64,000 nucleotides of DNA from Enterovibrio calviensis DSM 14347. Lineage in GTDB: Bacteria > Pseudomonadota > Gammaproteobacteria > Enterobacterales > Vibrionaceae. The DNA is taken from assembly GCF_000621165.1 (NCBI RefSeq), contig NZ_JHZA01000007.1, forward strand, positions 1 to 64,000, given 5' to 3'. Under the pieces are notes generated by a model. The model searched no databases and was not told the origin of the DNA. It saw only the letters and a program-made list of their open reading frames with translations. This document shows positions 1 to 64,000 of this stretch, piece by piece (position 1 is the first letter of the stretch; each line of letters opens with the position of its first letter). The translations under genes and the position numbers were made by a program.

Positions 1-1410
1 ACGTTCGATTTCACGTCACGTCTTGCCGAATATGACGGAGTGGTCACCGAGGTTGTTGTATTCCCAGACTTTGTGGATGGAAATACGACGCGTAGTGCTG
101 ATACAACCATGTATTTTGATAACATCACCTTCAATCCAGAAGGCACTGACGGCGGCACTGATGGTGGCACTGATGGTGGCACTGACGGCGGCACTGATGG
201 TGGAACTGACGGCGGCACTGATGGTGGAACTGACGGCGGCACTGATGGTGGAACTGACGGCGGCACTGACGGCGGCACTGACGGCGGCACCGATGGTGGC
301 ACTGACGGCGGCACTGACGGCGGCACTGACGGCGGCACCGATGGTGGAACAGACGGCGGCTCCGGCAGCACGCCAATCGTTATCTTCAACGATGCAGCTA
401 ACCCTCAATGGGTAGCATGGGATTGTTGTGGTGGAACCACGCCACCAGTTATTACTGATACCGATGCCGAGTATGGGGCAGTGACGTCTTTCGAAGTCAC
501 TGGCGCAACAGTGAATGGCTTCAGCTCACGCGAAGGTGTTGCGACGGATCCTCAGCCTATCAATGTGAATGCATGGATGGTTGAAGGTGTGATCTCGTTC
601 GACATCAAGCTACTTGCTGCAGGTGATACACCAGCGACTGATTGGGTGTTTAAAGTTGAGTCAAATGGTGGTGACCAGTTCGTAGAATTGAGCTTAGGTA
701 CAATCCCAGAGTTGAACACATGGAAGCGATATACGTTTAACCTGAGTGACCTATCTAACGATGGGCTAGACCTTACTGCAATCGACCTCATCATGGTATT
801 CCCAGCGTGGAATACAGGGATCGGCTCCGAGTATGTTGTAGACAATGTGATTGTATCTCCAACTGGAGCGGATAGTGGCACGGATGGCGGTACTGACGGC
901 GGTGACACTGGTGGTACAACCACAGCCGCTGATGGTATTGATTTTGAGACTAATACACTCTCTTGGGAAGTATTCGAGAATGGCGAAAGCTCAACACCGC
1001 TTGAATTTGTTGCTAACCCAGACACCTCAGGTGTAAATGACTCAGCGACCGTTGCTAAAATCATCGCACGCGCTGATGGCGCTCCGTGGGCTGGTACTAT
1101 TACTACGTCAGTTCAGACCTTCACTTTAGACAGCAGCAACAGCGTTGTTAAAATGATGGTTTATAAAGACAAAATCAGTACCGTTCGACTGAAGCTGGCG
1201 ACAGCAAGCCAATTTGGTATTGAAATTCTCGCTGAGAATACTACTGTCGGAGAGTGGGAAGAGTTAACATTCGATTTCACGTCACGTCTTGCGGAATATG
1301 ATGGTGTAATTACTGAAGTTGTTGTATTCCCTGACTTTGTTGATGGAAATACAATGCGAGATGCTGACACAACCATGTATTTTGACAACATCACGTTTAA
1401 TGCAAATTAA
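1..1410 (+). CDS. Secreted modular carbohydrate-binding-like protein (3' part of gene)
   Basis: The reading frame is open from base 1, so the gene starts upstream of the window and only its last 469 residues are visible. In order they are: the end of a beta-sandwich-like module (about 1-46), a linker of 18 Thr-Asp-Gly-Gly units, a second and different module (about 120-280, Trp/Cys rich at its start), a short TDGG linker, and a third module (about 300-469) whose end repeats the first. The modules resemble the carbohydrate-binding C-termini of marine beta-glucanases and related glycosidases, but I cannot name the CBM family. No catalytic domain is visible. Secretion is inferred from the domain style, since the N-terminus is missing. 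A strong terminator follows at once. The protein could act on the same polysaccharide as the sugar locus at 8495-18745, but that is speculation. Confidence 0.8.
   Translation, partial: TFDFTSRLAEYDGVVTEVVVFPDFVDGNTTRSADTTMYFDNITFNPEGTDGGTDGGTDGGTDGGTDGGTDGGTDGGTDGGTDGGTDGGTDGGTDGGTDGGTDGGTDGGTDGGTDGGTDGGSGSTPIVIFNDAANPQWVAWDCCGGTTPPVITDTDAEYGAVTSFEVTGATVNGFSSREGVATDPQPINVNAWMVEGVISFDIKLLAAGDTPATDWVFKVESNGGDQFVELSLGTIPELNTWKRYTFNLSDLSNDGLDLTAIDLIMVFPAWNTGIGSEYVVDNVIVSPTGADSGTDGGTDGGDTGGTTTAADGIDFETNTLSWEVFENGESSTPLEFVANPDTSGVNDSATVAKIIARADGAPWAGTITTSVQTFTLDSSNSVVKMMVYKDKISTVRLKLATASQFGIEILAENTTVGEWEELTFDFTSRLAEYDGVITEVVVFPDFVDGNTMRDADTTMYFDNITFNAN
145..360 (+). repeat. 18 x 12-bp tandem repeat encoding a Thr-Asp-Gly-Gly linker
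   Basis: Eighteen consecutive 12-base units, all of the form ac(t/c/a)ga(c/t)gg(c/t)gg(c/a), encode (TDGG)18 without interruption. Units alternate between gacggcggc and gatggtgg(c/a) forms in higher-order pairs, which suggests expansion by slippage or unequal recombination. The product is a flexible acidic inter-domain linker. A shorter TDGG run recurs at about 880-900 in the second linker. Confidence 0.95.
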
Positions 1411-1450
1411 TGTGATGATTTATCAAAACCACTGAGTTTTTGAAATGATG

Positions 1451-1479
1451 AAAGGGAGCCGAAAGGCTCCCTTTTTTTT
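1451..1479 (+). terminator. Rho-independent terminator of the modular protein gene
   Basis: The stem gggagcc (1454-1460) pairs with ggctccc (1465-1471) around a GAAA loop and is followed by eight T residues. It lies about 45 bases after the stop codon. Confidence 0.9.
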
Positions 1480-1884
1480 GTTGTGATACTTGAATGATTA
1501 AAGTGAGCCATCAAATGGATGAGAAACCATGTTCCTAAAGATGTATCATCGACCTATTTGTAAAAAGGTAAGTTTTCTGGGTTAGTTTAGGTAACAGTTG
1601 GGTAAAGGCACTCGAGGGAATAATGGCCACCACAAGCAAGTTATCCTGCTGTTAGTCTTACTGATACCTGCATTTTTTTCAACGACATTTAGTGCAGTAA
1701 AAACTCGCCATCTACTTTTGCATTACCACCGCTCAGATTATCACATCGGATATTTATTCTTCCTCTTCTTCATAAACCACACATAACCATCAGCTATGCA
1801 TTGACTAAACTTCCATGCATGTTTCGCGATGAGTGATTGCCTTAAATTGTGTTCATAGCAAAAAACAACTGAGAGAGACAGTCT
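1480..1884. other. Intergenic region without supported gene
   Basis: This stretch of about 400 bases holds no convincing coding sequence. One 62-codon frame with a TTG start at 1598 lacks a ribosome binding site and family resemblance. The promoter of the alkyl sulfatase gene must lie here, but I could not pick a clear -35/-10 pair. Confidence 0.6.
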
Positions 1885-3903
1885 ATGAATACGCGTTTTG
1901 CACCTTCTACCCTAGCACTAGCACTTATGGTTTCCTTCGGCGCTTCAGCAGATTACGCCAGTTTAGAAGCGTACCAAGGAAAGCCTGCTACAGAGCAAAC
2001 AAAACAAACCAATGCAGAACTCGCGAAGCAACTGCCTTGGCAAGACACTTCTGCTTTTGATCGTACACAGCGTGGTTTGGTTGCAGAATTTGGTGCTCAC
2101 CAAGCCGGAGAGTTAAAGCAGCGTTTTGATTACATGAACACCATGAACCTTAACGAGTTGCCAGACACAGTGAACCCATCGATTTGGCGTCAAGGCATGC
2201 TTAATTACACGGCGGGTGGTCTATATGAAGTGACTGACGGTGTGTATCAAATTCGTGGGGCAGACTTGTCGAATATGACTATTTATCGAACCGATAATGG
2301 GTATGTGATTCACGATCCTTTGTTGTCGCGAGAAGCCGCTGCCGCTTCGTGGGAATTTGCCAAAGAGCACCTGCCTAAAATAAACGGCGAACACAAAATC
2401 ACAGGCATGATCTATTCGCACATGCATGCTGACCACTTTGGCGGATCACGTGGCATTCTTGATTCAGGAGACATGGTAGAGAACGCACAGATATATGCGC
2501 CGAAAGATTTTATTAAAGAGCTTGCTGATGAAAATGTGATAGCGGGAACCGCCATGGGCCGTCGTGCAAACTATCAATATGGCACAACGTTAGATAACAA
2601 CCCGCAGGGTATTGTTGATAATGCACTTGGCTTGGGCACGTCGCGTGGAGAAGTGACTTTGGTTGCGCCGACACAAGAAATTCAACCGCGTGAAAAAGAA
2701 ATCACCATTGATGGGCTAACATTCCACGCGATCAATATGCCTGGTGCAGAAGCACCTGCCGAGATTGTGCTTTATGTGCCCGAGTATCGTTCATTGAATA
2801 CTGCAGAGCTAACATATGATGGCATGCATAACATCTATACCTTCCGCGGTGCCAAGGTGCGTGATGCCTTGGTGTGGACTAAATATCTGACGGAATTGAA
2901 GCTGCGGTTTGTCGATAGTGGTTTGGTGGACAACATTCACGCTGCGCACTCGGCACCTGTGTGGAATGATGCTGACACAAATGTGAATGAAATCTCGGAG
3001 TACATGGCTCTGCAAAGAGACAACTATGGCTTCATTCATAACCAATCTATGCGTTTAGCCAACCACGGCGTCACCATTCACGATGTGGGTCGTGAGATCG
3101 AAAAAATTGTGCCGCAAGCACAAAAAGACACGTGGCACACCAACGGTTACCATGGTTCCTACAGCCACAATGCCAGAGCAGTAGTGAACCTTTATCTTGG
3201 TTATCATGACATGAATCCGGTGAATACTAATCCACTGCAAACCACTGAAAAGTCGTGCGTATACGTGGAGGCTGCGGGCGCTGATGCTCTCTACCAAGCG
3301 GGCAAAGCGCACCTTGTGAAAGGGCAATATCAAGAAGCATCGCAACTCTTCAATGATTTGGTTCAATGCGACCCGAGCAATATTGACTATCGCTTTGCAT
3401 TGGCAGACAGCTTTGAACAGCAAGGCTACCAGTCGGAAACCATGGCATGGCGAAACTCTTATCTACAAGGGGCAGTGGAACTGCGTACTGGTGAGATTCA
3501 GCCATCAGTGAAATTGGCGTCGGCTGACGTGATTGCAAACACACCAACTGGCATGTTCCTCGATTTTGTCGCGGTGAAACTCAACGCAGAAAAAGCAGAA
3601 CTGGCTGATTTGGACTTCCGTTTTGCTGTGTCGCACCCTGAGCTAGAAGAGCATTACTACGGTGAAGTGTCTAACGCAAACATGGCGAACATTCAGGTCG
3701 AATCTTTACCAAAAACAGATGTCGCCTTGTCTGTCAGCAAAGATGATTTCACCAAAATTGTATTGGGTAAAACAACCTTAGATACATTGGTGAAAGAGGG
3801 CAAAGCGACACTGAAAGGAGACGCAGGCCTCATTCAATCACTGGCAGGATGTTTGGACGAGTTTGATGGCATGTTTGAAATTCTTCCAATGCCACAAAAG
3901 TAA
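1885..3903 (+). CDS. Alkyl/aryl sulfatase, SdsA/BDS1 type (metallo-beta-lactamase fold)
   Basis: Predicted to hydrolyse primary alkyl sulfates (SDS-like) to alcohol and sulfate, probably in the periplasm. The 672 residues begin with a signal peptide (positive MNTR, hydrophobic stretch, ASA near residue 22). A metallo-beta-lactamase domain follows with the zinc motif HMHADH at residues 179-184. After it come the conserved acidic segment of the family (AELTYDGMHNIYTFRGAKVRD, around 310-330), a helical TPR-like dimerisation region (about 440-520) and a C-terminal SCP2-like domain (about 540-670). Length and domain order fit the SdsA1/BDS1 family. The ATG at 1885 follows a GAGAGAGA purine tract. 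The gene stands alone, closed by its own terminator. It may release sulfate from natural alkyl sulfates. The substrate cannot be fixed from sequence. Confidence 0.88.
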   Translation: MNTRFAPSTLALALMVSFGASADYASLEAYQGKPATEQTKQTNAELAKQLPWQDTSAFDRTQRGLVAEFGAHQAGELKQRFDYMNTMNLNELPDTVNPSIWRQGMLNYTAGGLYEVTDGVYQIRGADLSNMTIYRTDNGYVIHDPLLSREAAAASWEFAKEHLPKINGEHKITGMIYSHMHADHFGGSRGILDSGDMVENAQIYAPKDFIKELADENVIAGTAMGRRANYQYGTTLDNNPQGIVDNALGLGTSRGEVTLVAPTQEIQPREKEITIDGLTFHAINMPGAEAPAEIVLYVPEYRSLNTAELTYDGMHNIYTFRGAKVRDALVWTKYLTELKLRFVDSGLVDNIHAAHSAPVWNDADTNVNEISEYMALQRDNYGFIHNQSMRLANHGVTIHDVGREIEKIVPQAQKDTWHTNGYHGSYSHNARAVVNLYLGYHDMNPVNTNPLQTTEKSCVYVEAAGADALYQAGKAHLVKGQYQEASQLFNDLVQCDPSNIDYRFALADSFEQQGYQSETMAWRNSYLQGAVELRTGEIQPSVKLASADVIANTPTGMFLDFVAVKLNAEKAELADLDFRFAVSHPELEEHYYGEVSNANMANIQVESLPKTDVALSVSKDDFTKIVLGKTTLDTLVKEGKATLKGDAGLIQSLAGCLDEFDGMFEILPMPQK

Positions 3904-3923
3904 ACGAATAGCATAGTGATAGC

Positions 3924-3954
3924 AAAATCCCTCAGCCAAGGCTGAGGGATTTTT
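3924..3954. terminator. Bidirectional hairpin terminator
   Basis: A 13-bp stem, aaaatccctcagc (3924-3936) with gctgagggatttt (3941-3953), is capped by four bases and flanked by A on the left and T on the right. It closes the alkyl sulfatase gene and could also serve the convergent MATE gene ending at 4041. Confidence 0.85.
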
Positions 3955-4040
3955 GTTAGTAGTGAACGCTTTTGTTTGCATTCAAAGCGGGTCACTGAAA
4001 AAGGTTATGTATTGCGTTTGAGCAAAGATCCTTTGGTGCC

Positions 4041-5501
4041 TTAGTTCATGCTTTCAGCTAAGTTCCTTACCCAACGGTTACTGTTTAGTCGCCAGAAACA
4101 AATCAACACTTTGATCCCTTCTTCAAGCAACACAAGCCCAAACAGATAGATAGGATCGACGTGAAGAACGTGCGTTAGCCAATAAGCGCAAGGCAAGAGG
4201 AAAACCCACTGTGCAAGCACGTCCGTGATTAAGCAAAAACGCGCGTCACCACCGGCGCGGAGTATGCCGACAATCAACATCATTGATAGGCTCTTAACGA
4301 TCAGCGAAGCCGCCATGATGTCGTACAGCCCTGTCGTCAGTTGTTCGGCAGCGGACGGCAGATCATTGTGGAAAAACATCGATAGCACGAGCGATTTGAG
4401 TGCCATTAATAGCGCAGCACTGATCACGCCAACACCGACACTCAACACGAGATGTTGTCGAATGGCTGTCGGCAGTTTTTCATGTTGATTGGCGCCCACT
4501 ATATTGCCCACCAAGACGGAACCTGCAGTGGCTAAGCCAATGAGCAGAGACATGGCCAATGCTTCAATAGGAGCCAACACCGAAAGTGCCACGAGTAGGT
4601 TAGGGTCGCTATACCCCAAAATAGCATGGAAGGCGAACAGGCCAGCCGCCCAAACCACACTGTTTATCGCGGCTGTTGCAGACAGCTTGGTGACAAGTTT
4701 GAAATCGCGCCACGTAAGTTGCTTTAACAGTGAAGCAGGGAAGTGCGTGAGGAGATGGTTTTTGGATTTGAGATAGAAATAGAGAATCACGCATTCAATC
4801 AGGGCACTGAGTAATGTACCCAATGCTGCGCCTTTAATGCCCATTGCGGGCATGCCCAAATGGCCGAAAATGAACACCCAGTTCAAGCCGAGGTTTAGCG
4901 TCACCCCGATGAAACTGACTTTGGTAGCAATGCCGGGCTGATGCATGGCCCTCAGTCCGCAAGCAATGCTCGAAGCATAAGCAAAACAAAACAAGCTTAA
5001 GGCAATGATTTGCAGATAATCGCTGCCTTTACTGATGATATCAGCAGATTGAGTGCCGAGCGCCATCAGTAAATTGGGCGCAAAGAAGAGGATAAGAAAG
5101 AAGAAAAGAGAGACTACCACACTTAAAATCAAGGTGATGAAAACAGTATTGTGGAGCTTTCTTTCTCCGTCTTTAGATTTAATTCCAAAACACTGAGCGG
5201 CAATTTGGCCACCGCCGATACTCAGCCCGATGATGAAGAAACTGATGATCATTTGCGCTTTGGCAGCCAAACCGATGGCAGCAATGTCCAATTCACTGAG
5301 GGTGCCAAGCATCAGCATGTCGACGGTACTTTTGCTGGAAAATATTGCCGTTTGAAGTGCGACGGGTACAGCCAGCGCCAGCAGCGTTTTATATTGGCTC
5401 AGGCGAGAGAAATAACGTGTCAGAAATGCCATGGTGTCGTCCATGTTTACAAGGTGGGAGCGGGCAGACCCTTCGAAGGCATCGAAGGGTAAACGCTTCA
5501 T
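4041..5501 (-). CDS. MATE-family multidrug/metabolite efflux protein
   Basis: A polytopic inner-membrane antiporter of the MATE (MatE) family, about 460-486 residues with roughly twelve hydrophobic segments arranged as two homologous halves. Such proteins export cationic or other small organic compounds against Na+ or H+. The start is uncertain. The longest frame begins at 5501, but similarity to MATE N-termini begins only around MDDTMAFL, so 5444 or 5432 (with a weak GGA upstream) is more likely. It lies 30 bases downstream of the acyltransferase gene on the same strand and could be co-transcribed with it and the glycosyltransferase, which would fit export of a glycosylated or acylated product. 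The substrate is unknown. Confidence 0.85.
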   Translation of the reverse strand: MKRLPFDAFEGSARSHLVNMDDTMAFLTRYFSRLSQYKTLLALAVPVALQTAIFSSKSTVDMLMLGTLSELDIAAIGLAAKAQMIISFFIIGLSIGGGQIAAQCFGIKSKDGERKLHNTVFITLILSVVVSLFFFLILFFAPNLLMALGTQSADIISKGSDYLQIIALSLFCFAYASSIACGLRAMHQPGIATKVSFIGVTLNLGLNWVFIFGHLGMPAMGIKGAALGTLLSALIECVILYFYLKSKNHLLTHFPASLLKQLTWRDFKLVTKLSATAAINSVVWAAGLFAFHAILGYSDPNLLVALSVLAPIEALAMSLLIGLATAGSVLVGNIVGANQHEKLPTAIRQHLVLSVGVGVISAALLMALKSLVLSMFFHNDLPSAAEQLTTGLYDIMAASLIVKSLSMMLIVGILRAGGDARFCLITDVLAQWVFLLPCAYWLTHVLHVDPIYLFGLVLLEEGIKVLICFWRLNSNRWVRNLAESMN

Positions 5502-5531
5502 TGTGATAGCGCGAAGGGTCTGCCTCGTGAA

Positions 5532-6263
5532 TTAAGAAGCGATGTCGAGTTCTGGCTCTAATTGTTGTTCTAACTGTTGCATCGATTCTTCGCGAGGTCG
5601 GTTTTCATCAAGTTGCTTGACGATTCTTGCAGGGTTGCCCATCGCAATGCAGTTGTCTGGCACATCTTGATAAACCACACTGTTCGCACCGACAACGGCA
5701 TTTTCACCAATGGTGACGCCTTTTAGAATGGTGACGCCCATGCCAATCCAGGCATTGTCTTTTATCGTGACTTTCGCAGAGCGAGTGCGTGCGGCATCAT
5801 CGTCTTGCCAGCGTTGGGTAACAGGGTGTCCGCTGCTATCCATAATGGTCACGCTAGGGCCAAACAACACTAAATCACCAATGTCTACGTGTTCGTAGGC
5901 AACAATCACGGTTCCCTGCATCACACAACCGTTGCCAATGGATATCTTGCCTGCCTGTTGGTTGTTCACTTTGATTGCAGTCAATCTCACTGGACGGTTT
6001 TCGAATGCTAAGTTGTCTTCAGAATATAAGACAGTGCCACGGCCAATGGTGATGCTGTTGTTAAAGTCTTCTTGTTGAATCAGTGAATACTGCGCATCAC
6101 GTTGGTAATTGTCTGAATCGCGCACCAAAGTAAACGCAAAGTGTGGTGCGCCAATGATATGAGTATCGTCTTGCACATTGATTTGGTCGCGGTACTGATC
6201 TTTGACGTCATCAAATGTGTTTCCAGCAGCAACGGGAAAAATGTTTTCGTAAACACAAGGCAT
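5532..6263 (-). CDS. Hexapeptide-repeat (left-handed beta-helix) acyltransferase-like protein
   Basis: 243 residues. The middle and C-terminal parts show the isoleucine/valine-rich hexapeptide periodicity of left-handed beta-helix transferases (for example ITIGRG, ISIGNGCVMQGTVIV, VTIKDNAWIGMGVTILKGVTIGENAVVGANSVV), ending in the typical DVPDNCIAMGNPARIVK closing segment. This C-terminal signature matches the maltose O-acetyltransferase/NodL/WbbJ-like group that acetylates sugars with acetyl-CoA. The N-terminal 80 residues are not recognised. It lies 14 bases downstream of a glycosyltransferase on the same strand, so a role in decorating a polysaccharide or glycan is likely. Confidence 0.8.
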   Translation of the reverse strand: MPCVYENIFPVAAGNTFDDVKDQYRDQINVQDDTHIIGAPHFAFTLVRDSDNYQRDAQYSLIQQEDFNNSITIGRGTVLYSEDNLAFENRPVRLTAIKVNNQQAGKISIGNGCVMQGTVIVAYEHVDIGDLVLFGPSVTIMDSSGHPVTQRWQDDDAARTRSAKVTIKDNAWIGMGVTILKGVTIGENAVVGANSVVYQDVPDNCIAMGNPARIVKQLDENRPREESMQQLEQQLEPELDIAS

Positions 6264-6277
6264 TAAATGATCCCCAA

Positions 6278-7219
6278 TTATTCTGCTGGTGCTAAATGGG
6301 TCGGTTTTTTTGGGCGACTCAAATAGAGAGAGCTGTCAGCCATTGGGTGGTTGGGGCTTTCTTTCAATACCTTAATCAGTTTGTTCAACGGTAAATCATT
6401 AATTTCATGGTCTAGGTTGTAGTAGCTGGTTTGCCAAATGTTGTATTTATCATGAATCAGCTGTGCGGCGCTCTTTGAACTTTCGCCGGTGTCATTCACT
6501 TCTTTTGGGTGAGGCCAGTGGAATGAAGCCATCGATTTGTCTACGATGAACATATTATTGTTTAGAAACAAGCGAACGCCTAAATCGACATCCTCTCCTC
6601 CCCAGCTGTTAAAGCGCTCGTCAAACATCCCCGCTTTGATGAGTTGCTCACGTTCGGCAGAGACGTGGCATGTCCAAAAAAGATCAAATGGCGCTGGCCA
6701 GTCACAGATATTGGTGCCCAGTTCGTCGTATTGCGACTGACGAATATCGTAAGCGCCTTGCTGGTCTAGCTCAGAGAGAATCGCGTCGACATTGTTAGGG
6801 CTAATAACAGATTCCATCTTCTTGACGCCTTCTTCGTCAAGGTCAAAGCCGTAGACGTATCCAACAATTGAAATAGGGTGTGTTGAGACTTTATGGCGGA
6901 ACAAATGCTCTTCGAGAGTTCCCGAAGCGAGAAGGACGCCTGTATCTAGGTAAACAACATATTTGCCTTCAGCGATAGCCGTGCCAACATTTCGTGCTTT
7001 ACCCGCTCTAAATCCTTTATCTTCCTGCCAGAAATACTTGATGTTTAAACGATCTGAAAAGGACTTTGCAACGATCTCGGAATCATCGGAACCGCCATCA
7101 TCAATCACTATTACTTCAAAAGACTCAGACGGAAGTGTTTGTGCGATTAAAGAAGTTAATGTGTGCGAAAGTAATTTAGAACGGTTGTATGTTGGAATGA
7201 CAATGCTTATTTCGATCAT
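6278..7219 (-). CDS. Family 2 glycosyltransferase (GT-A fold, with galactosyltransferase-type C-terminus)
   Basis: 313 residues. The N-terminus carries the GT2 nucleotide-sugar site (IVIPTYNRSKLL, then VIVIDDGGSDDS), followed by a YLDTG segment in the position of the metal-binding DxD. Near residue 200 the GMFDERFNSWGGEDVDLGVRL motif matches the Glyco_transf_7C domain seen in chondroitin polymerase and beta-galactosyl/GalNAc transferases. There is no signal peptide or membrane span, so it is probably cytoplasmic and acts on a lipid-linked or soluble acceptor. It appears to be the first gene of a minus-strand unit with the acyltransferase (14-bp gap) and possibly the MATE exporter. Donor and acceptor cannot be assigned. 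Confidence 0.85.
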   Translation of the reverse strand: MIEISIVIPTYNRSKLLSHTLTSLIAQTLPSESFEVIVIDDGGSDDSEIVAKSFSDRLNIKYFWQEDKGFRAGKARNVGTAIAEGKYVVYLDTGVLLASGTLEEHLFRHKVSTHPISIVGYVYGFDLDEEGVKKMESVISPNNVDAILSELDQQGAYDIRQSQYDELGTNICDWPAPFDLFWTCHVSAEREQLIKAGMFDERFNSWGGEDVDLGVRLFLNNNMFIVDKSMASFHWPHPKEVNDTGESSKSAAQLIHDKYNIWQTSYYNLDHEINDLPLNKLIKVLKESPNHPMADSSLYLSRPKKPTHLAPAE

Positions 7220-7707
7220 GCTTAGAACCCTATGTTTAAATGCTCAACTGGTAGGGAATGTTACGTAGGACTCGAAGTTTGTTCAATGTCACATTTTTAA
7301 GAATTTGGTTTGAATTGAGTGTAAAAAGATATTTATCTTCTTTATAAACAATAACTTGCATGTGTGCCTAGGTTTTTGGTCTTGTTGTTATTTTGCGACT
7401 AGAATCTCACTATTTATGTATTTTTGGTGTAATTGATAATTAGGGCACTAAATGCTTTTAATTGGTCAAATAGTAAACGATGCGTTTTTCATTAAATTTA
7501 AATACGAGAAATGCAATCGATTTCTAACCATATTTATCTCGTATAAATGTTATCGGTGAATGTAATAAATGCTTCCATGTTAGATGTGAATATATTTGTT
7601 AGTTGTTTTGTTAAGGTATTGACGAGTGCGTATGCAGTGAATGGATTAAAGTGCCTAATGAATTAGCAATGCGATAGGTTGTCTTGCAATGATGAAAGTG
7701 AATGCTG

Positions 7708-7737
7708 TACCCACATAACCTGAAGATACAGGCTTCA
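7708..7737 (+). repeat. Degenerate half-copy of the 7814-8079 repeat
   Basis: The stretch beginning tacccacataacctgaagat resembles the left end of the element 106 bases downstream (tacccaagcaacctgaagat and the following aggattca), with several substitutions and no matching right end. It is probably a decayed end. Confidence 0.5.
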
Positions 7738-7813
7738 TTGAATATTGCTCATCTCATGATTAACGTGTTCCTTAGCAAGCGTACTTAACATCAAAATGAA
7801 AGAAAAACGTGTA

Positions 7814-8079
7814 TATACCCAAGCAACCTGAAGATGCAGGATTCAGCGAGCTTGACTGACGTTATGATCAAGGCGTCACTTTGCCGATGGAGTGAGCTCC
7901 ATCAAAAAGGGACAACACCGAGCATGGCGTCAGTAAACTCGCCCGAAGGGAGGCCCTCAGAGCGTCCACTTCATCGTTAAATCCCTGTAAAATAGAATGA
8001 CTATTCGTACAAGAATTTGCCTTGAATTGAACACTCTGATTGCCTCTGAAATCGAGCATCTTCAAGTTACTTGGGTATA
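7814..8079. repeat. MITE-like palindromic repeat with 24-bp terminal inverted repeats
   Basis: The left end (7814-7837, beginning tatacccaagcaacctgaag) and the right end (8056-8079, ending cttgggtata) are inverted copies matching at 22 of 24 positions, enclosing about 218 bases with no real gene. Size, non-coding interior and terminal inverted repeats fit a miniature inverted-repeat element. Similar tatacccaag ends are common in Vibrionaceae genomes to my knowledge, but I cannot name the family. No clear target-site duplication was identified. Confidence 0.75.
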
Positions 8080-8271
8080 GATGCTCGTAGGGGCTCTCAG
8101 CGTGTTGGCTTGTCTGTTAACGCCGCGGAGAATGACGAGCACAATGCTGATCCCTCGTGAGGCTCCAATCTCGCTATCCATCCATAATAATCTGTTATTC
8201 GAGCCACATATCGCGCTGCAAGTATGTAATTTGTCTCATTGTCGATAACGGCTGCGATTCAGTTCAAGCAC

Positions 8272-8293
8272 ATTTGTGATCAATGTTACAAAA
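8272..8293 (+). promoter_or_regulatory. Candidate CRP (cAMP receptor protein) site
   Basis: TGTGA (8275-8279), six bases, then TTACA (8286-8290) differs at one position from the CRP half-site pair TGTGA-N6-TCACA, and the flanks are AT-rich. It lies about 50 bases before the LacI-type operator and 200 bases before the solute-binding protein gene, consistent with catabolite activation of the sugar-uptake operon. Confidence 0.55.
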
Positions 8294-8343
8294 AGGTAAA
8301 ACTCGGCTTGTTGATAGCGAGCAATTTTCTAATATCAAGCATC

Positions 8344-8359
8344 AAGAAAGCGCTTTCTT
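8344..8359. promoter_or_regulatory. LacI-family operator upstream of the ABC transporter operon
   Basis: A perfect 16-bp palindrome, aagaaagcgctttctt, with the central GC/GC core typical of LacI/GalR operators. The same core recurs as a 20-bp palindrome at 14139-14158 before the glycosidase gene. The LacI-type regulator encoded at 17699-18745 is the obvious candidate to bind both. Confidence 0.75.
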
Positions 8360-8494
8360 TTTGTTTTATTGCATCATGCAGCTGTTTTTGGGTTGGCTAC
8401 ACTCTAAAAAAGAAAGACACATTTGAACCTGTAACGTGTGCTTTAAATAGCAAAGTCAGCAGGTTGAGCGTTAATAAAAACAAAGGACGGTAAG

Positions 8495-10129
8495 ATGCAA
8501 AATAAGACACTACTCGCTTCTCTGGTTTGTGGCGCGCTGCTTAGTGCTGGCGTGCATGCGTCTGATGTTAAGCAGGGCGGAACGCTCAATGTGCCTATCA
8601 TTACCACGGGTTTTGTCGAAAATTTTAACCCTTACACGTCCAAAGATGTTTTCCACGGCACCATGTTTGAACCTCTCATGGTGTTCAACAATATGACGGG
8701 AGAGACGAACTTCCGTTTGGCCGAATCAGCAACGTATTCAGATGATTTGAAAGTTATCACGCTGAAGCTCCGCGAAGGATTGGCATGGTCTGATGGCGAG
8801 CCGTTGGATGCGAGTGATGTGGTATTTAGCTTTGTGCTGACACAAAAATTCCCAGCGTTCGATTTGAAAGGCATCTGGTCAGGAGGGAACCTTCAATCTG
8901 TAGAAGCGACTGATCCGCGCACTGTGGTGTTCACGCTGGCTGACCCAGACTCTACGTTTATGTGGAATCTAGAAAAATATCACATTGTGCCTGAGCACAA
9001 ATGGTCAGGCGTTGAAAACCTCACCACTTTCACCAACCCAGAGCCAGTGGGTAGTGGCCCAATGACCACCGTGAAGTTCCTTAAGTCTCAGCAAATGGAG
9101 CTTTGCCGTAACCCGCATTATTACCTTGAAGGCCGCCCTTATTTGGATTGTGTGAGTTTTCGCTCTTATAACGACAACTCCCAGATCCAGCCTGCTCTAA
9201 TGAAAGGTGAATTGGACTGGGGTTCAAATTTTATCGCAGACATCGAATCAACATTCGTAGCGCGTGACAAAGAGAATAACCATTTCTGGTACCCAGCGAA
9301 TGACGCTATTCACCTTTACTTAAATACTAAGAAAGCGCCATTTGACGACATTCGTGTGCGTCAGGCGTTATCAATGGCGCTTGATCGCGACCTGATTGTC
9401 GATATCGCTGCTTATGGTTACCCCACTGCCAACTTTAACGCGGGCGGTATCGGCGAGCTTTATGAAACCAACATCAATAAAGACATCACTAAAAAATTCC
9501 GTCATTTGACAGAATTTAATCCAGACCAAGCAAAAGCCTTGCTGGATGAAGCGGGTCTAAAAGATGTGGATGGCGATGGATACCGTGAAAAAGCGGACGG
9601 TTCAAAGCTTTCATTCAATATTGAAGTCGTTAATGGTTGGACAGACTGGATCCAGGTAGTGCAGATGGTCACCGAGTTCTATGACGAAATTGGTATTGAG
9701 TCAGAAGTGAAAACTGTCGACTGGGCGGTTTACGACAAAAACCTTAAAGAAAGTAACTACGATGTGGCGATTAACTGGTCGATGGTCGCGACCAATCCGA
9801 TTATTGCTTATCAAGAGTATTTTTCCACATCCCGTGTCGGTAAGGGCTGGCATGCGGGTCACGGTGTGAATGACCCAAAAATTGATGCGCTGATTGATAG
9901 CTTCGGCCAGACAGGTTCACCGGAAGAGCAAAAAGCCATTCTTGATAAGTTGCAAACCTTCACCGCTGAGCAACTTCCGTTTATTCCATTGTTCTCAAAC
10001 CCGACGTGGTTCCAGTACAGCACCAAAAAGGTAGACGGCTGGCCAACCAAAGAAAATCCGTATGTACAGCCTGTTTGGTATGACGGTGGGAAGCGAGTGA
10101 TTATTTTGAATAATTTGCACCTTAAATAA
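8495..10129 (+). CDS. Periplasmic oligosaccharide/peptide-binding protein of an ABC transporter (SBP family 5)
   Basis: 544 residues with a clear signal peptide (MQNKTLLASL..., cleavage near VHAS at residue 22) and the SBP_bac_5 pattern: GGTLNVPI start, then TYSDDLKVITLKLREGLAWSDGEPLDASDVVFSF around residues 75-110. Members of this family bind peptides, but a marine/thermophile branch binds cellobiose, laminaribiose or chitobiose. The sugar-cleaving neighbour and LacI regulator make an oligosaccharide ligand much more likely here. The ATG at 8495 follows AAGGACGG at 8483-8490. It is the first gene of a five-gene operon and is preceded by CRP-like and LacI-type sites. Confidence 0.88.
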   Translation: MQNKTLLASLVCGALLSAGVHASDVKQGGTLNVPIITTGFVENFNPYTSKDVFHGTMFEPLMVFNNMTGETNFRLAESATYSDDLKVITLKLREGLAWSDGEPLDASDVVFSFVLTQKFPAFDLKGIWSGGNLQSVEATDPRTVVFTLADPDSTFMWNLEKYHIVPEHKWSGVENLTTFTNPEPVGSGPMTTVKFLKSQQMELCRNPHYYLEGRPYLDCVSFRSYNDNSQIQPALMKGELDWGSNFIADIESTFVARDKENNHFWYPANDAIHLYLNTKKAPFDDIRVRQALSMALDRDLIVDIAAYGYPTANFNAGGIGELYETNINKDITKKFRHLTEFNPDQAKALLDEAGLKDVDGDGYREKADGSKLSFNIEVVNGWTDWIQVVQMVTEFYDEIGIESEVKTVDWAVYDKNLKESNYDVAINWSMVATNPIIAYQEYFSTSRVGKGWHAGHGVNDPKIDALIDSFGQTGSPEEQKAILDKLQTFTAEQLPFIPLFSNPTWFQYSTKKVDGWPTKENPYVQPVWYDGGKRVIILNNLHLK

Positions 10130-10177
10130 CGAAACTGCCAATCCTCTTTAAATAGAAGACGAGCAAGGAGCACTGCG

Positions 10178-11158
10178 ATGCCATTCCTGTTGCGGCGGTT
10201 TATGTTTTATTTTTCCGCCTTTTTGATAGCGATTACGTTCAACTTTATGTTGCCACGTATGATGCCCGGTGATCCGGTAGAAGCACTGTTTGCGGCGTCG
10301 CAAGGAAGGATGGACCCTGCTCAAATGGATGCAGTACGTGAAATGTACGGCTTCCTTGATGGCAATATCTTCGAGCAATATTTGGCGTACATAAAGAGCG
10401 TATTCACGCTCGACCTCGGGCCATCGGTTTTGATGTTTCCCGTGAGTGTATCCGACGTGATAGCCAATGCGCTGCCGTGGACACTGTTTCTGGCGCTAGG
10501 CTCGTTGATTGTTTCGTTGATCATTGGCGTGAGCATCGGCACGTATGCGTCTTATCGCCGTACCGGGTTGTTCGGCCAAGTTGTACCGCCTGTATTGGCG
10601 TTTATCAGTAACTTCCCGTATGTCGTGACAGCACTGTTCCTGTTCTACATTTTTGGCCTGAAGTTAGACATGTTGCCCCTTGCGTATACCTACGACCCTT
10701 CATTGGATCCGGGCTTTACGTTCGAATTCATTGGCAGTGTGCTTGAACATGCAATCTTGCCTGTTGGTTCTATGGTTTTGGTGGGCATCGCCTCATGGGT
10801 ATTCAACATGCGTAACGCCATGATCAACGTCTTGGGCGAAGATTACGTGACCATGGCGGAAGCCAAAGGGTTGAGCAGTTATCGTGTCATGAGTCGCTAT
10901 GCAGGCCGCAATGCGATTTTGCCCGTTGCTACCGCGATTGCGATGGCGATTGGTTTTTCGTTCGCTGGATCAATCATGACCGAAGTGGTGTTCAACTATC
11001 AGGGGCTTGGCAACATTCTATTGAAAGGCATTGTGGCGCGTGACTATCCGCTCATTCAGGCCATTCTGTTGATTTTAGTGACCGCCGTCTTGTTGGCGAA
11101 TTTCGTGGCTGACTTGTTATATGTCTGGCTTGATCCACGCATTGCGAGTGAGGGTTGA
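10178..11158 (+). CDS. ABC transporter permease, DppB/OppB type
   Basis: 326 residues, about six transmembrane helices. It has the N-terminal helix and MPGDPVEAL segment typical of OppB-type permeases, and the EAA cytoplasmic loop for contact with the ATPase around VTMAEAKGLSSYRVMSRYAGRNAILP (near residues 225-250). AAGGAG lies about nine bases before the ATG. It is the second gene of the uptake operon, and its stop is followed directly by the next start. It forms the heterodimeric channel with the DppC-type protein. Confidence 0.9.
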   Translation: MPFLLRRFMFYFSAFLIAITFNFMLPRMMPGDPVEALFAASQGRMDPAQMDAVREMYGFLDGNIFEQYLAYIKSVFTLDLGPSVLMFPVSVSDVIANALPWTLFLALGSLIVSLIIGVSIGTYASYRRTGLFGQVVPPVLAFISNFPYVVTALFLFYIFGLKLDMLPLAYTYDPSLDPGFTFEFIGSVLEHAILPVGSMVLVGIASWVFNMRNAMINVLGEDYVTMAEAKGLSSYRVMSRYAGRNAILPVATAIAMAIGFSFAGSIMTEVVFNYQGLGNILLKGIVARDYPLIQAILLILVTAVLLANFVADLLYVWLDPRIASEG

Positions 11159-12133
11159 GTGATGGATAAAACTGTCGACGTCGGCCAAAACCAAGCGAAA
11201 ACCCCTAATGGTGGTTTGCCAAAGCTGAAGCGAGTTTTTGGTTCTATCTATACGTTTTTCTACGGTAATCCGCCTGCGATTATTGGGACACTGTTGCTCT
11301 CTATTGTGTTGGTGGGGGCGATTTTTGCCAATGTGTTAGCGCCATATTCACCAGAGAAACGTGTTGCGAGGCCGCACCAAGAGCCAAGTGCAAAATACGT
11401 GATGGGCACAACGCGAAGTGGGCGTGACGTATACAGCCAAGTGTTACATGGCGGGCGAAAAACGCTGACCGTATCTCTGTTTGCTGGCTTGATTGCGATG
11501 AGCATCGCTGTCGGTGTGGGCGTATCCGCGGGGTATTTTGGCGGCAAGATTGATGAGCGACTCAATTTTCTGACTAACGTTTTCTTGGTGTTTCCGCAGC
11601 TCCCCTTGCTCATTGTGCTCGCTGCCTTTTTGGGGCAGGTGGGGTCTGTGGTGATAACGATTTTACTGGGGTTGACCTCCTGGCCGTGGGGGGCGCGCGT
11701 TATTCGTGCGCAAACCATGGCGATTCGTAACAAAGAATTCATCCTTGCCGCCGAGGTAATGGGTGAGTCCAAGTTCCGAATTATAATGGTCGAGATTTTG
11801 CCTAACCTTGTCTCCATTGTGTTTGGCGGCTTCTTGGGTGCTGTCATTTATGCGATGGGCTCCGAGGCAGGGTTGGGTATTTTAGGCTTGGGCGACGCAA
11901 CCGAAGTGAGCTGGGGTTCCATGCTCTATTGGGCGCAGACGTCCTCGGCGCTATATACCGGCGCGTGGTGGGAAATGATGGTGCCTGCATTGGCACTGGC
12001 CATCACTGGCGGTGGGCTAGCGCTAATCAATATGTCTATTGATCAGGTGAGCAATCCGAAACTGAAAACGGGTCCTCACATGAAGCTGTGGCATAAATTG
12101 AAAAAAATCGCCGACAAGAAGAGGGGTTTGTAA
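11159..12133 (+). CDS. ABC transporter permease, DppC/OppC type
   Basis: 324 residues with an N-terminal cytoplasmic extension, a first helix near residues 40-60, the GTTRSGRDVYSQVLHGGRKTLTVSL segment characteristic of OppC permeases, and an EAA loop (EFILAAEVMGESKFRIIMVEILPN). A GTG at 11159 is followed at once by ATG at 11162, and either may start. The stop overlaps the start of the first ATPase by one base (TAATG), indicating translational coupling. Confidence 0.9.
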   Translation: MMDKTVDVGQNQAKTPNGGLPKLKRVFGSIYTFFYGNPPAIIGTLLLSIVLVGAIFANVLAPYSPEKRVARPHQEPSAKYVMGTTRSGRDVYSQVLHGGRKTLTVSLFAGLIAMSIAVGVGVSAGYFGGKIDERLNFLTNVFLVFPQLPLLIVLAAFLGQVGSVVITILLGLTSWPWGARVIRAQTMAIRNKEFILAAEVMGESKFRIIMVEILPNLVSIVFGGFLGAVIYAMGSEAGLGILGLGDATEVSWGSMLYWAQTSSALYTGAWWEMMVPALALAITGGGLALINMSIDQVSNPKLKTGPHMKLWHKLKKIADKKRGL

Positions 12134-13086
12134 TGTCAAAATTATTAGAAATCAATAACCTCTGTGTCGACTACGTATCACCGAACGGCATCGCGAGAGC
12201 CGTCAACAATGTAAGCATTTCGATTGCGGAAGGCGAAACACTGGGTATCGCGGGTGAGTCAGGGTGCGGGAAAAGCACGTTGGCCTTTGCCATTTCACGT
12301 CTACATAAAGCGCCAGCGCTGATCTCTGAAGGGGAAATCCTCTACAAAGGTCAAGACGTGTTGAAGATGAGCGATAAAGCACTGCGTGAATTCCGTTGGA
12401 ATGAAGTGTCTGTGGTGTTTCAAAGTGCGATGAACTCGCTGAATCCTGTTATCACCATTGGTGAGCAATTGACCGACGTGATGCTGGCTCACAAGAAGGT
12501 CACTCCTAAACAGGCTTATGAAAAAGCCGCTGAATTGCTGCAAACCGTGGGTATTCACCCTGATCGCTTGTCGGCGTTTCCGCATCAGTTGAGCGGTGGC
12601 ATGCGTCAACGTGTGGTGATTGCGGTTGCACTCGCGCTGGAGCCAAAACTGATCATCATGGATGAGCCAACGACGGCGTTGGATGTGGTGGTCGAGAGAG
12701 AAATCTTGAATGAGCTTTATGATCTTAAAGCCAAATTTGGATTTTCAATCCTGTTCATTAGCCATGATTTGAGCTTGATGGGTGAAATTGCCGATCGTAT
12801 CGGCGTGATGTACGCGGGCAACATGATTGAGTTGGGCGATGCCAAAACCGTGTTTAAAGAGCCGCAGCACCCCTACACGCAGGGGTTAATTTCCTCTTTC
12901 CCGACGATTCATGGACCAAAAGAGCGCCTGTATGGCATTCCGGGAAACCCTGTGAATTTGCTTCAAATTCCGCAAGGCTGCAATTTCCAAGCACGCTGCA
13001 GCCATTGCTTTGCGCCATGTACCGAAGATGAACCCGTGCTAAAAACGATTGCGCCTGAGCATCATGTTTCGTGTCATTTGGTATAG
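12133..13086 (+). CDS. ABC transporter ATPase, DppD/OppD type
   Basis: 317 residues. Walker A is GESGCGKST (about 40-48), the Q-loop sits in VVFQSAMNSLNPV, the signature is LSGGMRQR and Walker B is LIIMDEPTTALD. The C-terminal oligopeptide/dipeptide-transporter extension carries clustered cysteines (GCNFQARCSHCFAPC), which in related ATPases can hold an iron-sulfur cluster. Its start overlaps the upstream permease stop. Confidence 0.92.
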   Translation: MSKLLEINNLCVDYVSPNGIARAVNNVSISIAEGETLGIAGESGCGKSTLAFAISRLHKAPALISEGEILYKGQDVLKMSDKALREFRWNEVSVVFQSAMNSLNPVITIGEQLTDVMLAHKKVTPKQAYEKAAELLQTVGIHPDRLSAFPHQLSGGMRQRVVIAVALALEPKLIIMDEPTTALDVVVEREILNELYDLKAKFGFSILFISHDLSLMGEIADRIGVMYAGNMIELGDAKTVFKEPQHPYTQGLISSFPTIHGPKERLYGIPGNPVNLLQIPQGCNFQARCSHCFAPCTEDEPVLKTIAPEHHVSCHLV

Positions 13087-13101
13087 GGAGGCTTAAGCAT
13101 A

Positions 13102-14073
13102 GTGATTGATATTAATGAGCCGATTCTCTCTATCAAAAACTTGATGATGGATTTTCGCATTGGGCATTCAAAGTCCAATCTAATGCGCGCCGTTAACGAT
13201 GTGTCCTTTGACCTCAACAAAGGCGAAGCCCTTGCCATAGTAGGCGAGTCGGGGTCGGGTAAGAGCACGGGCGCGCGTATTCTCAGCCGTATTTATAAAG
13301 AAACGGGCGGCAGCATTACCTTCAAAGGTAAATCACTGGCTGACTATGTGTCTGAACATGGCGAGCTGGAATATGCGCGACAGGTGCAAATGATATTCCA
13401 AGACCCGTTCAGTTCGCTGAATCCGGTACACAATATCTATCACCATATTGCTCGCCCGTTATTGATTCATAAGCGTGCGAACAAGCAAAACTTGGCAGAA
13501 AAAGTCTATGCCCTGCTAGAGCTTGTGGGCTTAACGCCAGCCGTCGAAACGGCGCAAAAATTTCCGCACGAGCTGAGTGGAGGGCAGCGCCAACGTGTTG
13601 CCATTGCGCGTGCAATCGCTGTCGATCCTGAAGTGATTTTGGCAGATGAACCGATTTCAATGCTGGACGTCTCTGTGCGCCTTGGCATTTTGAATTTGAT
13701 GGCCGATCTCAAAGAGAAACATGGGATCGCCTTCATGTATATCACACACGATATTGCAACAGCGCGCTATTTTGCCGAGAAGACCGCAGTTATGTATGTG
13801 GGTCATATGGTGGAATGGGGTGAAAGTGACAGCGTGACTCAAAACCCGCAACATCCTTACTCAAAGCTACTGCTTTCAGCAGTGCCGGAAGTGGGTAAAG
13901 CGGGGCGTCGCGATTTGTCGGTTAAAAAAGGTGATATTCCGTTATGGAAGCCTAGCAGTGTCGGTTGTCCGTTTGCTTCACGTTGCCCAATAGCAACTGA
14001 AGCATGTACGCAATCCATGCCAGAGGCGACGGTTGTTCGTCCTGGACATTATGTTAGGTGTCACCACCTCTAA
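13102..14073 (+). CDS. ABC transporter ATPase, DppF/OppF type
   Basis: 323 residues. Walker A is GESGSGKST, the signature is LSGGQRQR and Walker B is VILADEPISMLDVS. The C-terminal cysteines (GCPFASRCPIATEAC) are as in OppF-type subunits. The start is a GTG at 13102 preceded by AGGGAG at 13085-13090. It pairs with the DppD-type subunit to energise the importer. It ends the transporter operon, after which a hairpin and a second LacI-type operator precede the glycosidase gene. Confidence 0.92.
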   Translation: MIDINEPILSIKNLMMDFRIGHSKSNLMRAVNDVSFDLNKGEALAIVGESGSGKSTGARILSRIYKETGGSITFKGKSLADYVSEHGELEYARQVQMIFQDPFSSLNPVHNIYHHIARPLLIHKRANKQNLAEKVYALLELVGLTPAVETAQKFPHELSGGQRQRVAIARAIAVDPEVILADEPISMLDVSVRLGILNLMADLKEKHGIAFMYITHDIATARYFAEKTAVMYVGHMVEWGESDSVTQNPQHPYSKLLLSAVPEVGKAGRRDLSVKKGDIPLWKPSSVGCPFASRCPIATEACTQSMPEATVVRPGHYVRCHHL

Positions 14074-14093
14074 ATCGCTTTAAACTAGACATG

Positions 14094-14130
14094 TCCCGAT
14101 GGGAGATTGACGTCTGCATCGGGATATTAT
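14094..14130 (+). terminator. Possible terminator/attenuator hairpin between transporter and glycosidase genes
   Basis: tcccgatg (14094-14101) pairs perfectly with catcggga (14117-14124) across a 15-base loop and is followed by an AT-rich tattattt stretch. It would separate the ABC operon from the glycosidase gene, whose own operator follows 9 bases later. The T run is weak, so termination may be partial. Confidence 0.5.
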
Positions 14131-14138
14131 TTGACTAG

Positions 14139-14158
14139 AAAAGAAAGCGCTTTCTTTT
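14139..14158. promoter_or_regulatory. LacI-family operator before the phosphorylase-like gene
   Basis: A perfect 20-bp palindrome, aaaagaaagcgctttctttt, sharing its 16-bp centre with the operator at 8344-8359. It ends 17 bases before the glycosidase start codon, so a bound repressor would block initiation or early elongation. Confidence 0.8.
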
Positions 14159-14175
14159 TGTAGGAACCAAGAAAT

Positions 14176-17100
14176 ATGGACAAGTGTTTTAAGTTGACAA
14201 CTGCGCCCGTGAAAGGGCAATTCGTAGATAGTAAGGGCGAGCGCTTCTATCGCATCGAGAATGTTGATCACATGCCTGCGTTTTTCATGAGCGTAGTCTC
14301 GGCCAATGATCATTGGCTATTTGCATCATCAACAGGCAGTCTGTCCGCCGGACGTGGTAATCCAGAAAATGCGATTTTCCCGTACCGTTCGGTCGATTTA
14401 ATTCATGAGAGTGCGGATAACACCGGCCCTAAAACGTTCATACGCCTCGAAGACGACGGCGGTGACGTAGTGACATGGGAACCGTTCAATCCGCAACACG
14501 ATGGAAAATTCTCCGTTAGCCGTAATCTCTATAAGAACATTACGGGTGACAAAGTGATCTTCGAAGAAATTAACCAAAGCTTACGCTTAACGTTCCAGTA
14601 CAGCTGGGAAAGTGGCAACAGTGTTGGGTTTGTTCGTCGCAGTGAGTTAACCGATTTCTCGGGTGAACACCGTGTTGTTGAAATACTCGATGGCGTGCAA
14701 AACGTGTTGCCAAACAGCGCGCCAATGGCAGCGTTGCAAACACGCAGCGCCTTGGTTGACGCGTATAAATGGAATGAGAGAGAGCAAGGCTCATCTCTGG
14801 CGCTCTATAGCATGTATGCCAAACTGAGTGACCGAGCAGACCCTGCCGAAGCCTTGCTGACCAATACGATATTCAGCATTGATAGTGATGATTCGGAAAT
14901 CTTACTGTGCAGCCAGCAGCTTTCTGCATTTAAACGCGGTGACGTGCTCGTCGATGAAACACTTACCCGTGGTGTTCGTGGTTCTTACTTTATTCACAAG
15001 GTCGTGACACTCAAAGGCGGCGAGTCCAACCAATGGCTTTTGGTTCTGGATACCGGTAAAGATCACGCCGATATTGTGGCGCTGCGTGAGCAACTGACTG
15101 ATAAAGCAGCGTTACTGGATCACATTGAACAAGATATTGAAGAAAACCGTAAAGAGCTGGTCGAGTTAATCAGCGCTGTTGATGGTTGGCAGTTCTCGGC
15201 CGATGAAGCAACCAGCAACCACCATTATGCCAACGTGTTGTTTAACGCCATGCGTGGCGGTGTATTTGAGCAAGGCTACACGCTGCGTAAAGAAGACGTC
15301 ATGACTACTGCTGAGCAGACCAACCAATATGTGTATCAGCGCAATCACGCGTTCTACAGTGCGTTACCTGAGCGCTTTACGCAAAGTGAGCTGATTAAAT
15401 TGGCGGAACAGGCGGATGACATTCAGTTGGTACGCTTGTGCTACGAATATCTGCCGCTCACATTTGGTCGTCGCCATGGCGATCCAAGCCGACCTTGGAA
15501 CCACTATGACATCAAAGTGAAGGACAAAGAGGGCAACCCTTTACTGGCCTATCAAGGTAACTGGCGTGACATCTTCCAAAACTGGGAAGCGCTCGCATTG
15601 AGCTACCCTAGCTACTTGCGCTCATTCATTGCTAAATTTGTGAATGCTTCAACGGTGGATGGCTATAACCCATACCGCATCACCAAAGACGGCATTGATT
15701 GGGAAGTTCTTGAGCCTGACGACCCATGGAGCAACATTGGTTATTGGGGCGATCACCAAATCATCTACTTGCTGAAGTTCCTAGAATGGTCAGAGCGTTT
15801 CGAGCCTTCACAACTCTCGGCGAACTTAACGCGTGAAATCTATAGCTACGCGAACGTACCTTATGTAATTGGTGATACTCACACGCTGTTTGATACGCCA
15901 AAAGACACGGTATCGTTTGATACTGAGCTTCAGACAAAAACTGAAAAACTGGCAGCCATGATTGGTAGCGATGGCAAATTGTTATTGGATTCAGACCGTG
16001 AAGTGTATCTGGTTAACTTGTCCGAAAAGCTGCTCGTTCCGTTGCTATCAAAACTGAGCAACTGGGTTGTTGACGGCGGTGTGTGGCTGAATACCCAGCG
16101 CCCAGAGTGGAATGATGCGAACAACGCCATTGTTGGTAATGGTTTGTCGATGGTGACTCTGTACTACATGCGTCGTTATGTTGAGTTCTTGCAGGGTGTT
16201 TTTGAGAATGCGCCTGAGAAGATTCGCCTGTCCTCTGAAGTGGCAACATGGCTTAAAGAAACAACTGACATCTTGAATCGCGCATTGCGTGATGTGAAGA
16301 AAAAAGCTGTGACGCGTCAAACCAAACACAAATTGCTGACTGAGTTGGTTGAAGCTGCAAGCAACTATCGTCATCAGGTTTATCATCAAAATGGCTTCTC
16401 AGGCAAAGAGCATGTCAATCTCTCTGATATCTCTGCATTGCTATCAACGAGCCTAGATCTTCTGCACAGCAGTACATTGGCGAATGTTCGTGAAGACGGC
16501 CTATTCAATGCGTACAACGTGGTTCAATACAGCAATGAATCGGTTGAATCATTGCCGTTGTACCCGATGCTTGAAGGGCAAGTGGCGGCGTTGAGTTCTG
16601 GGGCATTGAGCAGTGCTCAGGCGGTCTCTCTGCTTGACCACTTGTTTAGCAGCGATATGTATCGCGCGGATCAGAAGTCATTCATGTTGTATCCAGATCG
16701 TGAATTGCCAACCTTTATGAACCGTAACTGCATTTCGTCAGATGCAGTGAAAGAGCATGAACTTTTGTCCGAAATGCATGCAAAAGGCGATAAGCGCATT
16801 ATCAAATCTGACCAAAATGGTGTGTTCCACTTCCGAGCAGATTTTGAAAACTCAGGCTCGCTGAATCAAGCGCTCACGGTACTGCGCGGCGAATACCCGC
16901 ATATCGTGGATGCCCAATTTGACGATGTATTAGCGCTTTACGAAACGGTGTTCAATCACAAGGAGTTTACGGGTCGCTCAGGCACTATGTTTGGTTATGA
17001 AGGCCTTGGGTGCATCTACTGGCACATGGTGTCTAAGCTGTTGCTTGCTGTGCAAGAAGTGTACTTCGCGAGCTTCAATGAAAAGCCAGATAGCGATGAG

Positions 17101-17631
17101 ACTAAAGCCTTGGCAGCACATTACTATCGTGTACGTGACGGCATTAGCTTCAATAAAACGCCGAGTGAATACGGTGCGTTCCCTGCAGACCCTTATTCCC
17201 ACACGCCAAAACATGCAGGCGCTCAGCAGCCTGGTATGACAGGGCAGGTGAAAGAAGAAGTGATCACACGTTTTGGCGAGTTGGGTGTGCTTGTTGAACA
17301 AGGCGCAATTCGTATCGCTCCATCACTGTTGAAGAAACATGAGTTCAGCGTGAAGCCTGCTACGTTCGGCTTTGTTCGCCCAGATGGAACGTCGGAAAAC
17401 CTCGCACTAAACGCCGGTGAACTTGCGTTTACCTACTGTCAGGTGCCTTTCTTGTATCGCTTGACGGATAAGCAGCAAACGCAAATCGTGGTTAAAATGA
17501 CATCAGGTGAGGTCATCGTCGTTGATGGGACGACCCTTTCTGCTGCAATTTGCAAACACATCTTTACGCGTTCGGGTGACGTGGAGAGTGTGACGGTTGA
17601 TGTACCTGAAAGCGTGCTTTACGCAAGCTAA
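14176..17631 (+). CDS. Large phosphorylase-like glycosidase, (alpha/alpha)6-barrel, GH94/GH149/GH161-related
   Basis: 1151 residues, no signal peptide, so cytoplasmic. An N-terminal beta-sandwich-like region (to about 310) is followed by a helical barrel. GRRHGDPSRPWN (about 433-444) and NIGYWGDHQI are carbohydrate-site-like. RPEWNDANNAIVG (EWND at residues 644-647) sits where GH94 cellobiose/chitobiose phosphorylases carry their catalytic DWND segment. Size is well above GH94 (about 800) and close to the beta-1,3-oligoglucan phosphorylases of GH149 and GH161. I infer an inverting phosphorylase acting on imported beta-glucan oligosaccharides, but family and substrate are not proven, and it could be a hydrolase. 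AGGA at 14162-14165 precedes the ATG. Its own LacI-type operator lies just upstream and a strong terminator follows. Confidence 0.65.
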   Translation: MDKCFKLTTAPVKGQFVDSKGERFYRIENVDHMPAFFMSVVSANDHWLFASSTGSLSAGRGNPENAIFPYRSVDLIHESADNTGPKTFIRLEDDGGDVVTWEPFNPQHDGKFSVSRNLYKNITGDKVIFEEINQSLRLTFQYSWESGNSVGFVRRSELTDFSGEHRVVEILDGVQNVLPNSAPMAALQTRSALVDAYKWNEREQGSSLALYSMYAKLSDRADPAEALLTNTIFSIDSDDSEILLCSQQLSAFKRGDVLVDETLTRGVRGSYFIHKVVTLKGGESNQWLLVLDTGKDHADIVALREQLTDKAALLDHIEQDIEENRKELVELISAVDGWQFSADEATSNHHYANVLFNAMRGGVFEQGYTLRKEDVMTTAEQTNQYVYQRNHAFYSALPERFTQSELIKLAEQADDIQLVRLCYEYLPLTFGRRHGDPSRPWNHYDIKVKDKEGNPLLAYQGNWRDIFQNWEALALSYPSYLRSFIAKFVNASTVDGYNPYRITKDGIDWEVLEPDDPWSNIGYWGDHQIIYLLKFLEWSERFEPSQLSANLTREIYSYANVPYVIGDTHTLFDTPKDTVSFDTELQTKTEKLAAMIGSDGKLLLDSDREVYLVNLSEKLLVPLLSKLSNWVVDGGVWLNTQRPEWNDANNAIVGNGLSMVTLYYMRRYVEFLQGVFENAPEKIRLSSEVATWLKETTDILNRALRDVKKKAVTRQTKHKLLTELVEAASNYRHQVYHQNGFSGKEHVNLSDISALLSTSLDLLHSSTLANVREDGLFNAYNVVQYSNESVESLPLYPMLEGQVAALSSGALSSAQAVSLLDHLFSSDMYRADQKSFMLYPDRELPTFMNRNCISSDAVKEHELLSEMHAKGDKRIIKSDQNGVFHFRADFENSGSLNQALTVLRGEYPHIVDAQFDDVLALYETVFNHKEFTGRSGTMFGYEGLGCIYWHMVSKLLLAVQEVYFASFNEKPDSDETKALAAHYYRVRDGISFNKTPSEYGAFPADPYSHTPKHAGAQQPGMTGQVKEEVITRFGELGVLVEQGAIRIAPSLLKKHEFSVKPATFGFVRPDGTSENLALNAGELAFTYCQVPFLYRLTDKQQTQIVVKMTSGEVIVVDGTTLSAAICKHIFTRSGDVESVTVDVPESVLYAS

Positions 17632-17654
17632 ACGGTGTGATTCTCACACAAATA

Positions 17655-17684
17655 AAAACAGCCGCAAATGCGGCTGTTTTTTTA
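17655..17684. terminator. Bidirectional terminator between the glycosidase and LacI regulator genes
   Basis: aaaacagccgc (17655-17665) and gcggctgtttt (17670-17680) form an 11-bp stem with an AAAT loop and T/A tracts on both sides. It separates convergent genes. Confidence 0.92.
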
Positions 17685-17698
17685 TGTTTATTTAGCGT

Positions 17699-18745
17699 TT
17701 ATGAGTTTGCTTGACGCAAAGCGTCAACGGGCTCATTTACTTCTGTACTGATATTATTTACCGAACCGCGTTCCATCAGTGTGGGGAACAATCGCTTTGT
17801 TACGTTTGTGAGCGGTTTGCCATTGAGGATGTTGAGTACGCCTCTGGCTGCTTCACAGGCCATTTCTTCTAGTGGGAAGTTGATGGTAGAGAGGCTTGGT
17901 GTCATGTATTGGCTGTAGGCATGGTTATCAAAGCCAACAATGGAAATGTCTTTGCCCACTTGCAAGCCGCGATCGTGGCAAACACCATATGCGGCAAGGG
18001 CGATGCTGTCATTGAGGCAGAAGATTGCGGTGATGTCATCGTCTCTGTCCATCAAACGACGAATGGCCGTGTCATTGCCGTCATGATCAAAACGACCTTC
18101 AATCACCAAATTCTGATCATAGGTAATGCCATATTTTGTCAGTGCATTACGATAACCTTGAAGGCGCTCTCGGCTATCTATTTTACTCAACTGACCCGTA
18201 ATACAGCCAATGCGACGGTGACCGTTTTTGATCAAATACTCGGTCGCAATGTACCCACCCCATTCGTTGTCCATGCAGATGCATTGATCTGAAATCTCGG
18301 GAATGTAGCGGTTCATCAGCATGGTGGCCGGCGTTTTATCGACGATCTTCAGGATGTCAGCATCACTCAGCATGTCTGAGGTTAATACCAAACCATCAAT
18401 TTTTTTCGCATTGAGGAAATGAATAGACTCTTGTTCTTCTTCATATTGCTCATGGCCGCTGGTGATGATCAAATGGTAGTTTTGTTGTCTTACTACTTTT
18501 TCGACATGGTGCATCAGAGGACCGAAATAGGGACCATCAAATGTGCCGACAAGCATACCAATGCTATGTGAACGGTTGGACGCCAGAGCTTGTGCGAATG
18601 CATTGGGTTGATACCCTAGCGTTTCGATGGCTTCAAAAACCTTAACGCGGTTCTTCTCCTTGACGGAAGCGTGGCCATTGAGTGCTCGTGACACGGTTGA
18701 CTGAGAAACGTTCGCGAGCTCAGCCACCTCTTTTATGGTGATCAA
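17699..18745 (-). CDS. LacI/GalR-family transcriptional repressor
   Basis: 348 residues. The N-terminal helix-turn-helix is canonical (TIKEVAELANVSQSTVSRAL, then the hinge helix region NAFAQALASNRSHSIG). A periplasmic-binding-protein-like sugar-sensing domain follows, ending near residue 335. It is encoded convergently to the phosphorylase-like gene. It is the natural candidate to bind the AAGAAAGCGCTTTCTT palindromes before the ABC operon and the enzyme gene, with an imported or cleaved oligosaccharide as inducer. A weaker AAGCGCTT palindrome 235 bases upstream of its start may allow autoregulation. The effector is unknown. Confidence 0.9.
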   Translation of the reverse strand: MITIKEVAELANVSQSTVSRALNGHASVKEKNRVKVFEAIETLGYQPNAFAQALASNRSHSIGMLVGTFDGPYFGPLMHHVEKVVRQQNYHLIITSGHEQYEEEQESIHFLNAKKIDGLVLTSDMLSDADILKIVDKTPATMLMNRYIPEISDQCICMDNEWGGYIATEYLIKNGHRRIGCITGQLSKIDSRERLQGYRNALTKYGITYDQNLVIEGRFDHDGNDTAIRRLMDRDDDITAIFCLNDSIALAAYGVCHDRGLQVGKDISIVGFDNHAYSQYMTPSLSTINFPLEEMACEAARGVLNILNGKPLTNVTKRLFPTLMERGSVNNISTEVNEPVDALRQANS

Positions 18746-18975
18746 AAGTATGTTCCTTTTCGTACCTATATGCGTCTCAGTGTGCCAGTGGTATGAGACA
18801 AACCCTAAAACCTGTGTTCAACCGCCAAATAACGATTCAGTACCATTCTTTGGCGTTTGAATTTGAATTGCCATTTAAGGTACAGCCTCAGAAAAAGCAT
18901 CCTCGCCCGTTTGAATTACGCGTCTTTAGGTATGCAACCGATACTTTTGACATGAATGACGCCTGATTTCTAGTT

Positions 18976-18990
18976 TGAAAGCGCTTGCAC
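18976..18990. promoter_or_regulatory. Weaker LacI-type operator-like palindrome
   Basis: The 8-bp core aagcgctt (18979-18986) within gaaagcgcttgc resembles the two stronger operators but is imperfect outside the core. It lies between the divergent LacI regulator and alpha/beta-hydrolase genes and could serve either. Confidence 0.45.
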
Positions 18991-19147
18991 GTGACCTAAA
19001 TGAAGTTGTTTACATTTTTGATACTGACGTCTTTATAAAGTGTCATAGCCAGAGGGCATTTTGAGAGGAAAATAATTTTTTTTTCATTTGATGTTGAGAA
19101 ATTGTGAATTAGGTCAAATAATTTAAGACTCATAGGGAGTGATGAGT

Positions 19148-20041
19148 ATGTCCGAAATGTTGCAACAGTATCCAATCATTAATGGAAAAGAGATCCATGT
19201 GAGAACGTGGAACCCTGAAGGCGGGGAAACGGTGATCTGTTGGCATGGTTTGGCGCGCAATAGCATTGATTTCGTCGCGATTGGTGATGAGCTTGCGGCT
19301 AAGGGCTACCGCGTTATCGCACCGGACACCTTGGGGCGCGGGCTGTCTCAATGGGCTGACTCTCCAAAACGTGAATACAGTTATGCCAATTATCTTGAAA
19401 TGGCCACGGCGATTATGGATTTCTATCGCTGTGAACGTGTGCACTGGGTAGGCACCAGCATGGGTGGCTTGATTGGTATGCTGCTGGCCGCTAGTGAGGA
19501 AGAGAGTGAGCGGATAGGATCATTGGTTCTCAATGATATCGGCCCTGAAGTGCCAACTGATGCGCTAAAACGCATTGTTAGCTATGTAAAGGAATCCATG
19601 GTTTTTCAGCGCTACAGTGAGATAAACCAATATCTACAGACACTTTATCAACCATTTGGCCCGCATACCTCCCAAGAGTGGCAGTTGATGATTTCAGCGT
19701 CCATAAGACGCTTAGATGGCGGCGGCTACACGACGCATTATGATCCCGAAATTCTTGCTGGCTACGACGCCAATGCCCCAGTGCTGAACTTGTGGCGACA
19801 ATTTGCAAAATTGGCGCAACCAACAATGCTCATGCACGGCTTGCATTCTGACGTGCTCACCAAAGACATTGTTAAGCGTATGCGCGAAGTCCAACCGCAT
19901 ATGGCGGTCAATTACTACTTAGGCTGTGGCCACGCGCCTAATCTCTTTTATCAGTCATACCGAAAAGATGTGGTTCACTTCATTGAAAGTCATTCTTTAG
20001 GGGATGGCATGATGAGAGAACCCAATAGGGACGCGAGCTAG
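19148..20041 (+). CDS. Alpha/beta-fold hydrolase
   Basis: About 297 residues, cytoplasmic, no signal peptide. The nucleophile elbow is GTSMGG with the serine at residue 104, the oxyanion region is WHGLARNS near residue 27, and the catalytic histidine is probably in GCGHAPNL near residue 260. It resembles the MhpC/esterase-type branch of the family, which covers C-C hydrolases, esterases and lipases, so the substrate is undefined. ATG 19148 is preferred because AGGGAG lies at 19134-19139. GTG 19139 and ATG 19142 are in frame but too close to that site. It stands alone, divergent from the LacI regulator. Confidence 0.8.
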   Translation: MSEMLQQYPIINGKEIHVRTWNPEGGETVICWHGLARNSIDFVAIGDELAAKGYRVIAPDTLGRGLSQWADSPKREYSYANYLEMATAIMDFYRCERVHWVGTSMGGLIGMLLAASEEESERIGSLVLNDIGPEVPTDALKRIVSYVKESMVFQRYSEINQYLQTLYQPFGPHTSQEWQLMISASIRRLDGGGYTTHYDPEILAGYDANAPVLNLWRQFAKLAQPTMLMHGLHSDVLTKDIVKRMREVQPHMAVNYYLGCGHAPNLFYQSYRKDVVHFIESHSLGDGMMREPNRDAS

Positions 20042-20171
20042 TTTCGTGCCACGAAAGTCAAAGCGTTAACTCGCGCTAAGTTAACTTCCCCGAAAGTGCC
20101 ATACGGATGTTCGTTGATGGCTTTGATGTCTGGCTATGGCTTCGATGCCTCAATATGGCGTTGACGTGCCG

Positions 20172-21089
20172 CTATTCCTTTGATGCCCAAAGGTGCAAGA
20201 GTTCGGTGGCAATGGTTGCCCCAGCTAACGCGGTGATATCAGCACTGTCGAAGGGCGGGCTCACTTCAACAACATCCATTCCTACTAGGTTTATGCCGCG
20301 AAGAGATCGCAATATGCGTAGTGCTTTGTCTGACGTAATGCCGCCAATAACGGGGGTGCCAGTTCCTGGCGCGAAGGCGGGATCTAAACAGTCGATATCA
20401 AAGGTCACATAAACCGGCAATGCGCCAACTAATGCTTTGATATGGTTAGCGATATCCTCAGGTGTCATGTCGTTTGCTGCTTCTGCGCAAATGACATTGA
20501 AATCATGGTTATCTCGGTCATAGTCGGTGCGAATGCCAATTTGCACTGACGATGATGGGTCAATGAGCCCTTCTTTGGGGGCGTGATAGAACATGGTGCC
20601 ATGATCGTATCGACTGCCTTGGCTGTATGTATCGGTGTGAGCGTCGAAATGTATCAATGCCATCAGCCCAAACTTTGTATGATGGGCGCGAAGTAAGGGG
20701 AGTGTGACAAAGTGATCGCCCCCCAGTGTAAGTAAAGCTTTGTCTGACGCTAATATCTGACCTGCTGCGGACGCCGCCATATCGACGAAATTCTCACTGT
20801 CTCCACAACTAAACACCAGATCACCCGCATCGACAATATTGCAGCGATCTCTGAGATCAAATGGCCACGGATAACGAAACGCTTCCCACGCCAAATTGAC
20901 CGATGCGCGTCGTATAGCATCAGGTCCCAATCGTGTTCCCGGACGGCCCGTTGTCGCCATGTCGTAGGGCATACCGAGCACCACAACATCAGCGTCTGTA
21001 GCGGTAGGGTCTTGCACCATCGGAAGACGAAGAAATGAATAGGCGTTGGAATAAAGGGAATCATCTTTTCTCTCAAATACATTTTCCAT
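20172..21089 (-). CDS. Agmatinase/arginase-family ureohydrolase (SpeB-like)
   Basis: 305 residues from ATG 21089, which has AAGAGG upstream. A longer frame to a TTG at 21167 lacks support. All manganese-binding motifs of the family are present: GGDH, then HFDAHTD, then [21 protein letters not shown]. The family splits urea from agmatine, arginine, guanidinobutyrate or related guanidino compounds. Overall pattern and length favour agmatinase (agmatine to putrescine plus urea) but do not exclude guanidinobutyrase. No arginine decarboxylase gene is next to it, so pathway context is missing. It is convergent with the upstream hydrolase gene. Confidence 0.85.
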
Positions 21090-21396
21090 AACAACCTCTT
21101 TAAATGTTTGAGTCTTTGCGTGTTGGCAAGTAGATAGAGTCAGTGAGCTGGCAGCTTTCTTTTTCAAAGTAGCAGGATGAAAAAAATGCTCTGTCTATTT
21201 TCTGCGGCAGTGGACAAATGGCTGCAATGTTTGAAAGGGCAAGTCCCAAAATGTGAGACTGGCTAGCTTGTTGCTGGGTGAATGGAAATCTTAACCATGA
21301 TGTCTGGTTTATTGGTCTATAACAACATCAGACGAAAAACCGCTAACGATGAAATCAGACTTTGAGAATTTCCCTTTATACGATTAAGGAAACAAC

Positions 21397-22548
21397 ATGG
21401 CGACGACACGTAAAAAGAAAAAACCAACGGTATGCTTGGTATTGCAAGGTGGTGGGGCGCTAGGGGCTTATCACATTGGTGCTTATCAAGCACTGACGGA
21501 AGCAGGTTTCACGCCTGACTGGTTTGCTGGTATTTCGATTGGTGCGCTCAACGCGGCGATACTCGCGGGGAATACGCCGGATAAACGACTTGGTCAGCTT
21601 GAGACATTCTGGGAACGTATTTCTCGCCCAGGCACAGATATTGAGATCCCTCCGTTCTTTGCACAAGCATTCAACAGTGCCAGCGCACAGCAAGCGCTGA
21701 TGTTTGGTCAGCCTGACTTTTTTACCCCGCGTCCAGTCAACCCATGGCTTGCGCCTGCAGGCGAAGGCGCGACCAGCTTCTATGACACAACGCCGCTGTT
21801 TTCAACACTCAGTGATCTCGCTGATTTTGACATGATCAATAAAGGCGAAGCGCGTTTAACCGTCGGGGCGACACGCGTCACCGACGGCGAGTTGGTCTTT
21901 TTTGATAGCAAAACTGACACTATTGAGCCTGCTCATGCAGTGGCGAGTGGTTCATTGCCACCTGGCTTCCCCGCGACCCAAATTGGTGAAGACCATTACT
22001 GGGATGGCGGCGTGGTATCGAATACGCCCCTGAACGGCATTTTGGATCTGGCTGACGACGAAGACTTATTGATCTTCATGGTGGATTTGTGGAATGCCAA
22101 TGGAGAGTTACCACAAACCATGAGTGAAGTGCTGTGGCGTGAGAAGGAAATTCAATATGCCAGCCGTTCCTGCGAGCATATCGAAGCCTTGGTGGCTAAA
22201 CGTAACCTTGACCAGATCTTGGCAACGTCACCCGATATTGTTGCGAGCCAGCAAGTTCCTGACAAAACATCGCTGAATGTCGGTAAGAAGATCGATATCG
22301 TACATATCACGTTTGATCCGCTTCAAGGCCATATTCCGCTCAGCGATGCAGAGTTCTCTCGCCGTTCTATTCGTTTGCGTCGTGACAGTGGCTACGCAGA
22401 CATGAAGCAAGCCATTGCTGAATCACCTTGGACACAAGACAACGAAGGATTACCGGCGCATTTCTACCGTCGCCATCGTGATGGAAGTTGGTTAGAGAAC
22501 AATACGCAAGATAAGCCACAAGGAAAGGCGTTGGACAAAGCCTCTTAA
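21397..22548 (+). CDS. Patatin-like phospholipase (with DUF3734-type C-terminus)
   Basis: 383 residues. The patatin Ser-Asp dyad is intact: glycine-rich oxyanion loop QGGGALGAYHIG at about 17-28, GISIG with serine 47, and WDGG with aspartate 203. The region after residue 240 resembles the C-terminal extension of bacterial patatin-like proteins (DUF3734) that includes a DILxI(V)xIxxD-like segment (KIDIVHITF). No signal peptide was seen, and the basic start (MATTRKKKKP) suggests a cytoplasmic or membrane-associated acyl hydrolase of phospholipids or PHB-related esters. AAGGA precedes the ATG. Two hairpins close the gene. Confidence 0.85.
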   Translation: MATTRKKKKPTVCLVLQGGGALGAYHIGAYQALTEAGFTPDWFAGISIGALNAAILAGNTPDKRLGQLETFWERISRPGTDIEIPPFFAQAFNSASAQQALMFGQPDFFTPRPVNPWLAPAGEGATSFYDTTPLFSTLSDLADFDMINKGEARLTVGATRVTDGELVFFDSKTDTIEPAHAVASGSLPPGFPATQIGEDHYWDGGVVSNTPLNGILDLADDEDLLIFMVDLWNANGELPQTMSEVLWREKEIQYASRSCEHIEALVAKRNLDQILATSPDIVASQQVPDKTSLNVGKKIDIVHITFDPLQGHIPLSDAEFSRRSIRLRRDSGYADMKQAIAESPWTQDNEGLPAHFYRRHRDGSWLENNTQDKPQGKALDKAS

Positions 22549-22559
22549 ATTGAACACCC

Positions 22560-22628
22560 TCAGCGTGTTTGGGTATAACCAAAACACGCTGATGACTAAC
22601 GCAAAAAGCCCCAGAAATGGGGCTTTTC
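22560..22628 (+). terminator. Inverted repeat plus rho-independent terminator after the patatin gene
   Basis: A first stem tcagcgtgttt/aaacacgctga (22560 to about 22593) is followed by aaaagcccc (22604-22612) paired with ggggctttt (22619-22627). The second is a standard terminator and can also serve the convergent chemoreceptor gene. Confidence 0.8.
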
Positions 22629-22691
22629 ACTTTCTCTCACAGGGCAGTGGTATATCGCGAGGATCAATCGCGATAATGTGGAGAATCTTTG

Positions 22692-24326
22692 CTATATCGC
22701 CTTCGACAACTTAAAGCGTCCTACAGAGCGTTGGAACTGACTGACAAGACCATTCACTTCACGCGCCGATCCTTGTACATCAGACGCGGATTGGTGGTTG
22801 TTATTGGCCATGTCTGCAATATCTTGAATACGATGTGCGAGCTCTTGATTGGCTTGGGATTGTTCGTGCAGCGAGCGTGACACCTCTTCGATGATATTAA
22901 TCAGATCTTGGGATTTCTGATGCATCTCTCGAACCGTTTGTTCCGCTGAGTGGGTTTGCGACATGTTGTCATTCACCACTAGCACGCTGTCTTCGATATG
23001 GCTGACAGTGGTTTCGATACCCGAGCGAAGCTCTTGAATGGTCGATGCAATCTGCTTGGTAGAATCAGATGTTCGTACCGCGAGGTTTCGTACTTCGTCA
23101 GCAACTACCGCAAAGCCTCGGCCTTGGTCGCCTGCTCGAGCAGCTTCAATGGCAGCATTCAGTGCAAGCAAGTTGGTTTGTTCCGCGACGTCATTGATCA
23201 CACTGATAATGCCCTCAATCTCCTTAGAATGCTGATCAAGTTCGGACACTGCGGTACTGGAACGCTGGGATTTTTCCGACATTTGGTCCATGTTGGCAAT
23301 GGTGCGCTGCATACTGCTGGCGCCAGCCTGTGCTTGAATCCCACTGGCGTTGGAGAGCGATTTCATGGTGTCTGCGTCATGGGATATGGTGTTAATACTG
23401 GCAGCAAACTCTTCAACCAAAGCAGCAATACTGCCTGTGTCTTCTGATTGACGTGTCGACGCGCCCACAATGTGGTCAGACAGGTTTTCGAGCTTTGCGA
23501 CTTCGTTATTGAGGTGGTTGGCTCCAGACGCAATGCTGGTCAACGTCTCTTCAAAGGCATTCATCAGGTTATTAAACGCGCGGCCTAAATCGGCAATCTC
23601 GTTCTTACCTTGAGGGCGGAAGCGTACAGTTAAGTCGAGGTTTCGTTCAGCATCTTGCAACAAGCCTTGCAGGCGACTCATTGGTGTGGTGATACTTGTC
23701 GCTATGGTGACTGAGATGGCGATCAGAACCAAGGCAATCGCACCGACGAGCAGCAGCAGTCGTTGCACGTCTTGGTAGAACACTGCGTCGACGTCATCCA
23801 CATACAATCCCGTATTCAATACCCAGCCCCAAGGAGAGAAGGGCAGTGAGTAAGCCACTTTTGGATAAGGTGTATCGTCTTGGCCAGTCTTTTTCCAATG
23901 GTAGGTGACGAATCCGCCGCCGTTCTTGGCCATGTCTACTTGATCACGAATGATGTAGACACCATTCACATCTTTCAAATCAACTAAATTTCTGCCGATC
24001 AGATTGGCTGAGATTGGGTGATGGATCATGTCTGAGTTCAGACTATAAATCATGAAGTAGCCATTTTCGCCATAACGCATTGCGTCGAGCGCATTGATGG
24101 ATTGCTGCTTGGCTTGCTCCATCGAGATCTCGCCATTTTGCGCTTGTTGATAATAGCGTGAGACCAAACTTTGTGCGGTTTCGACTAATACTTGAATTTG
24201 GTTCTTGCGTTCATCCATCATGTTGTCCCTTTTTAGAACAAGGGAGATGGTGGTGACTGAAACCAAAGACAGCACAGCAATGGCAATGATGAGCGATAAC
24301 CGTTGCCTAATCGACAGGGCATTCAT
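22692..24326 (-). CDS. Methyl-accepting chemotaxis protein with single Cache sensor domain
   Basis: 544 residues. A first transmembrane helix (about 10-30) is followed by a periplasmic sCache_2-like domain (about 35-185, with [21 protein letters not shown] and [17 protein letters not shown]), a second helix (about 190-210), a HAMP domain (about 215-265) and the cytoplasmic signalling domain with the conserved hairpin [23 protein letters not shown]. sCache_2 receptors often sense small organic acids, but the ligand is not predictable. There is no C-terminal CheR-tethering pentapeptide. It is a single-gene unit. Confidence 0.92.
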
Positions 24327-24787
24327 AATCGTCGTCCTTAAGTGATAGTTAACTCACTAAATAAAATGGAAATTATCTGTATTGAATGTAGCACTCGCGC
24401 ATCGTCTTGCTAGGAATTAAAACGAACACTTGAATCGGTGAATGCGGTAATGAATTGAAGAATGAATGTGTGAATTAATGGACAATCAGGCAGCGAAAGG
24501 GCTGCAGGCTGATACAGTTGTCATTGATTCGGCCTGTGAATTTTTTATTGCAAATTATGTCATTTGATAAATGTGAACTAAGGCGACTTGATGGGGGATC
24601 TTTGTTGGTGTAATGTGGGAAAATGTCGATGAAATGTAGGCTTTAGAAATCGGCTTGGTAACCAAATTTGATGATTGAATTTATAATCCCATAAAAAGTG
24701 GGTGCTTATCATGTTTGGCGCTACCCGTCCTTGACCGATTGGTTTAGACTACCGCCCTCTTTACCCATGTGAACCGAGGTAATCATC
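24327..24787. other. Intergenic region without recognised features
   Basis: About 460 bases between the divergent chemoreceptor and YjdM genes. Both promoters must lie here, but I see no gene, clear operator or strong repeat. Confidence 0.6.
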
Positions 24788-25120
24788 ATGTCTTTACCAA
24801 ATTGCCCGCAGTGCAACTCTGAATACACCTACGAAGATGGCGCACTATATGTATGTCCTGAGTGTGGTCACGAGTGGTCACAAGATGCTTCTGCAGATGA
24901 AGATGTAAAAATCATCAAAGATTCGAACGGCAATGTCCTGCAAGACGGTGACACTGTTACTGTTATCAAAGACCTGAAAGTGAAGGGTTCTTCACTGGTG
25001 GTTAAAGTGGGTACAAAAGTTAAGAATATCCGTCTAGTAGATGGCGATCACGATATCGATTGTAAAATCGACGGTGTCGGCGCAATGAAGCTGAAATCTG
25101 AGTTCGTGAAAAAAGTGTAA
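24788..25120 (+). CDS. yjdM: YjdM/PhnA-family zinc-ribbon protein
   Basis: 110 residues, matching the E. coli YjdM (formerly PhnA) family in length and layout. An N-terminal zinc ribbon has two CxxC pairs (CPQC near residue 7 and CPEC near residue 25), followed by a compact beta-rich domain ([25 protein letters not shown]) of SH3-like character. Despite the old name it is not part of the phosphonate C-P lyase, and its function is unsettled. A strong terminator follows. Confidence 0.9.
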
Positions 25121-25138
25121 TTGACACAAACTGAACTG

Positions 25139-25173
25139 AAAAAACCGCGCTGCGATGCATGCGCGGTTTTTTT
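25139..25173 (+). terminator. Rho-independent terminator after yjdM
   Basis: aaaaccgcgc (25141-25150) pairs with gcgcggtttt (25161-25170), with extra pairing of tgcgatgca in the loop, followed by seven T residues. Confidence 0.92.
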
Positions 25174-25197
25174 ATGCCTGCGGTTTAGAAAACGAAA

Positions 25198-25212
25198 GGT
25201 TACTTGGGTATA
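25198..25212 (-). repeat. Isolated end of the tatacccaag repeat family (upstream of the COQ8-like gene)
   Basis: ggttacttgggtata is the inverse of the right-end sequence of the element at 7814-8079. No partner end lies within a few hundred bases on the left. The complementary type of end is found at 26633-26650, at the other side of the neighbouring gene. Confidence 0.6.
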
Positions 25213-25292
25213 GAATGGCGTGAGAGTGAACGATTCTCACTCGAACTCGTATTGGAGAATGAATCATACCGATCTAACAAACTGGAGGCCGT

Positions 25293-26654
25293 GTGGCGAA
25301 CAACGATAGCAGCAATGATGGAAAGAAAATCCCGAGCCACCGACTCAGTCGTGTCGGCATGTTTGGCTCTGTTGTTACCAAGGTCGCGACCAATATGGCG
25401 GCAGAAGGTGCAAAACAACTCCTGTCTGGGAAACGACCTTCCGCCAAACAGCTTCTGTTAACGCCAAAGAACATCGCCAGTGTTACCGACCAGCTCGCGC
25501 AACTTCGCGGTGCAGCCATGAAAGTCGGCCAATTGCTGAGTATGGACACGGGAGACGCGCTGCCCAAAGAGCTAACAGACATACTTGCAAAGCTGCGTTC
25601 TGATGCTGCTCCTATGCCGGCAAAACAGCTCGCCAATGTTTTGGAAACGGAGTGGGGGAAAGATTGGCAAAAGCACTTTATCTCATTCACTTTCAAGCCC
25701 CTTGCCGCCGCATCCATCGGGCAAGTGCATTTTGCCTATGGTGACGACGCGTCAGAACTGGCGGTTAAAGTGCAATATCCTGGTATCAAAAAGAGTATCA
25801 GTAGCGATGTGGACAATGTTGTTACCTTGCTGCGGCTGACAGGGCTCGTTCCTAAGGAAGTGGACTACAAAAGCCTGCTCGAAGAGGCGAAGAAACAACT
25901 GCACGACGAAGCCAATTATGAATTAGAAGCCGAGATGGCTGACGCGTTTTATCACCATCTTCAGGGGGATAAGCGGTTCATCGTACCTAAGGTATACAAA
26001 GCGCTCACCACGCCGTCGATCCTGACCATGAGCTTCGAGAAAGGTGACCCCATTGAAACCCTGCACGACATTCCACAAGATCAGAGAAACAAACTGGTAA
26101 CGGACTTGTTTGAGCTTTTGTTCAAAGAAGTCTTTGAATTTAAGCTGGTGCAAACTGACCCTAACTTTGCTAACTACCTATACCAAAAAGAGACGCAAAA
26201 GCTTGTCTTGCTTGATTTCGGCGCAACCCGTCGATACAACGACATCATCAGTCGGGGTTATCAAAAGTTGCTGACCTTCGCGATTCGCAATGACCGTCAA
26301 GGCGTAAGTGATGCTATGGCACAAATTGGCTTCTTCAGTGACCATATTTTCCCTGCCCAGAAAGACGCCGTGGTCAATATGGTGATGACAGCATGTGAAC
26401 CCATGCAATATGACGGGGCGTATGACTTCGGTAACACTGACCTTGGTAGCCGGATTCATGATGCAGGCATGGCGCTCAGCATGGAGCAAGGTTATTGGCA
26501 CACTCCTCCAGCCGATGCATTGTTTTTGCACCGTAAGATAGGAGGTTTATTTTTGCTAGCAGCAAGGCTTAATGCGCAGGTGGATATAAGAGCTGCCTTC
26601 AAACCCTATCAATGGCAAACACCTCCGACACATATACCCAAGCAGGTTGGCTAG
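25293..26654 (+). CDS. ABC1/UbiB-family atypical kinase, COQ8-like
   Basis: 453 residues. The hallmarks of the ABC1 (AarF/UbiB/COQ8) family are present: KxGQ motif (MKVGQLLSMD, near residue 72), alanine-rich nucleotide loop (PLAAASIGQVHFA), catalytic lysine segment ELAVKVQYPG, QTDPNFANYL in the catalytic loop, and LLDFGATR for the metal-binding DFG. The QTDPN and DFGATR forms are those of eukaryotic COQ8A/ADCK3 rather than of E. coli UbiB (HADPHPGN-like). No C-terminal transmembrane helices are evident, unlike UbiB. Members support ubiquinone biosynthesis or membrane lipid handling through ATPase activity. The GTG start at 25293 has CTGGAGG just upstream. The last codons lie inside a dispersed repeat end. 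Confidence 0.88.
   Translation: MANNDSSNDGKKIPSHRLSRVGMFGSVVTKVATNMAAEGAKQLLSGKRPSAKQLLLTPKNIASVTDQLAQLRGAAMKVGQLLSMDTGDALPKELTDILAKLRSDAAPMPAKQLANVLETEWGKDWQKHFISFTFKPLAAASIGQVHFAYGDDASELAVKVQYPGIKKSISSDVDNVVTLLRLTGLVPKEVDYKSLLEEAKKQLHDEANYELEAEMADAFYHHLQGDKRFIVPKVYKALTTPSILTMSFEKGDPIETLHDIPQDQRNKLVTDLFELLFKEVFEFKLVQTDPNFANYLYQKETQKLVLLDFGATRRYNDIISRGYQKLLTFAIRNDRQGVSDAMAQIGFFSDHIFPAQKDAVVNMVMTACEPMQYDGAYDFGNTDLGSRIHDAGMALSMEQGYWHTPPADALFLHRKIGGLFLLAARLNAQVDIRAAFKPYQWQTPPTHIPKQVG
26633..26650 (+). repeat. Repeat end overlapping the 3' end of the COQ8-like gene
   Basis: tatacccaagcaggttgg matches the left end of the 7814-8079 element for its first dozen bases. It encodes the final HIPKQVG residues before the TAG stop, so an element end appears to have supplied or replaced the C-terminus of the protein. 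Confidence 0.55.
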
Positions 26655-26798
26655 CCTCATCTCTTTGATATTTTTCATCTTGTCATATGGGTGTAGCAGG
26701 TAGAATATAGGCTTAGCCTCAAACTTTTGGTTTCCCTGTTTTGAAAAAATACAGAGGAGAGGCCAAAGTGAAGTTACCTCAACATATGGAATTCATTT

Positions 26799-27434
26799 AT
26801 GCCAAGTCGCATCTATCATCACCTCGAAACCCTATGGGATTATCATCAACTTGGTCATGCTCCACAGCCCTCAGATTGTATTTTCGTTTTGGGCAGTAAC
26901 GATGTACGCGTTGCAGAATATGCTGCTGCTCTATATCGACAAGGCTTTGCCCAATACATCATGGTGTCAGGTGGATTTGGACGATTCACGCAAGATCAGT
27001 TTGAGAAAACCGAGGCTGAAACCTTTGCCGAGGTACTGATTGATGAAGGCGTGCCTGAGTCGGCTTTGATATTGGAAACGCAAGCCACTAACACGGGTGA
27101 AAACGTGACCTTTTCTCATAAGTTGATGCGAGAAAAAGGGCTAGATTTTAAAAAGATGCTGCTTGTACAAAAACCGTTCATGGAACGCCGCGCCTACGCG
27201 ACTTTCGTCAAGCAATGGCCGAGCGAATGCGACTCTATTTTGGTGACGTCCCCACCGATCTCGCTGGTGGAATACCCAACCGAAGATATTCCGTTTGATA
27301 TGGTGGCAGAAGCCACGGTTTCTGATTTCGAGCGCGTACGTGATTACCCAGCCCAAGGCTTTCAAATCGAACAAACCATTCCTGCACACGTGACCGCAGC
27401 GTATAACGAAATCAAAAAGCAGGGTTTGTGGTGA
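26799..27434 (+). CDS. YdcF-like DUF218 family protein
   Basis: 211 residues, cytoplasmic by appearance. The DUF218 (YdcF/SanA/ElyC) pattern is clear: DCIFVLGSNDVRVAEYAAALYRQG, SGGFGR, EAETFAEVLIDEGVP, ETQATNTGENV and the basic LLVQKPFMERRAYATF. SanA and ElyC affect envelope integrity, while YdcF binds S-adenosylmethionine. The biochemical role of this soluble branch is unknown. A weak GGA lies nine bases before the ATG at 26799. It may share a transcript with the upstream kinase gene (145-base gap). Confidence 0.85.
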   Translation: MPSRIYHHLETLWDYHQLGHAPQPSDCIFVLGSNDVRVAEYAAALYRQGFAQYIMVSGGFGRFTQDQFEKTEAETFAEVLIDEGVPESALILETQATNTGENVTFSHKLMREKGLDFKKMLLVQKPFMERRAYATFVKQWPSECDSILVTSPPISLVEYPTEDIPFDMVAEATVSDFERVRDYPAQGFQIEQTIPAHVTAAYNEIKKQGLW

Positions 27435-27536
27435 ATGCTGCGGGGGATACTCTGTAATATCCATATAAAACGGCGCTATAAACTCTATCGAGTATGAAAA
27501 AATTTGCGAGCAGGCGAATGTTCAACCTGAAAGCTT

Positions 27537-27584
27537 CTTAAGCGCTAACAAAGCTTCTTAAGGGAAGCTTTGTTAGCGCTTAAG
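27537..27584. repeat. 21-bp perfect inverted repeat with 6-base loop
   Basis: The arm at 27537-27557, beginning cttaagcgctaacaaagctt, is exactly complementary to 27564-27584 with a ttaagg loop. There is no T tract on either side, so it is not a standard terminator. The core agcgctaac/gttagcgct does not fit the integron attC consensus. Confidence 0.85.
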
Positions 27585-27833
27585 AAAATATGAGCGAAAG
27601 AAGCGGGCTTAATCGAAGTCTGAAGGATCCCTTCATAATTCGCCCAGCCCTACCGTATGTGCAAGTCTTTGATATTCGATCATAGCCCATTGATATGGCT
27701 GCTCATTGTTTAGTGGATGGATTTTTTGATATTGATTACCCAGCAATTATCGAACATTGTGGCGTCAAGTTTGAACTTCGATATTAAATTTTATTTGAGT
27801 ACCTTAACAGTTTTCCGTTTTATTCAATCATGA

Positions 27834-27862
27834 CAAAAAACGACCCTCGAAGGGCCGTTTTC
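27834..27862. terminator. Terminator of the RTX gene (bidirectional)
   Basis: aaaaaacgaccct (to 27847) pairs with agggccgtttt (27851-27861) over a three-base loop. On the minus strand the RNA stem includes one G-U pair and ends in a T tract, 35 bases past the RTX stop codon. Confidence 0.8.
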
Positions 27863-27896
27863 ATTTTTTATTAAAGCTATAACCAAACGTTGTTGA

Positions 27897-29471
27897 TTAA
27901 ACGATATCAATACCAGATTGCGTCACATGCTCAGCATCGGTCCAGACGGTAATTTGAGCACTACTATCTGAGTCTTTAGTAAAAACGTACGCTTGTAGAT
28001 CGGCGGCTTCAACCGACGTTAATCCCATTTGTAGCAGCATCTCTGGAGAAATGTCGGCGTTGGAGGTGCCTGCAGCCTCATAGCTCCAGTTTGTGCCAAC
28101 AAGGTTGAGTGTGTCGTCACCCTCTCCAAAATACGCAACAAAGCCATCCCAATTGCTACGATCGATGTCATCAGATTGTGCAAAGATAGCATGTTCATTA
28201 ACGGTAACGGTTTGATCTCCTGTGTCACCAATGACGGCTTCAACACCAGAAATGACATTGCCCTTGATGCTGGCGTCTGATTGATATGCTTCACCTGTAA
28301 AATCGGCATGAACATCACCATTTACTTTGACAATGTCAAAGCTGGTTGTCGCAGCGTAAACCTTCGTATTGACTTCACGGCCAGTTGAACTGGTAGATGT
28401 GCTGCCATCGAAGTCATTCACATCGAAGATAAGCGTATCACTACCAATTCCGCCACGATAACTGTCAACACCTGTGCCACCATCGAGTGTGTTGTTGTGT
28501 CCGTTGCCGGCAAACAGATAGTCGTTACCTGCTCCCCCCAGTAATGTATTGCTGCCAGCACTGCCGAACAACTGGTCATCGCCAGCACCGCCGTCTAAGG
28601 TGTCATTTCCGGCTTTGCCGTGCAAAATATCGTTACCATCTCCGCCATCTAAGCTGTCATTACCAAGACCACCTCGAAGGTCGTCGTCACCGGCATCACC
28701 GCTTAGTTGGTCGTCACCACGTCCGCCGAAGATAAGGTCATTTCCTTCGCCACCTGAGATCGTGTCTTCGCCAAGTCCACCATAGACAATGTCATCACCG
28801 CCTTCAGCTGAAATAGTATCGTCATCAGGTTGGTTTGGAAGGAATTGATTGACGTAAATATCAAACGTTGTATCGACGAAATCCCCGCTGCCTAGATTCC
28901 AGCGATCATCCCAGATACTAGTATCTCCATCGATTAGCTCATGGTCTTGCCCATCGCCGTTTTCGTTTGCTTGAGAAACGTAAACGATCGATTCAATCGG
29001 ACCTTGAGCAACAATAGGAACCTGACCAGAAATATCCAAGGTGACTTCGCCATCAACAAAGCCCTGTGAGGCGCCATCCGGAATAAGGAACAGACTCAGA
29101 GACGTTGCACCTTGAGTATCCACGTCATAATCATTGGCGATGGTCGCGGTTTGTGCATTCGACGCCAGCACTTCCGCTTTGAGGATGTTTCCGCTGCTAT
29201 CGAGGAGAAAATATCCGATTGAGTTATTGAATTCAGTGTCGTTAGTGAAATTCGATAGGCTGATATTGAATGTGTCGCCATTGCTTACATCATATGTGCC
29301 ATCAGTGTTTCTTGAGCTTGGCGAGGCGCCGTTGGCTAGCTCCCCCCCAATAATGACATCATTGCCATCACCACCATTGAGAACATCGTTACCCGCTAAA
29401 CCATAGATGGTGTCGTCGGTAGAGGTGCCATTCAGTGTATCGTTTTGGTCGGTACCAATAATAGAAGCCAT
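27897..29471 (-). CDS. RTX calcium-binding repeat protein, probable type I secretion substrate
   Basis: 524 residues, acidic, no N-terminal signal peptide. Two blocks of GGxGxDxUx nonapeptides are present: a short one at residues about 5-45 (LNGGDGNDVIIGG) and a long one at about 215-345 (GGEGNDLIFGGRGDDQLSG and successors), which fold as calcium-binding beta-rolls outside the cell. Between them lies an unrecognised beta-rich domain of about 150 residues, with a further unrecognised domain of about 170 residues at the C-terminus. The C-terminal end (hydrophobic residues after an acidic stretch, GIDIV) suits ABC-type (T1SS) export. No protease, lipase or acyltransferase motif and no secretion genes are nearby. 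It could be an adhesin or matrix protein, and its function is unassigned. Confidence 0.85.
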   Translation of the reverse strand: MASIIGTDQNDTLNGTSTDDTIYGLAGNDVLNGGDGNDVIIGGELANGASPSSRNTDGTYDVSNGDTFNISLSNFTNDTEFNNSIGYFLLDSSGNILKAEVLASNAQTATIANDYDVDTQGATSLSLFLIPDGASQGFVDGEVTLDISGQVPIVAQGPIESIVYVSQANENGDGQDHELIDGDTSIWDDRWNLGSGDFVDTTFDIYVNQFLPNQPDDDTISAEGGDDIVYGGLGEDTISGGEGNDLIFGGRGDDQLSGDAGDDDLRGGLGNDSLDGGDGNDILHGKAGNDTLDGGAGDDQLFGSAGSNTLLGGAGNDYLFAGNGHNNTLDGGTGVDSYRGGIGSDTLIFDVNDFDGSTSTSSTGREVNTKVYAATTSFDIVKVNGDVHADFTGEAYQSDASIKGNVISGVEAVIGDTGDQTVTVNEHAIFAQSDDIDRSNWDGFVAYFGEGDDTLNLVGTNWSYEAAGTSNADISPEMLLQMGLTSVEAADLQAYVFTKDSDSSAQITVWTDAEHVTQSGIDIV

Positions 29472-30180
29472 TTTTCATTGCCCTGTGTATAGATAGAGTC
29501 GAAGCTCTGCAACTGACATTCATTAAAATTCCCAACACCTTTTATGTTCGCCACCACGATAAGATCGTGATGCGGTTATTCGCCGTGTGGCCGATGTTTT
29601 ATGTTGTGTTGAGTGAGAATGTACTGAGAAGACCGACGACATTCTGGTCAAGTACATAGGCAGAATGTAAATGTACAATTTTCTATGACAAGGGATAGGC
29701 TGTTAATTAAGTGGAATATGGAAAATAGTCTTATTTAAGTGTGAGCATATTCTTCTTAAAGCATGTAGTACGGTTTAATGTAAGTGCCAATAAAGAGGGG
29801 GAAAGACAATATGTTAAAAGGGCTCACTTCCTTGTTAATCGCCATTATTCTGCTTGTTTGGGAGCCAAGAAAACTAGAGTTTAGTGTGTATGGAGTTCGA
29901 GGTTGTCCCTTGTTGGCTTTATGGGTTGTATGAATAACTGACACCCAAATGCATGGTTAATTGTGCATTAAATTGTGATCGCGAATGTTGTTGATGAGGA
30001 GAATCTAGGCACTCTTCATCCTCTGGCAGATACCATGAACACCGAGTCTATGAAAACTCTTTTGACGCAGCTTGGCACTGAAATATAAAGATATGGCCCT
30101 AATGGGTTGTTCTAGGTGGGAAGGGGGTTGGATTGAGCGCCAGGAGGCAATTTATCCTAAGGCGATTCATCAGAAACAAA
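29472..30180. other. AT-rich intergenic region upstream of the RTX gene
   Basis: About 700 bases separate the start of the RTX gene from the end of the U32 gene on the same strand. It should hold the RTX promoter. No gene or strong repeat is visible. A 62-codon minus-strand frame at 29756-29944 has no family resemblance. Confidence 0.6.
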
Positions 30181-30208
30181 AAAAGCCGCGATTTATCATC
30201 GCGGCTTT
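30174..30208 (-). terminator. Rho-independent terminator of the U32 gene
   Basis: On the minus strand, aaagccgcgat pairs with atcgcggcttt (30182-30192 with 30198-30208) and is followed by a T tract of about eight. It lies about 37 bases after the stop codon. Confidence 0.9.
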
Positions 30209-30244
30209 GTGTTTTCTATCAGCAATGTTAGCTAAGCGTTCCGC

Positions 30245-32497
30245 TTACAAACCTTGCTGGTATTGGTCGTTTGTGTTGATTGGCACCATGGTAAACAATT
30301 CTTCGCGAACGCTGATGTCACCGTTGACCAGTTTCTCGAAGTGCTTAACGAGCTCAATCTTGTCTGCTTGTTCTTTAGAGCCACCACCGATGTTGGTTAA
30401 ATCGATAAAGAACTCATCAAACAGGTAAGAAAGATCAGTGACGGCATCCATGTTCAAGAATTGCTCGTGGTTGTAGATGCTCGGGTAGCCACCTTTTTGT
30501 TTATCAACCGCAAACGAAATACCTTTCACATTGGTAATGGTCGTCGCTTTCTCACATCGCAACATACAGCCCGCTTCAATCGCTGGCTTGTTACATCCTA
30601 CCGTTTGTTGGAAGAAGCACTGGCGGCTCGTCATCATCAAAATTGGGTGATAAATGCTGTACGCCAATTTGAAGTTTTCAGGACGACGGATTTGCTTCAT
30701 TTGCACTTTGTTTATCTCGTTCGAAATAAACGCGCCAGCACAGTTCAGTGACTCTTTCAGGGTCACTAGGGCATGTGAGTTTGTGGTGTTGAGGAATGGG
30801 CCAGCCACCCATTCAATACCCATTTCAAAGGCCTTGTAAGCAATACCAGTATTGTTGGTCACGATGCGCGCCGGTTTGACCTCTTCGAGGACTTTTACTG
30901 CTTCATCGTAATCTTTACCGATAAGAACGGCTGGGAACCAAGGGATCAAGCGCGGGTTTTCTAAGAAGATATTGATGTATTTTCTATCACGCTTCTTAAA
31001 GCTCTCTGGCAACTTAAAGTAGATGTCAGCGTCAGTGACATCGCACACGTTCAAATCGGCAGTGTCAGCGATAAGCATTGATAGCTTGGGCTTTTCTTCC
31101 ATTTTCGCGTGTTGCGGGAAGGCTGGCACTTCTACGTGTTTAATGAGATCTCGTGAGCCATTTAATAGGAACGCGATGCGATCTTTCATTTCTGTGATTT
31201 CACGGAAAGGAACCACTAAGTTGTCAGCCAACTCAGAGAAATCATAACCAAGTAATTCGTAGTTAGGGTTGATCACACCTTTGAAGCGCTTTTCGAGTTC
31301 TGCTGACGTGATTGCCTTTTCGCCAGCCTCTCTCAATAGAGCGGTTGATTGCACTGAAAAGGTATCGTGCACGTTGTTACTTGGCGTGACGACAACAACG
31401 AGAGGTTCACCCAATGCCGCTTTGAACGAGATGGTGACGGCAATTTTATCAATGCTCAGCGTTTCTACTTTCTCTCGTAGTGTTTCGCCTATCGCATTCT
31501 TGTCGTTATAGAGATCTGTTCTCACATCTTGAATTTGAACCACGTCAATCGCATTTCTCTGTTCAACAGCGTGGTTCACGCTGTTATCACGAGGATTGTC
31601 GATGAACATATCTCGGGTCAAATTGCCTTTCAAAAACTTGTTGGTTAAACCGCGGTTAAACACTTTGTGAAGGTTGGAGTCATCTTCATATAGCTCGCCA
31701 GTTTCAACGAATTTGTTGATGTTCTTGCGCCAGTTTTCAACCACGGTATAGACGTAGTGAGCACCCTTAATACGGCCTTCGATTTTTAAAGAATCAACTT
31801 TCGCGTCGACCAATTCTGGGAGGTCAAAGTATGCGGAGTTATCTTTCAAATTCAGAGGGTACTTGGTGCCAACGTTGGTCACTTCGTACTCATCACGACA
31901 GGCTTGGCTACAACGACCACGGTTGCCAGAGTTACCCACACTGACGGAGCTTGAATAACATTGACCAGAGAAAGCAATACACAGCGAACCGTGAACAAAT
32001 ACTTCAGTGAGCATGTTATGTTCATGCGCCACTGCGGTCATTTCTTTGATTTCATCAATGTTGAGTTCGCGAGAAAGGTTTACGCGAGAAGCCCCGATTT
32101 GGGACAGGAATTTGAGCTGACCTTCGTTATGCGTGGTTAACTGCGTGGAGGCGTGAACATCTAGCGTTGGGAAATGCTTTTTGATCAGGTTAAAGACACC
32201 GAGATCTTGAACAATAATACCATCAAGCGTCGTATTAACGAGTTGATTGAGTAACTTCACGAGTGAGCGGATTTCGTGCTCAAGAATAACCACGTTCAGC
32301 GTCAGAAAGACTTCACAACCGTATTCATGAGCGAGTCGCAGAACGCCATTCAACTCATCAAATGAAAGATTGGATGCACGGTTACGGGCGTTAAAAATAT
32401 CTAGGCCACAATAAACGGCATTTGCCCCAGCTACGATGGCCGCTTTGATCGCTTCTACATCACCACCAGGTGCCAATAATTCAATTTTTCTACTCAT
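30245..32497 (-). CDS. rlhA: Peptidase U32-family protein, RlhA-like (23S rRNA C2501 hydroxylation)
   Basis: 750 residues from the ATG at 32497, with a GTG five codons earlier also possible. The U32 core is strongly conserved: ELLAPGGDVEAIKAAIVAGANAVYCGL, the DxxVHASTQL segment, GSLCIAFSGQC, and the cysteine cluster RGRCSQACRDEY. Further cysteines near the C-terminus (CFFQQTVGCNKPAIEAGCMLRC) fit the iron-sulfur or metal site proposed for U32 proteins. E. coli RlhA (YdcP, about 650 residues) makes 5-hydroxycytidine at 23S rRNA C2501, and this protein is about 100 residues longer. It is most likely the orthologue, but U32 paralogues (TrhP, UbiU/V) have other roles. It is divergent from the GST-like gene. 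Confidence 0.75.
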   Translation of the reverse strand: MSRKIELLAPGGDVEAIKAAIVAGANAVYCGLDIFNARNRASNLSFDELNGVLRLAHEYGCEVFLTLNVVILEHEIRSLVKLLNQLVNTTLDGIIVQDLGVFNLIKKHFPTLDVHASTQLTTHNEGQLKFLSQIGASRVNLSRELNIDEIKEMTAVAHEHNMLTEVFVHGSLCIAFSGQCYSSSVSVGNSGNRGRCSQACRDEYEVTNVGTKYPLNLKDNSAYFDLPELVDAKVDSLKIEGRIKGAHYVYTVVENWRKNINKFVETGELYEDDSNLHKVFNRGLTNKFLKGNLTRDMFIDNPRDNSVNHAVEQRNAIDVVQIQDVRTDLYNDKNAIGETLREKVETLSIDKIAVTISFKAALGEPLVVVVTPSNNVHDTFSVQSTALLREAGEKAITSAELEKRFKGVINPNYELLGYDFSELADNLVVPFREITEMKDRIAFLLNGSRDLIKHVEVPAFPQHAKMEEKPKLSMLIADTADLNVCDVTDADIYFKLPESFKKRDRKYINIFLENPRLIPWFPAVLIGKDYDEAVKVLEEVKPARIVTNNTGIAYKAFEMGIEWVAGPFLNTTNSHALVTLKESLNCAGAFISNEINKVQMKQIRRPENFKLAYSIYHPILMMTSRQCFFQQTVGCNKPAIEAGCMLRCEKATTITNVKGISFAVDKQKGGYPSIYNHEQFLNMDAVTDLSYLFDEFFIDLTNIGGGSKEQADKIELVKHFEKLVNGDISVREELFTMVPINTNDQYQQGL

Positions 32498-32676
32498 TGT
32501 GAAACTGCTCACTTCGATTCTTGTTGATCATTTTTTCGAGCAGGCATTCTACTCGCCTCACGCTTTCATTGCCACTCATTAGGGTTTTGTTGATTCAGAT
32601 CATATATGAATTGGGGTGAATCCCGTTTTTCCTTCAGTTATTATGGATTTATTCGTTCGTTGTTAAGCCTATCATC

Positions 32677-33333
32677 ATGACCGTACCTATCCTTTATTCA
32701 CTGAGACAATGCCCGTACGCGATGCGCAGCCGTTTAGCCATTTTGCATGCAGGCCAGACCGTGATTCTGCGCGATATTGATATGAACAATAAGCCCGAAG
32801 AGATGCTCGCCATCTCGCCCAAAGGCACAGTACCCGTGTTAGAGCTGGCTGATGGAAGCGTGATAGATGAAAGCCTTGATGTGATGGTCTGGGCGCTAAA
32901 ACAATCTGATCCAAACAACTTGCTGTATTCTCACGACAGCACTCAACTGCCTATCATGCGTGAGTTGATTGAACGTCATGACGTCGAATTTGTTGGCGCT
33001 TTGCAAAAGTACCGCGCGGCTTCTCGCTATCGTGATGACAACAAAATAGCGTTTCGCGATGAGTGCTGTAAATGGCTGGGGCCTATAGAGCAAAGGCTGT
33101 CCCAGCATGCCTACATCATGGGCGAACAGCCCAGCTTGGTCGATTACGCAATTCTCCCGCTCATTCGCCAGTTCTCTCGGGTCGACAAACGTTGGTACGC
33201 GCAAGCGCCGTTACCTTATCTACGCGCTTGGCTGGTTAAACACTACGATGATCCTACGTTCTCGAAAGCAATGGTGAGTTACCCCAAGTGGAACAAGAAT
33301 GATGAGCCTATTTTTTTTGGTGCGCTAGTTTAG
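32677..33333 (+). CDS. Glutathione S-transferase-like protein with CPYA motif
   Basis: 218 residues. An N-terminal thioredoxin-like domain begins LYSLRQCPYAMRSRLAILHAG, placing cysteine 12 at the active-site position, and contains the cis-proline segment KGTVPVLELADGSVIDES typical of GST domains. The C-terminal half is helical (GST_C), with MGEQPSLVDYAILPLIRQF matching the N-capping SxxD motif. The CPYA cysteine recalls GrxB/omega-class enzymes, which do thiol transfer or deglutathionylation rather than classic conjugation. Divergent from the U32 gene and convergent with the EamA gene. Confidence 0.82.
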   Translation: MTVPILYSLRQCPYAMRSRLAILHAGQTVILRDIDMNNKPEEMLAISPKGTVPVLELADGSVIDESLDVMVWALKQSDPNNLLYSHDSTQLPIMRELIERHDVEFVGALQKYRAASRYRDDNKIAFRDECCKWLGPIEQRLSQHAYIMGEQPSLVDYAILPLIRQFSRVDKRWYAQAPLPYLRAWLVKHYDDPTFSKAMVSYPKWNKNDEPIFFGALV

Positions 33334-33361
33334 TAGGCCTTAGCTTTGGTGTCTTTCCCCT

Positions 33362-34471
33362 TTATCTATTTTGATGACAAGGCGGCTGATAGCCCATAGA
33401 TGCATCTTGCTTCAAAAAGATATTACTCGCGACCACACTCCCTAAGCAGACAAAGATCAGCGCCAGCATCGTCATCGCATCAGGCTGTTCGCCAAAGATG
33501 GGGATAGCAAGTAGGGTAGCAATGACGGGAGTCGCACTGCCAAACGCCGCGCTTCGCTCTGCCCCTAAACGTTTCACAGCATATAAGTAGGTACAGGACG
33601 CAACAATTCCTGCTCCCACGCCTTGCAGTAACGTATGAACCAACACCTCTTTCCACGGCCAATCGACGAGCGGCGTGTTACTTAGCGCGCTGGGTAACCA
33701 GTCAGCACTGATAGCAACGACGAGTATCAGACAAGAAAAGATGGCCAATATGCCCGAACACGCCAATGCATCAAGGTTGGCGACGCGAGCGCAAATGGTA
33801 AACGTCGCCCACATTGCACTTCCCATCAAAAACAAAGCATGACCTTTAGATTGTGACCAATCGTAGGTCTCACCGATGTTTGTTGCCAAAAACAATGCGG
33901 TTCCAATAGCGATGGCCGCTAAACCCGTAATGCGATGTGAACTTAGCGGTTGTTTAAACAACACCACAGCAATCGCCGTAACAAACAGGGGCAACGTGCC
34001 CGGAACCAGCGCGCTGCCATGAGAAACGGGCACATATTGCATGGCGGAACTCGCTACCAGTAAATAGGGCAACCCACTACCGATAAACATGCCAAGCAAA
34101 TACCGACGTGGAATGATTGCGATCTGGCGACGGGCTTTGTAGACAAATGGAAGCAGCAGCATGGCGGGGACAAGAAAGCGCATCAACGCGAGATCTGCGG
34201 GGAATAGTTCAGCATTCGCGCCGCCTTTGAGCGATAGAAAGAAGCTGGCCCAAACCAGCAGTGTGGCAAACATGGCGAGATAGCCCATCACGCGGTTTTT
34301 CGAAACGTGGGCGCTTGATAACGTGTCGTTGGTGGGCATGTTGATCTTGCCCGAGTGAGGCGTATCAGAATCATGAGATTGTGTTGCCATTAAGCGATCC
34401 ATTGCTGCAGGTGATCCGAAGACACTATTATCTGGCAGATTTTGTGGTGTTAGGAGGCAAGTTTGAGCCAT
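33362..34471 (-). CDS. EamA/DMT-superfamily exporter
   Basis: Up to 369 residues, with ten hydrophobic segments forming two EamA repeats (the first begins GYLAMFATLLVWASFFLSL, the second near GHALFLMGSAMWATFTICA). These proteins export amino acids or other metabolites. The N-terminal 55 residues of the longest frame are polar and unlike the family, so the true start is probably at 34402, 34390 or 34339. None of these has a good ribosome binding site. It is divergent from an Lrp/AsnC-type regulator, a common pairing in which the regulator controls the exporter in response to an amino acid. Confidence 0.85.
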   Translation of the reverse strand: MAQTCLLTPQNLPDNSVFGSPAAMDRLMATQSHDSDTPHSGKINMPTNDTLSSAHVSKNRVMGYLAMFATLLVWASFFLSLKGGANAELFPADLALMRFLVPAMLLLPFVYKARRQIAIIPRRYLLGMFIGSGLPYLLVASSAMQYVPVSHGSALVPGTLPLFVTAIAVVLFKQPLSSHRITGLAAIAIGTALFLATNIGETYDWSQSKGHALFLMGSAMWATFTICARVANLDALACSGILAIFSCLILVVAISADWLPSALSNTPLVDWPWKEVLVHTLLQGVGAGIVASCTYLYAVKRLGAERSAAFGSATPVIATLLAIPIFGEQPDAMTMLALIFVCLGSVVASNIFLKQDASMGYQPPCHQNR

Positions 34472-34539
34472 TTATCAGTTCAGATTGACTAATTCCGCTA
34501 ATGTTTAATCCTATTTTGATAAAAATCGGCGCAATCATT

Positions 34540-34995
34540 ATGGACCGTATTGATAAGCAACTTCTGGCTCTCATGCAAAAAGACGCGAGGCTGACAACTG
34601 CAGAGCTGGCAGATCTTGTTGGGCTTTCTGCTTCACCCTGCGCGAGGCGAATAAAACGTCTGGAGAAAGACAACATTGTCGCGGGATACCACGCTTCGCT
34701 GTCTCGCGACAAAATTGGTATTGCGATGACCATGTTTGTTGAAGTGAGATTGAACAATCATCAAGTCACGTCGGTTGATGATTTTGAGCAAGCCATTGGT
34801 GACATGCCAGAGGTGGTGAGCTGCCATGTGGTATCCGGCACGTATGATTATTTGCTTGAGGTGGTCGCCAAAGATTTGATTGGCTATGAACAATTTACTC
34901 GCAAGCTGCAATGTCTGGAAAACGTGAAGGATATTCACACTCAGTTAGCGATACGGAAGGTCAAAGATCGCGGCACGCTGCCTATTTACGTTTAA
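34540..34995 (+). CDS. Lrp/AsnC-family transcriptional regulator
   Basis: 151 residues from ATG 34540. An in-frame ATG at 34501 would add 13 residues not seen in the family, whose members typically begin MDxIDxxLL. The N-terminal winged helix (DKQLLALMQKDARLTTAELADLVGLSASPCARRIKRLEKDNIV) is followed by the RAM ligand-binding domain with VSGTYDYLLEVVAKDL. It probably senses an amino acid and controls the divergently encoded EamA exporter, whose start is under 150 bases away. Four 18-bp tandem repeats start at its stop codon. Confidence 0.9.
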   Translation: MDRIDKQLLALMQKDARLTTAELADLVGLSASPCARRIKRLEKDNIVAGYHASLSRDKIGIAMTMFVEVRLNNHQVTSVDDFEQAIGDMPEVVSCHVVSGTYDYLLEVVAKDLIGYEQFTRKLQCLENVKDIHTQLAIRKVKDRGTLPIYV

Positions 34996-35066
34996 CTACA
35001 CATCTATGCCTAACTACACATCTACGTTCAACTACACATCTATGTTTAACGACGCATCTGTGTTTA
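34995..35066 (+). repeat. Four tandem 18-bp repeats after the Lrp-type gene
   Basis: Units at 34995-35012, 35013-35030, 35031-35048 and 35049-35066 follow the pattern actacacatctatgttta, and the last is the most diverged. The first base overlaps the stop codon of the regulator gene. The unit length is a multiple of three, as expected for slippage near coding sequence, but no protein reading is supported. Confidence 0.85.
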
Positions 35067-35295
35067 ACGGATGTCACACCATTCTTGGCAACAGGCTCCG
35101 TATCATAGAAGGCAGCGGTTTTATCGATACAAAGCTCGCCAATCTCAATGGATAAAGATGTTTTAGCGTTAGATATTCTGTACTCTAGCGGCCATTGTGA
35201 TGGCTGTTGTGCAAGTTGTATGACGTTTCTACCAATCCTTTTTTGGTAGCTTTCATGCCGCTGGCGTACACGAAAGAAACGAACAGGGATTTAAA

Positions 35296-36111
35296 ATGCA
35301 AAAGATTCAGATAAACGGCAGAAACATGTCGTATTTAGACGTGGGTGAAGGCCCTGTTGTATTGTTCGGCCATAGCTATTTGATGGATAGCAGCATGTGG
35401 CAGCCTCAGGTTGATGCACTCAGCAAACAGTATCGCTGCATTGTGCCTGAGCTTTGGGCGCACGGGCAATCTGACGCTGCGCCTGATACGACAACGTCCC
35501 TGATTGATTATGCTAACGATGTGCTTTGCTTGATGGACAAGCTGGACATCGATCAATTTGCGCTGGTGGGCTTGGCGGTGGGCGGAATGTGGGGAACAGA
35601 ATTAGTGCTGACAGCTCCGACTCGTGTGAACGCGTTGGTGTTGATGGACACATTCGTTGGATACGAACCTGAAGTTGCCAAGGCAAGGTACGTCGCCATG
35701 CTTGATAACATCGAACAGCAAGAATGTGTGCCGTCAGAGATGATTGATACCTTCAGCGCTTTATTCTTTTCTAGCCATGCACAGCAAGATAACCCTTCTC
35801 TCGTGTCTGATTTCAAAGCCATGTTGGCGGGCGTATCTGGTGAGAGAGCGAAACAGATGGTACACGTCGCGCGCATGGAATTTGACCGTCGCGATACCTT
35901 TGATGATATCGAACAGCTGACGCTTCCTACCTTGATCATGGTTGGCGCTGAAGACAAACCCCGCCCGCCGCTAGAATCGATGCTCCTGCATGATGCAATT
36001 GATGGCAGCGAGTTTGTGTTGATCCCCAAAGCGGGGCACATCAGTAATCTTGAACAGCCTGAGCGTGTGAATGAGGCTTTGATGCGTTTCCTTGCGAAGA
36101 TTATTGGCTAA
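35296..36111 (+). CDS. Alpha/beta-hydrolase-fold protein with alanine at the nucleophile position
   Basis: 271 residues with the full alpha/beta-hydrolase layout: MSYLDVGEGPVVLFGHSYLMDSSMWQPQ at the N-terminus, a cap domain in the middle, then PTLIMVGAEDKPRP and PKAGHISNLEQPERV carrying the expected aspartate and histidine. The nucleophile elbow reads GLAVGG (residues 92-97), so the usual serine is alanine 94 (codon gcg at 35575-35577). Everything else looks well kept, with no frameshift. It may be a non-catalytic or repurposed family member. AGGGA precedes the ATG. It is a single-gene unit closed by a terminator. Confidence 0.82.
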   Translation: MQKIQINGRNMSYLDVGEGPVVLFGHSYLMDSSMWQPQVDALSKQYRCIVPELWAHGQSDAAPDTTTSLIDYANDVLCLMDKLDIDQFALVGLAVGGMWGTELVLTAPTRVNALVLMDTFVGYEPEVAKARYVAMLDNIEQQECVPSEMIDTFSALFFSSHAQQDNPSLVSDFKAMLAGVSGERAKQMVHVARMEFDRRDTFDDIEQLTLPTLIMVGAEDKPRPPLESMLLHDAIDGSEFVLIPKAGHISNLEQPERVNEALMRFLAKIIG

Positions 36112-36181
36112 ATGCTGACTATGTTCCTTCTTGCTTCAGAATCGCTAAGACTGCGCTAGGTCAATACGCTCGGCGCATAAC

Positions 36182-36222
36182 AAAAAGCACTGTGTGAGAG
36201 TAATCACCCAGTGCTTTTTTGT
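36182..36222 (+). terminator. Terminator after the alpha/beta-hydrolase-like gene
   Basis: aaaaagcactg (36182-36192) pairs with cagtgcttttt (36209-36219), followed by a short T tract. An inner gtg/cac pair extends the stem. Confidence 0.85.
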
Positions 36223-36234
36223 ATCAGGCAAACT

Positions 36235-36283
36235 CCCAAGCCCCCAAGCCCCCAAGCCCCCAAGCCCCCAAGCCCCCAAGCCC
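36235..36283. repeat. cccccaag octanucleotide tandem repeat
   Basis: Five perfect cccccaag units (36241-36280) are flanked by partial units (cccaag before, ccc after). The minus strand therefore carries regularly spaced runs of four to five G, a pattern able to form a G-quadruplex. Confidence 0.92.
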
Positions 36284-36434
36284 AATTCGAGTCTCTTTAC
36301 GCTTGGACTCCGTTGCATACATCGCAAAAATTCACTTAAAACTCGAACATTAAGTAGAGTTAATCTTCACGAAAGCATGGCTTAATCCGGACTTTTTTAT
36401 GCTTGATACCGACATAGCATAAAGGAGCAACATA

Positions 36435-37802
36435 ATGAATGTAATGGGATATTTACAACGGCTTGGCAAGGCGCTCATGCTGCCTATTGCCACGCTACCT
36501 GTCGCGGGATTGCTGTTAAGGCTGGGGCAACCCGATGTATTTGGCATGCCATTTATAGAGGCGGCCGGTAGTGCCATTTTCTCACACATGCCAATCTTGT
36601 TTGCAGCAGCAATTGCAGCAGGGTTAAGCAAAAACACTGATGCGGCAGCGGCTATTGCTGGCATGGTGGGTTACTACATTTTAACGGAAGCACTTCAGGT
36701 GCTAAATCCTGAGCTGAACCTTGGAGTGTTTGGTGGGGTGATCGTCGGGGTGCTTGCTGGCGAGCTATTTAATAAATATCACAACATTCGATTACCCGAA
36801 TTCCTCGGATTTTTTGGTGGAAAACGTTTCGTACCGATAGTGACTGGCGTATGTGCACTCTTATTGGCCGTGCTGATGAGTGTTATTTGGCCACCGATTA
36901 GTGCTGGTATAGATGCATTTAGTTATTGGATGCTCGACAGTGAAATAGGTGGGAAATTTGGCTACGGATTTATTAACCGCATGCTGATTCCCGTGGGGCT
37001 GCACCACATTATCAATAGCATCGTTTGGACCGTGATGGGGGAATACAACGGTGTGACGGGTGAAATGCTGCGCTTTGCTGCTGGCGATCCGAGTGCAGGG
37101 CTAATGCTATCTGGCTTCTATCCTATCCTCATGTTTGCCTTACCTGCATCGTGTTTGGCGATTTACCACAGTGCTCGCAAAGAAAACCGTCCTGCGGTCG
37201 GTGGGATGCTGCTAAGTATAGCCTTCACGGCATTCTTAACGGGTATCACTGAACCGATTGAATACACCTTCATGTTCTTGGCACCAGTGTTGTACTTTAT
37301 CCATGCCGTTTTAACGGGGGTATCTCTGGTTATCGCAGCGGCGCTCGATATTCATATGTCGTTTGGTTTCTCCGCAGGCTTGATTGATTACGTGTTGTTC
37401 TTTAACGCGCCGTCAGCGAAAAATGCATGGATGTTGGTTCCTCTTGGTTTGGCGTTTTCATTGGCATATTACAGCTTGTTTATGCTGGCTATCCGTCTAT
37501 TCGATATTCAAACGCCCGGTCGAGAAGACACAACGATGGTGATGGCGAATAGCGATGTTGATAGTTCACAATTGGCGCACGACTACATCAAGGCCTTAGG
37601 CGGAAAGACCAATCTCACTCACATTGATGCGTGTATTACGCGCTTACGCTTAACCGTTAATGATAAAAACATCATTGATGAGCCACAACTCAAAGCTCTG
37701 GGTGCAAAGGCCGTGGTTCATGTTGGTGATAAGAATCTCCAAGTTATTCTTGGGCCGATGGCTGAGATAGTTGCTGGAGAAATGAAAACGATTCACACCT
37801 GA
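36435..37802 (+). CDS. nagE: PTS system EIICB permease, N-acetylglucosamine (NagE) type, lacking EIIA
   Basis: 455 residues. The EIIC domain closely follows E. coli NagE (LGKALMLPIATLPVAGLLLRLGQPD at the N-terminus, LPEFLGFFGGKRFVPIVTG, GFINRMLIPVGLHHI, GMLLSIAFTAFLTGITEPIEYTFMFLAP). A linker (IQTPGREDT) leads to EIIB, with the phosphorylation site IDACITRLRLTV at cysteine 400. NagE has an additional C-terminal EIIA domain that is absent here, so the phosphoryl group must come from a separate EIIA such as Crr. The likely substrate is N-acetylglucosamine, with glucose as an alternative. ATAAAGGAG lies just before the ATG. It is followed by a terminator and a two-component system. Confidence 0.85.
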   Translation: MNVMGYLQRLGKALMLPIATLPVAGLLLRLGQPDVFGMPFIEAAGSAIFSHMPILFAAAIAAGLSKNTDAAAAIAGMVGYYILTEALQVLNPELNLGVFGGVIVGVLAGELFNKYHNIRLPEFLGFFGGKRFVPIVTGVCALLLAVLMSVIWPPISAGIDAFSYWMLDSEIGGKFGYGFINRMLIPVGLHHIINSIVWTVMGEYNGVTGEMLRFAAGDPSAGLMLSGFYPILMFALPASCLAIYHSARKENRPAVGGMLLSIAFTAFLTGITEPIEYTFMFLAPVLYFIHAVLTGVSLVIAAALDIHMSFGFSAGLIDYVLFFNAPSAKNAWMLVPLGLAFSLAYYSLFMLAIRLFDIQTPGREDTTMVMANSDVDSSQLAHDYIKALGGKTNLTHIDACITRLRLTVNDKNIIDEPQLKALGAKAVVHVGDKNLQVILGPMAEIVAGEMKTIHT

Positions 37803-37870
37803 ATCATCGTCACAAAATTTTGGCTATCGCGAAAGTCATTTGCAGTAGCCAAATGTTCCCCCCCTAAGTC

Positions 37871-37897
37871 AAATGGCCACACTCTGGCCATTTTTTT
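37871..37897 (+). terminator. Terminator between the PTS gene and the response regulator gene
   Basis: aaatggcca (37871-37879) pairs with tggccattt (37885-37893) across a five-base loop and is followed by a run of T. The response-regulator gene starts 57 bases later. Confidence 0.88.
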
Positions 37898-37953
37898 ATT
37901 TTAAATGATATGGTTACGAACAGGTTGGGATCGAATTTCGAAAGGCGGCAAAC

Positions 37954-38625
37954 ATGAAAATATTGGTGATCGAGGATGATGTCACCACCCGGACATTCAT
38001 TGCTACTGCGCTTACACAAGAGGGCTTTGTTGTGGATGAAGCAGCTCAAGGTCGTGAAGGATTAATGATGGCGACCAGTTCTGAATATCAACTCATCATT
38101 CTTGACCGCATGCTGCCGGAACTTAATGGTATGCAAATCCTCTCCGCATTACGCGCAGCATGTATCTCGACGCCCGTAATCATTCTCAGCGCCATGGACA
38201 GCATTGAAGATAAAGTAGCGGGTTTAAGCGCCGGCAGTGATGACTATCTAACCAAACCGTTTGCATTGGTGGAGCTATTGGCGAGGGTAAACAGTATTTT
38301 ACGCCGCCAGAATCAAGCATCGCCATTACAGCATGAATTGATTATCCGCTCGCTGCGTTTGAATCTACGCAGTCATAAGGTGGATGTGAAGGGAGAACCA
38401 TTAAAGTTGCAAAACAAGGAGTTCATTTTGTTGCACTACTTAATGGACCATGCGGGCGAAGTGGTATCGCGAATGCGTTTGTTTGAGGCGGTATGGGATT
38501 ATCACTTTGACCCTAAAACGAATGTGATAGATGTACATATTGCTAATCTTCGAAAAAAACTGGAAGCAGCGGGTGCCAATGACTTAATAGAGACGGTGCG
38601 AGGAGCGGGCTATGTTATTCGCTAA
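37954..38625 (+). CDS. OmpR/PhoB-family response regulator
   Basis: 223 residues. The receiver domain has the acidic pocket IEDD at residues 7-10, phospho-acceptor aspartate 51 in ILDRMLPELNG, and the KPF lysine in DDYLTKPFALVELLARV. A winged-helix DNA-binding domain follows (LKLQNKEFILLHYLMDHAGEVVSRMRLFEAVW, then NVIDVHIANLRKKLE). Its closest style is the QseB/CusR-type branch. It is paired with the histidine kinase 47 bases downstream. Target genes are unknown. Confidence 0.93.
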   Translation: MKILVIEDDVTTRTFIATALTQEGFVVDEAAQGREGLMMATSSEYQLIILDRMLPELNGMQILSALRAACISTPVIILSAMDSIEDKVAGLSAGSDDYLTKPFALVELLARVNSILRRQNQASPLQHELIIRSLRLNLRSHKVDVKGEPLKLQNKEFILLHYLMDHAGEVVSRMRLFEAVWDYHFDPKTNVIDVHIANLRKKLEAAGANDLIETVRGAGYVIR

Positions 38626-38672
38626 CTTGAGCCTCACTGTATTGGCCTTGATTGTTCATAGAAAGGTGAACA

Positions 38673-40001
38673 ATGGCCGTCATTAGTAGCGATGTGCTCT
38701 ATCGTTCCAGCATATTAAAGCTTTTGCTTTGGTTTGGTGGTGGGCTGTTTTTGGTGATGAGCCTATTGATGCAACAGCTTTACCAAAATTCATTGCAAAC
38801 GTATCAACAAAGTTTGGACGATTTGTTGCGGCAAGAAAGTGAACTGATTGCTCAGTTGGCCGCCGTCACTGATACCAATACCATCATTGAAAGCATCGAA
38901 ACTCGACAACAAAGCAGTCTGTATTACTATCACTTGTCTCAACCCGACCCAAGCAATGAGGTGGCTCCTATTCCTGATTACCCTCGGATTGCCAATATTA
39001 AATCGGTCCGGCAACCCTTAGGTATGCGAGCAACGAAAGTCGTATTAAAAGACGGTACGCCGCTAGTGATCGGGATCAGTGATGGGGTTTATCAGCAATT
39101 CCAGAATAACTTAAATGTTCGCTTTCTATGGGCGACATTCTTGCCATTTATGGGTGTTTTTGTTGCGGCGGTTTGGTTTGCGCTGAATATATTAAACCGG
39201 CTGAACAACGTTAATCAGAACATGAATAAAGTGATGTGCGGCGAGCGAGGCGTTCGTTTGAAAGTCAGCGCCGCGACTGATGAGTTTGATTTACTGGCTA
39301 TTCACTTAAACACCATGCTAGATCAAATGGAGAAAAACGAATCGCGCTTACGTTCGCTCACGGTAGATATTGCCCATGATCTGCGAACGCCTATGTCACG
39401 GTTGAAACTCAGGATTGAAACCTTGTTGGGACAAGACAATTTAGCGCCAGCAGTGGAAAGTGAGTTGCATTATGTGCAGCAGGATTTCAACCATCTAATC
39501 GATACGTTCAGCGGCATGATGGAATTATACAATCTCGGTCATGGACGACATAGCGTAGCTCTCGAACCCGTTGATATAAAACCTATCATTTTAGATGTTA
39601 TCGATTTTTTGGAGCCATGCGTGAAGGAGAAAAACCAGCGATTGAGCTATCGCTGTGACATACCTTGTTTGGTCGAGGGTAACCGTAATTTGTTATTTAG
39701 GGCGATATGTAATTTGCTCGACAATGCCAATAAATACACGCCTGATGGGGGAGAGATTGAGATCGTTTCAGATTGCTTTGGCATCGTGGTTGCGGACAAT
39801 GGCCCAGGCATTGCTGATAAAGATAAAATTCGTGTGCTTGATCAATTGGTGCGCTTAGATCCTAGCCGAACAAGTACCGGTTTCGGTTTGGGGCTCGCAT
39901 TTGTCAATTCGGTGGCGACACTGCATGGCGGGCGCATTGTTTTATCCGACAATGCGCCGGGTCTAAGAGCCCGTTTGCTCCTTAGGCAAGTGCAAACGTA
40001 A
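38673..40001 (+). CDS. Sensor histidine kinase
   Basis: 442 residues. There are two transmembrane helices (about 15-33 and 150-172) around a short periplasmic region of about 115 residues, then HAMP (about 175-225), the HisKA dimerisation domain with phospho-acceptor histidine 235 in VDIAHDLRTPMSRLK, and HATPase_c with N box (LLDNANKYTPDGG), G1 (VADNGPGI) and G2 (GFGLGLAFV). It partners the upstream response regulator. The periplasmic domain is too small to recognise, so the stimulus is unknown. It ends 24 bases from the convergent chemoreceptor gene. Confidence 0.92.
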   Translation: MAVISSDVLYRSSILKLLLWFGGGLFLVMSLLMQQLYQNSLQTYQQSLDDLLRQESELIAQLAAVTDTNTIIESIETRQQSSLYYYHLSQPDPSNEVAPIPDYPRIANIKSVRQPLGMRATKVVLKDGTPLVIGISDGVYQQFQNNLNVRFLWATFLPFMGVFVAAVWFALNILNRLNNVNQNMNKVMCGERGVRLKVSAATDEFDLLAIHLNTMLDQMEKNESRLRSLTVDIAHDLRTPMSRLKLRIETLLGQDNLAPAVESELHYVQQDFNHLIDTFSGMMELYNLGHGRHSVALEPVDIKPIILDVIDFLEPCVKEKNQRLSYRCDIPCLVEGNRNLLFRAICNLLDNANKYTPDGGEIEIVSDCFGIVVADNGPGIADKDKIRVLDQLVRLDPSRTSTGFGLGLAFVNSVATLHGGRIVLSDNAPGLRARLLLRQVQT

Positions 40002-40025
40002 ATCAAACGCCACTAAGATGCCTAT

Positions 40026-43000
40026 TTAATACTTAAACCGCCCAATCATCGTATTGAGGTTTTCAGCCTGTCCGCTAACGCCATCCATGTTGTCGTTAAT
40101 TCGATGGAGCGTTTTTGCACTTTGTTGAATGCTATCGCCAACACCCTCTACCCCCTGAGAGGCGTCATTAACCCTTTCAAATTGCGCTTTGATGGAGATG
40201 TTCACTCGGTCGAAGTTGGCGCACACCTCGTTGTTTGAATCGGTGATTTTTTTTAGCAAGTCACCAGACAAATTCACTTGCTCGACACCCACAACAATAC
40301 GTTCATCGGACTCAGTGATTAGCGCGGAGATTTCCTTTGCTGCGTCAGCGCTTCGTTGAGCAAGGTTACGCACCTCGGCGGCTACCACTGAGAATCCTCG
40401 CCCTTGTTCACCGGCGCGAGCGGCTTCCACGCTGGCATTCAGTGCCAACAAGTTGGTTTGGAAAGCGATGCCTTCAATGGTGCTGATGATTTGCTGCATC
40501 TTCCGGCTAGAGTCAGTAATCGACACCATGGCGGCGTCAATTTGTTTGACCAACGCTTCACTTTCTTTCGCATGACTCAGTGCTTTTTGTGACACCGTAA
40601 CTGATACGTTGGCATGGTCGAGAGCTTCATCAATGTTACTGCGCATGGCACGCATGAGTGTGGATACATCCTTGAGGTGTTTGACCTGAGTATCTATTTG
40701 TTGATTGAGCCCAAGCACTTCGGCAGAGGTTTCTTCTGATTGATGGGTGACAGTGGACGCCGTTCCTTGGATTTCGTGAACCATGTCAGCCAAACTTAAG
40801 ATGGTTTGGTTGATGCCAGACTTCAATGTTTGGTAGTCACCTTTGACTTCCAATGAGAAATTGTCTGTTAAGTTCCCCTGAGCTAACTGGTCGAGCACTT
40901 CTCGGGTATGAGTGAGAACATGCTCAATGTTTTCAGCGGATTGGTTCACCGATGTGGCCAATTGCAGCAAGTCTCCCGAGACATTGTCAGTGCTACAGCG
41001 TGCCGATAGATTGCCGTTTGATACTTGCTCCATAACAGAAACGATATTGTTGAACACTGCGCCAGTAGACGTGGATGCGCCGTTGACGGCCAGTTTCATT
41101 TCATTCATTTTCCCTTGCGCGTTGAGCGCTACGGTTTGTCCAAACTGACCTTCACTCATCGATGCCATTACGTCACAGATATTGACGATAATCCCTTCAG
41201 TGTTGTCGATGGACTGGTTAATGGACTCTTTCAGAGAAGCCAAATCACCTGCAGCAGGTGCGGTCATGCGACGGTTATAGTCGCCCACTTCCAGCGCCCC
41301 CATGACGGTTTTGGCGTCAGCGATAAACGCAGCTGTGGTGCTTGCGGAGCTGTTGACTTGATGCTTCAGCGTCGCCAATTGGCCTTGAGCATCGGTCACG
41401 ACGCGGCTTTCAAAATTACCTTGCTCGATTTTCGCCATGACGTTTCCGATGTCTTCGACGGTGATTTCAATTTTGTGGGCAAATTCATTGATACTTTTCT
41501 TCAACACCAAGAGGTCGCCTGCCATGTCGGTATCGACACGCTGTGAAAAATCTCCCTGAGATAAACCAGTCATGGTGTTGGAAATACACCCTACAGCACC
41601 ATTGAGCGAGGCAAGCATAGTGTTGAGCGCTTCGGCCGCTTGTCCGGTTTCATCTTTGCTATGCACATCGGCGCGGCTTGAGAAGTTCCAATGTTGGCGC
41701 AACGAAAGGATAAAGGCCGACAAATCTTGTATGGGGCGAGAGATCCGTAGACCAAAGGTCTTGGCCGTATACAGCACCAAAGACACCATGATGATGACCA
41801 CAAAAAGGTAGATCACTTGCAAGGTATAAACGGCCGATAGGGCTTCACTTGCGCTTTGCTCTACCAGCACAATCCATTCAACATCTGGGCTTATTTTGAC
41901 CTTTTGATAAAGGGTGAGGGTAGATTCACCTTGGTAGTTGTCACCGTGAAGAGCTGCGATAGGCTCGCTGGTTTGACTGAGCAATGCCGCATTAATAGCG
42001 TCGGTGTCCAGAGTGAGGTTGTCACTGAATGAACTCTCGACGGTAAGCGAGTCATTATGAAAAGTATTGGATCGTAAACGTTTATCAGGGCCAATCACGA
42101 AAGATTCGCCCGTTGTGCCCAGCCCATAGTCTGCGCTCATCACTGCAGAAACTTGGCTGATGGGAAGTTGAACAATCACGACAGAAACGGGAACACCGTT
42201 GCTGTAAACGGGAGCGGCAATGAAACTGGCGGGGGCGTTGTAAGAAGGGGCGAATTGCTGGTAATCCACAAATGCTGTTGTATTGGTTTGTCCGTCTGCG
42301 AGTTGATCGCGTACCATGGAGAATGCCTGCCCCAGCCCTGAATCGGCAAAAGGACCTGTGTCTAAATTGGTGGCGTAATCCACCTCTTTAAAGACCGAAT
42401 AGACCACATTTGCCGTGGATAAATCGACTAAGAAAATATCGTAGAAACCAAAGCCTTTGGCATAGTCGCGAAAGTCAGCGTGAAAACGGCGGTGTGCATA
42501 ATCGTATTCTTGTTTTCCGCCTTGGCGTAATCCATCCTTTTCGCCCAATGGGTTTGGGTTCTTCACGATATAGTTGTATTGAAACGCCAGTGTTTTCGCA
42601 TCAAGGTTGTTAATCACGCTGTCGATATCAAACGTCTCGCCCGTCCGCGATTCGTAGTTCGCGAGAAACGCTTCTTTGTAATATTTCTGTATGTCGGGGA
42701 GTTGCTCTGGCTTCAACTCCCTATACAGTTCATAGGAATTGTTGAGTGCAGGGGCGGCAGCTCTCGTCATCGGGCTGCGGGCAATGCTTTCAATCACGCG
42801 ATTGCTGTTTTCGAAGTAGCCTTTTAGCGCGTCACCTTTTAAATGTGCGATGGCTTGAAGCGCGTCGCTTTTCTCGGCCTCCATGGATGACCAAGAACTG
42901 TATAAGCCGATGGCAGCGGTGATGACGGTGGGCACAAGGCCAATGAGGCAAAGAATGACGGTAAGTTTTTTTACCAGCGCAAAGTTTTCAAATTTCTGCA

Positions 43001-43049
43001 TCCATGTTTCAAGCACAGTGTTAGTCCGCCCTAGCATTGTCTGTATCAT
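40026..43049 (-). CDS. Large methyl-accepting chemotaxis protein with poly-HAMP array
   Basis: 1007 residues, about twice the usual receptor. A first transmembrane helix (about 28-50) is followed by a periplasmic double-Cache-like domain (about 55-400) and a second helix (about 405-425). Next comes a canonical HAMP and then six further HAMP-like units, each with a GN/GD-F-x-x-R followed by G-x-L-x-x-L-K-x-x-(I/V)-N pattern (for example [10 protein letters not shown] and [10 protein letters not shown]). The C-terminal signalling domain has the conserved tip [23 protein letters not shown]. No CheR-binding pentapeptide is seen at the end. Poly-HAMP chains relay or tune signals in receptors such as Aer2. 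The ligand is unknown. Confidence 0.9.
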
Positions 43050-43329
43050 TGTTAAGAGTGTAGAAAGGAATCGCTATGCTGTGTAGTTCGTTAGGCACGA
43101 TAGGCTGATGAATTGTAAGCAACATACTTGCTAACACACTCTGTATCAGGAAGGCGTTGCCTAGCGATATAATTCCGTTTAGTCTCACTTCATACTCAAA
43201 GGCACTAGTGATGGCTGCTGCACCCCGCATGTTTTGGTGCTTGGGTGAATTTTTCTAAGCCGTTGCTCGATACCTGTGCTTTGGGTGATGATGTTTTGTA
43301 CAACGCGTTGACGTTTTAAGGAGTGAACA

Positions 43330-43755
43330 TTGGAAGTGCGCGAAAAAGTGGCTAATGAAACAAAAAATGTGGCAGTGCTGAACAAGCCACTGTCATTTGT
43401 CATTCTGATGGTCGGTGTCGCTTTTGCGGTGTTTAACTTGCAACTTGTGTTCGCTGACGAGCAAATTAGCCCATTGAAAGCTCTGCTCTACGGTGTGATG
43501 GCCTTTATCGCCATATTCGTGGTGCTGTTTTGGGTCTTTGATTCAAAGAACACGGTGGTGAACGATACGTTTATTTCGAAAGGGAAAACCAAGATTCATT
43601 GGGTAGACGTGACGGAATGGAAATCAAATGACTTTTCGATAGTGATCACCGCAGGTGCTCAAAAGGTTGTGGTGAACTACTACGCTTATGCGAATCCTGA
43701 AGATTTGATGACAACGATTAAGAAGTTGGTGAAGCAATCTTCAGCGCTTCAATAA
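43330..43755 (+). CDS. Small membrane protein with two helices and a PH-like soluble domain
   Basis: 141 residues. AAGGAG at 43319-43324 supports the TTG start at 43330. Two hydrophobic helices (about 20-40 and 52-72) precede a soluble beta-rich C-terminus (DTFISKGKTKIHWVDVTEWKSNDFSIVI...) that resembles bacterial PH-domain proteins, ending in a helix. No function can be assigned. It is a single gene followed by a hairpin. Confidence 0.7.
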   Translation: MEVREKVANETKNVAVLNKPLSFVILMVGVAFAVFNLQLVFADEQISPLKALLYGVMAFIAIFVVLFWVFDSKNTVVNDTFISKGKTKIHWVDVTEWKSNDFSIVITAGAQKVVVNYYAYANPEDLMTTIKKLVKQSSALQ

Positions 43756-43768
43756 CGACATTTATGTT

Positions 43769-43795
43769 GAGCCCAATATTCTGGGCTCATCTTTC
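43769..43795 (+). terminator. Probable terminator after the small membrane protein gene
   Basis: gagccca (43769-43775) pairs with tgggctc (43782-43788) around a six-base loop. The following sequence is pyrimidine-rich rather than a pure T tract. Confidence 0.6.
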
Positions 43796-44478
43796 ATCTC
43801 TCACCTTCATTTTCATTTTCACTCTCCATCTCTCGTTTCTCATCTCTCGTCTCGCTACTTGTCACTTCGCGTTTCCTTCTTCCTTTGTTTCTCCGTTCAT
43901 TTCATTCGTTAAATATCCTTCGTTCCAATCTCGCTTTATCGCCATTGGTCATCGCGGTGTTTGTTGTTTTTGCTATCGAACGGCTATCCGTGGTCAGCGA
44001 ATGGCAGACCGCATTGCTGACATTTATCAACCAAAACACGAACCGAAGAATTGAACAGTAAATAGACAATCTTCCTATTCAGTGAAGGTGCACTTCAACA
44101 AACGTCATAAATGGACAGTTATGATAGTTAAAAGCCAATGAAATCTGTTTGTTGCGCGTCCAGAATCAAAAGCTCAATTTGAATAAATATTCACTTTATC
44201 CGGGTCGGATATTGTCGATGGCATGGTGTTGGCGAGGGTTTGTAAAAGAGTGGCAAATAATCACTCCTCTCTTTAAGACGTAGACTATATTTTCTTTGCA
44301 GGTTGTCTTATTAATGCTCTCGGTGTCTTTCTGTTGCGTTTAACGTCAACGAACGAATGCATAAGGAGTGGAAATAGTGCATAAAATCAGCGTAAAACCA
44401 CACTTTCCGTCACATTAGAGCGTGGATTTTGCAGGTAACATTTGCCAAGTGGATCGCAAAAATAAGGAAGGACCCTCC
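43789..44478. other. Polypyrimidine tract and leader region of the ATP-grasp/transglutaminase cluster
   Basis: From about 43789 to 43930 the plus strand is almost entirely C and T (repeated catctctc, ttcattttc and similar). The following 550 bases up to the first gene contain no supported coding sequence. The promoter of the five-gene cluster must lie here. AAGGAAGG at 44464-44471 is the ribosome binding site of its first gene. Confidence 0.65.
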
Positions 44479-45936
44479 ATGAGTGATTTAATGGATAACT
44501 ATGACACTGGGGAGTTCTTTGATGAACTCGTTGACGCTGAAGGTCAATGTCGCGTTTCGTCGGGTCGACTTATACGCTACCTCGAAAGTTTGCCATCTGA
44601 TGAGCTTGAAAAGCGTAGGCAAGCCGCTGAAGCGACGATACAAGACATGGGTATTAGCTTTACCGTCTATACCGATGACGGCAATATCGACCGAGCTTGG
44701 CCTTTCGATATTGTTCCACGAACGATCGACGCTAAAGACTGGTCCGTTGCCGAAAAAGGACTAAAGCAGCGACTCACTGCATTGAATCGTTTTATTGACG
44801 ATCTCTACCACGATCAAAACTGCATTAAAGACGGCATCATTCCCGCTCACATCATAAAAGATTCAAAGAACTTTCGTCCTGAATGTGTCGGAGTGTCACC
44901 GCCGTTTGGCGTGTGGGCGCATATCTGTGGAACCGATTTGGTTCGAGCGGGTGATGGCGAGTTCTATGTGCTTGAAGATAACCTGCGTGTGCCATCTGGC
45001 GTGTCATACATGCTAGAAAACCGAGCTATCACTAAGCGTGTATTGCCTGAGCTGTTTGAGAATGACGACATTCTGCCCGTCGATTCTTATACCTCTGAGC
45101 TGTTTAACACCCTGAAAGCTTTATCGCCTCGTGCCGTACGCCGCCCTGAAATTGTGGTGCTGACGCCGGGCATCTATAACTCTGCCTATTTTGAGCACGC
45201 CTATTTAGCGCAGCAAATGGGTGCGGAGTTAGTGGAAGGCAATGACTTGTATGTGGGCGACGATGAATGCGTCTACATGAAAACAATCTTTGGCCCTGAG
45301 CGTGTTGATGTCATTTATCGCCGAATTGATGACTCATTCCTCGACCCAGAAGTGTTCGACAAAGACTCCATGCTGGGTGTGCCCGGATTAATGCGTGCAT
45401 GGAAAGCTGGCAACGTGGCACTCGCCAATGCGCCCGGCGCAGGCGTCGCGGATGACAAAGTCGTGTATGCCTACGTGCCTGCATTGATTCGTTATTACCT
45501 CGACGAAGAACCGATTATCCCGAACGTAGAAACCTTCCTTTGTGAAGACGAAGAACAACGCGAATACGTGTTAGCTAATCTTGATAAGTTAGTGGTTAAG
45601 CCCGCCAATGAATCGGGGGGGTATGGCATGTTAGTAGGGCCACATTCCACCAAAGAAGAGCAAGATCAGTTCGCAACGTTGATCTCAGAAAACCCGCGTA
45701 ACTACATCGCTCAGCCCACATTGAAACTTTCGACCGCGCCGACCTTGGTCGCGCCAGGCACGCTCGAACCGCGCCACCTCGATTTACGCCCCTTCATTTT
45801 ACAAAGCAAGAAAACCTATGTGACAACGGGTGGGTTAACCCGCGTTGCCATGAAAAAAGGGTCTCTTGTGGTGAATTCCTCCCAAGGCGGCGGCAGTAAA
45901 GACACATGGATTGTTAAGACAAAGGGAGCGAAGTGA
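44479..45936 (+). CDS. Circularly permuted ATP-grasp protein (DUF404/DUF407)
   Basis: 485 residues from ATG 44479, which has AAGGAAGG 7 bases upstream. The longer frame from 44422 lacks a site. This is a stand-alone circularly permuted ATP-grasp (COG2308 type): WPFDIVPRTIDAKDWSVAEKGLKQR at the N-terminus, ATP/metal-site segments VLEDNLRVPSGVSYMLENRAI (about 178-198) and YRRIDDSFLDP, and the nucleotide-binding LVVKPANESGGYGMLVG near residue 375. ATP-grasp enzymes ligate a carboxylate to an amine through an acyl phosphate. Iyer and colleagues predicted this family, with alpha-E and transglutaminase partners, to build or modify peptides. It overlaps the alpha-E gene by one base. Confidence 0.9.
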   Translation: MSDLMDNYDTGEFFDELVDAEGQCRVSSGRLIRYLESLPSDELEKRRQAAEATIQDMGISFTVYTDDGNIDRAWPFDIVPRTIDAKDWSVAEKGLKQRLTALNRFIDDLYHDQNCIKDGIIPAHIIKDSKNFRPECVGVSPPFGVWAHICGTDLVRAGDGEFYVLEDNLRVPSGVSYMLENRAITKRVLPELFENDDILPVDSYTSELFNTLKALSPRAVRRPEIVVLTPGIYNSAYFEHAYLAQQMGAELVEGNDLYVGDDECVYMKTIFGPERVDVIYRRIDDSFLDPEVFDKDSMLGVPGLMRAWKAGNVALANAPGAGVADDKVVYAYVPALIRYYLDEEPIIPNVETFLCEDEEQREYVLANLDKLVVKPANESGGYGMLVGPHSTKEEQDQFATLISENPRNYIAQPTLKLSTAPTLVAPGTLEPRHLDLRPFILQSKKTYVTTGGLTRVAMKKGSLVVNSSQGGGSKDTWIVKTKGAK

Positions 45937-46880
45937 TGTTATCGAGAGTTGCTGAACGTTTGTTTTGGAGTGCGCGCTATTTAGAGCGTGTAGAAAACAT
46001 AGCTCGCTTGGTCAGTGTGTATGACGAGCTGCTTTATGATTTGCCACGCGATGTGCGCGTGTCTTGGTATAACTTGATTGAGATTAACGGTAATCCCGCG
46101 GAGTACTCAGAGAATTATTCCGATCATGGCGAAAAAAGCGTGATGCGCTTTTTGCTGAGTGATAAAGAAAATCCGAGCTCATTATTGTCTTCACTTTTTA
46201 TGGTGAGAGAAAACATCCGCACCACGCGAGATGTGGTCCCAGAAGAAATGTGGGAGCTGATTAACGAAGTGTGCTTGCATGCGAAAAAGAATATTCAGAG
46301 TGGTATTAATCGTTCTGATCGCCATGCATACCTCAACACCGTTATCGAAGGCTGTCAGAAGATTAACGGTTTGCTTGGAAGCGTAATGAGCCGCAATGAG
46401 GCATGGAGTTTCATTTCCATGGGTCGTTACGTGGAACGCGCTGATATGAATACCCGTATTTTGGATTCTGCGGTTAAGCTTAAAGTGCAATCGCCTCCCG
46501 AAGAGCATGTGCTTCTCGACCAAGTGATTTGGGCGAAAGTGCTCAAATCTCAAAGTGCCTACCTTAATTATCTAAGAACCATGCGCATCGGCATTGACGG
46601 TATGAACACCGCATTGTTCTTGCTGACTGACGAAGACTTTCCCCGATCACAAGCGTTCTGCCTCAAGCAGATCAAACACGCAGCGGCATATTTGCCGCGA
46701 CATAAACGAGTGGTATCTGAAGTGACGAAACTGGAAGACAATACTTACGGTATTGAACAGGAAGGCGATATTAGCCAAGCACTGAGTGATTACCTCAACG
46801 ATATTCAGCTAGCACTGATCGCGTTGCAAAACGATATTCGCGAAACGTGGTTCCACTTCTCTGAAGGAGAAGCTTCATGA
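45936..46880 (+). CDS. Alpha-E domain protein
   Basis: 314 residues, all-helical. The start ATG at 45936 overlaps the upstream stop (TGATG), and a GTG one codon earlier is also in frame. The hallmark start LSRVAERLFWSARYLERVENIARLV and the recurring MGRYVERADMNTRIL segment define the alpha-E (DUF403, COG2307) family. It is an obligate neighbour or fusion partner of circularly permuted ATP-grasp proteins. The fused version is found three genes downstream. No catalytic residues are established, and it may be a substrate-holding or scaffolding subunit. It overlaps the next gene by four bases (ATGA). Confidence 0.9.
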   Translation: MLSRVAERLFWSARYLERVENIARLVSVYDELLYDLPRDVRVSWYNLIEINGNPAEYSENYSDHGEKSVMRFLLSDKENPSSLLSSLFMVRENIRTTRDVVPEEMWELINEVCLHAKKNIQSGINRSDRHAYLNTVIEGCQKINGLLGSVMSRNEAWSFISMGRYVERADMNTRILDSAVKLKVQSPPEEHVLLDQVIWAKVLKSQSAYLNYLRTMRIGIDGMNTALFLLTDEDFPRSQAFCLKQIKHAAAYLPRHKRVVSEVTKLEDNTYGIEQEGDISQALSDYLNDIQLALIALQNDIRETWFHFSEGEAS

Positions 46881-49800
46881 CCATCCGTGTAGCGATACTG
46901 CATAAAACCTCTTATCAGTTTGATAAGGAAATCAATGTCCTGCCGCATATTCTGCGATTACGACCCGCGCCACATTCCCGCACTCACATTCATGCGTACT
47001 CGTTGAAAGTGACGCCGGATGATCATTTCGTCAACTGGCAACAAGACCCGTTTGGAAACTACCAAGCGCGCTTAGTGTTCCCAGAGAAAACGCGCAAGCT
47101 TGAGTTTGAAGTGGAAGTGATTGCCGACATGACGGTGCTTAATCCCTTTGATTTCTTCATCGAGGAATACGCGGAAACATTCCCGTTTGATTACGACGCG
47201 CAGCTTAAAAGCGAGCTAGGGGCTTACCTTGAAGTCACTGAGCAGTGTGACGAGCTGGATGAGTGGCTCACGGGGGTGGATTTGGGCGAAACACCCATTA
47301 ATGATTTCCTCGTCGCGTTTAACAGTAAGTTAGCAAACGATATTTCATACGGTATTCGTATGGAGCCGGGCGTGCAAACCTGCCAAGAAACACTTACGTT
47401 GAAAAAAGGGTCTTGCCGAGATACCTCTTGGCTACTCGTACAATTGTTACGTCGTATAGGTTTGGCAGCCCGTTTTGCGTCGGGCTACCTCGTGCAACTG
47501 ACATCGGACGTGAAAGCCTTGGATGGGCCATCGGGGCCAGAAGAAGATTTCACTGATCTGCATGCTTGGTGTGAAGTGTATTTGCCGGGTGCAGGCTGGG
47601 TGGGGTTAGACCCAACCAGCGGGCTTTTTGCGGGCGAAGGACATATTCCGCTGGCGTGTACGCCAGATCCCATTTCCGCTGCCCCAATCACGGGCAGCAC
47701 AGAAAAAACCGAAGTGGAATTTGAATACAGCAATCAAGTAATTCGTATTCATGAAGATCCACGCGTGACCAAGCCCTACAGCGACGACGAGTGGGAAAAT
47801 ATTAAAGCCTTGGGCTACGCGGTGGATGCCGAATTAGCCGAAGGCGATGTTCGACTGACCATGGGGGGTGAGCCAACATTTGTTTCCGCGGAAGATATGG
47901 ACTCGGATCAGTGGAATACCCAAGCCTTGGGCGAAGACAAACTGCGCCTAGCCAAAGATTTGCTGATTAAACTGAAAGACAAATTCGGCACACACGCGTT
48001 GCTGCACTATGGGCAAGGCAAATGGTATCCGGGTGAAGAGCTACCGCGTTGGGCATTGGGATGTTTCTGGCGCACGGATGGCGAAGCACTGTGGCAGAAC
48101 CCAGACTTGCTGGCGCGAGTGGATAAAGACTACAAACATACACTTGATGACGCTCAAAAAATTGGTGCCCAGTTATGTGACTCACTCGGGCTAAATTCGC
48201 GATATTTACAACCTGCCTATGAAGACTCGCTCTACTACATGTGGATGGAGCGCTCATTGCCTGAGTCTGTTGACCCGCGCAAAGCCACACTGAGTGATGA
48301 CTTAGACAGACGCCGTTTGGCGAACCTGTTAAGTCGCGGTTTAGAAACGGTGACGGGTTATGTGCTGCCTATCGAGTTTACAGGTCAAGGCTGGCGCAGT
48401 TCGCTATGGCCGATGCGATCAGATGTGATCACGCTGATTCCGGGTGATAGCCCAATGGGTCTGCGTCTTCCTCTCGGTTCGTTACCGCCAGTGAGTGAAG
48501 AAGAAATCATTCCAGAGCGTGACCCGTTTGAGCCAAGAGGGCCGTTAGCGGTTTATGATCTTGATGAGAAAGATTCAGCATCGTCAGAAGCAGAAGCAGA
48601 AGCAGAAGTAGAAACATCGAAGTCTCAGAGCCAGCCACAAACACAGACCGTGAATGTTATTCGTACGTCTTTGTGCATCGAGCCAAGAGAAGGGCGCATT
48701 CATGTGTTCTTGCCGCCGCTTGAACAACTCGAAGATTACGTTGCCTTGATTCACCACATCGAAAAAGCGGCAAGCACCTTGTCGACGCCTGTGGTCATTG
48801 AAGGCTATGAGCCGCCAAAAGACCCGCGTCTGCAGAAGTTCCTGATCACGCCAGATCCTGGCGTTATCGAAGTCAACATTCACCCATCAACCGACTGGGG
48901 TGAGTTGATAGACAACACTGAAATCCTCTATGACGCTGCCCATGAATGCCGTTTAGGAACGGAAAAGTTCATGCTAGACGGTCGCCATACGGGAACAGGG
49001 GGCGGGAATCACATCACGCTGGGGGGTAAAACCGCCGCCGACAGCCCATTCTTACGTCGCCCTGATTTATTGCGCAGTTTCGTCAACTACTGGCAGCACC
49101 ATCCGGGTTTGTCTTATCTGTTTTCAGGCATGTTCATCGGCCCGACGAGTCAGGCGCCACGTCCTGATGAAGGCCGTGAAGAAATGCTCTACGAAATGGA
49201 AATCGCGTTCCAAAACTTCCCTGAAGGCGAGATCGATCAACCTTGGTTGGTTGATAGGCTTATGCGGAACATGCTGGTGGATATCACGGGCAATACCCAC
49301 CGCTCTGAGTTCTGTATCGACAAGCTGTACGCAGCCGGCTCGAGCAGCGGTCGCCAAGGACTATTGGAGTTCCGTGGTTTCGAAATGCCGCCTCATGCGC
49401 GCATGTCCCTAGTGCAAATCCTGCTTGTCCGTTGTTTGGTGGCGCGTTTTTGGAAAGACCCGTATCACAAGCCGTTGATCCACTGGGGCACGACACTTCA
49501 CGACAAATTCATGCTGCCGCACTACGTGTGGGAAGACATCAAAGAAGTGGTGGATGATCTGCAACGTCATGGTTTGCCGTTTAAGCTTGAATGGTTAGCG
49601 CCGTTTGAGGAGTTCCGATTTCCACATTACGGCCGACACCAAATCGACGGTATCGAATTGGAGCTACGTTGGGCGATAGAACCTTGGCACGTGTTGGGCG
49701 AAGAAATTACCCAATCGGGTACCAGTCGCTATGTGGATTCGTCCGTAGAGCGTTTGCAAGTGCGATTGAGTGGCTTTACCGAGAACCGCTACGTGCTGTC

Positions 49801-50239
49801 ATGTAATGGACGCGGTGTGCCACTTAAATCGACGGGCAGACAGGGCGAATACATCGCCGCCATCCGCTATCGCGCTTGGTCACCACCGTCGGCATTGCAC
49901 CCAACATTGGGCGTTGATGCGCCTTTGGTGTTTGACTTGATTGATACGTGGAATGGAATGTCGGTGGGCGGTTGCACCTATCATGTCAGCCATCCGGGTG
50001 GCAGAAGCTACGACGATCTCCCTGTTAATGCCAATACGGCTGAAGCACGTCGTGTTAGTCGCTTCACAGATTATGGATTTACTCAGGGGCCGCTGACGCC
50101 GCCTCCAGAGTTCAGTGCGTTGCGGGAGTTCTATCAGCACCAAGAGCCGCCGAAACCAATGGCACCGCCGAAAGAAGAGCTCAGCATCGAGTACCCCAAC
50201 ACGCTAGATCTACGAAAGCAAAGTGGGCGGATTGCGTAA
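46877..50239 (+). CDS. Transglutaminase-like cysteine protease fused to DUF2126
   Basis: 1120 residues. The N-terminal bacterial-transglutaminase-associated beta domain (about 1-100) is followed by a transglutaminase-like domain with an intact triad: cysteine 180 (KKGSCRDTSW), histidine 229 (DLHAWCEVYLPG) and aspartate 245 (GLDPTSG). The large C-terminal part (about 300-1100) is DUF2126, rich in conserved Trp, Arg and Gly motifs (GKWYPGEELPRWALG, RHTGTGGGNHITLGG, FRGFEMPPHARMSLVQ). It includes an acidic low-complexity linker near residue 575. The GTGGGNH and EFR motifs suggest a catalytic fold related to amidoligases (glutamine-synthetase-like), but I treat that as inference. It starts within the stop of the alpha-E gene. 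Confidence 0.88.
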   Translation: MTIRVAILHKTSYQFDKEINVLPHILRLRPAPHSRTHIHAYSLKVTPDDHFVNWQQDPFGNYQARLVFPEKTRKLEFEVEVIADMTVLNPFDFFIEEYAETFPFDYDAQLKSELGAYLEVTEQCDELDEWLTGVDLGETPINDFLVAFNSKLANDISYGIRMEPGVQTCQETLTLKKGSCRDTSWLLVQLLRRIGLAARFASGYLVQLTSDVKALDGPSGPEEDFTDLHAWCEVYLPGAGWVGLDPTSGLFAGEGHIPLACTPDPISAAPITGSTEKTEVEFEYSNQVIRIHEDPRVTKPYSDDEWENIKALGYAVDAELAEGDVRLTMGGEPTFVSAEDMDSDQWNTQALGEDKLRLAKDLLIKLKDKFGTHALLHYGQGKWYPGEELPRWALGCFWRTDGEALWQNPDLLARVDKDYKHTLDDAQKIGAQLCDSLGLNSRYLQPAYEDSLYYMWMERSLPESVDPRKATLSDDLDRRRLANLLSRGLETVTGYVLPIEFTGQGWRSSLWPMRSDVITLIPGDSPMGLRLPLGSLPPVSEEEIIPERDPFEPRGPLAVYDLDEKDSASSEAEAEAEVETSKSQSQPQTQTVNVIRTSLCIEPREGRIHVFLPPLEQLEDYVALIHHIEKAASTLSTPVVIEGYEPPKDPRLQKFLITPDPGVIEVNIHPSTDWGELIDNTEILYDAAHECRLGTEKFMLDGRHTGTGGGNHITLGGKTAADSPFLRRPDLLRSFVNYWQHHPGLSYLFSGMFIGPTSQAPRPDEGREEMLYEMEIAFQNFPEGEIDQPWLVDRLMRNMLVDITGNTHRSEFCIDKLYAAGSSSGRQGLLEFRGFEMPPHARMSLVQILLVRCLVARFWKDPYHKPLIHWGTTLHDKFMLPHYVWEDIKEVVDDLQRHGLPFKLEWLAPFEEFRFPHYGRHQIDGIELELRWAIEPWHVLGEEITQSGTSRYVDSSVERLQVRLSGFTENRYVLSCNGRGVPLKSTGRQGEYIAAIRYRAWSPPSALHPTLGVDAPLVFDLIDTWNGMSVGGCTYHVSHPGGRSYDDLPVNANTAEARRVSRFTDYGFTQGPLTPPPEFSALREFYQHQEPPKPMAPPKEELSIEYPNTLDLRKQSGRIA

Positions 50240-50322
50240 ACCTGAGACGGCAGAGTGTCACTTTTCTCTGCCAAATCAGGTAACGTAGCCGGAGACGTGC
50301 AGCAAAGGTAGTTAAAATAATA

Positions 50323-52899
50323 ATGATGAATCAGTCAGATTCTGAAAATAAAAGGGCGACGGTTAACGCGCCCTTGCTATATCCCCATCTCACGCATGGA
50401 GACGCGTTTGATGAGGTTTATGATGAGAACTTCCACACCAAAAAGCATTGGTTGCCAGTGCTTTCTCATCTCTCTCAGCTACAAAATGGGAGAGTGCAAG
50501 AGTTGCACCAACGGGCTCAACGTATTCTGCGTGATGACGGTGCAACGTATGATTTAAAAAACGATCCCTTATCGCCTGATGTGTGGTCGTTGGACATCAT
50601 CCCCAACGTGCTGGATGTGGAACAGTGGCGGCTTGCTGAGAAGGGGCTGGCACAACGCTCCGAAATGTTCAATCTCATCCTCAAAGACATTTACGGTGAG
50701 CAGCGTCTTATCAAAGAAGGCATTGTTCCTGCTGAAATTATCTTCAATCACCCTGATTTCATTCGACAGTGCCACGGCCTTGAATTGCCTGGATTGAAAA
50801 GCTTGATCTTGCATGCCTGTGACATGGTGCGCGACGTCAATGGCCAGTTCATCGTGATTGGCGATCAAACCCAAGCGCCTGTGGGCGCGGGGTATGCGCT
50901 TGAGAATCGCACCGTGATTTCGCGCGTGTTACCCGCCGTGTTCCGCCAAAGCCATGTTCGTCGGTTATCCGGATTCTTCCATACGCTGCGAGATACGCTG
51001 AACCAATTGGCCGCGCATAAAACGGACGATCCAAAAATCGTGCTGTTGACCGTTGGGTCATCGAGCAGCACCTATTACGAACATGCCTACCTCGCCAACT
51101 ATCTCGGTTATCCGTTAGTGCAAGCCGCGGATTTAACGGTTCGAAATGGCAAGGTGTGGCTAAAATCGCTTAATGGCTTAACGCCAGTCGATGTGATTTT
51201 GCGCCGCACAGATGACAGAGATTGTGATCAGGTTGAACTGAATGCTAATTCCATTTCAGGTGTGCCGGGGTTACTCGAAGTGGTGCGTAACGGCAACGTG
51301 GTATTGGCGAATCCACTCGGCAGTGCCGTGTTGGAATCACCCGCTCTCATGGCGTATTTACCACGTATTAGCCAATTCTTTCTCAACGAAGATTTGATAC
51401 TTGAGAACGTAGAAACGCGCTGGTGTGGCGACGCGCAAGCGCTAGATTACGTAGCAAATAACCTCGACACGCTCATTGTTAAACCTGCTTATGGGCGCTC
51501 GCAAGGACGCTCTATTTATGGGCACTGTTTAACGCCGGAGCAAAAACAGGACACATTGAAAAAGCTAAGGGCCAACCCTTCGGAATACGTTGCGCAAAGT
51601 TATGTGCCTGGTTCTATGGTGCCGGTTTGGTCGAATGCGAGATTGGAGGCGAGACCGAGTCTTCTTAAAGCATTTGTGGTGGCAGACGGCGATGGTTATG
51701 CGGTTATGCCGGGTGGTTTGAGCCGAGTGGCGGAGTCCAAGCAAGATTACATGGTGACTCGCTTATCGGGTTCACTGAGTAAAGACTTTTGGGTGACCGC
51801 CGACAAGCCCGATTTAACCCATGTCTCTTTGCTCGACAAAGAAGCCCTGCATGATGTGCAAGACATCAATATACCAAGTCGTGTCGTGGACAATTTCTTC
51901 TGGTTTGGCCGCTACGCTGAACGGGCAGAAATGAGCATTCGATTGCTTCGTGTGGTGTTTAAACAACTCAATGGCCTTGAATTGCTTGCACCGGAAAGCC
52001 GTGAAGTGTTGTTAAAAGCCGTGTCATTTCAAACCACGTGCCTACCGGGCTTCACTGAGGGCGATCACACCTTGTTTGATTACCCAGACGCAGAACTTGC
52101 CGATCTTGTGGTCAATGGCAATCGCGTGGGCTCAATCAAATCGAATTTACTTGCAATGCTGGCTTGTGGCGAGCAAGTCAGAGAGCGTTTGTCTGCCGAT
52201 ACCCGCATCATTCTTAACAAGCTACGTGACAACTTAAACGAGTTGGACAGAGCGTATGTGGGTGGCTTACCCGAAGCACCAGAAGAATCTCTTGATAACC
52301 TCGTGACTTCCTTGCTTGCCCTGTCTGGTTTGAGCAATGAAAGCATGCTGCGCGGACAAGACTGGCTGTTTTTGCAAATGGGTCACAGCACCGAGTGCGC
52401 GATTCAAACGGCCAAATTACTGCAATCGACCTTAGCACCGCGTCTTGGCGGTGTGGCCCAACAGCAAGTGCTGGAATCGGTGTTATTGAGTGTCGAAGCG
52501 CTTATTTCGTATCGCCGTCGCTATCGCACCAAGGCCAAAGTGCCGTTTGGTTTGGACTTGTTGATGGTCGACAGCACTAACCCTCGTTCGCTGGTTTTCC
52601 AAGTACAACGATTGCGAGAGTATCTTGAGTTTCTGCCGAAAAATTCTTCGTATGTCCCCGGTGGGTTAAGCAATGAAGTTCGATTGGTGTTGAAAACACT
52701 CAATGATATTCAATTGACGGATCTTGAAGCGCTATCAACGGCTAACCCAGAGACGAATTCACGAGATGCTTTCTCCACCTTGATGGCTCAAGTAGGCGAA
52801 CAGTTGGAGCAATTTACCTCCATCATTGCCGATAAATACTTTGACCACACCGCAGGGCCACAGCAACTTATCAAGCCAAAATGGAAAATGGATGTATGA
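50323..52899 (+). CDS. Circularly permuted ATP-grasp fused to alpha-E domain
   Basis: 858 residues. The first 480 repeat the ATP-grasp layout of the first cluster gene but in the divergent form typical of fusions (IGDQTQAPVGAGYALENRTVISRVLP, LRRTDDRDCD, LIVKPAYGRSQGRSIYG). From about residue 520 an alpha-E domain follows (RVVDNFFWFGRYAERAEMSIRLLRVV). M. tuberculosis Rv2567 has a comparable fusion beside a transglutaminase gene. The cluster therefore encodes two non-identical ATP-grasp/alpha-E sets. ATG 50323 and 50326 are both possible, and the ribosome site is weak. It overlaps the last gene by four bases (ATGA). Confidence 0.9.
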   Translation: MMNQSDSENKRATVNAPLLYPHLTHGDAFDEVYDENFHTKKHWLPVLSHLSQLQNGRVQELHQRAQRILRDDGATYDLKNDPLSPDVWSLDIIPNVLDVEQWRLAEKGLAQRSEMFNLILKDIYGEQRLIKEGIVPAEIIFNHPDFIRQCHGLELPGLKSLILHACDMVRDVNGQFIVIGDQTQAPVGAGYALENRTVISRVLPAVFRQSHVRRLSGFFHTLRDTLNQLAAHKTDDPKIVLLTVGSSSSTYYEHAYLANYLGYPLVQAADLTVRNGKVWLKSLNGLTPVDVILRRTDDRDCDQVELNANSISGVPGLLEVVRNGNVVLANPLGSAVLESPALMAYLPRISQFFLNEDLILENVETRWCGDAQALDYVANNLDTLIVKPAYGRSQGRSIYGHCLTPEQKQDTLKKLRANPSEYVAQSYVPGSMVPVWSNARLEARPSLLKAFVVADGDGYAVMPGGLSRVAESKQDYMVTRLSGSLSKDFWVTADKPDLTHVSLLDKEALHDVQDINIPSRVVDNFFWFGRYAERAEMSIRLLRVVFKQLNGLELLAPESREVLLKAVSFQTTCLPGFTEGDHTLFDYPDAELADLVVNGNRVGSIKSNLLAMLACGEQVRERLSADTRIILNKLRDNLNELDRAYVGGLPEAPEESLDNLVTSLLALSGLSNESMLRGQDWLFLQMGHSTECAIQTAKLLQSTLAPRLGGVAQQQVLESVLLSVEALISYRRRYRTKAKVPFGLDLLMVDSTNPRSLVFQVQRLREYLEFLPKNSSYVPGGLSNEVRLVLKTLNDIQLTDLEALSTANPETNSRDAFSTLMAQVGEQLEQFTSIIADKYFDHTAGPQQLIKPKWKMDV

Positions 52900-53777
52900 A
52901 GTATAAAGTCCAACACACGACGACTTACTCCTACAATTCGCCCGTGACGCTTTGCTATAACATGGCGCACTTAGTGCCGCGGGATACGGACAATCAGCGC
53001 TGTTTCAACCGTTTGGTGAAGGTGTCTCCCACGCCGGTATACCAGCGAGAAAGTGAAGATTACTACGGCAACAAAACGCTCTATTTCTCTATTCAGCAAC
53101 CTCACCGAACACTGACGATTGATGTGGTGAGCTACCTTGATGTTCAGCCAACGCAATGGCAGTCCTTGATCAGCAGCCACACATTGACCTGTGGTGAGTT
53201 GAGGCGTTTCTTTGCAGAGGGTGCAACGGAAGAGGCCAGAATGGCGGTGGAATATAGCCTTGATTCTCTGCAAATTCAGCGTTCAGAGACATTAAAAGCG
53301 TTTGTGAGTGAACTGTTTGTGGACGACAAACCCGTGCTGCAATCTGCCAGTGAGCTAACGAGCAAGATCTTCACCGATTTTACCTTTGATCCGACAGCGA
53401 CCGATGTAACGACGCCGCCAGAGCATGTGCTCAAGCAAAAACGCGGAGTATGTCAGGACTATGCGCAGTTGGCGATTGGTTGCTTGCGATCAGTGGGATT
53501 GGCTGCGCGCTATATGAGTGGTTACATAGAAACGCTTCCACCTGAAGGGCAAGAGCGACTGGTTGGGGCGGATGCTTCTCACGCTTGGTTTGCGATTTTT
53601 ATTCCGGACTTGGGGTGGGTTGAGTTTGACCCAACCAATAACATCGTGGCGAGCGATCAACACATTGTGACAGGGTGGGGAAGAGATTACGCCGACATTA
53701 CCCCGTTGCAGGGCGTAGTCTTTGAAGGCGGAGACACGCACAGCCTTAGTGTCGCTGTCGATGTATTGCGCATCTAG
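52896..53777 (+). CDS. Transglutaminase-like cysteine protease (stand-alone)
   Basis: 293 residues from ATG 52896, which overlaps the preceding stop (ATGA). The bacterial transglutaminase N-terminal domain (YKVQHTTTYSYNSPVTLCYN) is followed by the core with the Cys-His-Asp triad at cysteine 186 (KRGVCQDYAQ), histidine 229 (DASHAWFAIF) and aspartate 245 (EFDPTNN). These positions are identical in number to the triad histidine and aspartate of the DUF2126 fusion, showing that the two are paralogues. Predicted roles are peptide-bond or isopeptide hydrolysis or transfer in the putative peptide-modification pathway of the cluster. It is the last gene and is followed by a terminator. Confidence 0.9.
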   Translation: MKYKVQHTTTYSYNSPVTLCYNMAHLVPRDTDNQRCFNRLVKVSPTPVYQRESEDYYGNKTLYFSIQQPHRTLTIDVVSYLDVQPTQWQSLISSHTLTCGELRRFFAEGATEEARMAVEYSLDSLQIQRSETLKAFVSELFVDDKPVLQSASELTSKIFTDFTFDPTATDVTTPPEHVLKQKRGVCQDYAQLAIGCLRSVGLAARYMSGYIETLPPEGQERLVGADASHAWFAIFIPDLGWVEFDPTNNIVASDQHIVTGWGRDYADITPLQGVVFEGGDTHSLSVAVDVLRI

Positions 53778-53818
53778 TCGCGAAAAGCGGCGCGGCTATC
53801 GGTTTTGTAAACCAAAAG

Positions 53819-53850
53819 AAAAGCCCCTAGACGATGTCTTGGGGCTTTTT
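53819..53850. terminator. Terminator at the end of the ATP-grasp/transglutaminase cluster
   Basis: aaaagcccc (53819-53827) pairs with ggggctttt (53841-53849), followed by T residues. The A-rich left flank makes it usable by the convergent VOC gene as well. Confidence 0.85.
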
Positions 53851-53862
53851 GCTACTCAACGA

Positions 53863-54348
53863 TTACTCGTAATCTGTCGCGTAAGTTTCTTTGTAGGTGT
53901 GCGAGTAAAGCTCGAACAAGTTGCCAAACGGGTCTTCCAAATACACCATCTTCGCTTGCTTGCTGTCGTCCTCTGGGTGGTAACGCATGATATCCATACG
54001 CACTTTCCCGCCAAATTCTTCAACTTTTTTGATCACGCCGTGGAAATCGTCTGTTTGTAAACAGAAGTGGAAAATACCCAAGCGTGTGAAATCGACAACA
54101 TGACGCTCTTGGCGCTCTTTCATTTCGAATAGCTCAACGCCAATTCCATCGGTGGTGACAAGGTGCGCGATGTTGAAGCCTTTAAAGCCTTCACCGAACA
54201 CAGCAATACACATTCTGCCGATGGCGGTTTCGCGCTCCTCAGTGACTTTGGTATTTCCCATGACAATGCTAAGGCCCAATGCGTTGGTGTAAAACTCAAC
54301 CGCTTTGTCCATGTCGCCAACCATAATACCTACGTGATTCATTTTCAT
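53863..54348 (-). CDS. VOC (glyoxalase/bleomycin-resistance fold) metalloprotein
   Basis: 161 residues with two beta-alpha-beta-beta-beta modules. The first begins MNHVGIMVGDMDKAVEFYTNALGL and contains GVELFEM. The second contains IFHFCLQTDDFHGVIKKVEEFGGKV and ends DPFGNLFELYSH. Histidines at about residues 5 and 95 and glutamates in VELFE and LFELY are in the four metal-ligand positions. Related enzymes include lactoylglutathione lyase, methylmalonyl-CoA epimerase and dioxygenases, so the reaction is not assignable. It is transcribed in the same direction as the sulfonate genes but separated from them by about 290 bases containing its own candidate regulatory dyad. Confidence 0.82.
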   Translation of the reverse strand: MKMNHVGIMVGDMDKAVEFYTNALGLSIVMGNTKVTEERETAIGRMCIAVFGEGFKGFNIAHLVTTDGIGVELFEMKERQERHVVDFTRLGIFHFCLQTDDFHGVIKKVEEFGGKVRMDIMRYHPEDDSKQAKMVYLEDPFGNLFELYSHTYKETYATDYE

Positions 54349-54456
54349 GATTTTTCTCTCTGAAAGCTCTGATGTTGGGAGCGCGTACTGTTCAGTGAAC
54401 TGGCGAGTACGCTGTTTCGATGGAGAGAGTATAGGGTTAACGTAATGGCGATAAAA

Positions 54457-54483
54457 ATTATCAATAATTATGTTATTGATAAT
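54457..54483. promoter_or_regulatory. AT-rich dyad upstream of the VOC gene
   Basis: attatcaataa (54457-54467) and ttattgataat (54473-54483) form a perfect 11-bp dyad with a five-base centre, about 110 bases before the VOC start codon. It looks like an operator for a dimeric regulator, and the regulator is unknown. Confidence 0.5.
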
Positions 54484-54589
54484 GAAAATTTATGGAGTGG
54501 CATATGAAGCAATTGAGAAGGAGTAAGGATGCAGTCGATAGGGCGATCAAATCGGTTAAAACGGAAGGGTGAATCAGAGCATTTTTTAG

Positions 54590-54628
54590 AGATTGCCAGA
54601 CACGACATGCATGTCAGGCAATCTTTTG
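54590..54628. terminator. Hairpin downstream of the sulfonate gene cluster
   Basis: agattgcc (54590-54597) pairs with ggcaatct (54617-54624), and the loop itself contains the palindrome gacatgcatgtc. It lies 18 bases past the stop codon of the last cluster gene. The T tract (tttt) is on the plus-strand side, so termination of the minus-strand transcript is not certain. Confidence 0.5.
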
Positions 54629-54642
54629 ATGAGAGTGGGAAA

Positions 54643-55674
54643 CTAGCCAAACCAATAGATCCCAATCAATACCCAAACTGCAATGGCAACTGTCTCAATC
54701 ACTACCATCAAGATGGGCTCATAGCCGATGGTGAAGAGTTTCTTCACCGAAGTCTTAATCCCTAATGCAGCAACCGCAGCAACCAAACACCATGAAGAGA
54801 GCCCAGATAATGTGCTTGTTACCGTTTCAGGCAAGATGTGAGCACTGTTGATCGCGACACAAATACAAAAGCCAATCACGAAAAATGGTAGCAATGGAAT
54901 GTCTGATTTCCCGCCCGTTTGTTCTGGGTGGCTACGAAAATAGAGTGAGATGATCAAAATGACTGGGACCAAAAGGGCAACACGTAACAGCTTGGTGATG
55001 GTGGCAAATTCACCGGCTTGCGGAGAAATGGAATACCCTGCGCCAACTACTTGCGCGACATCGTGAATGGTTCCGCCGATGAAGATACCGGCAAGACGAT
55101 CATCGAAGCCTAATACGTTGACGAAAATGGGGTAAATCACCATGGCAATGGTACTAAACGCGGTCACTGCGATAACGGTAAATAGGGTGTTTCTTTCGCT
55201 GTATTGGTGCTTGGGAAGAACCGCGGAAATCGCGAGGGCGGCTGATGCACCGCAAATAGCAACTGAACCACCCGTTAACACGCCGAATTGTATGCGTCGC
55301 CCGAGAATTTTGGCAATCAACATACCAATCGAGATAGTTAAAGCGATGCCACACGCGACCCAAACCAGCATTTCCCAGCCTAGTGAAGTCATCTCCTCCA
55401 TGGTGATGCGCAGCCCCAATAAAGCGACGCCAAAGCGGAGGACTTTTTTAGACGCAAACTCAATACCCGGTTGGCATTTTGAATCGTTAGAAAGAAAGTG
55501 AAAAGCGATGCCCAGCAACAGGGCAAACAGCATTTGAGGTGCACCATAGTGCGCAGAGAGAAACGTCGCTGCAGCAGCAACGGTGACAGAAAGCAGTAAG
55601 CCGGGGGCGAGTGAACCCGCGCTCTGACGCAGGGATTGCCAGCTTGGAAGACGTTGTTTGGTGGTCGATGTCAT
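54643..55674 (-). CDS. suyZ: YeiH/UPF0324-family membrane protein, candidate sulfite exporter (SuyZ-like)
   Basis: 343 residues, about ten hydrophobic helices, with the family motifs GIAFHFLSND near the start and GIFIGGTIHDVAQVVGAGYS in the centre (COG2855). Members of this family beside sulfolactate or cysteate lyase genes have been named SuyZ/CuyZ and proposed to export the sulfite released. It is last in a minus-strand series directly after the sulfolactate genes, which strongly suggests that role here. Transport of sulfite has not been shown from sequence, and YeiH homologues elsewhere are often annotated sulfate exporters. Confidence 0.8.
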   Translation of the reverse strand: MTSTTKQRLPSWQSLRQSAGSLAPGLLLSVTVAAAATFLSAHYGAPQMLFALLLGIAFHFLSNDSKCQPGIEFASKKVLRFGVALLGLRITMEEMTSLGWEMLVWVACGIALTISIGMLIAKILGRRIQFGVLTGGSVAICGASAALAISAVLPKHQYSERNTLFTVIAVTAFSTIAMVIYPIFVNVLGFDDRLAGIFIGGTIHDVAQVVGAGYSISPQAGEFATITKLLRVALLVPVILIISLYFRSHPEQTGGKSDIPLLPFFVIGFCICVAINSAHILPETVTSTLSGLSSWCLVAAVAALGIKTSVKKLFTIGYEPILMVVIETVAIAVWVLIGIYWFG

Positions 55675-55708
55675 GAATAACGCTCCATGTTATTAATATT
55701 ATTTGTTT

Positions 55709-56734
55709 TTATTGTGATTTATCGGGGCGAGCCAAATCGTTGAGCTCTTTGAATGCAGCGTCGGTTAGTGTTAATCCTTGCTCAAGCACGCGTTCGCGCT
55801 GACGTAAACGACGCTCTCCTGGCAATCGCACACCTTCTTGTGCACACATCTCGGAAAACAGGGCTTCTAGCCTTTCAGCGAACTGTGGTGCAAGGAATGT
55901 TCCGGAAACACAAGGATCAATGGCAATCACTGAATGCCCTATGGCGGGTGGCCCACCTTCGGTATCGAAAAAATTGGATGCCTCATAACCATATAGTGCA
56001 CCCGTGAGCGTGGCGGAGAGAATTTCCACCATGAGTGTCAAGGCTGCACCTTTAGCATCACCAATAGGAAGCATGGATCCTTGGATTGCTGCATCGGCAT
56101 CTGTGGTCGGGTTACCTTGCGAATCAATGGCCCAACCTTCTGGGATAGGCTCGCCTTTTTTTCTCGCAAGCAGCACTTTCCCTCGCGCCACTTTGCTCAT
56201 GCTCATGTCGATCACAAGTGGAGGATGCCCCTCTCTTGGGCAAGAAAACGCAATAGGGTTAGTCCCAAAAATGGCCGTGTTACCACCCCATGGTGCAATA
56301 GCGCTTGGGCTGTTAGAGAAGATCAGAGCAATGCAGCCTTGTTTGGCAATACGCTCTGCGTGATAACCAGCTTGGCCGAAGTGATGAGAACGATAAACAG
56401 TGGCGAGCGCAATGCCTTGTGCTTTTGCCATTGCGGGTAGCAGGCTGACCAGTTTGTCCATGGCTGGAAAGGCAAAGCCTAACTCTGCGTTAATTCGACA
56501 AACACTGGGTTTTGGGGTTTCAACTTTGGGTACGGCATCTCCAATGACTTTGCCGCAGGTGACCTGATCAATATAGGCAGCAAGGCGCGCCAAGCCGTGA
56601 CCGGGTTGTCCGTCAATTTCCGCTTGAATAAGAGCATTGGCGACTGAGTGTGCATTGGATGATGTGACTCCGACATTTTCCAATGCTTGAACGATGAGCG
56701 CTTTTGCGTCTGATGGGTCGATATACACAGGCAT
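55709..56734 (-). CDS. Malate/L-lactate dehydrogenase-family enzyme, probable sulfolactate dehydrogenase (ComC/SlcD-like)
   Basis: 341 residues of the Ldh_2 (COG2055) family, which uses NAD(P) on 2-hydroxy acids. Visible motifs are ALIQAEIDGQPGHGLARL, the catalytic-region VYRSHHFGQAGYHAERIA, SNSPSAIAPWGG, FGTNPIAFSCP and DMSMSKVARGK. Within this family ComC and SlcD-type enzymes interconvert (R)-sulfolactate and sulfopyruvate. Lying between the SuyB and exporter genes in one direction makes that substrate more likely than malate or lactate. It could serve entry of the other sulfolactate enantiomer or recycle overflow sulfopyruvate. A hairpin (gacgctg/cagcgtc, about 56772-56793) lies between it and suyB. 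Confidence 0.75.
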   Translation of the reverse strand: MPVYIDPSDAKALIVQALENVGVTSSNAHSVANALIQAEIDGQPGHGLARLAAYIDQVTCGKVIGDAVPKVETPKPSVCRINAELGFAFPAMDKLVSLLPAMAKAQGIALATVYRSHHFGQAGYHAERIAKQGCIALIFSNSPSAIAPWGGNTAIFGTNPIAFSCPREGHPPLVIDMSMSKVARGKVLLARKKGEPIPEGWAIDSQGNPTTDADAAIQGSMLPIGDAKGAALTLMVEILSATLTGALYGYEASNFFDTEGGPPAIGHSVIAIDPCVSGTFLAPQFAERLEALFSEMCAQEGVRLPGERRLRQRERVLEQGLTLTDAAFKELNDLARPDKSQ

Positions 56735-56841
56735 GTCCGTCTCCGGTGTAAAAACGGAAGGAAAGAGAAGAGACGCTGAGTTTCCCCAGCGTCATACTCA
56801 CGGTGCAAAGTAGGCCTAAGCTTAAGTTTGAGAGCCAAAGC

Positions 56842-56898
56842 CTTATGCACTGTGGTTAAGCTTACGCACTTCGGTAAAGCTTACGCACTGCGGTAGAG
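56842..56898. repeat. Three 19-bp tandem repeats spanning the 3' end of suyB
   Basis: Units at 56842-56860, 56861-56879 and 56880-56898 follow cttacgcact(g/t)cggtaaag. The unit nearest the gene encodes the last residues (LYRSA) and stop codon of SuyB, and the other two lie just downstream. A local duplication of the gene end is the simplest explanation. Confidence 0.88.
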
Positions 56899-58050
56899 CT
56901 TGGTCAGTACAAACTCGCGGTGACCCAGAGATTCCGCTGCCGTGTAACGGCCGTTTGCTGTGCGAAGTGTCATGTCGATCAGCGCATCACCCGCTGAGTC
57001 CATGTTCAGTTCACGAGCAAGAATGCCAGATACATCAACATCGATGTGCTCGCCCATGGTACGCACGGTACGTGGGTTCGCAGTGATCTTGATAACAGGC
57101 ACAATCGGGTTACCGATAACGTTACCTTGACCCGTAGGGAAGAGGTGAACGGCAAAACCCGCTGCGGCTTGCAAGGTCACACACTCTGCGGCGGCAGAAG
57201 AGGTATCCATGAAGTAAAGACCTGGGCCTGCGGCTGGGCGCTCCGCTGGCGTCAATACATCAACGAACTGGGTGTGCTTACCAATTTTCTGGTAGTTACC
57301 AAACGCTTTCTCTTCGATGGTGGTTAAACCACCTAAGATGTTGCCTTTGGTTGGCTGGCTGTCAGACAAGTCAGAGGTTTTGTGTGGCTCGATAACCTCG
57401 TCCATGTACGCCTGCCACGTGTTCAAGAACTTCTCACCGATTTCAGGTGAAACAGCGCGGGTCGCACAAATCTGCTCTGCACCGGTTAGCTCTGAGGTTT
57501 CACCGAAACACAGAGTTGCACCTTGCGCAGACAGCTTGTCACACAGGTTACCCACGGTTGGGTTAGCCGCTAGACCTGATGTCGTATCAGACTCACCACA
57601 CTTCATGGAAATCCATAGCTCGCTAACATCACACTCTTCACGCGTGATTTCGCTTGCCGCTTGAACATATTCTTTAGCAACACGAGAAGCCGAAGCAATG
57701 GTGTTGATGTCGCCGTTTTGCTCGATAGCAAAACCTTGCACAGGCTTACCAGAAGCGGCAATACCTTCAACCACGCGTGCCGTCCACTCAGGTTCGATAC
57801 CGATAACCACCACAGCGGCGACGTTAGGGTTGCAACCTGTACCAATCAAAGTACGGAAGTGAAGTTCTAAATCTTCACCAAATTGAAGGCGACCGTACGG
57901 GTGTGGAATGGCCATGGTGCCTTTAATGTTGTTGGCTACGGCTTCACAAGCGGCGTTCGACAAGTCATCTAATGGCAGAATGATCACATGGTTACGTACA
58001 CCGACACGGCCATTCTCGCGGCGATAGCCCATAAATTTATAGTTGCTCAT
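56881..58050 (-). CDS. suyB: (2R)-sulfolactate sulfo-lyase subunit beta (SuyB)
   Basis: 389 residues of the UxaA/altronate dehydratase C-terminal family (COG2721), with [34 protein letters not shown] at the start. Conserved cysteines occur in [13 protein letters not shown]-like [22 protein letters not shown] and in GTGCNPN, the likely iron-sulfur ligands. As a free-standing subunit of this length, next to a 97-residue N-terminal-domain protein and surrounded by sulfonate genes, it fits SuyB, which with SuyA cleaves (2R)-3-sulfolactate into pyruvate and sulfite. The alternative, a split altronate/galactarate dehydratase, fits the neighbours much less well. It starts three bases after the suyA stop. 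Confidence 0.83.
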
Positions 58051-58053
58051 GGC

Positions 58054-58347
58054 TTACCACCTCTTCGTTTTAACGTTTTGAACGTGAACATGTCCGCCTT
58101 TGGCGATGTCCGCAATTGCTTTGCCGATGTCGTTGTCGTACTTCAGAATGGTGTCGCCATCCTTGATGTCGTTCAGCGCGACTTTGTGTCCCAGAGGGAT
58201 AGCATCGAGTGCATGTATTTCGATGGTCGCATCCGTGTCCATCACCCATCCAACAAGCGTCTGGCCAGCTTCTAAGCCCTCAACCACAATCACGCCGACT
58301 GAGTCGGTCGAATCGTGGACGAGAAAATCTGGTTTTTGCATTTTCAT
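58054..58347 (-). CDS. suyA: (2R)-sulfolactate sulfo-lyase subunit alpha (SuyA)
   Basis: 97 residues forming a single SAF-type domain, as in the N-terminus of UxaA: IHALDAIPLGHKVALNDIKDGDTILKYDNDIGKAIADIAKGGHVHVQN. Separate small (SuyA) and large (SuyB) subunits are the known arrangement of sulfolactate sulfo-lyase. The start is ATG 58347, or the second ATG two codons on. It lies 35 bases from the zinc dehydrogenase gene on the upstream side and is tightly coupled to suyB. Confidence 0.83.
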   Translation of the reverse strand: MKMQKPDFLVHDSTDSVGVIVVEGLEAGQTLVGWVMDTDATIEIHALDAIPLGHKVALNDIKDGDTILKYDNDIGKAIADIAKGGHVHVQNVKTKRW

Positions 58348-58382
58348 CTCCTTTTGAATAAAACGATCTTTCTTTTCTTGGG

Positions 58383-59405
58383 TTACTTTTCGGGCCGCAG
58401 CACGACTTTGGCTGCGGCTATACGTCCGTTAAGTAAGTCGTCAAAAGCGTCCGCACCTTCACTGAGCGGGCGTTCTTGAATCCAGTCCAGCGCGCCTAAC
58501 GCGCCGTTATGCATGGCTTCCACCGTCGCGTGGAAATCTTGCATGGTGTAGGTGTAGCTGCCGGTGAAGATCACTTCTTGCAACGTAAATTTGCGTACAT
58601 CGAGACCTTCAATGCTGTCTTGCAAACCCACATGGACAATCACGCCGCCAGGTTTAACGGCGTCGGATGAACCCATGCGGGTGTGTTTGTTGCCTACACA
58701 ATCCACCACCAAATCGATACTGTTACTGGCAACGAGTGGGTTAGAAAGTGGGTCGAATACCGTGCAAACGCTGGTGGTCTTCACCGTTTCACGGCGCAAT
58801 TCATTGGTTTCGGCAAGGAAGATTTGACGACAACCTTGCGCATACAAAGAGAGCGCAGCCGCGAGGCCGACCGCGCCGCCGCCATACACCAAAGCTTTAC
58901 TTTCCACCAACGGACGGTTAATCAAGTTCGCGCCTTTGGTAACGGCATGCCAGCCCGTTGCAATCGGTTCGGCCAATGATGCTGTGGCCATCGACATGCC
59001 TTCAGGAACTGGCACCAAGTTGCGTATTGGAATCGCCACGTATTCGGCAAATGCGCCTTGTCGTGGTGGCATGGAAATGATTTCTCGGCTTGCACATTGG
59101 TTTTCGAAACCCGTGCGGCAATAGCTGCAATGACCACAGCTCACCAGCGGGTTGATCACCACGGCTTGACCGTCAAGGTCGCGATTGCCTGTGTTGTCCG
59201 CACCGCGAACAACGCCTGCGCCTTCATGCCCCAAAATCAGAGGGGCAGGGCGACGCGAGTCATGACCGAGGTAAGCATGAAGATCTGACCCACAAATGCC
59301 GACGGCGTTGATTTGCACCAAGACTTCGTCATCACGAAGGGTTGGCATCTCTGCGTCATCGACATAGGTCAGTGATTTTTCTCCGGTATATACCAGTGCT
59401 TTCAT
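58383..59405 (-). CDS. Zinc-dependent medium-chain alcohol dehydrogenase, probable DHPS dehydrogenase (HpsO/HpsP-like)
   Basis: 340 residues from ATG 59405 (AAGGAAGG upstream). The longer frame to 59510 would overlap the preceding gene and has no site. MDR features are clear: catalytic-zinc GICGSDLHAYLGHDSRRPAPLILGHEGAGVV, structural-zinc cysteines in VSCGHCSYCRTGFENQCASREI, and nucleotide-binding YGGGAVGLAAAL. In the DHPS pathway two NAD-linked dehydrogenases, HpsO and HpsP, interconvert DHPS enantiomers through the 2-keto compound, and this gene and the adjacent SDR gene occupy that place. Which name applies to which gene I cannot decide from sequence. Confidence 0.8.
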   Translation of the reverse strand: MKALVYTGEKSLTYVDDAEMPTLRDDEVLVQINAVGICGSDLHAYLGHDSRRPAPLILGHEGAGVVRGADNTGNRDLDGQAVVINPLVSCGHCSYCRTGFENQCASREIISMPPRQGAFAEYVAIPIRNLVPVPEGMSMATASLAEPIATGWHAVTKGANLINRPLVESKALVYGGGAVGLAAALSLYAQGCRQIFLAETNELRRETVKTTSVCTVFDPLSNPLVASNSIDLVVDCVGNKHTRMGSSDAVKPGGVIVHVGLQDSIEGLDVRKFTLQEVIFTGSYTYTMQDFHATVEAMHNGALGALDWIQERPLSEGADAFDDLLNGRIAAAKVVLRPEK

Positions 59406-59484
59406 CGTGCCTTCCTTTTGGTCTTCTGTTTTTTGCTTCTGTCTACCGCTTCTGTCGTATCGATTTGGCGCATGTTGAGAGTGG

Positions 59485-60261
59485 CTATTTGGCGGTATAG
59501 CCACCATCAAGAGAGATCATCTGGCCGGTGATGTAATCGGAGGCGCGTGACGCCAAAAACACCGTGAGACCGTCAAAATCTTCCAGTTCGCCGTTTCGTC
59601 CAATCGCCGTCATGCTGGCGTGATGTTTCGACAATTCATCGTCCGCAAACACACGTTGAGTCAGGGGCGTTTGGAAAAAACCCGGCGCAATGGCGTTAGT
59701 GGTGACACCTTGGCGAGACCACGCTTCTGCCATTGCTCTGGTTAACTGCGCCACGCCGCCTTTCGATGCGCCATAAGGGATCGAATTGGCAAACGCACGA
59801 TAGGATTGCAATGAACCGATGTTGATGATTTTTCCGCGTCCTTTTTCGAGCATGCCGGGTAAACAAGCCTGAGCGAGAAAAAAAGGCACCGAGAGATTGA
59901 GATGAAGGGTCTTGTCCCAACTCTCGATGGAAATGTCATCCGCAGGTTCACGCAAATTCACACCCGCCGCGTTGACTAAGATGTCAGGTGCGCCGAAATG
60001 CGAAGAGGCTTTGATGATGAAATCTTGCAACTTCTCGCGTCGCGTTAAATCCGCAACCACCACCGCTGAATCCCCACCAGAACCTGCGATCAATGCCGCG
60101 GTCTGTGACAAGGTTTCTACGTGGCGTCCAGCCAGCAAAACCTTGGCGCCTGCTTGGGAAAGGGCAAACGCCATGCGCTGTCCAATACCCGAGCCAGCAC
60201 CCGTCACCAAAGCGACGTGTCCGGTTAGGTCAAAGAGGTGGTTTAACGCGTTGCCTGTCAT
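59485..60261 (-). CDS. Short-chain dehydrogenase/reductase, probable DHPS dehydrogenase (HpsO/HpsP-like)
   Basis: 258 residues from ATG 60261 (AAGGAAG upstream). The frame extends further, but without a site. Classical SDR features: TGxxxGxG as VTGAGSGIGQRMA near residue 19, NAAG, catalytic serine in NIGSLQSYRAF, and YxxxK as YGASKGG. The C-terminal SDYITGQMISLDGGY is standard. It is NAD(P)-linked. In context it probably oxidises the C2 hydroxyl of one DHPS enantiomer, with the zinc dehydrogenase handling the other. It lies 79 bases before the zinc dehydrogenase gene. Confidence 0.82.
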   Translation of the reverse strand: MTGNALNHLFDLTGHVALVTGAGSGIGQRMAFALSQAGAKVLLAGRHVETLSQTAALIAGSGGDSAVVVADLTRREKLQDFIIKASSHFGAPDILVNAAGVNLREPADDISIESWDKTLHLNLSVPFFLAQACLPGMLEKGRGKIINIGSLQSYRAFANSIPYGASKGGVAQLTRAMAEAWSRQGVTTNAIAPGFFQTPLTQRVFADDELSKHHASMTAIGRNGELEDFDGLTVFLASRASDYITGQMISLDGGYTAK

Positions 60262-60368
60262 TTCATCTTCCTTTTTGTATGACGTTGTTTGTGTAAACAG
60301 CATCTGTAAACAGCTTGGATAAATAGCTTCGGTAAGTAGCTGGATCAATAGCCCAGCTAAATAGCGAC

Positions 60369-61724
<1,356 letters not shown>

Positions 61725-61793
61725 TTAGGAGAAAGCCGAATAGGCATTGGGTTGTAGAGTTAAACCAGTGTTAAGAGCTTTTCCGTGGCGTCG

Positions 61794-63104
61794 TTAATCC
61801 AGCGCCCAGAGTGATAGTTCAGGAATAAATGCCAACATGAGTACAACGGTCAGCATGGATATTACATATGGTCCGGATCGAGCCGCGATCTTCAGCACCG
61901 AGGTTCCCGTTAATCCGGATACCACAAAGAGGTTCAAACCAAGTGGTGGTGTAATGAAACCCACACCGAGAGACGTCACCATCATGATACAGAACTGCAC
62001 ATCTTCCATGCCTATCTCACGTGCCAGCGGCAACAGGATAGGGGAGAGGATCAGAATGTTCGGCGTCGTTTCCATAAAACAACCAGCCAGAATCAAGATG
62101 CCGATCATGATGAGTGTCAGGGCAACGTGACTGTCGGTAATCGACGTCATGCTTTGAACAAACGCCTGCGGCACGTCTAGGGCTGCCAGTGTTTGTGCCA
62201 ATGGAAGGCTTAGCGCGATGATAGGCAAGATAACGCCATTCACTTTTGCTGAGCTTTCTAACATCTTCGGAAAATCACTCACCTTCAATGTGCCTTGGAA
62301 CAGACCAATGATGATGGTGGTAACAACAGCGATAGCAGCGGCTTCTGTTGGTGTGAAGATACCTGAGTAGATACCACCCAAGATGACGAACGGCACCATC
62401 AGGGCGTAGCGCGCATCAATCACCACGGCTATCCAGCGCTTGAATGAGAAGCCTTGTCCTGCGTTTTCGTAGCCATGAATGCGGTTCATCACTACGTTGG
62501 TCAGCATGATGGCGCCCATCACCATTAACCCGGGGACTGCGGCTGCAAGGAACAGTGTCGATGCGGATATACCCAGCACTAAGCCAATAATGATGTAAGC
62601 GATAGAGGGTGGGATCAGGATGCCTGTACATGCCCCCGCGGCGACCAACGCACACGCATAAGGTTTCGGGTAACCCTGTTTCACCAGTCTATCAATGGTC
62701 ATACGACCCACAGCAGCAGCACCTGCAGCATCAGAACCTGAGATACAAGCAAAAAAACCACAACCGAGTACCGTTGCGCTACCAAAGCCTGCTCGCGCAC
62801 CGCCGACACTGGCTTCTGCAACATCGAGGAGTTTGTTTGATAGGCCAGTACGAACCAGTACGTCCCCTGTCAGGATGAAAAGTGGAACGGCAATCAGCGC
62901 GAACGCATCGATGCCATCAAAGAGAGATTCACCAAACAAGGATAAAGGTAGAACGTCAGTAATGAAGAGCAGCGCAATAGAGCCTAAGCCAAGTGATACC
63001 CACACAGGGACGGCAAGGCCAATCAACACTAGCATGCCAATCACAGGGCCATAAAATTCCCAGCCGAGGTCGACAACCACGTCTGTTTGATAGTAATTCA
63101 GCAT
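61794..63104 (-). CDS. TRAP transporter large permease subunit (DctM family)
   Basis: 436 residues, about twelve hydrophobic segments, with family motifs such as VPLFILTGDVLVRTGLSNKL, CGFFACISGSDAAGAAAVG, KPYACALVAAGACTGILIPPSIAYI and GIYSGIFTPTEAAAIAVV. It forms the Na+-coupled channel of a tripartite periplasmic transporter. The substrate is inferred to be DHPS (HpsKLM-type system) from the downstream catabolic genes. It follows the DctQ gene by nine bases. A short hairpin (cggcttt/aaagccg, 61717-61738) lies between it and hpsN. Confidence 0.9.
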   Translation of the reverse strand: MLNYYQTDVVVDLGWEFYGPVIGMLVLIGLAVPVWVSLGLGSIALLFITDVLPLSLFGESLFDGIDAFALIAVPLFILTGDVLVRTGLSNKLLDVAEASVGGARAGFGSATVLGCGFFACISGSDAAGAAAVGRMTIDRLVKQGYPKPYACALVAAGACTGILIPPSIAYIIIGLVLGISASTLFLAAAVPGLMVMGAIMLTNVVMNRIHGYENAGQGFSFKRWIAVVIDARYALMVPFVILGGIYSGIFTPTEAAAIAVVTTIIIGLFQGTLKVSDFPKMLESSAKVNGVILPIIALSLPLAQTLAALDVPQAFVQSMTSITDSHVALTLIMIGILILAGCFMETTPNILILSPILLPLAREIGMEDVQFCIMMVTSLGVGFITPPLGLNLFVVSGLTGTSVLKIAARSGPYVISMLTVVLMLAFIPELSLWALD

Positions 63105-63113
63105 GACATTCTC

Positions 63114-63629
63114 CTAATCGAACAGCTTGTTGCCTTCGAACACGGGGGTGCCGTGTATCAGGCTATGTGTATCGCGACGGATCGATTGAGCCAGTCGGAA
63201 CAACATCAAGGAGAACCCTAGCGGTACTGCCGCCATGAACCACGCTTGGCTGATGCCTAAACCGTGGGTGACTGAGCCGAATTTTAACGATACTTCAATC
63301 GGGTGAATGGACCAGTAGAGTGCAAATACAGCGACGATAAGTGTCATCAAATCGCCAAAAAGATACATGACGGCTTTACCGCGTTGAGGTAAATAGTGGA
63401 GCAACACGTCAATACGTATATGGGCGCGTTCTTTTACAGCCGCTGACGCACCGATCCAAGCGAGATAAATAAACGCATAACGGGCGACTTCTTCTCCCCA
63501 AATGGAGGAGTAGCTGAATACAAAACGGCGGAGCACTTCCATTGCAATGGTAATAACGATTGTGGTGTAGAAGAAAAGGAGCAACCAGCGTTCGCCATTC
63601 TCATCAATGTTCTTAAGTAGAGATTTCAT
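63114..63629 (-). CDS. TRAP transporter small permease subunit (DctQ family)
   Basis: 171 residues with four transmembrane helices in the DctQ pattern (LLLFFYTTIVITIAMEVLRRF, WGEEVARYAFIYLAWIGASAAVKERAHIRIDVL). It is the small membrane partner of the adjacent DctM protein. It lies nine bases upstream of the dctM gene and 79 bases downstream of the binding-protein gene, with a stable hairpin in that gap. Confidence 0.9.
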   Translation of the reverse strand: MKSLLKNIDENGERWLLLFFYTTIVITIAMEVLRRFVFSYSSIWGEEVARYAFIYLAWIGASAAVKERAHIRIDVLLHYLPQRGKAVMYLFGDLMTLIVAVFALYWSIHPIEVSLKFGSVTHGLGISQAWFMAAVPLGFSLMLFRLAQSIRRDTHSLIHGTPVFEGNKLFD

Positions 63630-63666
63630 AGGCCATGTCCAACGTGCGTTGTGGAAATCGAGAGAG

Positions 63667-63695
63667 TAGCCTCTTGGAAGAGTCCCAAGAGGCTA
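63667..63695. promoter_or_regulatory. Intercistronic hairpin between the TRAP binding-protein and DctQ genes
   Basis: tagcctcttgg (63667-63677) pairs perfectly with ccaagaggcta (63685-63695) over a seven-base loop, without a T tract on the minus strand. Such hairpins after binding-protein genes often stabilise the upstream message so that the binding protein is made in excess. Confidence 0.65.
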
Positions 63696-63708
63696 GGTGA
63701 CTCAGACG

Positions 63709-64000
63709 TTACACATCGTGAACATAGAAACGGCTATTACCATTGGCGGCATCTAGCAGTTTGTTAAAGGTGGCTTTTGACCCTGCAAGTTGCAGTTTAA
63801 AGTCATCCCACTCTGGACGCTGGTGGCCCGCTTTGTCAATCCATTGGCGCATTTCATCAGCATTAGGCGCATAGAATTCAACACCTGCATCGCCCAGTTC
63901 AGCCATCGCATAAGCGCGAGCTGCAGGTACTTTTGCAAGGTTCTGAATTGAGGTCACTTCACTCGCGAACTCAATGCCTTCCTGAATGTCTTTCGGCAGG
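63709..64000 (-). CDS. TRAP transporter solute-binding protein (DctP family), C-terminal part
   Basis: Only the last 96 residues are in the window. The frame is open through base 64000 and begins LPKDIQEGIEFASEVTS, a segment typical of DctP C-termini, so the gene continues to the right. It delivers the substrate, probably DHPS or a related organosulfonate, to the DctQM permease. The ligand arginine and fold core lie outside the window. It appears to be the first visible gene of the sulfonate operon, whose promoter and any regulator are beyond the edge. Confidence 0.85.
   Translation of the reverse strand, partial: LPKDIQEGIEFASEVTSIQNLAKVPAARAYAMAELGDAGVEFYAPNADEMRQWIDKAGHQRPEWDDFKLQLAGSKATFNKLLDAANGNSRFYVHDV

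Follow-up and report, generated by a model that had tools for sequence, protein, structure and literature searches.

A probable operon for growth on 2,3-dihydroxypropane-1-sulfonate in Enterovibrio calviensis and its likely link to sulfite oxidation

The question raised by this locus is whether ten neighbouring genes of Enterovibrio calviensis DSM 14347 serve growth on 2,3-dihydroxypropane-1-sulfonate (DHPS) or act on something else, for instance a sugar acid or a compound resembling histidinol, as the default annotation of HisD, UxaA and Ldh_2 proteins would have it. It was recently shown (PMC13372026) that two Vibrio isolates convert sulfoquinovose to DHPS, and the Vibrionaceae genus studied here looks able to consume it. 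DHPS gene sets of this kind are an already known type; what appears to be new is a shared palindrome, a likely link to sulfite oxidation, and a further gene set, related to the first, for what is possibly another algal sulfonate.

The cluster extends from position 54643 of the window (the whole 64,000-nucleotide stretch that was analysed) to position 64863 of the contig, and all ten genes lie on the minus strand, free of internal stops, in the order hpsKLM-hpsNOP-suyAB-comC-suyZ, which bears out the original prediction of ten co-directional genes of DHPS type. The gene cut by the window edge, hpsK, is intact on the full contig. The Pfam domains found were Cons_hypoth698 (YeiH/SuyZ), Ldh_2, GD_AH_second and GD_AH_C (SuyB), zinc ADH, SDR, Histidinol_dh, DctM and DctQ. 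Scans for promoter-like sites (6 against 9.7 expected) and terminator-like sites (16 against 12.0 expected, sd 3.9) gave no clear excess of either.

Identity of the uptake system and enzymes

The closest solved structure to HpsN (60369-61673), a member of the HisD superfamily, is the sulfopropanediol 3-dehydrogenase 8v35 (E 1e-175). The diagnostic and catalytic residues checked in HpsN, HpsO and HpsP are those published in PMC11382572 and PMC11131964. The catalytic Glu318, His319 and Asp352 correspond to E319, H320 and D353 in HpsN, and the zinc ligands Gln248, His251 and His411 to Q249, H252 and H412, all six being invariant in the HpsN alignment; K354 and H127 are conserved as well. The latter is the equivalent of the sulfonate-binding His126 that separates HpsN from HisD, and it is absent from the true HisD of this genome, which is encoded separately at C2:429179. 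Most of the catalytic and zinc residues are common to HisD also. As HpsN also scores above the cut-off of the general hisD model TIGR00069 (452.7 vs 243.8 bits), the HpsN call is based on the residues and on closer relatives. A quick-search tree of 48 rows, taken from a chosen list of loci with most Pelagibacteraceae left out, had a very long HisD branch, so that the choice between HpsN and HisD was made on residues and scores instead. The HisD paralogue was thus rightly predicted to be of HpsN type, and by its sequence the enzyme would be an (R)-DHPS 3-dehydrogenase that oxidises (R)-DHPS to (R)-sulfolactate in two NAD-dependent steps.

HpsP (58383-59408), the zinc DHPS dehydrogenase, has as its top PDB match 8wwd (E 3e-104), named zinc-containing alcohol dehydrogenase, which we take to be DsHpsP; residues H59, E60 and E139 of DsHpsP were located in 8wwd at a ten-residue offset and equal H61, E62 and E147 here. 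For the SDR-type DHPS dehydrogenase HpsO (59485-60261), the two best structures are nearly tied, 6le3 (named gluconate 5-dehydrogenase, E 3e-84) coming just ahead of the HpsO structure 8wwf (E 2e-83). The Ser-Tyr-Lys triad and the chirality-sensing Gln are kept, S150, Y163, K167 and Q152 corresponding to S145, Y158, K162 and Q147 of 8wwf. HpsO and HpsP may bring in the other DHPS enantiomer or make sulfolactaldehyde, a point on which papers differ.

Uptake would be carried out by a TRAP system, in which HpsK captures DHPS and HpsLM imports it. Judged by sequence, HpsK (contig 63709-64863, of which 63709-64000 falls in the window) is a solute receptor of the DHPS-binding type, its best PDB match being 24gc, 'DHPS TRAP transporter' (E 1.4e-163), with the second best at E 1e-19. 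The small permease HpsL (63114-63629; PF04290, 107 bits) and the large permease HpsM (61794-63104; PF06808, 316 bits) are 63% and 67% identical, respectively, to their counterparts on a Rhodobacteraceae plasmid (L022).

The sulfolactate sulfo-lyase would consist of a small subunit, SuyA (58054-58347), and a large subunit, SuyB (56881-58050), whose gene begins 3 bp after suyA. SuyB is 68.5% identical to its homologue in the hpsN cluster of Cupriavidus pinatubonensis, and among the matches listed (40 rows) the identity of SuyB homologues falls from 60.5% to 40.2%. In a tree of 33 rows with long outgroup branches, a 100/100 branch parts 26 rows from 7, and SuyB sits on the SuyB side of it, apart from the other UxaA-family rows used. 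A profile search of the genome found no PF04295-family gene besides suyB, and the expectation that SuyB would not group with altronate dehydratases therefore held. SuyA (97 aa) had no Pfam match. A weak hit to the galactarate dehydratase model TIGR03248, far below the cut-off, covers the N-terminal portion of that model; SuyA is 47-57% identical to the products of suyA-like genes at loci outside the genus. SuyAB would cleave (R)-sulfolactate to pyruvate and sulfite.

The last gene, suyZ (54643-55674), encodes a YeiH-family protein that matches PF03601 over the cut-off (235 bits) and the 'putative sulfate export transporter' model TIGR00698 under it (153.6 bits against 232.6). It is 47% identical to the matching gene product of L022, and its position in the suy cluster is as in L019, L020 and L022. 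SuyZ is a probable exporter by which sulfite, or sulfate, would leave the cytoplasm.

From these gene identities and conserved residues we infer both the substrate and the direction of flux. A role in sugar acid or histidinol-like metabolism has in its favour that the histidinol dehydrogenase model scores over its cut-off (the galactarate dehydratase model and Ldh_2 models other than the one discussed below staying under theirs) and that the first structural match of the SDR is named for gluconate, but it is hardly credible given the diagnostic histidine that the cell's own HisD lacks, the gap between the DHPS transporter and the next match to HpsK, and the place of SuyB in the SuyB clade. With a separate hisD in the genome and SuyB apart from altronate dehydratases, the predicted operon for conversion of DHPS through sulfolactate to pyruvate and sulfite in a member of the Vibrionaceae is supported: the ten genes very probably form an operon for growth on DHPS, which is probably inducible.

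Distribution and gene order

All ten genes recur in this order at four other loci of the genus (L024, L025, L029 and L136), in Grimontia celer (L034), in Grimontia indica (L035) and, beyond the genus, on plasmid pSC52_2 of Rhodobacteraceae bacterium SC52 (L022), a recurrence far beyond what chance would give. This plasmid, typed as mobilizable, also carries the divergent LacI-type gene and the exact palindrome described below, but its proteins are 47-71% identical for the ten genes and 39% for the regulator. The suggestion of a lineage-specific layout was rejected, because L022 shares the whole order and L066 and L111 the part up to comC.

Other known systems are similar in part. In Ruegeria pomeroyi DSS-3 the order hpsR-hpsKLM-hpsNOP (SPO0590-0598) is annotated (PMC4334477), and the LacI-type regulator, the TRAP K-L-M genes and the N-O-P order are shared with the present locus, whereas hpsQ and slcD follow there and suyA-suyB-comC-suyZ here. 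A plasmid of Cupriavidus pinatubonensis HN-2 (L018) likewise holds a LacI gene, hpsN, hpsO, the zinc dehydrogenase gene and suyAB in one cluster, but with an MFS transporter gene between hpsO and the zinc dehydrogenase and a transhydrogenase gene following, and no TRAP, comC or suyZ gene was found in that stretch. Paracoccus aestuarii (L020) and Methylobacterium oryzae (L021) have the SuyAB, ComC-like and sulfate-exporter genes, and differ in that no hpsNOP was found in the stretches examined.

Within the genus, hpsN was identified in 14 of 18 genomes, and in the same 14 hpsN and suyB occur on one contig. Across the family, an HpsN-type gene was detected at E up to 1e-140 in 22 of 329 genomes, a count that pools HpsN proper with a paralogue and scores at most five candidates per genome; one genome (G031), with HpsN split over two frames, fails the threshold. 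The scan of genome contigs covered the best 80 of 554 relatives.

The ComC-like dehydrogenase

The Ldh_2 protein encoded between suyB and suyZ (55709-56734) is a probable sulfolactate dehydrogenase. Among NCBIfam models it fits L-sulfolactate dehydrogenase NF040650 best, at 221.7 bits far under the cut-off of 500, and that model may describe the archaeal enzyme; the protein is ComC-like and was not assigned as a family member. It shares 47-51% identity with the Ldh proteins of L020, L021 and L073, where the adjoining hydroxyacid dehydrogenase is taken, by its position, to be SlcC. A ComC tree, limited to six rows at most in the range of 30-36% identity, had few supported branches and settled little. 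The original prediction had called this enzyme 'ComC/SlcD-like'; the first half of the name stands and the second does not, SlcD being described as a membrane-bound enzyme (PMC4334477). Of the 14 genomes of the genus that have both hpsN and suyB, 10 carry a full-length comC, and the gene is accessory: ComC would link sulfolactate with sulfopyruvate as an optional step.

One reading makes ComC the main exit instead of SuyAB, with sulfolactate oxidised to sulfopyruvate and passed on to CuyA by transamination or to Xsc by decarboxylation. The genome does encode CuyA (558 bits, cut-off 450) and Xsc (1063 bits, cut-off 676). However, in every one of the 14 genomes of the genus that have hpsN, suyB is on the same contig and no more than about 6 kb away, compared with 10 of 14 for full-length comC, and the distributions of comC and cuyA agree only in part: both occur in nine genomes, but G017 has comC without cuyA and G014 cuyA without comC, so a strict tie of comC to the cuyA module was discarded. 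The Xsc gene, moreover, has genes for a GMC oxidoreductase, an IclR-type protein and a TRAP system nearby, a neighbourhood that looks like an isethionate module. This reading is accordingly very unlikely.

A racemase formed by SlcC and ComC is also unlikely, because the genome holds no close relative of SlcC: a search with the hydroxyacid dehydrogenase of L020 returned six matches, the best at 38% over query residues 36-302, and an SlcC encoded elsewhere in the genome was rejected on this result. The same absence, which sets the genome apart from L020 and L021, would leave the use of (S)-sulfolactate without an account if HpsP makes its precursor, and this counts against the DHPS reading. It agrees with a reversed ComC added to the main pathway, which would reduce sulfopyruvate, formed by transamination of cysteate, to (R)-sulfolactate for SuyAB, the operon then also serving cysteate. 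A sulfolactate route for cysteate is reportedly known from Paracoccus pantotrophus (Rein et al. 2005). The genome, however, has a dedicated CuyA/CuyB cysteate module that would make such a route redundant, and this addition to the pathway seems rather unlikely.

The palindrome, sulfite oxidation and a second HpsN-type enzyme

Beyond the window, a divergent HpsR-like LacI-family gene (contig 65375-66430) lies beside an operator-like palindrome, ATGTAAGCGCTTACAT, at contig positions 65236-65251. This is the single perfect copy in the 5.5 Mb genome, and the only copy with one mismatch ends 51 bp ahead of a gene for a SorA-like sulfite dehydrogenase. A reversed-pattern control gave no match in any of the 18 genomes of the genus when at most one mismatch was allowed; with at most two, the present genome has four palindrome sites vs one for the control. 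The two further sites (C1:738258 and C1:994847) were not counted as regulon members, as one is inside a reading frame and the other, judged by eye, is between a LacI-family-like gene and a transporter gene. The palindrome is also present in other classes, being absent from 5 of 23 intergenic stretches of our own choosing, and may help in the search for the DHPS regulons of other bacteria. Near sorA, it is similarly placed in four relatives and absent in seven others with the gene (5 of 12 sorA genomes in all).

The SorA-like and SorB-like proteins score under the equivalog cut-offs (259 of 600 bits for the best model and 36 of 93 for the second model, respectively). The top PDB match of the former is subunit A of sulfite:cytochrome c oxidoreductase, 2blf (E 1.6e-52), and its N-terminus is twin-arginine-like. 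These genes, away from the operon, are likely to encode a SorAB-like sulfite dehydrogenase linked to the DHPS operon, and the position of the palindrome leads us to infer that HpsR probably controls both hps and sorAB through it. The family domain and position of SuyZ agree with the sulfite export originally predicted, but release would not be the end: periplasmic oxidation of the sulfite by the SorAB-like enzyme is probable in this sub-clade.

By combining SuyAB, CuyA and Xsc, the organism would be a sulfonate generalist; SuyAB and CuyA have been reported together before (PMC11382572). The CuyA module, in the order cuyA, hpsN2, a DegT aminotransferase gene, TRAP P/Q/M genes and cuyB, contains a second HpsN-type enzyme, HpsN2 (G000:C1:933262; 55-56% identical), a relative of which was not found in a scan of viral contigs. 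The sulfo-lyase and racemase of this module act on cysteate, enzymes of the HisD type oxidise an amino alcohol to the amino acid, and cysteinolic acid is an abundant algal osmolyte. HpsN2 may therefore be a cysteinolate dehydrogenase that makes cysteate for cleavage by CuyA, and we tentatively propose this together with the capture of sorAB into the DHPS regulon by HpsR in one sub-clade, a joint proposal that we hold at somewhat less than even chances. By titles among the matches listed, no catabolic enzyme for cysteinolic acid was found in the literature, and the CuyA module supplies a testable candidate. If the proposal is true, the HpsN fold acts on two kinds of sulfonate, one a diol and the other an amino alcohol.

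Protein identities and extent of the DHPS operon

The genome comprises 5.5 Mb in 28 contigs, and the window corresponds to G000:C4:1-64000. Ten minus-strand reading frames free of internal stops occupy the window between 54643 and 64000, with the start of the TRAP-P gene lying beyond the window edge, at 64863 on the contig; a LacI-family gene (contig 65375-66430, outside the window) runs in the opposite direction. Catabolism of 2,3-dihydroxypropane-1-sulfonate (DHPS) through HpsNOP and SuyAB is established, as described in PMC11382572 (further papers cited: PMC13372026, PMC10130141 and PMC12421959).

Pfam and NCBIfam names for the operon proteins are mostly general, and the hisD model TIGR00069 scores above its cut-off on HpsN; solved structures are sharper for naming. 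HpsN matches the PDB entry 8v35, a sulfopropanediol 3-dehydrogenase (1e-175), HpsP matches 8wwd (3e-104), and HpsK matches 24gc, named as a DHPS TRAP transporter, at 1.4e-163 with the runner-up at 1e-19. The short-chain dehydrogenase HpsO gives a near-tie between 6le3, named gluconate 5-dehydrogenase (3e-84), and the HpsO structure 8wwf (2e-83). Those catalytic and substrate-binding residues named in PMC11382572 and PMC11131964 that were checked are kept in HpsN, HpsO and HpsP. Three HisD-family genes were found in the genome, namely the operon HpsN, a paralogue on contig C1 (56% identity) and a true HisD on contig C2 (36%) that lacks the diagnostic histidine. The HisD paralogue of the operon is of the HpsN type, as originally predicted, and a separate hisD exists.

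The hpsN cluster of Cupriavidus pinatubonensis HN-2 contains a homologue to which SuyB is 68.5% identical. Among 316 records in the plasmid collection, 13 fall at 60-80% and 303 below 60%; within the 40 rows listed there is a drop in identity from 60.5% to 40.2%. In a tree of 33 rows, which carries a long-branch warning, a 100/100 branch separates 26 SuyB-like rows, this protein among them, from seven other UxaA-family rows, and PF04295 is found in the genome in this suyB gene only. The structure matches, the conserved dehydrogenase residues and the position of SuyB in the tree bear out the original prediction of a DHPS pathway, which was correct on the pathway and mistaken on side points only.

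ComC shares 47-51% identity with the Ldh proteins of three loci (L020, Paracoccus aestuarii; L021, Methylobacterium oryzae; L073), where the adjoining hydroxyacid dehydrogenase is taken for SlcC. Since no close relative of this putative SlcC was found in the genome and ComC scores under the cut-off of its family model, an SlcC/ComC racemase is unlikely here; ComC may join sulfopyruvate and sulfolactate in either direction.

A hairpin of nine pairs with a T-rich tail lies in the suyB/comC gap (window 56772-56793, minus strand); it might separate off the accessory comC-suyZ part, such matches showing no clear excess over shuffles. A Glyoxalase-family gene (window 53863-54348) follows suyZ on the same strand, its best NCBIfam model being glyox_marine, under cut-off; G012, of the same genus, also has a Glyoxalase-family gene after suyZ.

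Gene order and taxonomic distribution

HpsN (at least 90% identity) and SuyB (at least 92%) were identified in the same 14 of the 18 genomes of the genus, both being in two pieces in G006. Full-length comC (at least 73%) is present in ten of these 14, with a fragment in G001 and none in G006, G007 and G014; given this patchy presence, ComC is therefore not essential to the pathway. Family-wide, 22 of 329 genomes pass an HpsN search at 1e-140, comprising the 14 of the genus and eight others, five with a 71% match and three with a 53-54% match only. An additional HisD paralogue, 49-50% identical to HpsN and absent from this genome, occurs in eight of the 18 genus genomes (e.g. G016:C2:1667656-1668927).

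The layout had been proposed to be lineage-specific, a suggestion that did not hold. In a survey of 96 loci (L018-L113) plus L136, the full ten-gene order was found within the genus (L024, L025, L029, L034, L035 and L136) and, outside it, on a plasmid of Rhodobacteraceae bacterium SC52 (L022), while two further alphaproteobacterial loci (L066 and L111) keep the order as far as comC. The Ruegeria pomeroyi cluster is given in PMC4334477 as hpsR-KLM-NOP-hpsQ-slcD. The layout is thus a combination of known blocks and is common to more than one class. G+C content is 50.9% in the operon (54643-63629) and 47.4% in the remainder of the window; horizontal transfer is likely. Among the titles listed for DHPS together with Vibrio, Vibrionaceae, Grimontia or Enterovibrio, none is about the operon in this genus; supplementary tables may list it. 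The operon belongs to a known kind, and it is the candidate regulatory link and the paralogous module described below that merit testing.

A palindrome upstream of the operon and of sorAB

Among 23 chosen stretches from the LacI-type gene to the first catabolic gene, the exact palindrome ATGTAAGCGCTTACAT is present in five of the six from the genus, the sixth carrying one mismatch. Of the 17 other stretches, five have it exactly and seven in a form that differs at one to four positions; it is absent from the remaining five, three of which have their LacI relative 1.3-3.9 kb away. Sites with at most one mismatch occur in 14 of the 18 genus genomes, identical to the hpsN carriers, versus none in all 18 for a reversed-pattern control. 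In this genome the only perfect site is the one at the operon; there are also a single-mismatch site and two sites with two mismatches, versus one control site at up to two mismatches.

A second site was identified in five genomes (G000, G005, G010, G012 and G014), ending in each 47-52 bp ahead of the start codon of a SorA-like gene. In our genome (G000:C1:108684-110756; L141:5185-7257), the one-mismatch palindrome ends 51 bp before this gene. Behind sorA follows a c-type cytochrome gene, whose 244-aa product weakly matches SorB. The seven remaining sorA genomes of the genus have no such site, the best candidates within 400 bp showing 4-7 mismatches; if HpsR does control sorAB, this would thus be limited to a sub-clade, and it is regarded as a candidate regulatory link.

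The cuyA module and the Xsc region

The C1 paralogue of HpsN, HpsN2, belongs to a module of cuyA, HpsN2, a DegT aminotransferase, TRAP P-Q-M and cuyB (C1:932153-939918; L023:8154-15919). G014, G009 and G060 share this gene order, as does a Pseudomonas plasmid, there with an additional exporter gene; G011 and G016 have cuyA without the remaining module genes in the stretches read. A search with HpsN2 at 1e-150 was passed by four of 369 Gammaproteobacteria genomes drawn, this one included; the other three are G615, with a 70% match containing an internal stop, and two genomes at 57%, whose matches may be HpsN proper.

In the HpsN tree, HpsN2 forms a supported, long-branched group of three rows. 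It retains the sulfonate-binding histidine and lysine. CpHpsN binds L-cysteate much like (R)-sulfolactate, with l-histidinol a non-substrate (PMC11382572), and microalgae are rich in cysteinolic acid (PMC8703288). From these observations we infer that HpsN2 would oxidise cysteinolic acid to cysteate, the module being a candidate route for either compound; HpsN2 may also be a plain DHPS dehydrogenase.

Elsewhere on C1, the genes around Xsc (C1:837059) include those for a GMC oxidoreductase and a TRAP system (P/Q/M) as well as an IclR-type gene, in a region (G000:C1:827828-838828; L186:329-11329) that we take to be probably an isethionate module. Cobaltochelatase-like genes (CobT- and CobS-like) are interposed within it.
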